A stretch of DNA of 34,486 nucleotides from Candidatus Solibacter sp. (GTDB lineage Bacteria; Acidobacteriota; Terriglobia; Bryobacterales; Bryobacteraceae). The stretch covers positions 1 through 34,486 of the forward strand of contig JANYAH010000186.1 of NCBI GenBank assembly GCA_025361425.1, in the 5' to 3' direction. The position numbers and the translations under genes were made by a program. Of the stretch, positions 1 through 34,486 are shown in pieces. The notes beneath the pieces are model-generated. The model made no database searches. It was not told the DNA's origin and saw only the letters and a list, made by a program, of their open reading frames with translations. Within the stretch, counting starts at the first letter, position 1. Every line of letters begins with the position of its first letter.

Positions 1-140
1 TCGAACAGGGACGCCTGGTGGCGGTGAAGCTGAATGCCCCTGGATTGGCGCGCCCGGTGGGCATCGTGCACCGGCGGAGTAAGAAGTTCAATCGGGCGAC
101 GGAGAGGTTGCTCGCCATGCTGATGGCGTCGCCTGCGTAG
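1..140 (+). CDS. LysR-type regulator, C-terminal end (partial)
   Basis: The window opens inside a reading frame whose first whole codon is at 3 and which ends at a TAG at 138-140. The 45 visible residues (EQGRLVAVKL..., then GIVHRRSKKFN and a final helix RATERLLAMLM) look like the last beta strand and C-terminal helix of a LysR substrate-binding domain. The phrase 'GxVHRRxKxxxxA' is typical of such ends. The DNA-binding half lies outside the window, so neither effector nor target can be inferred. Confidence 0.6.
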   Translation, partial: EQGRLVAVKLNAPGLARPVGIVHRRSKKFNRATERLLAMLMASPA

Positions 141-164
141 GGCTTTGTTCTTTTGGGGGCGGCC

Positions 165-182
165 GGCGATGGGGCCGTCGCC
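165..182. terminator. GC-rich hairpin between convergent genes
   Basis: GGCGA (165-169) and TCGCC (178-182) are a perfect inverted repeat around an 8-nt loop, extended by a G-T and a G-C pair. It lies between the end of the LysR-type gene (+) and the end of the haem-binding gene (-). There is no clear T tract on either side, so a bidirectional terminator role is only a guess. Confidence 0.3.
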
Positions 183-190
183 TGGGTCCG

Positions 191-643
191 CTAGCGTGCC
201 TGCGCCACCGGGACAGAACAGATCGCCGAGACTTCCCTCGGCGTAACCCGTGCCACTGGGTGCATCGGAAGGTAGTACAGGGGGGGCATGTCGCCCTTCG
301 TCACCTCTCCGCACATCTCACCCAGTTTGATCCGGGTCATTTCCGGGCTGTAGATATTCCACTGCGAGAAATTCAGTTTGGCTCTCCCCTGCTTTACATC
401 GGAGGCGACCAGCCATGAGACCGGGGCTACGCGGCTATACCAGGGCCACTCCGTCTGGTTGGAGTGACAGTCCCGGCACGCCCGCGCAACCACGGCCGCA
501 ACTTCCCGAGGCGGCTTTGCGACCGCGTCGAAAGAGGCGGCGAGATCAGCTGGAGAGTTGGTCCGCTCCGGCTGAATGAACTGCGCGACGATGAGCGCCA
601 CTGAGAGGACGCCCATCCCGTACTTCAACACCTTCTTGACCAT
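191..643 (-). CDS. Haem-binding domain protein (CxxCH, membrane-anchored)
   Basis: 150 aa. Residues about 5-23 form a hydrophobic segment after two lysines (signal or membrane anchor). A single CxxCH motif (CRDCH, about residues 56-60) is followed by SNQTEWPWYS and PVSWLVASDVKQGR, the pattern of the small haem-binding domain family (Haem_bd). The protein should be exported and carry one c-type haem. It starts ATG at 643, 10 nt after the di-haem peroxidase stop at 654, with GGTGGGGG just upstream, so the two are probably co-transcribed and may exchange electrons in the periplasm. Confidence 0.8.
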   Translation of the reverse strand: MVKKVLKYGMGVLSVALIVAQFIQPERTNSPADLAASFDAVAKPPREVAAVVARACRDCHSNQTEWPWYSRVAPVSWLVASDVKQGRAKLNFSQWNIYSPEMTRIKLGEMCGEVTKGDMPPLYYLPMHPVARVTPREVSAICSVPVAQAR

Positions 644-653
644 GCCCCCACCT

Positions 654-1706
654 TCAGTCCGCTTCGTTGGGCTTCGGAGTTTTGCGGGTACTCTTAGGCA
701 ACTCGGGCTGCTTGATATAGTCGGTGGGAATCTCGCCGGTCAGGGACTTCATCCAGGTCTCCATGGATTGAATACCGGCGTCGCTCAATGTCTTTCCCAC
801 CTGATGATCCGCCATCTTCGCAATAGCTTCTTTCAGGGTGGCGATCTTACCGCTGTGGAAGTACGGACCCGTCTTCTCGATGTTGCGAAGCGAAGGAACC
901 TTGAACATGAATCTGTCTCCCTCGCTGTTGGTTACTTTGAATCGGCCTGGGTCGGAAGTGTCCGGCCACGGCTTGACTATGCCGATCTTTTGGTACATGT
1001 TGCCCCCCAGGAGTGAGCCCGCGTGGCAGGTCTGGCATCCGGAGGCCACAAAAGTATTGAAACCGGCCTTTTCTTCCGCGGTCAGAGCGGCCTGATCGCC
1101 CTTCAGGAACTTGTCCCAGCGCGACGGCGTGATCAGGTTGCGCTCGAACGCTCCGATCGCCTTGCCCATGTTGTCGTAGGTGACCGGATCTCTGCCGTCG
1201 GGAAAGGCCTTCTTGAAGGCGTCCACGTATTCGGGCATCGATTTCAGGACCGTGATCACTTGCTTTTCGGACGTCATGGCCATTTCCACCGGATTGAGTA
1301 CCGGACCCTTCGCTTGTTCTTCGACGTTTTTGGCGCGGCCGTCCCAGAACTGCACGAAATGGAGGGATGCATTGTAGACGGTCGGGGAGTTGCGATCACC
1401 CTTCTGCCCCTTGTGGCCGTTCGAAGTCGCCTGATTGTCCACGCCATACTGCGTCAGCGCGTGGCAACTGTTGCACGAGATTTTCTGGCTCTTGGACAGC
1501 CGGGGGTCGTAATACAGGATTCTACCCAGCGTGACTTTCCGCTCGCCGACCGCTTCTTTCGCGGACGCCACCTCCGGCAATGGCGCATAAGCCTTCAACT
1601 TCGCGGCGTCGATCGTCGCCGATTCCGAACCGCTCCTGGCGCATCCCAGCAATAGCGCGAACAGGCATGCGACAGTGCCCATAAACATATATTGAGGCCT
1701 CTTCAC
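654..1706 (-). CDS. Di-haem cytochrome c peroxidase (MauG/CcpA family lipoprotein)
   Basis: 350 aa from a GTG at 1706, chosen because AGGAGG sits 6 nt upstream; the frame is open further upstream to 1784 but has no better site. A signal sequence ends in a lipobox-like LLLGC about 22 residues in, so the mature protein is probably a lipoprotein. Two haem c sites are visible: CNSCH in the first half and CQTCH in the second, with TSNGHKGQKGDRNSPTVYNAS and FMFKVPSLRNIEKTGPYFHSG, which are hallmarks of bacterial di-haem peroxidases that reduce H2O2 or oxidise a protein partner. First gene of a pair with the haem-binding protein downstream. The true substrate cannot be told from sequence. Confidence 0.88.
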   Translation of the reverse strand: MKRPQYMFMGTVACLFALLLGCARSGSESATIDAAKLKAYAPLPEVASAKEAVGERKVTLGRILYYDPRLSKSQKISCNSCHALTQYGVDNQATSNGHKGQKGDRNSPTVYNASLHFVQFWDGRAKNVEEQAKGPVLNPVEMAMTSEKQVITVLKSMPEYVDAFKKAFPDGRDPVTYDNMGKAIGAFERNLITPSRWDKFLKGDQAALTAEEKAGFNTFVASGCQTCHAGSLLGGNMYQKIGIVKPWPDTSDPGRFKVTNSEGDRFMFKVPSLRNIEKTGPYFHSGKIATLKEAIAKMADHQVGKTLSDAGIQSMETWMKSLTGEIPTDYIKQPELPKSTRKTPKPNEAD

Positions 1707-1886
1707 CTTAATCCTCCTGAAAGAACGCACAATGTACTGACAAGGCCATTGTACTCCCGCGCCACCGATACACCATCGCTCCAAGCACTGCCCGGTCGGC
1801 GGGACCTCGAAACAAGTTCACCCTCCGAATTCCGAGTAAGGCTCCGTTTGGGATCCATGGGGGAAGGCAGCCGCGACCTCGCCCGC

Positions 1887-2393
1887 CTACCGCTTGAACT
1901 CCATCTCGTCCTTGAACGCTTCCAGGGTGTTGTAGACGATGGGGCAATAGCACGCCCGGTCGGTCAGCTCCTTCATGCGGCTCAAGATCGACCCGTTGCC
2001 GCGCACTACGTGGGGAAATTTCTGGCAGCCCTCGGGCCGCGCGTCGTAAACGGTACATTCGTTGCCGCTCAGGAAGACGCAACCGGTCTTCTTGTCGCGC
2101 TGTAGGATGAGACCTTCTTCCTCGCTCTTCACCACGTATTCCGCCATGACACGCGCCGGCTTGATGTGGAGATATTTGGCCAGGCGCTCCACGTCGCGCT
2201 CCGTCACCTTCGCCGTCGCCACGCGGCAGCAGTTGGCGCACTGGAGGCAATCGATGGAATCTTCGATACCCTCGGCAATCCGGCGCAGGATGCGGTCCGA
2301 GTGATCGAAACTCTTCATGTGCTTGCGGAAGCGTTCGTTCTCCGGGCGCTTCTTTTCGCCCAGCAGCTTGATTTGAACCAGGTCGGTGAGCAC
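1887..2393 (-). CDS. YkgJ-family cysteine cluster protein
   Basis: 168 aa from a GTG at 2393. The Cys cluster CLQCANCC, followed by GCVFLSGNECTVYDARPEGCQKFPH, is the signature of the YkgJ/Fe-S oxidoreductase-like family (zinc- or iron-sulfur-binding; function unproven). The start codon directly abuts the TAA stop (2394-2396) of the phosphatase gene upstream, so translation is probably coupled. An alternative start is the internal Met of MKSFDHSDR, about 25 residues in. The stop is followed by about 180 nt before the peroxidase start, so the peroxidase pair may have its own promoter. Confidence 0.85.
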   Translation of the reverse strand: MLTDLVQIKLLGEKKRPENERFRKHMKSFDHSDRILRRIAEGIEDSIDCLQCANCCRVATAKVTERDVERLAKYLHIKPARVMAEYVVKSEEEGLILQRDKKTGCVFLSGNECTVYDARPEGCQKFPHVVRGNGSILSRMKELTDRACYCPIVYNTLEAFKDEMEFKR

Positions 2394-4028
2394 TTATAAC
2401 CGCTTCGCTACCAGCAGGGTGATGTCGTCCGCCTGCGGCGCTCCGGCGGCGAATTCGGTCACCGCCCTAATCACGGCTTGCACGATCTCGGCCGCGGGCA
2501 GCGTGCGGTGGGTTTTCAGCACTTCGATGAGACGCTCTTCGTCAAATTCGTCATAGGCGGGGTTGTTGGCCTCGGTCACACCGTCACTATAGAGCACCAG
2601 CATGTCGCCGTGATTCAGTTGGGCGTGCATTTCGCTGTAGGGAGCGATGGAGAGAATTCCCAGGACCGGGCCGCCGCCCTCTAGCATTTCGGCGTCGCCA
2701 TTGGCGCGCACCAGAATCGGCGGATTGTGCCCCGCGTTGGCGTAGGCCAGGTCGCCTGTGACCGCGTTGAGCACGCTGAAGAAGAAGGTGATGAAGCGAT
2801 TGCTGGGGCACTTGGCGCAGGTGGCCTTGTTGATGCGCGTCATGAAGTGCGCCAGATTGCCGGGATCCTCGGCCAGCACCTGTACGCGCGCCTGAAGCGC
2901 CATCATCATCAGCGAGGCGGGCATGCCCTTGCCCGAAACGTCGCCCAGGGCGAGGGCCACGCGGCCGTCCGGGTAGGTGAAGAAATCGTAGTAGTCGCCG
3001 CCCACGGTGCGGCAGGCCATGTTGAAGCCCGCCAGATCCGCGCCTGGAACCTCGGGCGCCTTCTCGGGCAGCATGCGGCCTTGAATCTCCGCCGCCTGCG
3101 AGAGGTCGCGCGCCATGATGCGCTCCGCCTGCTCCACTTCGGCCAGGCGCGCGTTCTCAATGCGGATGGCGGCGATGTTGGCCATCACGGTGAGCAGGTT
3201 CAGATCGTCCTTGGTGAATTCGCGCAGGACGAAGGGCGAGTCCAGGTAGATCAACCCGACGATGCGGTCCTTGCTCTGTAACGGCGCCGCCATCATGGTA
3301 TGGACTTTATGCTCCACGATGCTCATGCGGCCCTTGAAGGCGTCGTCGAGTTGGGCGTCGCGCACCAGAATCGACGAGCGCTCATTGATGACGCGGTCGC
3401 GGACGGCGGTGCTGATATGGAAGCCCTCTCCCTTACGGGCGCGGGGGACCAGTTCGCCGCCCTCCAGAATCAACAGCACACCGCGCTGCGCGTTCACCGC
3501 CTGGATGGCCAAATCCAGGATCACGGAGAAGAGTTCGTGCAGCGGCCGGTTCTCGCTGAGTTCCTGGCCGGCGCGGATCAACGCCTGCATGGGAGCCGAC
3601 GCCTTGGGGCCGCCGCGCTCGATGGACATGGTCTGGTTGGAGAGTGCGCCCTCCAGGCTGGTGACCACGGTGGAGGTGGTTGGGGAACTGGTCTCGCCTC
3701 CGAAAACGACCACTCCGGCGTTAGGTTCCGCCCCGTTGGGGGCGTACACGATCACCAGGTGGCCGGCGGTGACGTGGTCGCCAGGTTTGAGAATCAGGCG
3801 TGCTTTGAGGGCAAGGTTGTTGACGAATGTGCCGTTCTTGCTGCCCAGGTCCTGCACGGTCCAATCGTCGCCCTCGGGTTCGAACGCGAAGTGCTGGCGG
3901 GAGAGGCCGGCATCGTCGGGAAAGCAAAGTTCGGCGATGTTAGAGCGGCCAATCGACAGGCGCACGCCGGTGAGCGGAACGGTTTTCATTTGCCCATCCG
4001 GACACTGGATGAGAAGTTCACGAGACAT
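2394..4028 (-). CDS. FHA-GAF-PP2C (SpoIIE/RsbU-type) serine phosphatase
   Basis: 544 aa from ATG 4028, chosen because GAGGAG lies 6 nt upstream. Domains: FHA at about 5-95 (IGRS 26-29, SRQHF 43-47, GSKNGTFVNN 62-71), which binds phosphothreonine; GAF at about 150-300 (QRGVLLILEGGE, MMAAPLQSKDRIVGLIYLDS); SpoIIE-type PP2C phosphatase from about 335 to the end (GGDYYDFF, GDVSGKGMPASL, ANAGHNPPIL, LVLYSDGVTEA, DDITLLV), with the metal-binding Asp residues present. Such proteins usually dephosphorylate an anti-anti-sigma factor. No STAS partner is visible here. The next gene, ykgJ-like, begins on the base after the stop. Confidence 0.9.
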   Translation of the reverse strand: MSRELLIQCPDGQMKTVPLTGVRLSIGRSNIAELCFPDDAGLSRQHFAFEPEGDDWTVQDLGSKNGTFVNNLALKARLILKPGDHVTAGHLVIVYAPNGAEPNAGVVVFGGETSSPTTSTVVTSLEGALSNQTMSIERGGPKASAPMQALIRAGQELSENRPLHELFSVILDLAIQAVNAQRGVLLILEGGELVPRARKGEGFHISTAVRDRVINERSSILVRDAQLDDAFKGRMSIVEHKVHTMMAAPLQSKDRIVGLIYLDSPFVLREFTKDDLNLLTVMANIAAIRIENARLAEVEQAERIMARDLSQAAEIQGRMLPEKAPEVPGADLAGFNMACRTVGGDYYDFFTYPDGRVALALGDVSGKGMPASLMMMALQARVQVLAEDPGNLAHFMTRINKATCAKCPSNRFITFFFSVLNAVTGDLAYANAGHNPPILVRANGDAEMLEGGGPVLGILSIAPYSEMHAQLNHGDMLVLYSDGVTEANNPAYDEFDEERLIEVLKTHRTLPAAEIVQAVIRAVTEFAAGAPQADDITLLVAKRL

Positions 4029-4060
4029 AGTTTGCTCCTCAGAATTGGCGGTAAACACCC

Positions 4061-4066
4061 ATTATA
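4061..4066 (-). promoter_or_regulatory. TATAAT -10 element upstream of the phosphatase gene
   Basis: On the minus strand a perfect TATAAT lies about 33 nt before the ATG at 4028. No good TTGACA is seen 16-18 bp upstream, so this is a candidate housekeeping -10 box only. Confidence 0.4.
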
Positions 4067-4140
4067 AACATCTGGGGAGTAGGGCTGCTTGACGGCCAGC
4101 CCCGTTGTCATGATTCGCTGAGACGCCGCTTATGCCACGT

Positions 4141-4896
4141 TTATGCCATCAACTCGCGCCAGAGGGCGCGGTAGTATTTCAGGAAACGCTCGGGCTCTTT
4201 GCTTTCGGCGGCTTCGCACAGCGTCCAGCGGTCGTAGCCGCTCTGTTTCATCAGGGTGAACAGCTCCTTGTAGGGATAGTTGCTGGCCAGCTCGGTGATG
4301 TGGCAGCTCTTCAGCCAGGGGCGCAGCAGATCGAAGCTGGGTTTGACGCTGCCGTTGACCACGTCGGTGGGATTGGAATTCCAGCACAGGCCGACGTTTT
4401 TGTGATTGGTGGCGCGCATGATTTCGGCGGCGACGGCAGGAACCTGGGTTTCGCCGCCATGGACTTCCAGCCAGATCTCGACGCCGTGCACGTAGCCGTG
4501 ATCGCCAATTTCTCGCAGGCCCGCGGCGATGTTCCGGATGGTGGTCTCCTTGTCCACACCCTTGGCGAACCCGTTGGGGCGCACCTTGACGCCGAGGGCG
4601 CCCGTATCGTGCGCCAGCTTGATGAACTCCTTAGCCAGATCGATCTGCTTCTTGCGTTCGGCAGGGTCGGCGGACTGGAACTCGCAGGTGGTGCCATAGC
4701 TGAGCAGCCGGACTTTGCTGTGCTCGAAGCGTTCCTTCACCTTGGTGCGATCGGCTTCGGAGAGGGCGGGCTCCACTCCATGCTTGTGGCCGGTGCGAAG
4801 TTCGACGGCTTCGAATCCGGCGGCCTCCAGGGTCCGGATGACGGTTTCCAGATCCATATTGTAGAGGACGTTGTAGGTGACAGCGCCAAGCAGCAT
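4141..4896 (-). CDS. Sugar phosphate isomerase/epimerase-like TIM-barrel protein
   Basis: 251 aa. Sequence pattern of the AP-endonuclease-2/xylose isomerase-like TIM barrel: AAGFEAVELRTGHKHG (strand 2), KVRLLSYGTTCEF, LGVKVRP, VEIWLEVHGG (metal-ligand Glu), VGLCWNSNPTD (Asp/Asn site), SCHITEL (His) and WTLCEAAES (Glu near the end). The metal-binding residues are therefore in place. It carries no signal peptide and should be cytosolic. The 112 nt after it before the phosphatase gene hold a GGGCTG...CAGCCC inverted repeat (4082-4102) but no clear T tract. The substrate is unknown; the family includes inositol and hexose catabolic enzymes. Confidence 0.82.
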   Translation of the reverse strand: MLLGAVTYNVLYNMDLETVIRTLEAAGFEAVELRTGHKHGVEPALSEADRTKVKERFEHSKVRLLSYGTTCEFQSADPAERKKQIDLAKEFIKLAHDTGALGVKVRPNGFAKGVDKETTIRNIAAGLREIGDHGYVHGVEIWLEVHGGETQVPAVAAEIMRATNHKNVGLCWNSNPTDVVNGSVKPSFDLLRPWLKSCHITELASNYPYKELFTLMKQSGYDRWTLCEAAESKEPERFLKYYRALWRELMA

Positions 4897-4970
4897 GCGT
4901 CTATTCTAACGCCGCAACTCCAGCAATTCGTGAAAATATCGCGGAGCTTCGGGGCTGCGCAGCCAAGCCG

Positions 4971-6119
4971 TCAAGGCAGCGTCTCAATCAGCCGGTCGAT
5001 CTCAGCCGGACTGACATAGAAGTGGGGGGAGGTGCGGACCCACCCGGCGCGGGCCGCGGTGATGATGTTCTGGCGGCGGAGGAGGCGCACGGTCTCGGCG
5101 GCTTCGATTCCGGGCTTGCGGAAAGTTACGATGCCGGCGGCGTTGCTGGGCGTGCGTTGCAGGAAGAGTTCGTAGCCCTTGCCTTGGACCCCGGCGGCAA
5201 TACGGTCGCCGAGATTTTGGATAACGGGTGCGATTTCTCCTGGCCCTACTTCAAGTAAAAATTCAATTGAAGCCTTTAATCCAAAGCATCCAATGGTATT
5301 TAGCGTTCCGCACTCATAGCGGCCCGCATCCGGCCGGAGAGCCATGTCGCGCGAGCTGTAATCGTTGTAGCCAGCCACGTTGGTCCAACCGAATTCGACG
5401 GGTTCCACGCGGTCCTGAAGGGCCTGATTTATGTAGAGGATAGCGCAGCCTTCGGGGCCGAGCATCCACTTGTGCCCGTCGGCCGCCAGAGCGTCGATGT
5501 GGCAGGCCCGGACATCCAGCGGAAATGCGCCAAGTCCTTGAATCGCATCTACTAAATAAATGCAGTGGTTACGTTGGCAAATCTCACCTATTTGTTTAAT
5601 AGGTGCGCGGTATCCGCTAAGGAATTGCACGAAGCTGATGGCCAGCAGGCGGGCGCCGCGGCATGCCAGGTCGATCTTCTCCAGGGAATCGTGGATGGAG
5701 AGCCAGGTAACCTGGATCCCCTTTGCTTCCAGCCGTTTCCAGGGGTAGAGGTTGGCCGGAAACTCCTCCAGGAAACCTACCATGCGGTCGCCCGGTTGCC
5801 AATCCAGGCCGAGGGCGAGGGTGGCGATGCCTTCGGAGGTATTCTTGACCAGCGCGATCTCGCCGGGGTTGGCATTGATCAGCCGGGCGGCGGCCACGCG
5901 GAGACCGTCGTAGACGGCCAGCCACTCGTCATAATGGAGGCTGCCGTAGTGGAGGCAATCGTCGGCCAGGTGCTTGAGGGCGTCGGCGCAGCACCTGGGC
6001 AGGGGCGCGACGGCCGCGTGATTCAAATAAATCAGATTCTCGCGGACCGGGAACTGGTCGGCGTAGCGCTGCCAGAGAGGCAGTTCCGCGACGGAACTTT
6101 TTACAATTTCACTACCCAT
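4971..6119 (-). CDS. Class V aminotransferase (cysteine desulfurase/isopenicillin N epimerase-like)
   Basis: 382 aa PLP enzyme of fold type I. The cofactor lysine lies in DGHKWMLGPEGCAILY, preceded by YLVDAIQGLGAFPLDV (Asp that contacts the PLP nitrogen) and NTSEGIATLALGLDW (phosphate-binding part). Other family signs are YLNHAAVAPLP near the N-terminus and RYECGTLNTIGCFGL. No active-site cysteine loop typical of true NifS/IscS desulfurases is obvious, so an epimerase/kynureninase-like or unspecified lyase activity is as likely. Two short AT-rich patches inside the gene (about 5245-5300 and 5545-5610) stand out from the GC-rich context. It is divergent from the M48 peptidase gene with 41 nt between the starts. 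Confidence 0.85.
   Translation of the reverse strand: MGSEIVKSSVAELPLWQRYADQFPVRENLIYLNHAAVAPLPRCCADALKHLADDCLHYGSLHYDEWLAVYDGLRVAAARLINANPGEIALVKNTSEGIATLALGLDWQPGDRMVGFLEEFPANLYPWKRLEAKGIQVTWLSIHDSLEKIDLACRGARLLAISFVQFLSGYRAPIKQIGEICQRNHCIYLVDAIQGLGAFPLDVRACHIDALAADGHKWMLGPEGCAILYINQALQDRVEPVEFGWTNVAGYNDYSSRDMALRPDAGRYECGTLNTIGCFGLKASIEFLLEVGPGEIAPVIQNLGDRIAAGVQGKGYELFLQRTPSNAAGIVTFRKPGIEAAETVRLLRRQNIITAARAGWVRTSPHFYVSPAEIDRLIETLP
5585..5605. repeat. Perfect 8-bp hairpin inside the aminotransferase gene
   Basis: CACCTATT (5585-5592) and AATAGGTG (5598-5605) flank a TGTTT loop, within an AT-rich patch of an otherwise GC-rich coding region. No function is assigned. Confidence 0.5.
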
Positions 6120-6160
6120 TCTCTCTACAATACGTCAATAATGGCCTTGAGGAGCAGTCG

Positions 6161-7132
6161 ATGAGATTACGCTGTGCGCTGCCCTGCCTATTGGCGTTGT
6201 CCGCCAGTGCTCTGTCCGGCCAGGATTCCAACCGGAACCGCAGGGACGACCCGGCGCAGATCGGCAACCGCGATGTCGGCAAGGGCGTCAACCTCTACTC
6301 GCTGGAGAAAGAGATGGCGCTGGGGAAGCAACTGGCGCAGGAAGTGCAGCGGCAGGCCAAGCTGGTGGAGGACCCGCTGATCTCCGAATACATCAACCGG
6401 ATCGGCCAGAATCTGGTGCGCAGCTCCGATGCCAAGGTGCCGTTCACGTTTCAGCTGATCGAAGGCGATTCGCCGAACGCTTTCGCGCTGCCGGGCGGGT
6501 ACGTCTTCGTCTACACGGCGTTGCTCAAGATCGCCGGCGAAGAGGACGAACTGGCGGCGGCGATGGCCCATGAGATTGCGCATGTGGCGGCGCGCCACAT
6601 GACCAGACAGGCTACGAAATCGCAGATCGTCAATCTGGCGGGGATTCCCGTGGGAGTGATTCTGCGGGGCGGCATTGGCGGCGCGGTGATCCGGCAGGGC
6701 GCCAACCTGGGTATCCCGGCGCTGTTTTTGCACTTCACGCGCCAGGACGAATCGGAGGCCGATTACCTGGGCGTGCAGTACCTCTACGCCGCGGGCTACG
6801 ACCCCAACGGCGCCATCAGCATCTTCGAGAAGCTGGAGTCATTGGAGAAGAAACAGCCCGGGACGGTGGCTCGCATCTTTTCGACCCACCCAATGGATGC
6901 CGCGCGCATCCGGAAGACCGAGCAGGAGATCGACCGGATTCTGCCGGCTAAGGCCGAGTACGTGGTCAACACGTCCGAGTACACCGCGATCCGCCAGCGG
7001 ATGATCTCAATGGAGGCGCGGAAGAAGGCGGTTGACGATGGGCGTCCGCAACTGCGTGGGCGTAAGGAGGCGGAGGAGCAACCCGGCGACCAGGATGGCT
7101 CGACGGTGCGCCGCCGGGACGCGATCGAGTAA
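6161..7132 (+). CDS. M48-family zinc metalloprotease, exported
   Basis: 323 aa. GAGGAG is 6 nt before the ATG. An N-terminal signal peptide (residues 1 to about 20) precedes a domain with HEIAH at 137-141 (two zinc His and the catalytic Glu) and ESEAD at 197-201 (third ligand), followed by TRQDESEADYLGVQYLYAAGYDP and FSTHPMDAARI, typical of BepA/LoiP-type periplasmic peptidases. The C-terminus is rich in Arg and Glu. There are no TPR repeats, so it resembles the short LoiP/YcaL form more than BepA. Likely role is outer-membrane protein quality control. It is monocistronic as far as can be seen. Confidence 0.9.
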   Translation: MRLRCALPCLLALSASALSGQDSNRNRRDDPAQIGNRDVGKGVNLYSLEKEMALGKQLAQEVQRQAKLVEDPLISEYINRIGQNLVRSSDAKVPFTFQLIEGDSPNAFALPGGYVFVYTALLKIAGEEDELAAAMAHEIAHVAARHMTRQATKSQIVNLAGIPVGVILRGGIGGAVIRQGANLGIPALFLHFTRQDESEADYLGVQYLYAAGYDPNGAISIFEKLESLEKKQPGTVARIFSTHPMDAARIRKTEQEIDRILPAKAEYVVNTSEYTAIRQRMISMEARKKAVDDGRPQLRGRKEAEEQPGDQDGSTVRRRDAIE

Positions 7133-7186
7133 AGTGGGGCAGACGATGGCTTTTTGTTGTCAGCCTGGAAGGGAAGGACACCATCA

Positions 7187-7257
7187 ATGGCAGAACTGGC
7201 ACCGGAAGAACGCCAGAAGATCTATCTCGAAGAACAAGCCCGTTTGGAAATACGGCG
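7187..7257 (+). pseudogene. N-terminal stub of a MAELxPEERQ-type small protein
   Basis: An ATG at 7187 with AAGGGAAGGA upstream starts MAELAPEERQKIYLEEQARLE. This N-terminus recalls that of TM2-domain/zinc-ribbon small proteins seen in Acidobacteriota (from memory). After about 24 codons the frame runs into the IS3-type orfA in a different frame, so the rest of the gene is missing. The 10-bp inverted repeat at 7248-7279 marks the break. The remainder was not found downstream. Confidence 0.5.
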
Positions 7258-7279
7258 TGCAGAGCGAAGCGCCGTATTT
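7248..7279. repeat. 10-bp inverted repeat at the host/IS junction
   Basis: AAATACGGCG (7248-7257) and CGCCGTATTT (7270-7279) are perfect inverted copies around a 12-nt spacer. The left arm belongs to the stub reading frame and the right arm to the orfA frame, so the repeat sits at the rearrangement boundary. It does not look like a terminal repeat of an IS3 element. Confidence 0.65.
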
Positions 7280-7815
7280 TCACAGGCGAGTACAAGCAGC
7301 GCGTCCTGGCCGAGGCCGATAAGGCCAAAGATGAGTTTGGCGGCATCGGCGCCCTGCTCCGGCGGGAAGGCCTGTACTCTTCTCATCTGACGACCTGGCG
7401 GCACGAGCGCGCCGCGGGAATCTTGCATTCCTTGACGCCACAGAAACGCGGCCCCAAGTCCAAGCGCAGCCCGCTCGACGATGAGAACCAGAAGCTGCAG
7501 CGCGAGAATCAGCACCTCCGGGAAGAACTGCGCAAAGCAGAAATCGTCATCGATTTTCAAAGAAGAGTGGTTTCTCTGTTGGGTCGTCCGCGCTGCAACC
7601 GTCAACGAGTTGTCGCCGGTGGTGGGCACGCAAGCCGCCTGGGAAGTTCTTGGCCTCCCCAGGGCCTCGTACTATCGACAGCAGCGACCCACTTTCGGCC
7701 CATCTAAGAAAGCAGTTTCGGCGCGTGCTCTCAGCCTGACGGAGCGGGACACGGTACTTGCCTGTCTGCATGAGGAACGCTTTCAGGATCGCTCGCCAGC
7801 CGCGGTCTTCGCCGG
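7258..7815 (+). pseudogene. IS3-family transposase remnant: orfA and N-terminal part of orfB
   Basis: Read from about 7264, one frame gives the orfA HTH protein: RRIFTGEYKQRVLAEAD, IGALLRREGLYSSHLTTWR, KRGPKSKRS and a leucine-zipper part (ENQKLQRENQHLREELRKAE), ending near VVSLLG. A second frame then gives the start of orfB: TVNELSPVVGTQAAWEVLG, LPRASYYRQQRP and RALSLTERDTVLACLHEERF up to DRSPAAVFA. The shift between the frames is +1, not the -1 used for programmed frameshifting in IS3 elements, which suggests decay. The catalytic DDE region is absent: the sequence breaks at about 7816. orfA also lacks a proper start. Confidence 0.75.
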
Positions 7816-8009
7816 ACCTCCTTTGGTATGGCGAGTAGTTTGGGTGCCGAGCGCACGAAGCGCTCCGGGTGAGCCTGGTAGGCGGCGTTGAGCACGACCT
7901 GCCGTCGCTCGATGACCGCCGGTGCCTGGGCAAGAAGTACCATCGGGCCACGTGCCCCTGTCTGTCCGAAGCGTCGCTGATAGCACCAGCCACCGGCCGA
8001 CGTCTCCAA
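7816..8009 (-). pseudogene. IS3-family orfB C-terminal fragment, inverted
   Basis: On the minus strand, reading from 8009 to about 7816, the frame contains PAVIERRQVVLNAAYQAHPERFVR and then PKLLAIPKEV, which match the extreme C-terminus of IS3-type orfB (consensus AHPERFVxGxPxPPxLPxxVWINPP, from memory). Upstream, RWCYQRRF-like residues may be a decayed version of the RWYNxEHRHS motif. It faces the + strand orfA/orfB-N fragment end to end, so the element has been inverted internally or is a hybrid of two copies. Confidence 0.6.
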
Positions 8010-8081
8010 AAGTCACATCGACGAGTCCCGGTACTATTTCAAAGGAAAACTTCTCAGGAGAGACAATCTGGAAGAAAAGTT

Positions 8082-8111
8082 CTAGTCCGGCCGCCGTACG
8101 GGAAGGACTAG
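8082..8111. repeat. Inverted repeat CTAGTCC...GGACTAG upstream of pilZ
   Basis: CTAGTCC (8082-8088) and GGACTAG (8105-8111) are perfect inverted repeats with a 16-nt spacer. The right arm overlaps the candidate sigma-28 -35 region of the pilZ promoter, so it could be an operator. No T tract follows, so a terminator is unlikely. The rest of 8010-8149 holds no coding signal I can support. Confidence 0.4.
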
Positions 8112-8136
8112 CGGAATTTGCTTCCTCAGCCGATTA
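8107..8136 (+). promoter_or_regulatory. Candidate sigma-28 (FliA) promoter of pilZ
   Basis: ACTAGCGG (8107-8114), 14 bp, then GCCGATTA (8129-8136). The -10 matches the sigma-28 GCCGATAA consensus at 7 of 8 positions; the -35 shares only the TAG core with the other sites in this window. The start codon is 14 nt after the -10, which leaves a leader of only a few nucleotides. Confidence 0.35.
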
Positions 8137-8149
8137 TCAGATAGCGCTT

Positions 8150-8524
8150 ATGTCAGTGGACTGCATTGGTGGTGACCGCAGGGCGGAGAGACGGTACGAG
8201 TTCCGAATGGATGTCCACTTTAGTTATTCGGAACGGAGTGTCACCTACTTCGGCGCGGGAGTGACCATCGACCTGGGCAGAGGAGGCGTTCGTTTCCAGA
8301 CCGATACACCGCCTCCGGTCGGAACAGAAGCCGAACTGCGGATCGCCTGGCCCTTCTTGTTACAGGGTTCCTGCGCCCTGGAACTCGTGATTTGGGGATC
8401 TATCCTCGGAACCCGTCAGGGCGGCACAGTTCTGAGAATGAGTGGTTACGAATTTCGCACCCGGGGGGAGAGGTCGTTCTCAGAGTCGCAGGAGCGCCCC
8501 GAAATCTGTAGCATCACAGCGTAG
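8150..8524 (+). CDS. PilZ domain protein
   Basis: 124 aa from ATG 8150; the open frame extends upstream but only into IS debris. Residues 10-20 (RRAERRYEFRM) give the RxxxR c-di-GMP motif and residues 41-46 (DLGRGG) give the second motif [D/N]xSxxG, but with Gly in place of Ser. The remainder (VGTEAELRIAWPF, ELVIWGSILGT) fits the PilZ barrel. Such proteins bind c-di-GMP and often brake flagellar motility, which fits the position at the edge of the flagellar cluster. The changed Ser means ligand binding is not assured. The last 79 nt overlap, tail to tail, with the gene on the minus strand. Confidence 0.82.
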   Translation: MSVDCIGGDRRAERRYEFRMDVHFSYSERSVTYFGAGVTIDLGRGGVRFQTDTPPPVGTEAELRIAWPFLLQGSCALELVIWGSILGTRQGGTVLRMSGYEFRTRGERSFSESQERPEICSITA

Positions 8525-8853
8525 GGTGATCGGCGGACGGCCGCGGAGGATAGAACCGGGCGAAACGCTGGGGGATTGTACTGGACCCCGTGCCGCGGTA
8601 GCGTTTCCTGCTCCAGCACGCAGGAGCGACCGTCCGACCGGCCCTCGACTCGAACACTGCGGGCGCCGCGGCGGACACAGAAGACGGAGCGTGCCCCGAA
8701 CTCTGCTGCTAGGGCGGAGAGGTTCCAGCCGGCCGGATCCAGCAGGCGGATACCGCCCTGGCGGTCGACCACTACAGCCCACTCTGCCGCTGAGGCATCA
8801 TCGGCCAGCGCTGTATCAAGAATCTGCTGTGCGTCGCGAAGAAAAGCGTCCAC
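8446..8853 (-). CDS. Hypothetical protein downstream of the transglycosylase gene
   Basis: 135 aa from a GTG at 8853. The coding phase runs without a stop from the end of the transglycosylase gene, so the start is uncertain; an ATA/ATT start overlapping the TAA at 8889-8891 would add about 11-12 residues. The residues EWAVVVDRQGGIRLLDPAGWNLSALAAEFGARSVFCVRRG look like a folded alpha/beta segment, and codon composition resembles the neighbours. I recognise no family. It follows the transglycosylase gene on the same strand by under 40 nt and overlaps the 3' end of pilZ by 79 nt. Confidence 0.5.
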   Translation of the reverse strand: MDAFLRDAQQILDTALADDASAAEWAVVVDRQGGIRLLDPAGWNLSALAAEFGARSVFCVRRGARSVRVEGRSDGRSCVLEQETLPRHGVQYNPPAFRPVLSSAAVRRSPYAVMLQISGRSCDSENDLSPRVRNS

Positions 8854-8888
8854 ACAAGACTCATCGGCGAGGTGTCGGGTATTTCTAA

Positions 8889-9569
8889 TTATTTCCGCTC
8901 GGGCTTTTGCGGCAGGCTGGAGAGAATGCGCTCGACGTAATTGATCGTCTCGGGGATATTTGGTACAGCACCGGCCTCGTCCACTCGGGACGGCCCCGCA
9001 TTGTAGGCGCCTAAGGCGTGAGCGAGATTGCCGTTGTAGCGGACCAGTAGTTCTTTTATGAGGCGGGCGCCCACGTCCAAGTTCTCCTTTGGATCGAACG
9101 GGTCCTTCACGTTGAACTGCGCGGCGGTGGCGGGCATGAGTTGCATCAGCCCGATGGCCCCTTTGGGGGACACCGCACAGGGACGGAAACCGGACTCCTG
9201 CTTCATAATGCCGCGGAGAAGGTCTGGCCGAAGCCCCTCGCGCTGTGCGGCACTGGCGATCAGCAACTCGAGTTGCGACGGCGGTACCGGGTCGCAATCG
9301 ATGGAGCCGGACGAATAAGCAACTGCCTCCGAGGCAGGTGGCGGCAGCAGGAAGAAGGAATCTGCCTGCTGTTGCGGCACCTGGCGGGGAAGGGACTGCC
9401 GCTGGGTCTCGATTGACGCCTGCATGCGCATCACCGACTGACGTTGCGCCGCCGCAGCCGGCTCAATTGCCTGGCGAGCGTCCGGTTTCTTCGCTGGATC
9501 CGCGCCAAGAATGAGGCCGGACCCGCCCGTCAGCACCAGATAAACGGAAACGATTACACGTATTTGCAT
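8889..9569 (-). CDS. Soluble lytic murein transglycosylase (SLT domain), flagellar context
   Basis: 226 aa from ATG 9569, with GAGGG 7 nt upstream. A signal peptide (about 1-23) and a Gln/Pro-rich linker (about 25-95) lead to an SLT domain at about 98-215: catalytic Glu125 in KQESGFRP, GLMQLMP 140-146, AYNAGP 188-193 and IPETINYV 205-212. It cleaves glycan strands in the periplasm. Because the flgJ-type gene in this cluster has only the rod-binding domain, this enzyme may open the peptidoglycan for the rod. It is transcribed away from flaG, with 96 nt between the starts. Confidence 0.88.
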   Translation of the reverse strand: MQIRVIVSVYLVLTGGSGLILGADPAKKPDARQAIEPAAAAQRQSVMRMQASIETQRQSLPRQVPQQQADSFFLLPPPASEAVAYSSGSIDCDPVPPSQLELLIASAAQREGLRPDLLRGIMKQESGFRPCAVSPKGAIGLMQLMPATAAQFNVKDPFDPKENLDVGARLIKELLVRYNGNLAHALGAYNAGPSRVDEAGAVPNIPETINYVERILSSLPQKPERK

Positions 9570-9576
9570 GAAATAC

Positions 9577-9606
9577 CCTCGAATCGCAGGCCGTTCCCGC
9601 CGATAT
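9577..9606 (+). promoter_or_regulatory. Candidate sigma-28 promoter of flaG-fliS
   Basis: CCTCGAAT (9577-9584), 14 bp, then GCCGATAT (9599-9606), a perfect Bacillus-type sigma-D -10. The start codon of flaG is 60 nt downstream. A CACTGGCAGTG palindrome (9641-9651) lies in the leader. Confidence 0.5.
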
Positions 9607-9665
9607 ATGCAGTAAGGACGCACCGCCAGGTGGCAGGAATCACTGGCAGTGGAAGGACTAAGACC

Positions 9666-9968
9666 ATGGAAATCAACCAATTGTCCGGAATCAGCCTGAC
9701 GGCGCCAGTCGATTTGACGCCCAAGTCGCAGCATGACGCCGCGACCCGCCAGATCGTCTCGGCCGTCCAGGCACTCAACAAATCAGAACTGTTTGGCGAG
9801 AACCGCCAACTGCAGTTTTCGCGGGACAACGATACGCACCGTGTGATTATCAAAATCACGAACCCAAAAACCGGTGAGATCATCGACCAGATTCCCTCCG
9901 AGACCGTCCTGCGGATGCTCGCGGATCTGCCGGTGCGCCAACGCAATAATGGGGCTTCCACACTGTGA
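9666..9968 (+). CDS. flaG: FlaG-like protein
   Basis: 100 aa from ATG 9666 (AAGGACTAAGACC upstream gives the ribosome site). The C-terminal half, LQFSRDNDTHRVIIKITNPKTGEIIDQIPSETVLRML, is the conserved FlaG block (KVxDxxTGEVIRQIPxEExL). The N-terminal half is unconserved, as usual. FlaG affects filament length or flagellin secretion in Pseudomonas and Campylobacter; its exact job is open. It is the first gene of a two-gene unit: the TGA overlaps the ATG of fliS by one base, so translation is coupled. Confidence 0.85.
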   Translation: MEINQLSGISLTAPVDLTPKSQHDAATRQIVSAVQALNKSELFGENRQLQFSRDNDTHRVIIKITNPKTGEIIDQIPSETVLRMLADLPVRQRNNGASTL

Positions 9969-10441
9969 TGTGGAAAGAAGCGTATCTGGAAAGCCGCATC
10001 CTGTCGGCGGACCCGCTGGAACTGATCAGCCTCCTGTACCAGGGCGCACTCGATTCGGTGCATGACGCCCGCAAACACCTTTCGGAGGGAGACATTCCAG
10101 CGCGCACACAGGCCATTGCCAAAGTCACGGATATCCTGGCTGAGTTGGAAGGTTCGCTGAACCACCAAGCCGGGGGTTCCATCAGCAGAGGCCTGGCCGA
10201 TTTGTATCAGTACATGAGGCTGCGGCTGCTGGAGGCCAACATCCGGCGGGACGACGCGATGCTCGGCGAAGTCCAATCGCTGTTGGCCACGATGGCGGAA
10301 GGTTGGAGGGCAATACAGAAGGCTCCAGAGTCGAAAAACGAACCGGGAACCGAAGCCGCAGTGGGCCACCATGCTCCCGCAGCCTGGGAAGGAGATTTCG
10401 AAGGCGGCCGGGAATTCGCTGCGCATGGCTGGAACGCCTAG
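9968..10441 (+). CDS. fliS: Flagellin export chaperone FliS
   Basis: 157 aa from ATG 9968 (a GTG at 9965 is possible). WKEAYLESRILSADPLELISLLYQGALDSVHDARKHL, then TDILAELEGSLNHQAGGSISRGLADLYQYMRLRLLEAN, is the FliS helical bundle with the YxxxxVxTASPxEL-like start. FliS caps the C-terminus of flagellin in the cytosol before export. It is longer than the usual 120-135 residues because of an unconserved tail after about 120. Its TAG stop is inside a CTAG that also holds the stop of the flgJ-like gene on the other strand. Confidence 0.92.
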   Translation: MWKEAYLESRILSADPLELISLLYQGALDSVHDARKHLSEGDIPARTQAIAKVTDILAELEGSLNHQAGGSISRGLADLYQYMRLRLLEANIRRDDAMLGEVQSLLATMAEGWRAIQKAPESKNEPGTEAAVGHHAPAAWEGDFEGGREFAAHGWNA

Positions 10442-10734
10442 ACCTTAGGTGGCGTCTTGAAGCCGGCGGCCACCACTTTCGCCAGACCGAGCCCCCCGGC
10501 CGCGGATAAGCTCTGCGCGAACATTTCCTGGGCATACTCCATAGCGGAAGACATCGATTGGTCGTCACCAGTGCCCATCCATCCGCCTTCGGACTCCCGC
10601 ATGCCCTTCAGCATCTGGCCGATCAGGAGTGCCTCGAACTGGCGCGCGGCGTCCTTGACACGCGCCGGATCGTCTTTCGGTCGTGCCGCCAATTGCGGAA
10701 CGGACGCAGCAGGGGAAGAAATGCCATCAATCAT
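10438..10734 (-). CDS. flgJ: Rod-binding protein (FlgJ N-terminal domain only)
   Basis: 98 aa. KDAARQFEALLIGQMLKGMRESEGG followed by QSMSSAMEYAQEMFAQSLSAAGGLGLAKVV matches the rod-binding domain of FlgJ, which helps cap and assemble the rod in the periplasm. The C-terminal muramidase domain of enterobacterial FlgJ is absent, which is common outside gamma-proteobacteria; the SLT enzyme at 8889-9569 may supply that activity. It is the last gene of the flgF-G-A-H-I-J unit; flgI ends 10 nt upstream. The stop lies in a CTAG shared with fliS. Confidence 0.88.
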   Translation of the reverse strand: MIDGISSPAASVPQLAARPKDDPARVKDAARQFEALLIGQMLKGMRESEGGWMGTGDDQSMSSAMEYAQEMFAQSLSAAGGLGLAKVVAAGFKTPPKV

Positions 10735-10743
10735 ATGACCGCC

Positions 10744-11823
10744 TCAGATCACTTCGAGATCGGCCTCGAGCGCACCGGCGCTCTTGAGGCTCTGCAGGAT
10801 GGCAATAATGTCGCGCGGGGTGGATCCGATAGAGGTAAGTGCGCGCACCAACTCCTCAACCGTGGCTCCTTGCTTGAGTAGGACATTTCGCGCCTGCTCC
10901 TCCTTGACCGCCACGTTCACCTGCGGTACGACCTGCGTGGTACCGGCACCGAGCGTGTTGGGTTGACTCACGTTGACCGTGGTTTGAATCTCCACAGTAA
11001 GATTACCTTGCAGGATCGCCACGGGAGCGATACGAACTTCCTTGCCCATCACAATCGTACCGGTGCGCTCATTGACCACAATCTTGGCGGAGCGATCCGC
11101 CTCTACGGTCAGCATTTCCAATTCCGCTACGAATTCGGTGGAGGTTTTCTGGAAAGCGACTGGAACCGCGACGGATACCAGAGCCGCGTCATCGGCATGA
11201 GCCACCGGACCGAAGCGCTTGTTGATGGCCGCGCTAATACGCGACGCGGTAGTGAAATCGGATTGATGCAGTTGCAGCCGCACCACCTGACCGACGGCGA
11301 CCGAAGGGGAGAGGCGTTCCACGATCGCGCCATTCAGGATCCGCCCTACGGTTGGATGGTTCACGACCTGTTTGTTCGCGGCGCCGCCGGCGGAAAAACC
11401 GCCGATTACGAGAGCGCCCTGAGCCACAGCGTACACCTGCCCGTCGGGTGCTTTGAGTCCAGTCATCAAAACCACGCCGCCTTGCAGGCTGGATGAATCG
11501 CCCATCGACGAGACGGTGCAGTCAATGCGCGATCCGGGACGCGCATACGGCGGGAGCACCGCGGTGATCATCACCGCGGCCGTGTTCTTCACCTGGATGG
11601 CGGTAGGCGGCACCGTGATGCCCATACGTTCCAGCAGATTGGTCAAGCTCTGGGCGGAGAATTGCGTCTGACGGCGGTCGCCGGTCCCGGCCAGTCCGAC
11701 CACCAGACCGTAACCCATCAATTGGTTGTCGCGTACGCCCTCAATCGAAGTCAGTTCCTTCAGGCGGCTGGCGGCGGGAGCCAGCGTGCCGAAGAGTAGG
11801 AACAAAGCCAATGTCTTTTTCAT
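10744..11823 (-). CDS. flgI: Flagellar P-ring protein FlgI
   Basis: 359 aa, full length for the family. A signal peptide (MKKTLALFLLFGTLAPAA) precedes LKELTSIEGVRDNQLMGYGLVVGLAGTGD, the FlgI hallmark, and further conserved blocks (NTAAVMITAVLPPYARPGSRID, ARIVVNERTGT-like segment KIVVNERTGTIVMG, GATVEELVRALTSIGSTPRDIIAILQ). It is exported by Sec and polymerises around the rod in peptidoglycan. It starts 9 nt after the flgH stop, in the flgF to flgJ unit. Confidence 0.97.
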   Translation of the reverse strand: MKKTLALFLLFGTLAPAASRLKELTSIEGVRDNQLMGYGLVVGLAGTGDRRQTQFSAQSLTNLLERMGITVPPTAIQVKNTAAVMITAVLPPYARPGSRIDCTVSSMGDSSSLQGGVVLMTGLKAPDGQVYAVAQGALVIGGFSAGGAANKQVVNHPTVGRILNGAIVERLSPSVAVGQVVRLQLHQSDFTTASRISAAINKRFGPVAHADDAALVSVAVPVAFQKTSTEFVAELEMLTVEADRSAKIVVNERTGTIVMGKEVRIAPVAILQGNLTVEIQTTVNVSQPNTLGAGTTQVVPQVNVAVKEEQARNVLLKQGATVEELVRALTSIGSTPRDIIAILQSLKSAGALEADLEVI

Positions 11824-11832
11824 GAAAGCCTC

Positions 11833-12543
11833 TCAGAATGGCAGTAGCCCAAGAAGAATCCGGTAAAGAATGAACGGACGGCGGATGGCATCACCGATCA
11901 CGCCCTTGCCGTTGACTTTGATTTCCAGTTGCGCGATCTGGTCTGTGCCGATCGAGTTGGAGGGGCTGAGGTCCACGGGCCGGACGACGCCGCGGACTGT
12001 GACGATCTGGCGCTCGGAATTCACCATCACGTCCTTCGTGCCCTCCAGAACCAGATAGCCGTTGGGAAGAACCTGAGTCACGCGGGCGCTCAACGTGGTA
12101 CTCAATGACGTTTCGCGGCTGGTGGTACCGTCACCGTTGAGCTGGCTATCGAGGCTGGTGTTGGCCAGGTTCTGCCACGGTCCGGCTTTCTTTGTGAGAC
12201 CACCGAGCGCGCTCACCGAAGCTTTTATGCCCGATTGGCGCGAGGTTTTGGTGGTGCCCCTGGCGATTGCCGAAGCGCGCTCCCTGACCAGCACGGTCAG
12301 CAGGTCGTCCACGTGTGCAGCCCGCAAATCGGTTGCGAGATCAGTGAGGCGGGACGACGGGGACCACAGCGAACCGGACGCGAGCTGGTTTGCCGGGACT
12401 GCCGTGTGTTGCGTGGCCTCCTGGATATAGCGGTCGAGGGGGCTGGGTTCGACCACCTTGGGTTTCTTGGCCGCCGTTGCCGAAGCCGTTAGGCTGAGAT
12501 ACCCGGCGACAAGTAGGAGAATGCGAAAGTTGTATGACTGCAT
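11833..12543 (-). CDS. flgH: Flagellar L-ring protein FlgH
   Basis: 236 aa. The FlgH core is visible: SLWSPSSRLTDLATDLRAAHVDDLLTVLVRERASA, then TLSARVTQVLPNGYLVLEGTKDVMVNSERQIVTVRGVVRPVDLSPSNSIGTDQIAQLEIKVNGKG. FlgH builds the outer-membrane ring. The signal peptide ends at about ATA-A and has no lipobox cysteine, unlike the lipidated enterobacterial protein. It starts 1 nt after the flgA stop, so it is coupled to flgA. Confidence 0.96.
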   Translation of the reverse strand: MQSYNFRILLLVAGYLSLTASATAAKKPKVVEPSPLDRYIQEATQHTAVPANQLASGSLWSPSSRLTDLATDLRAAHVDDLLTVLVRERASAIARGTTKTSRQSGIKASVSALGGLTKKAGPWQNLANTSLDSQLNGDGTTSRETSLSTTLSARVTQVLPNGYLVLEGTKDVMVNSERQIVTVRGVVRPVDLSPSNSIGTDQIAQLEIKVNGKGVIGDAIRRPFILYRILLGLLPF

Positions 12544-12544
12544 G

Positions 12545-13465
12545 CTATTTCACCAGAGGCGCTCTGGTGAGCACGAGCGCCTTTCCTTTTCCATTCACAC
12601 GGGCCTGAAACAGGCGTTTAGTATCTTCATTCCGGATGGCAACCATGTCGCCGCTGCGTCCGGCGGTTTCTGCTTTTCCGGAAAACGAGAGCCGGGCAGC
12701 GCCACTGCGTACTTCCACATCCACCAAGTCGCCGCGGTTTACGTCAAACGGCGCTGTCAGTTGGTCCAGATGGATCGGAGAGCCCACAGCGAGCGGGCGT
12801 AGAGGCAGACGTCCAGCTACCTGCTCGACGGAGACGGCGAATTTTGCCGGTAGCGGAAACCCCTGTGTGGTTTCGAGCCGGAGTTGTCGAGCCTTCACCG
12901 GCTGGCCGGCCCGAAGGCTCTCAATGGCTACCACCTGAGCAAGCGTGGCCGTCACTGTCACGCGAGCCCAAATCGCGAAGCGGCGGGCGTCGCCGTATAC
13001 AACGTTACCGCGCCAGAGCACCGGCGTCCGCGCGCCGGCAGCCGCCGGCATTCCCAAGCGATCTCTAGGGAATTCGATCTGGCCCCGCGGTACCGTGTTG
13101 CGGTACATTTCTACTATCTCTATCGTGGCCCCTGGCACGTCTAGAGAGGCGCGCATCGCCTTCATTGCCGCGGTGCGTTCCAGCGCCTGCATCGGCCACT
13201 CGAAGCAGAGGTCCTCGACCGTCGGCAACTCAATCGAATTGCGGCGGGCCAGGGAGACCAGTTCGGAAGCATGCATGATTCGCCGCGAGCCCGGCAACGG
13301 CGCGAAAGCAACCGGCAACTGCGGAGCGAGCGCGCGGAACGCGGGAATGGCGGCTGCCAAGTCGCGCGCGAGAATTCGCTCGCTCTCCACGTCTCGGCAG
13401 GCACGCTGCTCAACGGGAGCGGCGCCGGCAATACCGGCGATGACCAAAACGATGCACAGCTTCAT
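12545..13465 (-). CDS. flgA: P-ring assembly chaperone FlgA
   Basis: 306 aa. The N-terminus is a signal peptide (MKLCIVLVIAGIAGA). The C-terminal SAF-like domain (residues about 180-300) contains ARQLRLETTQGFPLP, GRLPLRPLAVGSPIHLDQL and NRGDLVDVEVRSGAARLSFSGKAETAGRSGDMVAIRNEDTKRLFQARVNGKG. It chaperones FlgI in the periplasm. The ATG overlaps the flgG stop (ATGA, 13462-13465), so the two are translationally coupled. It is longer than the 220-aa enterobacterial form because of the N-terminal domain. Confidence 0.93.
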   Translation of the reverse strand: MKLCIVLVIAGIAGAAPVEQRACRDVESERILARDLAAAIPAFRALAPQLPVAFAPLPGSRRIMHASELVSLARRNSIELPTVEDLCFEWPMQALERTAAMKAMRASLDVPGATIEIVEMYRNTVPRGQIEFPRDRLGMPAAAGARTPVLWRGNVVYGDARRFAIWARVTVTATLAQVVAIESLRAGQPVKARQLRLETTQGFPLPAKFAVSVEQVAGRLPLRPLAVGSPIHLDQLTAPFDVNRGDLVDVEVRSGAARLSFSGKAETAGRSGDMVAIRNEDTKRLFQARVNGKGKALVLTRAPLVK

Positions 13466-14253
13466 CGGGCGATGTTGTTGACCTGTTGGTACATGTCGTC
13501 AGCAGCCTTGACTACTTTTGAATTCGCTTCGTAAGCGCGCTGGGCAACGATCAGGTTGATAAACTCTTCGACAATACTGACGTTGGACTGCTCGGTGTAA
13601 CCTTGCAGCAGGGATCCCAAACCTTCCTGTCCGCCCGGGTTGGCGAGCGTGGGTTCGCCGGACGCGTCAGTCGGCAGATACAAGTTGCGGCCGATACTAT
13701 TGAGGCCGGCCGGATTCGGGAAGCCGGCGATCTGGAGCTGTCCTGCCTTCTGGGATGTGGTCTGGCCGGCTGTCGAATAGCTGACGGTACCGTCCGGGGC
13801 AATGGTGATGTTCTGGGCATCGGCCGGAAGGGTAATTTGCGGCTCAATCGGGTCGCCGTCGGAGGTCACCAGGCTTCCTTCCTTATCCAGGTGGAAAGAT
13901 CCGTCGCGGGTGTAGGCGAGATCGCCGGTAGAGCGACGAACCTGGAAGAAACCGCGGCCTTGAATCACCAGGTCCAGCGGATTGCTGGTAGAGGAAAAGT
14001 TGCCTTGCGTAAAGATGATCTCGTTGGAGGACGTGCGCGTCCCCAAACCCACCTGTAGTCCCGTGGGGACGACGGTTTGCTGCCCCGCGGCAGCGCCCGG
14101 CTGGACCATGGTCTGATAGAGCAGATCTTGAAACTGGGCGCGCCGCATTTTGAAACCGGCGGTGTTGGCGTTGGCCAAATTGTGGGCGATGTTGTCCACG
14201 TTCAATTGCTGCGCCGTCATGCCGCTGGCGGCGCTGTACAGTGCTCGAATCAT
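13462..14253 (-). CDS. flgG: Distal rod protein FlgG
   Basis: 263 aa, the standard length. The N-terminal rod motif MIRALYSAASGMTAQQLNVDNIAHNLANANTAGFK and the C-terminal helix SNVSIVEEFINLIVAQRAYEANSKVVKAADDMYQQVNNI are both complete. AAGGAG lies 8 nt before the ATG. It is exported by the flagellar type III system. It follows flgF after 77 nt; that gap carries no promoter I can support. Confidence 0.97.
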   Translation of the reverse strand: MIRALYSAASGMTAQQLNVDNIAHNLANANTAGFKMRRAQFQDLLYQTMVQPGAAAGQQTVVPTGLQVGLGTRTSSNEIIFTQGNFSSTSNPLDLVIQGRGFFQVRRSTGDLAYTRDGSFHLDKEGSLVTSDGDPIEPQITLPADAQNITIAPDGTVSYSTAGQTTSQKAGQLQIAGFPNPAGLNSIGRNLYLPTDASGEPTLANPGGQEGLGSLLQGYTEQSNVSIVEEFINLIVAQRAYEANSKVVKAADDMYQQVNNIAR

Positions 14254-14330
14254 AAATTAGGCTCCTTGAGTTTCCAGTTATAGCGGGCTGTCGACGTCAT
14301 TTCTTACACTCCAGACTCTTCGCCTTGGCG

Positions 14331-15074
14331 CTAAGAGCCGACGCGAGCTACTTCATCGGTAGTCTTGCGGTTCATCTCAGCGCTGATGCCGATCGCTTTC
14401 TGCAGCATTTCGAACTGACGCATGGTCCCGACCAGCCGCATGGCAGCCTCCGCCACCGGGACGTTGGAACTCTCGAGTTTGCCCTGTTGCAGGGTCGCCG
14501 CGGTAGCGGCCACGGCGGGGTTCTTCGAGTCGGGGTTCTGAAAATAGGTGCCCCCCATCTTCTTTAGTAAGGCGGTGTTCTTGAAGTCCACGATGCCGAT
14601 CTGCCCCACAGCCTGCCCATCCTGGCGCACCGTTCCATCGGGCATGATTTCGACTGGTTTACTGGGCGTCACTTGGATAGGACTCCCATCCGTTCCGCGA
14701 ACGGTGTAGCCGTCGGCGGTGGCGAGTAGGCCAGAGGGAGAAGCCTGTAGGTTGCCGTTGCGGGTGTACAAGTGCCCTGAAGGTCCATTGACGGCCAGGA
14801 ATCCGCGTCCGGAGATGGCGACGTCCAATTGGCTGCCGGTAGGCAACAGGGTTCCCTGGGAGAAGTCGGTCCACTGGCGCTCCACGACGGGAAGGCTAAA
14901 GGACGCAGCGCCGGTCATCGGATCCCGGCCTTCGGCGGAGGTGTACAAGCCGTAGAACTCGCTGTCGCCCTTGTATCCACTGGTAGCCGCGTTGGCCAGG
15001 TTATTGGCGAGCAGGTCGAGTGATTCCATGCGAGACCGCAAGCCACTTGCCGCGGCCACTGTCAATGGGTCCAT
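14331..15074 (-). CDS. flgF: Proximal rod protein FlgF
   Basis: 247 aa from ATG 15074, chosen for the GGGGAGC about 8 nt upstream and because MDPLTVAAASGLRSRMESLDLLANNLANAATSGYK is the rod-protein N-terminus; the frame is open to 15221 but that extension is unconserved. The C-terminus LESSNVPVAEAAMRLVGTMRQFEMLQKAIGISAEMNRKTTDEVARV is typical. Exported rod subunit. First gene of the minus unit; a sigma-54-like promoter is at 15099-15115 and a palindrome at 15189-15204. Confidence 0.93.
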   Translation of the reverse strand: MDPLTVAAASGLRSRMESLDLLANNLANAATSGYKGDSEFYGLYTSAEGRDPMTGAASFSLPVVERQWTDFSQGTLLPTGSQLDVAISGRGFLAVNGPSGHLYTRNGNLQASPSGLLATADGYTVRGTDGSPIQVTPSKPVEIMPDGTVRQDGQAVGQIGIVDFKNTALLKKMGGTYFQNPDSKNPAVAATAATLQQGKLESSNVPVAEAAMRLVGTMRQFEMLQKAIGISAEMNRKTTDEVARVGS

Positions 15075-15098
15075 AAGAAGAAGCTCCCCACGGGGTAG

Positions 15099-15115
15099 AG
15101 CAACTGGGTGGCCCA
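15099..15115 (-). promoter_or_regulatory. Candidate sigma-54 promoter of flgF operon
   Basis: On the minus strand TGGGCCACCCAGTTGCT keeps the invariant GG-N10-GC and a perfect TTGCT -12 element; the -24 element is weak. Transcription would begin near 15088, about 14 nt before the ATG, at the edge of the ribosome site. An activator box would fit at 15189-15204, about 100 bp upstream of that start. Confidence 0.45.
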
Positions 15116-15134
15116 AAAAATAATTTGCAGAAAG

Positions 15135-15164
15135 CCTAGAGAATCCCTGCAAAGCTGCCGATAT
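15135..15164 (+). promoter_or_regulatory. Candidate sigma-28 promoter facing fliK
   Basis: CCTAGAGA (15135-15142), 14 bp, then GCCGATAT (15157-15164), a full sigma-28 -10. A second CCCGATAT follows at 15166-15173 without a spaced -35. The resulting RNA would start near 15171 and read into fliK through the hairpin at 15262-15287. Confidence 0.5.
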
Positions 15165-15188
15165 TCCCGATATAGGCGATTTACGCCC

Positions 15189-15204
15189 CGTCAAGTTGTT
15201 GACG
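15189..15204. promoter_or_regulatory. CGTCAA-N4-TTGACG palindrome (FleQ-box-like)
   Basis: Perfect 6-4-6 inverted repeat, CGTCAAGTTGTTGACG, midway between flgF and fliK. It resembles the FleQ consensus of Pseudomonas (GTCA..N..TGAC, 14 bp core). The same arms recur at 34193-34208 before flagellin. Likely binder: the sigma-54 activator encoded at 26419-27822 (inference). Confidence 0.5.
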
Positions 15205-15261
15205 AAAAGCCGCGGCGTCAAAAGTCTAACACCAACTCCCCGTCCCTATCCGTCTGAATTG

Positions 15262-15287
15262 ATGAGGCCAAGCCTTTGGTGCCTCAT
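15262..15287 (+). promoter_or_regulatory. Stem-loop upstream of fliK, overlapping a sigma-54-like site
   Basis: ATGAGGC (15262-15268) and GCCTCAT (15281-15287) form a 7-bp stem, with CAA/TTG pairing inside the loop, followed by TTTGCCTTT. It could end or attenuate transcription from the sigma-28 candidate at 15135. The right half coincides with TTGGTGCCTCATTTGCC (15276-15292), which has GG-N10-GC spacing and TTGC of sigma-54 promoters. The two readings exclude each other. Confidence 0.4.
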
Positions 15288-15304
15288 TTGCCTTTCAACC
15301 GGAC

Positions 15305-16585
15305 GTGACCATTAGCGCTACGGCAACGGCTGCGCGATCTACCTCCACCTCGTCAGTGACGGGGACTGGTGCGTCGGCCGGCGACAGAGAGTCCACTGCA
15401 TTCGCCGAGCAGTTTCAGGGTTTCCAAGCAGCCAGTCCGCTTGCGGTTCCGCTAAAACCTACCGTTGAGGTTACACCGATCAAAGTGGCCGCCGACGGCG
15501 AGCAGCCGTCCGAGTCTGCCGAGCCGACCGACAAAACAATAGGGGCCGCCATGCTGGCTGCCCTCCTGTTTGGCGGTCCAGGCGCGGCTCCAACCGCGCT
15601 GCCACTGGAGTTCCATCTCACCGGTGATTCGCTCCCACCGGTGAGAACGACCGACGGATCAGGGCACCAGCAGCTTCTTCCCGGCGTAATAGACGCTCAA
15701 GCAATAGCCACTCAATTGGAAGTGGCCGCGACACAAATCCAGCAGATGTCGGCCGCCCTTTTGGAGCGGGTTCAGTCGCAAGCGGCTGCGGAAGCTAGCT
15801 CGACCGTACCCCTGCCGGCCGTGCCAGCCGAAGCCGCCTCCGAAATCAAAAACCTCGCTTTCGCCGCCCGCCTCAAGCCCGGTCAGGCGACGCCGGCCGA
15901 CTTGACCGCCTCGCCTCAATCCGGGGATGCTATGCCTCGCGTCACGGCGATAGCCGAACTCCGCCGAACGGAACTCGAAAATGGGCGGGACCAGAACACA
16001 AATCTGCTGCCGGCCCAGCAGATGGCCCATCCGGGAACTCAGACTTTCATCACCCGCGATGGACCTGTTTCGCTTGCGCCGGCGGATAAGGCTCCCGCTC
16101 CCACCGCCTCAGAAGCGCACCTCATCGCGGCAGACGCCGCCCCAGTCAAGTCCACAGGGCCGCTGAAGGAACTGTCGCTGGAGGTGAGCAATCAGAACCA
16201 GGAACGCGTTGAGGTGCGGATGGTGGAACGGGGCGGCGAACTGCACGTCGCTGTCCGGACCGGCAACGCGGACCTGGCTCACGGCCTGCGTGAGGGGATC
16301 TCAGACCTAGTGAGCCGTCTCGAGGAGACAGGCTTTCGCACGGACACGTGGCGTCCTGTCCACGCCCCAGCTTCGGCGAGTGCCGCATCTGGCCCACAGC
16401 AGAGCGCGACCGAGTTTCGCAACAACAGCGATTCGCAATCTAATCCGGGCTGGTCGCAACAACAATCTCGCGGCCAGCGTGATCATCAACAGTCAAACCG
16501 GCCGAGTTGGGTGGAGGAATTAGAAGGCAGTCTCACCCCCACCGGCAAACCGTCACCAGGAGATAAAAATGGCCTCTTCCATTAG
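15305..16585 (+). CDS. fliK: Flagellar hook-length control protein FliK
   Basis: 426 aa from GTG 15305; the start is uncertain because no strong ribosome site is visible. The first 280 residues are low-complexity, Ala/Pro/Thr-rich, as usual for FliK rulers. The C-terminal switch domain is seen in LKELSLEVSNQNQERVEVRMVERGGELHVAVRTGNADLAHGLREGISDLVSRLEETGFRTDTW (about 283-345). It is secreted, measures the hook and makes FlhB switch to filament export. It overlaps flgD by 17 nt, and flgD-flgE follow, as in many clusters. Confidence 0.88.
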   Translation: MTISATATAARSTSTSSVTGTGASAGDRESTAFAEQFQGFQAASPLAVPLKPTVEVTPIKVAADGEQPSESAEPTDKTIGAAMLAALLFGGPGAAPTALPLEFHLTGDSLPPVRTTDGSGHQQLLPGVIDAQAIATQLEVAATQIQQMSAALLERVQSQAAAEASSTVPLPAVPAEAASEIKNLAFAARLKPGQATPADLTASPQSGDAMPRVTAIAELRRTELENGRDQNTNLLPAQQMAHPGTQTFITRDGPVSLAPADKAPAPTASEAHLIAADAAPVKSTGPLKELSLEVSNQNQERVEVRMVERGGELHVAVRTGNADLAHGLREGISDLVSRLEETGFRTDTWRPVHAPASASAASGPQQSATEFRNNSDSQSNPGWSQQQSRGQRDHQQSNRPSWVEELEGSLTPTGKPSPGDKNGLFH

Positions 16586-16865
16586 CGCACTTACGGGCTC
16601 ATCCGCTGCTTCAGCGGGCGCGCCCCCAACGACTTCCGCCAGCGGCGTCATCACGCCCAGCAAAGATCTGTTTCTGCAACTGCTGGTGGCGCAGATCAAG
16701 AATCAGGACCCACTGAATCCAAGCGACGGCACGCAGTTTGTATCGCAACTGGCGCAGTTCAGCGAGTTGGAACAGGTAATGGCGATTCGCGGTGCCCTGG
16801 ATACACAGGCCGCGGCCGGCGCGGCGGCCGGAACCTCCGGAACCGCCACTAAAGCAATATCTTAA
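16569..16865 (+). CDS. flgD: Hook-cap protein FlgD, short form
   Basis: 98 aa from ATG 16569; AGGAG is 6 nt upstream, inside the end of fliK. SKDLFLQLLVAQIKNQDPLNPSDGTQFVSQLAQFSELEQV (about 31-70) is the conserved FlgD N-terminal region. The protein then ends after a short Ala/Gly/Thr tail; the Tudor and Ig-like domains of the usual 220-aa FlgD are absent. No remnant of them lies in the 21 nt before flgE, so this is a naturally short form rather than a frameshift. It is needed to assemble the hook under a cap. Confidence 0.92.
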   Translation: MASSISALTGSSAASAGAPPTTSASGVITPSKDLFLQLLVAQIKNQDPLNPSDGTQFVSQLAQFSELEQVMAIRGALDTQAAAGAAAGTSGTATKAIS

Positions 16866-16886
16866 GACTGACCAAGGAGAAAGAGT

Positions 16887-18119
16887 ATGTTCACAGCCTT
16901 TTCCACAGCCCTATCCGGCCTCTCGGCCAACGCCATCGCCGTGGATGCGATCGGCAACAACCTCGCGAACCTCAACACGGCGGGCTACAAAGCCACCGGC
17001 CTCCAGTTCCATGATCTGATGTCGCAGACGATCGATGCCGGAAACAGCAACGTGGGGCAAGGAGTCCTCCCGGTCGCCATAGTCCGCAACTTCAGCCAGG
17101 GAGCGATCCAGGCCACCGGCGGTGCCTTCGACGCTGCCATACAGGGCGACGGATTCTTCATGGTCCGTAACCAGACCAACCAGACTCTATACACTCGCGC
17201 CGGGAACTTCCGTCTCAATACGGACGGCAACCTGATGACGGCGACAGGAGAAAATGTGCAGGGATGGAGCGCGACCGGCGGTGTGTTGAGCGCCGGTGGT
17301 CCGATCGCCAACATCAACATCCCTGTTGGCACGGTCTTCCCGGCCACCGCCACCGGCAAGATGGACATGGACGTGAATCTCGACTCACAGGCCGCCACCG
17401 GCGCCGTGGTCTCCGCTCCGATCAAGGTGATCGACTCCCAAGGCGGCTCGCACGTGCTGACGGCTAGCTTCACCAAGACCGGAGTCAACAAGTGGGACTT
17501 CGCGGTGACGGTACCGGCGGCCGATCTGAAGAGCGCCGGTACCACCAGAGTCGCCACCGGTTCGCTGGTCTTCGACTCCAGCGGCCAGTTGACCAGTCCC
17601 GCGGCGGGCGCCAATCCCTCGGTGAAGATCGTCGGTCTGGTGGACGGCGCCGCCGATATGACTATCGACTGGAGTCTATTCAACGGCGCGGGCAAGGGAC
17701 GCCTGACGCAGTTCGCGGAAACTTCGGGCCTTTCCACCTCCACCCAGGATGGTATCGCCGCTGGCCAGATCATCAGCGTCGGCCTTGCCGATGGCGGACT
17801 CGTGGTGGCGAAGTACTCCAACGGGCAGCAAGCTACGGTAGGGCAGTTGGCGGTGGCAACGGTGCGCAATCCCGACACGCTAATGGCAGTCGGCAACAAT
17901 AATCTGCAGGCCTCGGCGGATACGGCCGCGGCGGCCATCGGAACCTCCGGCAGCAGCGGACGCGGCAAAGTGGTTGGCGGAGCCATCGAAGGGTCCACCG
18001 TGGACATCGCTCACGAGTTCACCGAGTTGATCACGATGCAGCGCAGCTACCAGGCAAACTCGAAGGTCATCACCACGAGCGATCAAATGATACAGGAAAC
18101 GCTCAACATCAAGCAATAA
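16887..18119 (+). CDS. flgE: Flagellar hook protein FlgE
   Basis: 410 aa. MFTAFSTALSGLSANAIAVDAIGNNLANLNTAGYKATGLQFHDLM is the rod/hook N-terminus and EGSTVDIAHEFTELITMQRSYQANSKVITTSDQMIQETLNI the C-terminal helix. The middle has the FlgE D1/D2 beta domains (GDGFFMVRNQTNQTLYTRAGNFRLNTDGNLMT). AAGGAGAAAGAGT precedes the ATG. It is a full-length hook subunit exported by the type III apparatus. It begins 21 nt after flgD. Confidence 0.96.
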   Translation: MFTAFSTALSGLSANAIAVDAIGNNLANLNTAGYKATGLQFHDLMSQTIDAGNSNVGQGVLPVAIVRNFSQGAIQATGGAFDAAIQGDGFFMVRNQTNQTLYTRAGNFRLNTDGNLMTATGENVQGWSATGGVLSAGGPIANINIPVGTVFPATATGKMDMDVNLDSQAATGAVVSAPIKVIDSQGGSHVLTASFTKTGVNKWDFAVTVPAADLKSAGTTRVATGSLVFDSSGQLTSPAAGANPSVKIVGLVDGAADMTIDWSLFNGAGKGRLTQFAETSGLSTSTQDGIAAGQIISVGLADGGLVVAKYSNGQQATVGQLAVATVRNPDTLMAVGNNNLQASADTAAAAIGTSGSSGRGKVVGGAIEGSTVDIAHEFTELITMQRSYQANSKVITTSDQMIQETLNIKQ

Positions 18120-18133
18120 GGCATACCCAGGAG

Positions 18134-18424
18134 ATGGAAGCAATTCAGCCGATATTAGCGATGTGCCTGGTGCTGGGACTTCTGGGGGGGAGCCTCTGGT
18201 GGCTGCGGCACAAAGGCCTGGCCCAGTTCTCCCGCCCCGGGCTGCGCCAGAGCGAGCGCAAGATGCAGGTGGTGGAGAGACTGCCACTTTCGCCCGGCCA
18301 CTCGCTGCACCTGGTCCGCGTGGGCGACCGTATGCTCCTCGTCGCGTCATCGCCAGGCGGTTGCGCGCTGCTCGAAGCATCGACCGGCGATGAACTCCCG
18401 CGCGGACCGGAACCGGTGCGATGA
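18134..18424 (+). CDS. fliO: Flagellar export protein FliO
   Basis: 96 aa. One membrane helix at about 5-24 (ILAMCLVLGLLGGSLWWL) and a short cytosolic domain ERKMQVVERLPLSPGHSLHLVRVGDRMLLVASSPGG, the conserved FliO core. It helps FliP form its ring. The ATG at 18134 is preceded immediately by AGGAG with no spacer, which is unfavourable; the later ATG at 18161 would cut the membrane helix. The last bases form ATGA with fliP. Confidence 0.88.
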   Translation: MEAIQPILAMCLVLGLLGGSLWWLRHKGLAQFSRPGLRQSERKMQVVERLPLSPGHSLHLVRVGDRMLLVASSPGGCALLEASTGDELPRGPEPVR

Positions 18425-19155
18425 AACGCTACGGCGCACTGATCCTGGCTGCGTTGCCGGCTTTCGGAGCCACAACGCCGGCACCCACCTCGCTCTTCGG
18501 GGTGACCATGAACCCCGGTAACGGCTCTCTCTCCGTGCCGCTGCAGATCGTCGTTCTCTTGACCCTGCTGACGTTGCTGCCGGCCGTCGTCATGTCGATC
18601 ACGCCGTTTTTGCGCATCACGATTGTACTGCACTTCCTGCGGCAGGCGCTCGGAACCCAAACGGTGCCCAGCAACCAGGTGATGTTGGGGATATCCCTAT
18701 TCCTGACGATTCTGATCATGCAACCGGTTGCGTTGGACATGTACCACCAAGGCTGGGAGCCACTGCAAAAGAACGAAATCTCCTCGGAGCAGGCCCTTGA
18801 CGCGGGGTCGAAACCGCTAAAGACGTTCCTGCTGCGCTATGCCCGCGAGAAGGACGTAAAGCTTTTCGTCGAGATTTCGCACGCTGCCGCACCCAGAACG
18901 CCCGCGGACCTGGATCTGCGGCTACTTATTCCCGCTTACATCCTGTCCGAGTTGAAGGCGGGCTTTCAAATCGGGGCGGTGTTGTTCCTGCCGTTCCTGA
19001 TCATCGATCTCGTAGTGGCGTCGGTAACACTATCGATCGGAATGGTTCAGTTGCCGCCAGTGATGATCTCCGCGCCGTTCAAAATTCTCCTCTTCGTCCT
19101 GGCCGACGGATGGAATCTGGTGATCGGCTCCTTGTTAAAAGGATTCTACTCATGA
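18421..19155 (+). CDS. fliP: Flagellar export gate protein FliP
   Basis: 244 aa, standard length. A cleavable signal-like N-terminus, then SLSVPLQIVVLLTLLTLLPAVVMSITPFLRITIVLHFLRQALGTQTVPSNQVMLGISLFLT and LIPAYILSELKAGFQIGAVLFLPFLIIDLVVASVTLSIGMVQLPPVMISAPFKILLFVLADGW, the two FliP signature blocks. It forms the export gate core with FliQ and FliR. It overlaps fliO and fliQ by ATGA on both sides. Confidence 0.98.
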   Translation: MKRYGALILAALPAFGATTPAPTSLFGVTMNPGNGSLSVPLQIVVLLTLLTLLPAVVMSITPFLRITIVLHFLRQALGTQTVPSNQVMLGISLFLTILIMQPVALDMYHQGWEPLQKNEISSEQALDAGSKPLKTFLLRYAREKDVKLFVEISHAAAPRTPADLDLRLLIPAYILSELKAGFQIGAVLFLPFLIIDLVVASVTLSIGMVQLPPVMISAPFKILLFVLADGWNLVIGSLLKGFYS

Positions 19156-19421
19156 CGCCGGAATTTGTAATTCAGATCATTCGCGAGGCCTTGATGACAG
19201 CCTTCTGGCTCAGCGCTCCGCTGCTCGCAGTCGGATTCGTTGCGGGCATTGTGATCAGCCTTGTGCAGATTGTGACCTCCATTCAGGATTCCGCATTCAG
19301 CACCATCCCGCGCCTTGTCGTCTTCTTGGCGACCTTCATCATTTCACTGCCGTGGATGCTGCACAAGATGATCTCCTACACGGTCCTGATTCTCGGAGAC
19401 CTCGGCCGGTATGGGCGGTAG
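19152..19421 (+). CDS. fliQ: Flagellar export gate protein FliQ
   Basis: 89 aa from ATG 19152, which overlaps the fliP TGA. MTPEFVIQIIREALMTAFWLSAPLLAVGFVAGIVISLVQIVTSIQDSAFSTIPRLVVFLATF is the entire FliQ family pattern: two membrane hairpin helices. It packs around FliP-FliR in the export gate. The end overlaps fliR by 11 nt. Confidence 0.97.
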   Translation: MTPEFVIQIIREALMTAFWLSAPLLAVGFVAGIVISLVQIVTSIQDSAFSTIPRLVVFLATFIISLPWMLHKMISYTVLILGDLGRYGR

Positions 19422-20181
19422 CCTGGTCCTCACCACGTCCACTCTGCTCGGTTTTCTGTTGACGCTGGCCCGCGTCGCCGGCGCGTTCATTTTTGTGCCG
19501 ATGCCGGGCCTCAAAACCGGCTTCGACCTGGCTCGCACCGTGCTCACCATAAGCATCACCATCGCCTTATTCGCGCAGTGGCCCAAAGTACCCGCCGACA
19601 CCTCCATCGCTGTCGTGGCGGCGTGGATGATCGCCGAAGCCGGACTCGGCATTGGCATCGGGTTGGCTGTCGCCTTCGTAACGGAAGCGTTTGGCGTCGG
19701 CGCGCAGATCATGGGACTCCAGGCCGGCTACGCGTATGCCTCAACCATCGACCCGTCCACCCAGGCAGACTCCGGCATTCTAGTGATCTTCGCGCAGTTG
19801 ACCTCCGGGCTGCTGTTCTTCAGTCTCGGACTGGATCGCGAAGTCCTACGCATCTTCGCCCACAGTCTGGAAGTGATGCCCGCGGGTTCGGTCTTGATTT
19901 CGCGCAGCGCGGGCGAGCATCTTCTTTCGCTCGGCGCCACCATGTTTTCTACCGGTCTTCGTCTCGCCCTGCCAGTGGTGGCGATTCTGGTGATGATTGA
20001 CATCTCGCTGGCGCTGTTGGGCCGCATCAATTCACAATTGCAACTACTGTCGGTGGCGTTCCCGATCAAGATGATGGTCGCGCTTTTCGTGTTGAGCTGG
20101 GTGGCGCTGCTACTGCCTACCCTGTTCCGCGCCGAAGCCGCGATCACGTTGACCGCTATCAGAAGTCTGGCGGGGCGGTAG
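19411..20181 (+). CDS. fliR: Flagellar export gate protein FliR
   Basis: 256 aa with about six membrane segments. Family signs: RVAGAFIFVPMPGLKT near the N-terminus, AGLGIGIGLAVAFVTEAFGVGAQIMGLQAGYAYASTIDPSTQADSGIL, and ALPVVAILVMIDISLALLGRINSQLQLLSVAFPIKMMVALFVL. It completes the FliP5-FliQ4-FliR1 gate. It starts inside fliQ and is followed by flhB after 5 nt. Confidence 0.97.
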   Translation: MGGSLVLTTSTLLGFLLTLARVAGAFIFVPMPGLKTGFDLARTVLTISITIALFAQWPKVPADTSIAVVAAWMIAEAGLGIGIGLAVAFVTEAFGVGAQIMGLQAGYAYASTIDPSTQADSGILVIFAQLTSGLLFFSLGLDREVLRIFAHSLEVMPAGSVLISRSAGEHLLSLGATMFSTGLRLALPVVAILVMIDISLALLGRINSQLQLLSVAFPIKMMVALFVLSWVALLLPTLFRAEAAITLTAIRSLAGR

Positions 20182-20186
20182 CCGGC

Positions 20187-21251
20187 ATGGCGGACAAGGG
20201 CCAGCAAACAGAGAAACCCACACAACGACGCCTGAACAAGGCGCGCGAAGAGGGTCAGTTCCCGACGGCGAGGATCTTCGTCGGCGCGCTGCAGTTTCTA
20301 ACGTTTGTCGCTCTAATCCACTCCTGGGGCGGCGAGTGGGTCGACGCCATGCATCGGAGCATGGCGCTGTTCCTGCAGTATGGACTTGCGCCGCGACTGG
20401 AGCCCAGCCAGGTGATAGCGCTGGGCCTCGACTTCCTGAGGCAGGCGCTGATCCCGCTGGGGCTGGGAGGCGGCGTGATCATGCTGCTGACTCTGGCCGC
20501 GCAATTGTTGGTTACACGCTTCGGCGTCAGCCTCAAGAAGCTCTCGCCCGATCTCAAACGACTGAACCCGGTCTCCAAACTTCGGCAGTTACCAAAAGAG
20601 AACATCCCCGCATTAATTCAAGCGATCATCATGCTACCCGTATTCGGCGCCGCGGTCTACTACCTGGTGCGGGACGATTTTGAGGGCTTTCTTTCCCTGC
20701 CCCTGAAGAGCGTGAATGCGGGCGCGGCGCACGTGGGCGCATCGCTGCAATTGTTGTTGTGGAAGGCGTCGTTGCTGTTCATGGTGTTCGGCGCGGTGGA
20801 TTTGTTCCGGCAGAAGCAGCGATACGCGAAAGACCTCAAGATGAGCAAGCAGGAGGTCCGCGACGAGCACAAGGAGCTCGAAGGGAACCCGCTGATGAAG
20901 TCGCGAATCCGGCGCCTGCGCCGCGACATGGCCCGGCGGCGCATGATGCACGAAATACCCACAGCCACCGCCGTGATCGTGAATCCCACTCATTTTGCCG
21001 TGGTCCTGAAGTACGACGCGAGCTCGCCGGGGGCGCCGCGAGTGGTGGCGAAAGGCAAGAACTACCTGGCCCTGCGGATCCGGCAAAAGGCAATCGAAAA
21101 TCAGGTGCCTCTAATCGAGAATCCACCGCTGGCGCAGGCGCTGTACAAGTCGGTTGACGTCGGCCAGGAAATCCCGGCGCATTTTTATCGCGCGGTGGCG
21201 GAAGTTCTCGCCTACATCTTCAAGTTAATGAATGGCAGGCTACCTGCATAG
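20187..21251 (+). CDS. flhB: Export substrate-specificity switch protein FlhB
   Basis: 354 aa. Begins MADKGQQTEKPTQRRLNKAREEGQFP, has four membrane segments up to about 205 and a cytosolic domain with the self-cleavage site NPTH at 266-269 (HAIVxNPTHFAVxLKYD pattern), both intact. Cleavage between Asn and Pro lets the gate switch from rod/hook to filament substrates in response to FliK. Confidence 0.98.
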   Translation: MADKGQQTEKPTQRRLNKAREEGQFPTARIFVGALQFLTFVALIHSWGGEWVDAMHRSMALFLQYGLAPRLEPSQVIALGLDFLRQALIPLGLGGGVIMLLTLAAQLLVTRFGVSLKKLSPDLKRLNPVSKLRQLPKENIPALIQAIIMLPVFGAAVYYLVRDDFEGFLSLPLKSVNAGAAHVGASLQLLLWKASLLFMVFGAVDLFRQKQRYAKDLKMSKQEVRDEHKELEGNPLMKSRIRRLRRDMARRRMMHEIPTATAVIVNPTHFAVVLKYDASSPGAPRVVAKGKNYLALRIRQKAIENQVPLIENPPLAQALYKSVDVGQEIPAHFYRAVAEVLAYIFKLMNGRLPA

Positions 21252-21275
21252 GGTTTAGGGACGAAGGAAACTGCT

Positions 21276-23357
21276 TTGGCACAGACGAAATCAACTGCGG
21301 CGGTAGCGAGCTGGAATGGCTTCTCTGGAATGGTCGGAGGAAGCTGGCGCGACATCGCCGTGCCCATGGCTGTGCTCGGCATCGTCATCGCGTTGATCAC
21401 ACCGCTGCCGAGTTTTGTGCTCGACATCCTCATCGTCACCGACGTGATGATGTCAGTGGTGGTGATGATGGTGGCGCTGTACATTCAACGGCCGGTGGAG
21501 TTCAGCGTGTTCCCTACCACGCTATTGCTACTGACGCTCTTCCGCCTCGCTCTCAACGTCTCCTCCACCCGGCTGATCCTCATGAACGGAAACACCGGCA
21601 CCTCCGCCGCGGGAGAGGTGATCCAGGCTTTCGGCAATTTCGTGGTGGGCGGCAATTACATCATCGGTACGGTCATCTTTCTGGTGCTCATTGCCATCCA
21701 GTACGTGGTTATCAATCATGGCGCGGTGCGCATTTCCGAAGTCACCGCGCGCTTCACTCTCGATGCGCTGCCTGGCAAGCAGATGTCGATCGATTCCGAC
21801 CTCAGCTCTGGCCTGATCGACGAAACCGAAGCGCGGCGCCGCCGCAAGCAACTGGTCAGCGAATCCGAGTTCTACGGCGCCATGGACGGCGCGTCCCGCT
21901 TCACTCAGCGCGACGCGATAGCCGCGATCATCATCACCGGCATCAACATTGTTGCGGGCTTTCTCATCGGCGTGCTACAGCACGGAATGGACCTGCGCCG
22001 CGCCATCGAAACCTACACCGTCCTGACCATCGGCGATGGCCTGGTGACCGTCATCCCCGCCTTGATGATCTCGATTTCGGGCGCTTTGATCGTCACCCGC
22101 GCCAGTTCTGACGAAAAGCTGGGTGCGGACTTCGCCAAGCAGTTGTTCGGCAGTCACCAGCCGCTGCTTTTGGCCAGCGGCGTTCTGATCGTTTTGTCGG
22201 CGTTTCCGGGTATGCCGATGCTTCCGTTTCTCATCATGGGTTCGGGCCTAGGTGTCGCGGGTTGGACCATGCGCAAGAAGAAGGCTGCCGGCGAACTCGC
22301 CGCCGCCTCCGCCAAGCCGGCGGCATCGAAGGACAACCTGGAGGCGTTGCTGCGAGTGGAGCCGGTCGCCGTGGAGATGGGCATTGGGCTGCTGAAGTAC
22401 GTTGGCGGTGGCCAGGATTCGCCCCTCATCAAACGCGTCTCCGGAATCCGGCGCCAGTTGGCCAGCGACATGGGCTTTCTGCTCGGGCCGGTCCGTTTGG
22501 TGGACAACATATTGCTGAAGCCGAACGAATATTCGGTTTCTCTCAAGGGCGCGGTCATCGCCCGCTACGAATTGCCACCCGGCTGTGAGCTGGCCATCCC
22601 GGTCGGAAAGACCGAACCGCCAGCAGGAGGCAAGCAAACTCGCGATCCGGCGTTCGGAATGATTGGCTGGTGGCTCCCCGCCGATCAGGCGGAAAGGGCG
22701 CGCCGTACCGGCTTTACCGTGGTCGATCCCGTCAGTGTACTGGGGACACACTTGGCGGAACTGGTCCGCCGTTACGCGCACGAACTCTTCTCCCGGCAGG
22801 ACGCCAAAAAGCTGCTGGATCGGGTCACTATCGACAATCCGAAAGTTGTGGAAGACCTGGTCCCCAAATTGCTTTCGTTAGCGGTAGTGCAACGCGTGCT
22901 TCAGAATCTCCTGCGGGAACGAGTGTCGATTCGCGACGCCGTCAGCATCCTAGAATCTCTGGGAGAAGCCGCCGCGACCACCCGGAATGCCGTGCTGCTA
23001 ACCGAGTATGTACGCCAGACGATCCGGCGCACGGTTGTCAAACCGTACCTGAACGCAGCCGGAGACCTGCCCGCCCATCTGCTCGACCCGGCGTTCGAAG
23101 CGGTCGTCGAATCGGCGGTGGAACACGGCGAGCAAAATAGCCATCTGACATTGTCGCCGCCGGCGATCCGCGACCTGCTGCAGCGCATCGGTCTGAAAGT
23201 GGGAACACCAGAAGCCCCTGTGGCCGTATTGGCGAGTTCCGGCTCGCGATACTTCCTGCGTCAACTTGTCGAGCCGACCATTCGCAACCTCTACTTCCTT
23301 TCTCACAACGAGATTCCGATGGAAACCAAAATTCTCTCCTTGGGGGTCATTCAGTAA
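21276..23357 (+). CDS. flhA: Flagellar export protein FlhA
   Basis: 693 aa from a TTG at 21276, with GAAGGAAA 5 nt upstream; no ATG or GTG fits nearby. An N-terminal membrane domain of about 8 segments (VLGIVIALITPLPSFVLDILIVTDV, VFPTTLLLLTLFRLALNVSSTRLIL, the FHIPEP signature ARFTLDALPGKQMSIDSDLS) leads to a cytosolic domain from about 350 that binds chaperone-substrate complexes (ELVRRYAHELFSRQDAKKLLDRV...VVEDLVPKLLSLAVVQRVLQNLL). It drives proton-powered export. Standard size. Confidence 0.98.
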   Translation: MAQTKSTAAVASWNGFSGMVGGSWRDIAVPMAVLGIVIALITPLPSFVLDILIVTDVMMSVVVMMVALYIQRPVEFSVFPTTLLLLTLFRLALNVSSTRLILMNGNTGTSAAGEVIQAFGNFVVGGNYIIGTVIFLVLIAIQYVVINHGAVRISEVTARFTLDALPGKQMSIDSDLSSGLIDETEARRRRKQLVSESEFYGAMDGASRFTQRDAIAAIIITGINIVAGFLIGVLQHGMDLRRAIETYTVLTIGDGLVTVIPALMISISGALIVTRASSDEKLGADFAKQLFGSHQPLLLASGVLIVLSAFPGMPMLPFLIMGSGLGVAGWTMRKKKAAGELAAASAKPAASKDNLEALLRVEPVAVEMGIGLLKYVGGGQDSPLIKRVSGIRRQLASDMGFLLGPVRLVDNILLKPNEYSVSLKGAVIARYELPPGCELAIPVGKTEPPAGGKQTRDPAFGMIGWWLPADQAERARRTGFTVVDPVSVLGTHLAELVRRYAHELFSRQDAKKLLDRVTIDNPKVVEDLVPKLLSLAVVQRVLQNLLRERVSIRDAVSILESLGEAAATTRNAVLLTEYVRQTIRRTVVKPYLNAAGDLPAHLLDPAFEAVVESAVEHGEQNSHLTLSPPAIRDLLQRIGLKVGTPEAPVAVLASSGSRYFLRQLVEPTIRNLYFLSHNEIPMETKILSLGVIQ

Positions 23358-23360
23358 GCC

Positions 23361-24482
23361 ATGTCCGTCAACGTAGCCAATCAAAAGCTGTTTGTGAAGT
23401 CCTATTTCGCGTCGTCTGTGGATGAAGGGATGGCGCAGGCGCGCGCGGACCTGGGTCCTGACGCCCTGCTCCTGAACACCCGTGAGGCGCCCCCGGAAGC
23501 TCGGCATCTGGGCGAATACGAGGTGGTCTTCGGTGTGGCTTCGGATGTACGCATCCCCTCGCCCACGAGGGGTGGCGATGCCGTTGAGGATCTGCGGCTG
23601 CGCATGGAAGAGATTCGCGACCTGGTGACTCGGATGGCGACGCCCAGCCGTCCGCCCGCTCCCGGCACAGGCCGGCTCGAGGAATCGTTGATCGACGCCG
23701 GCATCGAATGGGAAATGGCGCGGGAGATCAGTGAAAAGGCATGGCAGCGCGCCAGCGCGCGCACCCCGCTGCAAATTGGCCGGCGGCACCCCGCTGAACC
23801 GGATCCCGATACGGTGCGCAGTGAAGCGCTGGAGGAAATCAATAGCCGCTTCGAAGTGGCGCCGAAACTGGAGCGCATCACCGCACTGGTCGGCCCTCCG
23901 GGCTCCGGCAAGACCACCACCATCGTCAAACTCGCGGTTACGCACGGTTTGGCGGCTGGCCGGCCGGTTCACCTGCTCTCAGCCGATCACTACCGCATCG
24001 CCGCAGTGGACCAGATGCGGACCTACGCCGCCATCCTTGGAGTTCCCTTCCAGGCCTGTGAAACCACGGTGGCGCTGGCGCACGCCATCAATGCGGCGCC
24101 GGATAACGCACTGGTTCTTGTGGACACGCCGGGATTCAGCAGCGCCGCCCTGGAAGAATCGGCCGGCGACCTGGCTGCGTTCCTCAGCGGACGTCAAGAC
24201 ATTGACACCCACCTGGTTTTGACGACGTCGATGCAGCCTCGGAGTCTGCGGCGCATTGCCGACAGCTTCGAGGTATTCCGTCCGTCCAAACTCCTGTTCA
24301 CGCGACTCGATGAGACGGACGCTTACGGATCAATGTTTTGCGAGGCAGCGCGGCGAAACCTGTCGCTCTCGTTCGTGACTGACGGCCAATTAATCCCCGA
24401 AGATCTTGCTCCCGCCTCCAAACAGCTGATAACCGATTCTCTGGCCCATGAATTGCCTAAAGGAGTGCGGGCAGTAGCTTAA
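23361..24482 (+). CDS. flhF: SRP-like GTPase FlhF
   Basis: 373 aa. The N-terminal region has the FlhF motif VKSYFASSVDEGMAQARADLGPDALLLNTRE (about 12-41); the NG GTPase domain starts at about 160 with the P-loop GPPGSGKTTT (178-187), then SADHYRIAAVDQMRTYA, LVDTPGF and TRLDE (about 315). It places the flagellum at the pole in polar flagellates. It ends 7 nt before fliA; the usual partner FlhG (MinD-like) is missing at this place. Confidence 0.95.
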   Translation: MSVNVANQKLFVKSYFASSVDEGMAQARADLGPDALLLNTREAPPEARHLGEYEVVFGVASDVRIPSPTRGGDAVEDLRLRMEEIRDLVTRMATPSRPPAPGTGRLEESLIDAGIEWEMAREISEKAWQRASARTPLQIGRRHPAEPDPDTVRSEALEEINSRFEVAPKLERITALVGPPGSGKTTTIVKLAVTHGLAAGRPVHLLSADHYRIAAVDQMRTYAAILGVPFQACETTVALAHAINAAPDNALVLVDTPGFSSAALEESAGDLAAFLSGRQDIDTHLVLTTSMQPRSLRRIADSFEVFRPSKLLFTRLDETDAYGSMFCEAARRNLSLSFVTDGQLIPEDLAPASKQLITDSLAHELPKGVRAVA

Positions 24483-24489
24483 GATCTTA

Positions 24490-25254
24490 ATGTCAATCGG
24501 TCAACTTGCGTATGGTCACCAGTACGACGAAGATGCAGCGCAGGGGCGCGAATTTCTCGTACTGCAGCATCTGTCGCAGGTGCGCACGATTGCGAGGCAA
24601 ATCCACAACCGCTTGCCGGATAGTGTGTGCCTGGACGACCTAGTCTCCGCTGGCGTCGTCGGCCTCCTCGCTGCCGTCGACAATTTCGATCCCTCCTACA
24701 ACGTCCAGCTGAACACCTACGCGGAGCGGCGCATCCGTGGCGCGATCATGGACAGTCTGCGCGATCTGGACTGGGCTCCTCGTGAGACCCGGAAACATTC
24801 CAAGATGATTGAGGATGCGATTCACCGGGCAAGGCAACGCTTTGGGCGAGAACCCTCGGATGACGAGATTGCCTCGGAACTGGGTGTCACACCCGATCAG
24901 CACCGTCAATGGCTCAATGACGCACAGGGCATCGACCTGCAGCGCCTTGAGTCCGGCGGCGACGGGCAGCCCGATTTGCTGCAATTCCTCTCAGACGAGG
25001 GCGAGAGCCTACCGTCGCGCCTGTTTGAGCGTGCGGAACTCGAGCGCGTCCTGACCCTCGCGATCGAGCGGATACCGAAAATCGAACGGACGGTCCTGCA
25101 CTTGTACTATTTCGAAGAGCTCACTCTTCGAGAAATCGGGACCGTGATGGGTATGCACCTTTCCCGCATCGGGCAGTTGCGGGTCCAGGCCGTTCTGCGG
25201 CTTCGCAGCCACCTGGACAAGGTGTGGACCTCTGTGCCAAGGAGCAAGCATTGA
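24490..25254 (+). CDS. fliA: RNA polymerase sigma-28 factor FliA
   Basis: 254 aa. Sigma region 2: HLSQVRTIARQIHNRLPDSVCLDDLVSAGVVGLLAAVDNFDP and LNTYAERRIRGAIMDSLRDLDWAPR (2.4); region 3: IEDAIHRARQRFGREPSDDEIASELGVT; region 4: RIPKIERTVLHLYYFEELTLREIGTVMGMHLSRIGQLRVQAVLRLRSHL. Length fits FliA (about 240). It transcribes late flagellar genes until held by FlgM, encoded at 27993. The TGA overlaps the TTG of the next gene. Confidence 0.96.
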   Translation: MSIGQLAYGHQYDEDAAQGREFLVLQHLSQVRTIARQIHNRLPDSVCLDDLVSAGVVGLLAAVDNFDPSYNVQLNTYAERRIRGAIMDSLRDLDWAPRETRKHSKMIEDAIHRARQRFGREPSDDEIASELGVTPDQHRQWLNDAQGIDLQRLESGGDGQPDLLQFLSDEGESLPSRLFERAELERVLTLAIERIPKIERTVLHLYYFEELTLREIGTVMGMHLSRIGQLRVQAVLRLRSHLDKVWTSVPRSKH

Positions 25255-26015
25255 AGTCGGTTCTTAGTGCATGGTTGGAAAATCTCGCGTCAGCGATTGA
25301 AAACCTCAGCGGCGCCAAACCCCATATTCAGCCCGCGATCTCAATCGAGGCAAAGTCTGTGCCATCGGAGCTGTTCTGGTGGGAGCCGGCTCTGGGCGCT
25401 ACTGAACTGTCCGTCTGGGTCGGCGCCGAAGCGTCCGTGCTTGAGGTGCTGGGATCCGCCGCCTCAGCCGCGGGGGCAATCGGCGATCCGCCTCTCCGGG
25501 ACACTCAGCAGAGCTACCAGGAGCTGCTGCAACTTTCCTGGCAAGGCGTCGAAGGTGCCGTTGGCGGCGGCCGTTTGACCACTCCGCCGCTGGACGCGCA
25601 ATGGTTGCGTATCCCGGTCGAGATGCCCGGTGCGGGTGCCATTCACCTGTTTGCCGCATGTCGCGAGACGCGCAAGGAGACCCGAAAGCCAAAACCAGAC
25701 CGTCCACCGCAGGCGCGCACAGGCACCACTCTCGACCTCCTGCTCGACACGGAAATCCCAATTACCGTGCGCTTCGGCAGCACGCGGATGTTACTACAGG
25801 ACATCATGCGCTTAAGCCCTGGCTCGGTTGTCGATCTGAATCGCGATATGGATGAACCGGTCGATATCATGGTAAACGGTCGCATTGTGGCACGCGGCGA
25901 TGTCGTCTCCCTCCAGGGCAACTATGCGCTCCGGGTCACCGAAATTCGCGAACGCCGAAGCTTGCCGCTCCGCGGCGGCGCATCCAGCGGCGAATCCGCT
26001 AAGGGAGCCAGATAA
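25251..26015 (+). CDS. fliN: FliN-like C-ring protein with a long N-terminal extension
   Basis: 254 aa from TTG 25251, chosen because AAGGAG lies 6 nt upstream and the codon overlaps the fliA stop; a GTG at 25224 is the alternative. The C-terminal 80 residues are a SpoA/FliN domain: LDLLLDTEIPITVRFGSTRMLLQDIMRLSPGSVVDLNRDMDEPVDIMVNGRIVARGDVVSLQGNYALRVTEI. FliN usually has about 100-150 residues; here about 155 residues lie in front, with a compact alpha/beta look (WEPALGATELSVWVGAEASVLEVLG, QSYQELLQLSWQGVEGAVGGG). This could be a CheC/FliY-like part, but I do not see its phosphatase motif. FliM is not in the window. Confidence 0.85.
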   Translation: MKSVLSAWLENLASAIENLSGAKPHIQPAISIEAKSVPSELFWWEPALGATELSVWVGAEASVLEVLGSAASAAGAIGDPPLRDTQQSYQELLQLSWQGVEGAVGGGRLTTPPLDAQWLRIPVEMPGAGAIHLFAACRETRKETRKPKPDRPPQARTGTTLDLLLDTEIPITVRFGSTRMLLQDIMRLSPGSVVDLNRDMDEPVDIMVNGRIVARGDVVSLQGNYALRVTEIRERRSLPLRGGASSGESAKGAR

Positions 26016-26401
26016 TGAATCTCAACTGGATCTTGAGCCCTGTCACAGTCTACGCAGTCCTCGCGATGGCATTAATCGGAACACTGGTCTTGTTCATCAC
26101 GGCCAAGCGGGAGATTCAGCGAGCGGTGCGCGCAGCCCGCGACGCGCGGGAGTCGGTGGACGGTGCCTTACAGGAGATGTCGGTGGGAATTGAGCAGTTG
26201 CGAACGGAGATGAGCTTGCCGGCCCCTGTTTCGGCACCCGCCGCAGGACCCGCGCTCAACCTGACGAAGCGCGCTCAAGCTTTGCGGATGCTGCGCCGGG
26301 GAGAATCAGTCCAGAGTATCGCCAGTGCCTTGTGCGCTCCCCGCAATGAAATCGAACTGCTCGTGAAAGTCCAACAGCTCAAGGGTCCACCCCTGCCCTG
26401 A
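26015..26401 (+). CDS. Membrane-anchored helical protein with C-terminal HTH-like segment
   Basis: 128 aa. Its ATG lies 1 nt after the start of the previous stop region (TAATG overlap). A membrane helix at about 12-30 (TVYAVLAMALIGTLVLFIT), a helical stalk (about 31-68), a Pro/Ala linker, then TKRAQALRMLRRGESVQSIASALCAPRNEIELLVKVQQL (about 86-124), which looks like the helix-turn-helix of DUF2802/DUF6115 proteins found at the ends of flagellar operons. Function unknown. It ends the large + operon, 17 nt from the converging activator gene. Confidence 0.75.
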   Translation: MNLNWILSPVTVYAVLAMALIGTLVLFITAKREIQRAVRAARDARESVDGALQEMSVGIEQLRTEMSLPAPVSAPAAGPALNLTKRAQALRMLRRGESVQSIASALCAPRNEIELLVKVQQLKGPPLP

Positions 26402-26418
26402 TTGACTTGCGACCAGCA

Positions 26419-27822
26419 TCAGCCGGCGAGCAGAACGCGGTTGGCCATTGTGTCCAGGCTGCGCAGCTTCATGATCAGTGTTGTACGCTTCATTCCCAGC
26501 ATTCCAGCGGCGTTGGTCTTGTTGCCTCCCGCCTTATGCAACGCACCTTCCAGAAGAGAGCGCTCATAACTGGTCACCGCGGTCTCGAAGTCCAGGGCTT
26601 CGTGAATCTCGGGCGCGGGTGCGGGAAATTGGATCATTGCCAGTTTGGCGCCGGCCGAACTGGTAAATCCGAAATCGGACGCGTTCAAATAGACTCGATC
26701 GCCACTGAGCACGACTGCCATCTCGACCGTATTCTCCAACTGCCGGACGTTTCCCGGCCAGGGTGCCCCCTCCAAAACACGCAACGCCTCCGGAGCGACG
26801 GTTCTTAACGGGAGACCTTCCGCATCGCAGACCTTCTTCACGAAGTGACGCTTTAACAGAGCAATGTCGCCGCGCCGCTGGCGTAACGGCGGCATCTGTA
26901 ACGGCACTACGTTGAGACGGTAGTACAAATCCTCGCGAAAGCGGCCCTGCCGCACCAGATCGAGCAGATTGGCGTTGGATGCGGCAACCATCCGAACGTC
27001 GACCCGAACGGTTTCCGAGCTCCCGAGGCGCTGAATCTCCCGCTCCTGTAGAACGCGCAGGAGTTTGGCTTGCAGCGCCACCGGCATGTCGCCGATTTCG
27101 TCCAGAAATAGCGTGCTCTTGTGGGCCTGTTCGAAGCGTCCAACGCGGTGGTTCACAGCACCGGTAAAGGCGCCTTTCACGTGGCCGAAAAGCTCAGCCT
27201 CTAGCAGGTTCTCCGGCAATGCGCTGCAGTTGACGGCGACCATGGGCAGATGCGCCCGTGGGCCGGCCATATGCAGCGCCCGGGCTGCCAGTTCCTTTCC
27301 GGTTCCGGTTTCGCCCGTGATCAGGACCGTACACCGGCGCGCGCCGACCAGCCGGATCGTGTTCTCGACGTCTTGCATCGCCGGGCTTTCGCCCACCAGC
27401 AATCGCCGCCACTCTTCCCGCTTATCACCGCCTTGATTCCAGGTCGTTTCCTTGCGACGCCTTTCCTCCACCGCGCGCTCCAGGCACTCTCTCAGCGCGT
27501 CGGGAGAATCCGCTCCACTGAAGCAGTGGTGAGCACCCAACCGGATGAGACGGACTGCGTCTCCGGCTGTCATATCCTCTCCTCGAAAAACAAACGGAAG
27601 GAGAGCGTCAAGGTGTTGCAACAACTCCAGTACCTCCGCAAAAGACACGTCCGGGATGGCGCCGGCAACCAGCGCGCAGTCCATTCTCTGAGTGGATAGC
27701 ACCTCGTGAGCTTCGGCAAGAGTGTTAACCCGGCGCACGTCGAAATCGGTTAGGATCTGATGCCACTCGCCGTCCACGGGAATATCAGGGCTGAACAGGC
27801 ACAGGAGTTTCAACAAGGGCAT
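26419..27822 (-). CDS. Sigma-54-dependent activator with a degenerate receiver (FleQ/FlrC-like)
   Basis: 467 aa from ATG 27822. Residues 1-125 have receiver-like secondary structure but lack the phosphoryl Asp (CALVAGAIPD where DxxLxDxxxP is expected) and the conserved Lys (CFSGADSP in place of xxKP). AAA+ domain (about 140-370): Walker A GETGTGKE, sigma-54 loop GAFTGA, Walker B LFLDEIGD, sensor motifs PWPGNVRQLEN. C-terminal Fis-type HTH: LLEGALHKAGGNKTNAAGMLGMKRTTLIMKLRSL. It remodels sigma-54 polymerase; in this context it is a flagellar master or class-III regulator, active without phosphorylation like FleQ/FlrA (inference). Confidence 0.9.
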   Translation of the reverse strand: MPLLKLLCLFSPDIPVDGEWHQILTDFDVRRVNTLAEAHEVLSTQRMDCALVAGAIPDVSFAEVLELLQHLDALLPFVFRGEDMTAGDAVRLIRLGAHHCFSGADSPDALRECLERAVEERRRKETTWNQGGDKREEWRRLLVGESPAMQDVENTIRLVGARRCTVLITGETGTGKELAARALHMAGPRAHLPMVAVNCSALPENLLEAELFGHVKGAFTGAVNHRVGRFEQAHKSTLFLDEIGDMPVALQAKLLRVLQEREIQRLGSSETVRVDVRMVAASNANLLDLVRQGRFREDLYYRLNVVPLQMPPLRQRRGDIALLKRHFVKKVCDAEGLPLRTVAPEALRVLEGAPWPGNVRQLENTVEMAVVLSGDRVYLNASDFGFTSSAGAKLAMIQFPAPAPEIHEALDFETAVTSYERSLLEGALHKAGGNKTNAAGMLGMKRTTLIMKLRSLDTMANRVLLAG

Positions 27823-27992
27823 ATAGTGACCTTTATATATTAAGTGGATCAAATTTCACTAGCCGTCTTAGGCATATCCCTCACTATTAACCCTTGGCAG
27901 GATTTCACCGTTCGCCTTTGTTTACATTGCAAATTTTTGAAAATGGCGCTATTCCTCTAGTTGGCACCGAAAATGTACGAAAACCAGTCGAT

Positions 27993-28316
27993 ATGGATTT
28001 GAAGATTAACGGTCAAATTCCGAATAACGCCTCCAGCGCACTGGCCGGACGACCCGAAGGCATGGGCGTTCCTGTAGGTCCTGGGGGCAAGCACCGGCTG
28101 CAATCTGTGGGCGCGATTGGTGCGGACCGCATCGAGATCTCTTCTCTGACCGAACGAATCGCAGACGGACTGAGCACGGACTCGGCGCAGCGGTCAGACC
28201 GCGTGCGTCACTTCGCGGCCCTGTATTCCAGTGGCCGATATTCGCCGGCTCCGAGCGACGCGAGCCGGGCACTCATTACGCACGCCCTCGCTAACAAAAC
28301 CTCGGTAAGCGCATGA
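27993..28316 (+). CDS. flgM: Anti-sigma-28 factor FlgM
   Basis: 107 aa from ATG 27993. MDLKINGQIPN begins as FlgM usually does, and the sigma-binding C-terminal half is IEISSLTERIADGLSTDSAQRSDRVRHFAALYSSGRYSPAPSDASRALITHAL. It holds FliA inactive until exported through the finished hook. No clear ribosome site precedes it. Stop and next start overlap (ATGA). The 170 nt upstream, shared with the activator gene, is unusually AT-rich and holds only imperfect promoter matches. Confidence 0.9.
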   Translation: MDLKINGQIPNNASSALAGRPEGMGVPVGPGGKHRLQSVGAIGADRIEISSLTERIADGLSTDSAQRSDRVRHFAALYSSGRYSPAPSDASRALITHALANKTSVSA

Positions 28317-28687
28317 GCACCGCGGCCGAAATTCAACAGGCGATCGGGGCAGCCAGGTCCCAGGTTCGTGCTGCCGGGGATGCGTGGGCTGTCGGCAACT
28401 TCCAACGAATCGTGGAAGCAGTCACATTCCTGCCGTCGGCGGTCGAAATCGTCCGCCGGGCCAATGAACTATTGCTGTCCGCCTCTCCGACTGTCCGGCG
28501 GCAAGCCCAGACGCACGCCGCTGCGCTCGCAGGCGAGGTGACACAACTCGCCCGGTTGCTCGATAGCTCGGCAGCCTTTTATCGCGGCATCGCTACTAGA
28601 GTTCAAGGCGCTGGAGCTGCTTACGACTCCTGCGGATTGGCCGCCGCCCCGCCCGAGTCTCCCAGATCGGCCGACATCGAGGTTTAG
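28313..28687 (+). CDS. FlgN-like helical protein (putative FlgK/FlgL chaperone)
   Basis: 124 aa, almost wholly helical and Ala-rich (EIQQAIGAARSQVRAAGDAWAVGNFQRIVEAVTF; ANELLLSASPTVRRQAQTHAAALAGEVTQLARLLDSSAAFYRGIA). No strong family motif, but size, helicity and position between flgM and flgK are those of FlgN, the export chaperone of the hook-filament junction proteins. Translationally coupled to flgM; flgK follows after 5 nt. Assigned mainly by context. Confidence 0.65.
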   Translation: MSTAAEIQQAIGAARSQVRAAGDAWAVGNFQRIVEAVTFLPSAVEIVRRANELLLSASPTVRRQAQTHAAALAGEVTQLARLLDSSAAFYRGIATRVQGAGAAYDSCGLAAAPPESPRSADIEV

Positions 28688-28692
28688 CCCTT

Positions 28693-30117
28693 ATGAACCT
28701 ACTGGCTTCCCTCCGTTCTTCAGGCAACGCGCTCGCAGCCTTTCAGGACGCGCTCGGAACCGTCCAGAATAACATCAGCAACAGTTCCACCCCGGGATAC
28801 GCGAAGCAGCGCGTGAATCTCGAGGCCCAGCCATTTGACGTGGCCGGAGGTCTCGCCGGAGGTGTCGCAGCCCGTGGATTGGACAACTCCCGCAACGAAT
28901 TCGCAGATGAGGAAGTACGCCGCCAAGTGAATACGCTCGGCCGCTTCGAGGCGCAGTCGGAGGCGGCATCCGGCATCGAAAAACTCTTCGATGTTTCCGG
29001 CACTACTGGACTCCCGGCCGCGCTGAACCAACTTTTCAGCAGCTTCTCTGCCTGGAGTGTGAATCCCCGCAGCACCTCGGCGCGCCAGGCGGTCCTGGAC
29101 AGCGCCGGACAGTTCGCCGATCAGGTGCGCGGCCTCGCGGGTTCCCTCAAACGCGTCTCGCAGAACCTCGATCGGCAGATCGCCTCCACAACGGAGCAGA
29201 TCAATAGTCTGGCCACCCGGGTTCAGCATTACAACGTCGAGCGGCGCAAACTGACCCAGCCCGATCCCGGCCTCGATGCTCAGGTGCACTCCGCACTGGA
29301 ACAACTCGCGCAACTAGCGGACTATACCGCGGTAAAACAGAATGACGGCACGATCACGGTACTGGCTGGGGGTGGTTCGCCGCTGGTGATTGGCGAGAAC
29401 CAATACTTTATTTCGGCCGATGTGTCTTCTGGGGGGACTCCGGGCAATGCACTGGCCCCGCCATCGGCGCGCATCCTCGACTGGCAGGGTAGAGAGATTA
29501 CCGAGCAGATCACGGGCGGACGACTGGGGGGCCTGCTGGACGTGCGCAATCGCGTCCTGGCGTCGATTACCGGAGACGCACAGCAATGCGGCACCCTGAA
29601 TCGTCTGGCGCAAGGTCTAGCCGATACCGTGAATCAGATATTCCAGTCTGGAACGGTGAGCCCCGATGCCGGCGCCGCGAGTGGTGCGGCGCTCTTTGTG
29701 TACGACGCCTCCGACCCGACCGCCGCCGCCGGCAATCTGCGGGTAAATCCCAATCTGACGACAGCGCAGTTGGCGCCGGTCGATTCCGCGGGTAATGCCA
29801 ACGGAAATGCGATCCTCCTAGCCTCCCTATCAAATGCGAACACGGCCGCGGGCAAGATCGATGGACTCGGTCCAGTGGCATTCCTTTCCCAGATCGCGGC
29901 GTTCGCGGGACGGGAAAGCGCGGCTGCCGCGGACGGCGAACAGTCTCAGCAACAGGTAGCGGCGCAGGCGCGCACCTTACGGGACCAGGTTTCGGGAGTA
30001 TCGCTGGACGAACAGGCGATTAGCCTGATCCAATTCCAACGCAGTTATCAAGCCACCGCGCGTGTGTTGACTGTGCTAAGCGACTTGACGCAGACCACTA
30101 TCGACTTGATCAAGTGA
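28693..30117 (+). CDS. flgK: Hook-filament junction protein FlgK (HAP1)
   Basis: 474 aa. N-terminus LRSSGNALAAFQDALGTVQNNISNSSTPGYAKQRVNLEA is the FlgK/flagellar rod-type helix with 'NNISN..TPGY'; C-terminus VSGVSLDEQAISLIQFQRSYQATARVLTVLSDLTQTTIDLI is equally typical. The middle contains the FlgK domain (LNQLFSSFSAWSVNPRSTSARQAVLDSAGQFADQVR). Exported late substrate that starts the filament. Directly followed by flgL. Confidence 0.96.
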   Translation: MNLLASLRSSGNALAAFQDALGTVQNNISNSSTPGYAKQRVNLEAQPFDVAGGLAGGVAARGLDNSRNEFADEEVRRQVNTLGRFEAQSEAASGIEKLFDVSGTTGLPAALNQLFSSFSAWSVNPRSTSARQAVLDSAGQFADQVRGLAGSLKRVSQNLDRQIASTTEQINSLATRVQHYNVERRKLTQPDPGLDAQVHSALEQLAQLADYTAVKQNDGTITVLAGGGSPLVIGENQYFISADVSSGGTPGNALAPPSARILDWQGREITEQITGGRLGGLLDVRNRVLASITGDAQQCGTLNRLAQGLADTVNQIFQSGTVSPDAGAASGAALFVYDASDPTAAAGNLRVNPNLTTAQLAPVDSAGNANGNAILLASLSNANTAAGKIDGLGPVAFLSQIAAFAGRESAAAADGEQSQQQVAAQARTLRDQVSGVSLDEQAISLIQFQRSYQATARVLTVLSDLTQTTIDLIK

Positions 30118-30129
30118 TTAGGTAACTTC

Positions 30130-31050
30130 ATGCTTCTCCCGCTCAAAGGAACCACCGACAAATATCTGGCTGACCTGAGCCGCGTGCAGGCGACCATGGA
30201 TGTGGCGCAGCGGCAAGTGTCCTCCGGTCTGCGCGTGCAGCGTGCCTCCGATGACCCCGCGGCCGTGAATGAAATCCTACAGTTGCAGGCGGATATTGCC
30301 GCCAACCGGCAGACACAAGCGAATTTCGACCAGATAACCACCGAAATCGGTAGCGCCGATGGCGGTCTCCAGTCGGTCATCCAGCTGATGGACCGTGCCG
30401 TGGCCCTCGCCACTCAGGCGGGCGGCCCCGCGGCAACTGCGCAGCAACGCACGGCCATGGCGGAGGAAGTCAGCGGCTTGCAGCAGCAGATAGTAGGGAT
30501 TAGCCAGTTTACCGTGAACGGCCGTTATATCTTCAGCGGGGATCAGGACTCAAAGCCCGCGTATGTGCTGGACGCGGCACAACCGAACGGAGTCCGGCAG
30601 ATGGCGGCGGCCGCATCCACGCGCGTCATTCGCGACATCAATGGAACTTCGATTTCGGTGGCAAAGACAGCTACTGAGATCTTCGACGCGCGCAATCCGG
30701 ATGGAGCGCCGGCAGCCGGCAATGTGTTTGCCGCGCTAGGCAATCTCCTCACCGCACTGAAGAGCAATAACGACGCCGGGGTGCAATCGAGCGTGACCGC
30801 ACTCAAGAGCGCCGGCGACCACGTGAATCTGCAGTTGGAATTCTATGGGGAGACCTCCACACGGGTGATCCAGGCTCAGAATCTGGCCAAGAAATTCCTC
30901 GTGGACCAGAAGACGGACTTGAGTAACACCCGCGACGCGGATATAACCGCGGCCGCCATTCAACTGAGCCAGGCGCGAATGCAGCAGGAGGCATCGCTCA
31001 CGAGCCAAGCGAAAATCTCCAAGCTGAGCTTGTTCGACTATCTGGCTTGA
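30130..31050 (+). CDS. flgL: Hook-filament junction protein FlgL (HAP3)
   Basis: 306 aa. N-terminus YLADLSRVQATMDVAQRQVSSGLRVQRASDDPAAVNEILQLQADIAANRQTQANFDQI has the flagellin/FlgL D0-D1 pattern; ISQFTVNGRYIFSGDQDSKPA is the FlgL-specific FSGxxxxxxP element; C-terminus QARMQQEASLTSQAKISKLSLFDYLA is typical. It begins 12 nt after flgK. The TGA stop is in the inverted repeat at 31048-31076. Confidence 0.95.
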   Translation: MLLPLKGTTDKYLADLSRVQATMDVAQRQVSSGLRVQRASDDPAAVNEILQLQADIAANRQTQANFDQITTEIGSADGGLQSVIQLMDRAVALATQAGGPAATAQQRTAMAEEVSGLQQQIVGISQFTVNGRYIFSGDQDSKPAYVLDAAQPNGVRQMAAAASTRVIRDINGTSISVAKTATEIFDARNPDGAPAAGNVFAALGNLLTALKSNNDAGVQSSVTALKSAGDHVNLQLEFYGETSTRVIQAQNLAKKFLVDQKTDLSNTRDADITAAAIQLSQARMQQEASLTSQAKISKLSLFDYLA

Positions 31051-31076
31051 TCCGGGGGTAAGGGATTCCGGGATCA
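31048..31076. terminator. Inverted repeat between convergent stops (flgL and the 98-aa gene)
   Basis: TGATCC (31048-31053), which includes the flgL stop, pairs with GGATCA (31071-31076), which includes the stop of the minus gene. The loop is 17 nt and Gly-rich in G. No T tract; a weak bidirectional terminator at best. Confidence 0.3.
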
Positions 31077-31370
31077 GTCGAATTTGGATTTCGCGGCCAG
31101 GTGAGCCAGAAGCCTAACGCAGAGCCGGATCTGCGGGTTTGATTCGGCCGGCGCGGACAGATCCTCACAATCGATCATGCGCTTGGCGACCGCCGAAAGA
31201 AGTTCCAGGCGCTCATCCGGCCGGTCTCGGGTGACATCGGAGCAGCCAAGCTGGCAGCTCGATTCCAGCTCTTGACGGAGCCGTGAAGAGTCGCCGCAGA
31301 TCCAGGCGTGCAGAATAGCCTCCGCGTGCCGGGCGGACGCTGAGGACGGGCTAAGGGTTAGAACTTCCAT
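31074..31370 (-). CDS. 98-aa protein of unknown function in the flagellar cluster
   Basis: Read from ATG 31370 because the earlier ATG at 31385 lies inside a putative -10 element. The protein is helical and Ser/Leu-rich (ARHAEAILHAWICGDSSRLRQELESSCQLGCSDVTRDRPDERLELLSAVAKRMIDCEDL), with four Cys and no membrane segment. I do not recognise a family. It is the only gene on the minus strand between flgM and flagellin, transcribed divergently from flbD-motA-motB, with 128 nt between the two starts. A role as a flagellar regulator or chaperone is speculation. Confidence 0.55.
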   Translation of the reverse strand: MEVLTLSPSSASARHAEAILHAWICGDSSRLRQELESSCQLGCSDVTRDRPDERLELLSAVAKRMIDCEDLSAPAESNPQIRLCVRLLAHLAAKSKFD

Positions 31371-31381
31371 ACTGTAGCTTC

Positions 31382-31411
31382 TCATCGGCGGAATACATAC
31401 AAACTTCTAGT
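31382..31411 (-). promoter_or_regulatory. Candidate sigma-28 promoter of the 98-aa gene
   Basis: On the minus strand ACTAGAAG, 14 bp, GCCGATGA. Read the enterobacterial way it is AGAAGTTT-N11-GCCGATGA, 13 of 16 matches to TAAAGTTT-N11-GCCGATAA by eye. The -10 is 11 nt from the chosen ATG, which would give a very short leader. Confidence 0.5.
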
Positions 31412-31451
31412 ATCTTTAGTATTACTTTCCCCTCGCTTTTGCAGAAATTAA

Positions 31452-31480
31452 CTTAGAAATCTCAGGGCGATCTCCGATGT
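31452..31480 (+). promoter_or_regulatory. Candidate sigma-28 promoter of flbD-motA-motB
   Basis: CTTAGAAA (31452-31459), 13 bp, TCCGATGT (31473-31480). The -35 octamer and spacing are identical to the flagellin promoter at 34271. flbD starts 18 nt after the -10, with GAGG at 31487-31490. Confidence 0.5.
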
Positions 31481-31498
31481 GAATAGTGAGGCTCTCTG

Positions 31499-31795
31499 AT
31501 GATCTACGTCACGCGACTCAATCACACACCGGTCGTGCTGAACTGCGATCTGATCGAACACATGGAAACCACGCCGGATACGGTGATCAGTCTGACAACT
31601 GGACAGAAATTCATGGTGCGTGAATCGCCCGAGGAAATCATCGACCGCGTCGTGACGTACCGCCGCCTGATCTTCCACGGACCGTCGCAAAGCAATTTCG
31701 CGGCGAAGGTGAAGGCGGAGATCCAGCGCCCGTCGGACGCCGCCGGCGAGGGCGATGCGGACCAACTCGAAGATGGGTCCCATGGCCGACGCTAA
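31499..31795 (+). CDS. flbD: FlbD/SwrD family flagellar protein
   Basis: 98 aa. The first 65 residues, MIYVTRLNHTPVVLNCDLIEHMETTPDTVISLTTGQKFMVRESPEEIIDRVVTYRR, are the whole FlbD/SwrD domain (not the Caulobacter regulator of the same name). In Bacillus SwrD raises stator power. The remaining residues are an unconserved charged tail. It directly precedes motA, overlapping it by 14 nt, which fits a stator-linked role. Confidence 0.9.
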   Translation: MIYVTRLNHTPVVLNCDLIEHMETTPDTVISLTTGQKFMVRESPEEIIDRVVTYRRLIFHGPSQSNFAAKVKAEIQRPSDAAGEGDADQLEDGSHGRR

Positions 31796-32633
31796 GCGCA
31801 AGAAGCCAGGTGGAAGGCCCGACTTGGCGAGCCTCGGTGGACTGGTAGTCGCGGTGGGCGGTATCATGACGGGCCTTATCCTGGAGGGCGGCAAGGTGGC
31901 GGACGTCAAGCAGTTCACCGCCGCGCTAATTGTGATGGGTGGCACCATCGGAGCCGTGATGGTATCCACACCGATAAGTGTACTGGTGCGCGCGGCGCGC
32001 CAACTCCTTCCGGTCTTCTTTGTTCACTCCGTCTCGCGCTCGGACATGATCGACGAGATCATCGAGTACGCCACACAGGCGCGAAAAAAGGGGATCGTTT
32101 CTCTGGAACAGCAGGCGACGACGATCCAGGATCCGTTCCTTCGGAAAGCGCTCACACTGGCCGTCGACGGCATAGAGATGAACCTGATCCGCTCCATTAT
32201 GGAACTGGAGATCACCATTCTCGAACAGGACGGTGATGCGGAAGCCAAGGTCTACGAGGCGGCAGGCGGCTACGCTCCCACCGTTGGGATTATCGGCGCC
32301 GTGCTGGGGCTGATTCAGGTGATGAAGAACCTGGCCAACATCGAGGAAGTGGGCCGCGGCATCGCGGTGGCATTCGTGGCCACCGTATATGGACTCGCCT
32401 GTGCCAACTTCCTTTTTCTTCCGGCAGCGGCCAAGCTGCGCGCCCGCCTTCAGGATGCGGTGCGCTTGCGGGAAATGATGCTGGAGGGGGTTCTGTCCAT
32501 CGTCGAAGGGCTCAACCCGAAGCTGATCCGCACCAAGCTCGGGGCGTACGAGCCGCCGCAGACCGGCAAAGTCAAGGCGAAAGCCGGAGCCAAGGCCGAA
32601 TCCACGGCAGAGCCGGTTTCGGCGGGAGTTTGA
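31782..32633 (+). CDS. motA: Flagellar motor stator protein MotA
   Basis: 283 aa from ATG 31782 (ATG 31773 is an alternative three codons earlier). Four membrane segments; LASLGGLVVAVGGIMTGLILEGG near the start, a cytosolic loop with FLRKALTLAVDGIEMNLIRSIMELEI, and AAGGYAPTVGIIGAVLGLIQVMKNL...GRGIAVAFVATVYGLACANFLFLPAAAKL near the end, all MotA signatures. With MotB it forms the ion channel that turns the motor. 1 nt separates it from motB. Confidence 0.95.
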   Translation: MADAKRKKPGGRPDLASLGGLVVAVGGIMTGLILEGGKVADVKQFTAALIVMGGTIGAVMVSTPISVLVRAARQLLPVFFVHSVSRSDMIDEIIEYATQARKKGIVSLEQQATTIQDPFLRKALTLAVDGIEMNLIRSIMELEITILEQDGDAEAKVYEAAGGYAPTVGIIGAVLGLIQVMKNLANIEEVGRGIAVAFVATVYGLACANFLFLPAAAKLRARLQDAVRLREMMLEGVLSIVEGLNPKLIRTKLGAYEPPQTGKVKAKAGAKAESTAEPVSAGV

Positions 32634-32634
32634 T

Positions 32635-33450
32635 ATGGCCCGGAAGGCACATCATCCGGCACACGCGAATCACGAGCGATGGCTGGTATCCTACGCCGAT
32701 TTGATGACGCTTATGTTCGCATTCTTTGTTGTCATGTACGCCAGTTCGCAGACCGACAAGGCGAAGGCCCAACAGGTGTCGGATTCCGTGAAGTCGGCGC
32801 TCGAGAAAGGCGGCGTAGTGGCAACCGTGCACGAGATTCTCGGAGGTACGGTCGACGACAGGGGCAAGGGGAACGCGCAGATGCGGGGCCCCGGCGGAGC
32901 ACAGGTCTTGGCAAAGGTCGAAAAACTTGTTCCGGTGGAGTTAATTCCCTCGATGAATTTTCTCACCAAAGCTCTGGAAGCCGAGATCAGGGACGGCAAG
33001 ATTGAAATTCGCTTGCAGCCACGCGGTCTCGTTGTCAGCCTCCGCCAGGCCACGTTTTTTCCCTCCGGTGAGGAGGCGATCGAACCGAAGACCTATCCCA
33101 GCGTGGAGAAGATCGCCGAGACCATCAAGAAACTACCCAATTCGGTTCGTCTGGAGGGGCATACGGACTCCGTACCCATCCACACCCCCCAGTTCCGCAG
33201 CAACTGGGAACTCTCAGCCGCCCGCGGCATCGCCATGCTGGAATTACTCAACACGCGCTTCGGGATTCCGCGGGAGCAACTGGCCATCGCCGGGTACGCT
33301 GATACCGCCCCGATAGACACTAACGGGACGGAGTTGGGACGCACGCACAACCGGCGCGTGGATATCGTCATTCTCAACCAACTGGGAGCGGTTGCGGAAC
33401 CAGAGTCCGCTGCCACCCCCACTCCTGCCGCAAAGGCTCGCAACCACTAA
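32635..33450 (+). CDS. motB: Flagellar motor stator protein MotB
   Basis: 271 aa. Single membrane helix with the ion-carrying Asp22 in SYADLMTLMFAFFVVMYASS (19-38), a plug/linker, and a peptidoglycan-binding OmpA-like domain (about 150-245) with LEGHTDSVPIHTPQFRSNWELSAARGIAMLELL and HNRRVDIVIL. It anchors the stator to the cell wall. The presence of Tyr-Ala-Asp fits either H+ or Na+ use; the sequence does not decide. Confidence 0.95.
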   Translation: MARKAHHPAHANHERWLVSYADLMTLMFAFFVVMYASSQTDKAKAQQVSDSVKSALEKGGVVATVHEILGGTVDDRGKGNAQMRGPGGAQVLAKVEKLVPVELIPSMNFLTKALEAEIRDGKIEIRLQPRGLVVSLRQATFFPSGEEAIEPKTYPSVEKIAETIKKLPNSVRLEGHTDSVPIHTPQFRSNWELSAARGIAMLELLNTRFGIPREQLAIAGYADTAPIDTNGTELGRTHNRRVDIVILNQLGAVAEPESAATPTPAAKARNH

Positions 33451-33457
33451 TCTGGCT

Positions 33458-33474
33458 CCGGCCCCCGGATTGCA
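33458..33474 (+). promoter_or_regulatory. Sigma-54-like site before fliW
   Basis: CCGGCCCCCGGATTGCA has GG-N10-GC spacing and TTGCA, but a weak -24. The implied start is about 5 nt before the fliW ATG. In such GC-rich DNA this could be chance. Confidence 0.25.
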
Positions 33475-33489
33475 CCATAATGATGCTGC

Positions 33490-33957
33490 ATGCCAAGCTT
33501 CCCCACTACTTACTTTGGTGAACTGGAATACCACCCAGACTCGGTTTTTGAGTTTCCTTTCGGTATTCCCGGGTTCGACGAGCACACTCGCTTTCTTCTC
33601 GTCGAGCAGGTTCAGTCGCATCCGCTGGTATTTGTGCAAAGCCTGCTCAGCCCCGAGTTATGTTTCATCGCGGTGCCGGTGCTGGTGGTTGACCCCCAGT
33701 ATCGTTTAGAACTCAATGAAGAGGACCTGGCGTCTCTGCAACTTCCGGGCGCCGCCCAGCCGCGGGTCGGCGAGGATGTCGCCTGCCTTGCGCTGGTGAC
33801 GGTGACCGAGAACGTCGACCCGACCGCCAACCTGCGCTCTCCGCTCGTGCTCAATTTGAAGAAAAGAGTTGGTCTCCAGATTATCCATCAGGACACCCGC
33901 TACTCTTTCCGCCAACCTATTCAATCCCAAGAGGAGTTGACTCAATGCTCGTGCTGA
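33490..33957 (+). CDS. fliW: Flagellar assembly factor FliW
   Basis: 155 aa. FGELEYHPDSVFEFPFGIPGFDEHTRFLLVEQ near the start and VTVTENVDPTANLRSPLVLNLKKRVGLQIIHQDTRYSFRQPI near the end are the FliW signature. It binds free flagellin and, when released, antagonises CsrA. Weak ribosome site; two ATGs just upstream are in other frames. It overlaps csrA by 13 nt. Confidence 0.96.
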   Translation: MPSFPTTYFGELEYHPDSVFEFPFGIPGFDEHTRFLLVEQVQSHPLVFVQSLLSPELCFIAVPVLVVDPQYRLELNEEDLASLQLPGAAQPRVGEDVACLALVTVTENVDPTANLRSPLVLNLKKRVGLQIIHQDTRYSFRQPIQSQEELTQCSC

Positions 33958-34175
33958 GAAGGCGCGCCGGCGACAGCCTCTTGATTGGCGGCGAGATTGA
34001 GATTGAAATTCTCGAGATCACGCCAACCCGCGTGAAGCTCGGGATTCTCGCGCCGGACAGTGTCACCATCCTCCGCAAGGAAGTCTACCTCACACGCGAG
34101 CAGAACGTCACGGCCGCGAAGAAGGTCGACGCAGGGGCGGTCTCCTGGTTGACGGGCAAACTCGCCAAGCACTGA
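33945..34175 (+). CDS. csrA: Carbon storage regulator CsrA
   Basis: 76 aa. MLVLRRRAGDSLLIGGEIEIEILEITPTRVKLGILAPDSVTILRKEVY is CsrA throughout, with RNA-contact residues Leu4 and Arg44 in place; an extra 20-residue tail follows, as in FliW-regulated CsrA1-type proteins. It binds GGA motifs in mRNA leaders and blocks translation; the flagellin leader downstream has four GGA motifs. Confidence 0.97.
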   Translation: MLVLRRRAGDSLLIGGEIEIEILEITPTRVKLGILAPDSVTILRKEVYLTREQNVTAAKKVDAGAVSWLTGKLAKH

Positions 34176-34192
34176 GTCGCCTCCGCGCCGGG

Positions 34193-34208
34193 CGTCAAAC
34201 CGTTGACG
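34193..34208. promoter_or_regulatory. CGTCAA-N4-TTGACG palindrome upstream of flagellin
   Basis: CGTCAAACCGTTGACG: the same arms and spacing as at 15189-15204. Here it is also part of a longer GC hairpin GGGCGTCAA...TTGACGGCCC that could be the csrA terminator, so the operator reading is not unique. Confidence 0.45.
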
Positions 34209-34270
34209 GCCCGACGGAACTTCATTCTTATCTATTCCAAAAAACAGTCTGCTTAATTCCTGGCAGAAAC

Positions 34271-34299
34271 CTTAGAAAGTTCTGGAAACTCCCCGATAT
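34271..34299 (+). promoter_or_regulatory. Candidate sigma-28 promoter of flagellin
   Basis: CTTAGAAA (34271-34278), 13 bp, CCCGATAT (34292-34299). -10 equals the Bacillus sigma-D consensus but for the first base. Start would be near 34306, leaving a leader of about 93 nt. Confidence 0.6.
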
Positions 34300-34305
34300 G
34301 GTTAT

Positions 34306-34398
34306 TGAAAGCAAGATACCTCGGGCATCCAATAGAAAGGAGAACCCGAACCAGGGCAGGATGCCGTGGATGTATCGCTTTAACAGGACGTTAAAATC
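34306..34398 (+). promoter_or_regulatory. Flagellin mRNA leader with probable CsrA sites
   Basis: Four GGA motifs at 34339-34341, 34359-34361, 34368-34370 and 34386-34388. The last, in ACAGGACGT, is the ribosome site itself (AGGA, 10 nt before ATG) and resembles the CsrA consensus ACARGGAUGU. GGCATCC (34324-34330) can pair with GGATGCC (34359-34365), placing the first GGA in a 28-nt loop. This is the expected layout for FliW-CsrA control of flagellin translation. Confidence 0.5.
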
Positions 34399-34486
34399 AT
34401 GATTTCCGTACAAACGAACCTCTCTTCTCTCCTCGCGCAGGAGAACCTCCGCGTTAATAATGAATTCCAGGGCAAGACCATCCAGC
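34399..34486 (+). CDS. fliC: Flagellin, N-terminus (cut by window end)
   Basis: 29 codons are visible: MISVQTNLSSLLAQENLRVNN, then EFQGKTIQ, which fit the flagellin D0 helix (consensus INTNVSSLxAQxNL). Filament subunit exported by the type III system, chaperoned by FliS and bound by FliW. The rest lies beyond the window, so copy number and glycosylation cannot be judged. Confidence 0.9.
   Translation, partial: MISVQTNLSSLLAQENLRVNNEFQGKTIQ

Follow-up and report, generated by a model that had tools for sequence, protein, structure and literature searches.

A fast-diverging protein family with sigma-28-type promoters as a candidate flagellar accessory factor, coded divergently from flbD-motAB in Candidatus Solibacter

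The window, that is, the whole stretch of 34,486 nucleotides from Candidatus Solibacter sp. that was analysed, contains a short ORF on the minus strand (31370..31074, stop codon included), which encodes a protein of 98 amino acids from its second ATG and matches the family profile described below. The first ATG of the same frame would give 103 amino acids (31385..31074), but this start codon falls within a putative −10 promoter element, and the 98-aa start is therefore preferred. As the initial annotation had pointed out, the gene lies on the strand opposite to both of its flanking genes, which are read from the plus strand. Its convergent neighbour is flgL (30130..31050; TIGR02550 flagell_flgL, E 2.8e-40, over the cut-off) and its divergent neighbour is flbD (31499..31795; Pfam PF06289, E 4.2e-27). 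The name flbD is used here for PF06289, which we take to be the family of SwrD of Bacillus and not that of the Caulobacter response regulator FlbD. On the plus strand, flbD is followed by motA and a motB-type gene (31785..33450, with motB from 32635), both assigned by profile, the MotB-type match being below the curated cut-offs, and then by fliW and csrA (33490..34175; Pfam profile matches). The window further encodes a sigma-28-type factor, fliA (24490..25254, plus strand; TIGR02479 FliA_WhiG, E 5.1e-64, over the cut-off), a separate FliS (9965-10441) and a PilZ gene (7922-8524).

A sigma-28-like promoter, AGAAGTTT-N11-GCCGATGA, is directed toward the 98-aa gene at 31408..31382 on the minus strand, and its −10 element ends 11 nt ahead of the start codon. 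It is the sole site in the window that matches TAAAGTTT-N11-GCCGATAA, which we take to be the sigma-28 consensus, with three mismatches or fewer, and the gene does have the best match to the enterobacterial consensus, as first described. Taken alone, this match is modest and only suggestive, because 8 of 100 shuffled windows also contain at least one such site (mean 0.08 matches); what gives it weight is where it lies and that it recurs in relatives. A matrix trained on the flbD-directed sites of relatives ranks it as the best minus-strand site in the window (15.2, the next separate site reaching 14.7) and gives a plus-strand site at 15137-15164 a higher score (18.5). A weaker sigma-28-like site, TAGAAATC-N11-TCCGATGT, is directed toward flbD (31454..31480, plus strand; matrix score 11.1) and ends 18 nt ahead of that gene, the spread in relatives being 9-33 nt. 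The −10 elements of the two divergent sites are 83 bp apart, which bears out the earlier observation of two sigma-28-type promoters back to back within 100 bp. FliA is the factor that would read both. By comparison with relatives, it most likely transcribes the gene from the site at 31408..31382, which is back to back with that of flbD-motAB; by the usual distance between a −10 element and the transcript start the mRNA leader would be very short, about 5 nt. Elsewhere in the window, a further sigma-28-like site, TCGAATCG-N12-GCCGATAT (9579-9606, plus strand; score 13.8), is located shortly before fliS and an ORF that we take to be flaG-like.

The description of the protein as belonging to no recognised family holds for the collections searched. 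It matched 0 Pfam families and, in NCBIfam, one model only, with an E value of 0.067 that is far under the cut-off. The best hit among the sequences of solved structures was to unrelated proteins (E 0.26), and PHROGs gave only one-member matches (best E 0.018). Similarly, the 33 family members used for the profile matched 19 Pfam families, none of them convincing and FliS not among them. In the openly readable literature, partly on wider themes, no title or abstract opening among the matches listed describes the gene; the family is apparently undescribed, and absence from print is not claimed. Lists of flagellar genes derive mostly from a few model bacteria.

Relatives of the protein are difficult to detect by sequence alone. 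A single-sequence search of the named genomes returned no relative, and the same kind of search in 101 genomes returned the window's own genome and weak matches in 12 others. Two of these weak matches (G051 and G025) lie at the divergent place beside flbD, and a profile was built for this reason. In relatives, the ORFs read divergently from flbD have a common pattern, with an A..IL.A helix, ERxELL.A and then LL.HLA. The resulting profile of 33 rows detected members in 39 of the 101 relatives at E 0.01; at E 0.001, within the taxonomic family, 107 of 237 genomes had one, and these represent 53 of 76 genera. This taxonomic family is probably Bryobacteraceae, as judged from the labels of the 25 named loci with a member (E <1e-4), which read Bryobacterales, Bryobacteraceae or Bryobacter (13), Solibacteraceae or Sulfopaludibacter (2), Terriglobia (3), Acidobacteria or Acidobacteriia only (5) and Acidobacteriaceae (2). 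A phylum-wide profile search of 396 genomes gave two hits, one in the window's own genome and the other weak and partial, over 29 of 109 positions (E 5.7e-4), and distant or weak members may have been missed there because only the 12 best first-look candidates were scored per genome, compared with 21 in the 237-genome and 50 in the 101-genome search.

The profile also found a second member in the window genome, on contig C230 (G000:C230) beside a second flbD-motAB, which the single-sequence search of that genome had missed. With this copy and the matches in 107 of the 237 genomes, the gene is not the orphan it was taken for, and belongs to a fast-diverging family. Small proteins of this kind can be missed by single-sequence searches and found via position and promoter. 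The ratio dN/dS was 0.31-0.74 in seven of seven member pairs, six of which were drawn from four close sequences. A chance ORF without a product might be short, lack an annotation family and have no single-sequence relative in the named genomes, as is the case here; however, profile matches in 53 of 76 genera, dN/dS values below 1 in all seven pairs, a recurrent promoter and a confident AlphaFold model make this explanation extremely improbable. In the window genome (G000; contigs C349, C230, C207, C41, C115 and C143), FlbD, FlhA and FliS are each matched twice and Flagellin_N five times, with FlgL among the five, so that the genome probably has two flagellar gene sets.

The back-to-back pair of sigma-28-like sites is visible in many relatives. 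The matrix was trained on 50 of 65 flbD-directed sites, chosen for at least 10 matches to the consensus and a distance of 9-35 nt from flbD, and was then applied to the other strand. A gene-strand site above the 95% shuffle level was present in 26 of 34 member loci, the other eight staying at or below that level, as against 6 of 30 flbD loci taken to lack the gene, two of which (L053 and L087) have weak profile hits. The mean best score was 12.3 in the member loci (28 chosen by eye, the window included, and 6 added by profile), compared with 2.5 in dinucleotide shuffles and 3.7 in the 30 other loci. The corresponding Mann–Whitney P of 9e-8 overstates independence, as the genomes are related. 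L052, in which the arrangement is inverted, is in neither group. A second set comprised 46 regions upstream of members, some of which do not adjoin flbD, and 27 of the 46 were above their own shuffle level; this set overlaps the first in some genomes, has some entries from the same genome and one probable frame artefact (L243 at 4365), and its shuffles preserved base content only. As a control, one flagellin match of the window genome (L247) has TCATGTTT-N11-GCCGAAAA upstream, which scores 19.3, and an ORF that by eye resembles a second fliW (L246) has a site scoring 18.3; the flagellin behind the latter ORF and a second FlgL-type match (L248) each lack a comparable site of their own in the top three. 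A promoter at a fitting distance that is kept in relatives, as expected of a sigma-28 regulon member, is found in both sets and in one flagellin control.

Homologues in related flagellar clusters, whose absence would have refuted the earlier interpretation, are present at the same divergent place in many relatives, and both promoters recur with them. These observations support the earlier proposal that the gene is a candidate for an undescribed flagellar or motility factor. They also support a real, selected protein family that is tied to flagellar loci and to sigma-28-type promoters. From its sequence context, the family is very probably a lineage-specific, sigma-28-controlled flagellar accessory family.

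The genomic neighbourhoods of members are mostly flagellar. Of the 118 profile matches, at least 79 have flbD within 1.2 kb (at least 66 on the opposite strand and at least 13 on the same strand); these are lower bounds, since the flbD places used were those listed and 17 more. One further match shares its contig with a distant flbD, and for 38 the contig has no listed flbD. Nineteen of these 38 were fetched, together with one near-flbD case, and 15 of the 19 have flagellar genes beside them: flbD is nearby after all in 10, 3 follow flgL and 2 are located by motA and fliM. The members of L226, L227, L228 and L243 have no flagellar match nearby. Two of these loci raise the prospect of a sigma-28-controlled job outside the flagellum, for example in linking motility to cyclic-di-GMP or surface behaviour, as a PilZ-domain gene adjoins the member of L227 (496-900, minus strand) and another lies one gene away from that of L243 (6352-6693, minus strand). 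We consider such a job quite improbable, because only 4 of the 19 fetched members lack a flagellar neighbour and two of the four are on cut contigs, L228 being a 3-kb contig and the L227 member standing at a contig end. Among these four members, the upstream region of L243 is above the shuffle level (13.4) and those of L226 (4.6), L227 (3.5) and L228 (−0.1) are not; CGATA-type −10 elements precede the starts of the L226, L227 and L228 members.

The 165 loci compared contain 72 distinct members. The adjacent gene on the 5′ side is flbD on the opposite strand for 51 of these and flgL on the same strand for 9; on the 3′ side it is a convergent fliM for 15, with 3 more showing a FliN/M-type match. 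The fliM of L089 was confirmed. Most of these loci were fetched via flbD or motA, which biases the neighbour counts. Because members so often stand next to flbD-motAB and fliM, a motor role stays in consideration. The protein would then be a cytoplasmic motor accessory, made together with FlbD, MotA and MotB, that tunes stator recruitment or the FliM switch. Apart from the two kinds of neighbour, this main rival draws on the second copy in the window genome, which adjoins the second flbD-motAB, and on the presumed membership of SwrD in PF06289. The gene swrD is said to enhance flagellar motor power (PMC9195833). The motor role is nevertheless unlikely in our assessment, as the neighbour counts carry the bias described and the gene occurs in seven genomes of one genus in which FlbD was not found, two of them having it in a filament operon. 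As for the interval between flgL and flbD, fliM and the new gene occur there as a pair in both orientations and remain mutually convergent (L052, L236, L237 and L244 compared with L079, L089 and L105).

Co-occurrence with flagellar genes was assessed in the 237 genomes. Members were detected in 99 of 177 FlbD-positive and 8 of 60 FlbD-negative genomes. The eight comprise G666 and seven genomes of a single genus (g51; completeness 55-95%), including those of L230 and L231, and the presence of members in these seven without FlbD found argues against a strict FlbD partner. FlbD, which is coded with motAB, has the intergenic promoter region in common with the new gene; the two are distinct proteins, and the new gene is found in all eight of these genomes. 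Of the 21 genomes with at least two FlbD, 7 also have at least two members, as against 1 of the 156 genomes with a single FlbD. With respect to FlhA, members were detected in 103 of 210 positive genomes and in 4 of 27 negative ones, where the 4 were read by eye among the negatives listed and 7 of the 27 fall outside that list. No member was detected in the other 107 FlhA-positive genomes, which indicates that the gene is not needed for flagella in general. Because the genomes are related and many are incomplete, P values for these comparisons look stronger than the evidence is. Present in roughly half of the FlhA-positive genomes of a single bacterial family, tied to flagellar genes by place and late-type promoter, and absent from Pfam and NCBIfam as searched, the protein family offers a testable candidate for a flagellar part or helper.

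The structure of the 98-aa protein was predicted with AlphaFold from its sequence and 22 relatives. The model has helices at 11-25, 28-43, 53-67 and 79-97 (mean pLDDT 86.4, pTM 0.77), and the predicted fold is a small helical bundle. The sequence gives no sign that the protein is other than cytoplasmic. Being small and helical, and having a late-type promoter of its own, the protein could also be a late regulator or checkpoint, for example one that acts in feedback on sigma-28, FlgM or the FliW–CsrA pair. Small regulators of such a kind diverge fast, and the gene is in the same locus as fliW-csrA in the window and in L046, L070, L102 and L103. Many member loci have no fliW-csrA match, however, and the 33 members have no match to FlgM or CsrA in Pfam, so that a regulatory role appears improbable.

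In the Foldseek search with the window model, FliS or flagellar chaperone entries took ranks 1-4 (E 0.33-0.99). On the Z scale, the FliS entries (5.9-6.4) do no better than designed and unrelated bundles, of which the best reaches 7.4. The model of a second member, from L156, has helices at 4-21 and 24-35 and a long one at 43-89, in which helices 3 and 4 are merged (pLDDT 89.4, pTM 0.69). Foldseek found nothing better than E 2.5 for it, with no FliS among the 50 best rows, and by Z score a designed repeat, 14-3-3 proteins and MIT domains come first. None of the structure matches listed for this model is a flagellar chaperone, though one may lie beyond those listed. The predicted likeness to the FliS fold is thus a hint and is not significant.

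Comparison with the known export chaperones shows where the family would differ. FlgN and FliT are small helical late proteins that are coded beside flgK-flgL and fliD, respectively. In Salmonella, FlgN, FliS and FliT are reported to serve FlgK/FlgL, FliC and FliD, respectively (PMC8527033). The new family resembles FliS (PF02561) in being a small helical bundle in a late flagellar setting, in having FliS entries near the top of the Foldseek results for the window model, and in its place directly before flagellin in two loci (L230 and L231). In contrast to these likenesses, the fold similarity falls short of significance, no FliS profile match was obtained, and hhalign gave probabilities of 0.1 and 0.8 percent against the FliS set. 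Similarly, no match was found to the FlgN profile (PF05130) or the positional FlgN set, nor to the FliT profile (PF05400) or the set of small ORFs in the FliT position, and other small ORFs fill both positions in the loci examined. Homology to FliS, FlgN or FliT thus received no link from the profile comparisons. A role of the gene as a replacement for FliS was ruled out, since a separate FliS is encoded in the window and in 203 of the 237 genomes, including G517 and G524, which have filament-operon copies of the new gene.

In L230 and L231, the genes follow in the order flgN position, flgK, flgL, member, flagellin and fliD, after which a small ORF takes the fliT position. The flagellin and FliD of L231 were assigned by profile (best E 2.6e-42 and 1e-22, below curated cut-offs) and those of L230 from the sequence. 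Members directly behind flgL have promoter scores below the shuffle level (8.1 in L229, 4.2 in L230 and 0.6 in L231), and these low scores would fit read-through from the operon. An accessory chaperone is favoured by the size and fold of the protein, by the presence of its gene where FlbD was not found, and by the two loci in which this gene lies between flgL and flagellin. The overall best explanation, which we put forward tentatively, is a late flagellar family with an export role at the filament stage. The protein would act while the filament is built and could bind either an export substrate of that stage, namely FlgL or flagellin, or another chaperone. The step to an accessory export chaperone or co-chaperone, which would work alongside FliS and whichever proteins occupy the FlgN and FliT positions, is more doubtful. 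Rather unlikely, though conceivable, is the specific form in which Bryobacteraceae have a further lineage-specific class of export chaperone, unrelated in sequence to FliS, FlgN and FliT, with its own sigma-28 promoter and with a filament-stage substrate or another chaperone as its partner. HP1076 of Helicobacter, a FliS-binding protein, would be comparable as an extra lineage-specific protein tied to flagellar export, a likeness of idea only. Its knock-out is described as having no detrimental flagellation or motility phenotype (PMC7248283).

The window ORF at 28313-28687, directly before flgK and hence in the expected flgN position, matched 0 Pfam families, and the ORFs that precede flgK in relatives, which are flgN candidates, likewise differ in sequence. 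Further small ORFs are located near motB and fliD, in the FliT position (L098:5514-5801, minus; L077:7128-7421, minus; L231:8344-8637, plus). Pfam gave no convincing match for any of the three, nor did NCBIfam give one for the L231 ORF. The L098 and L077 ORFs have the pattern IRQA..SGEF..A..LWN in common.
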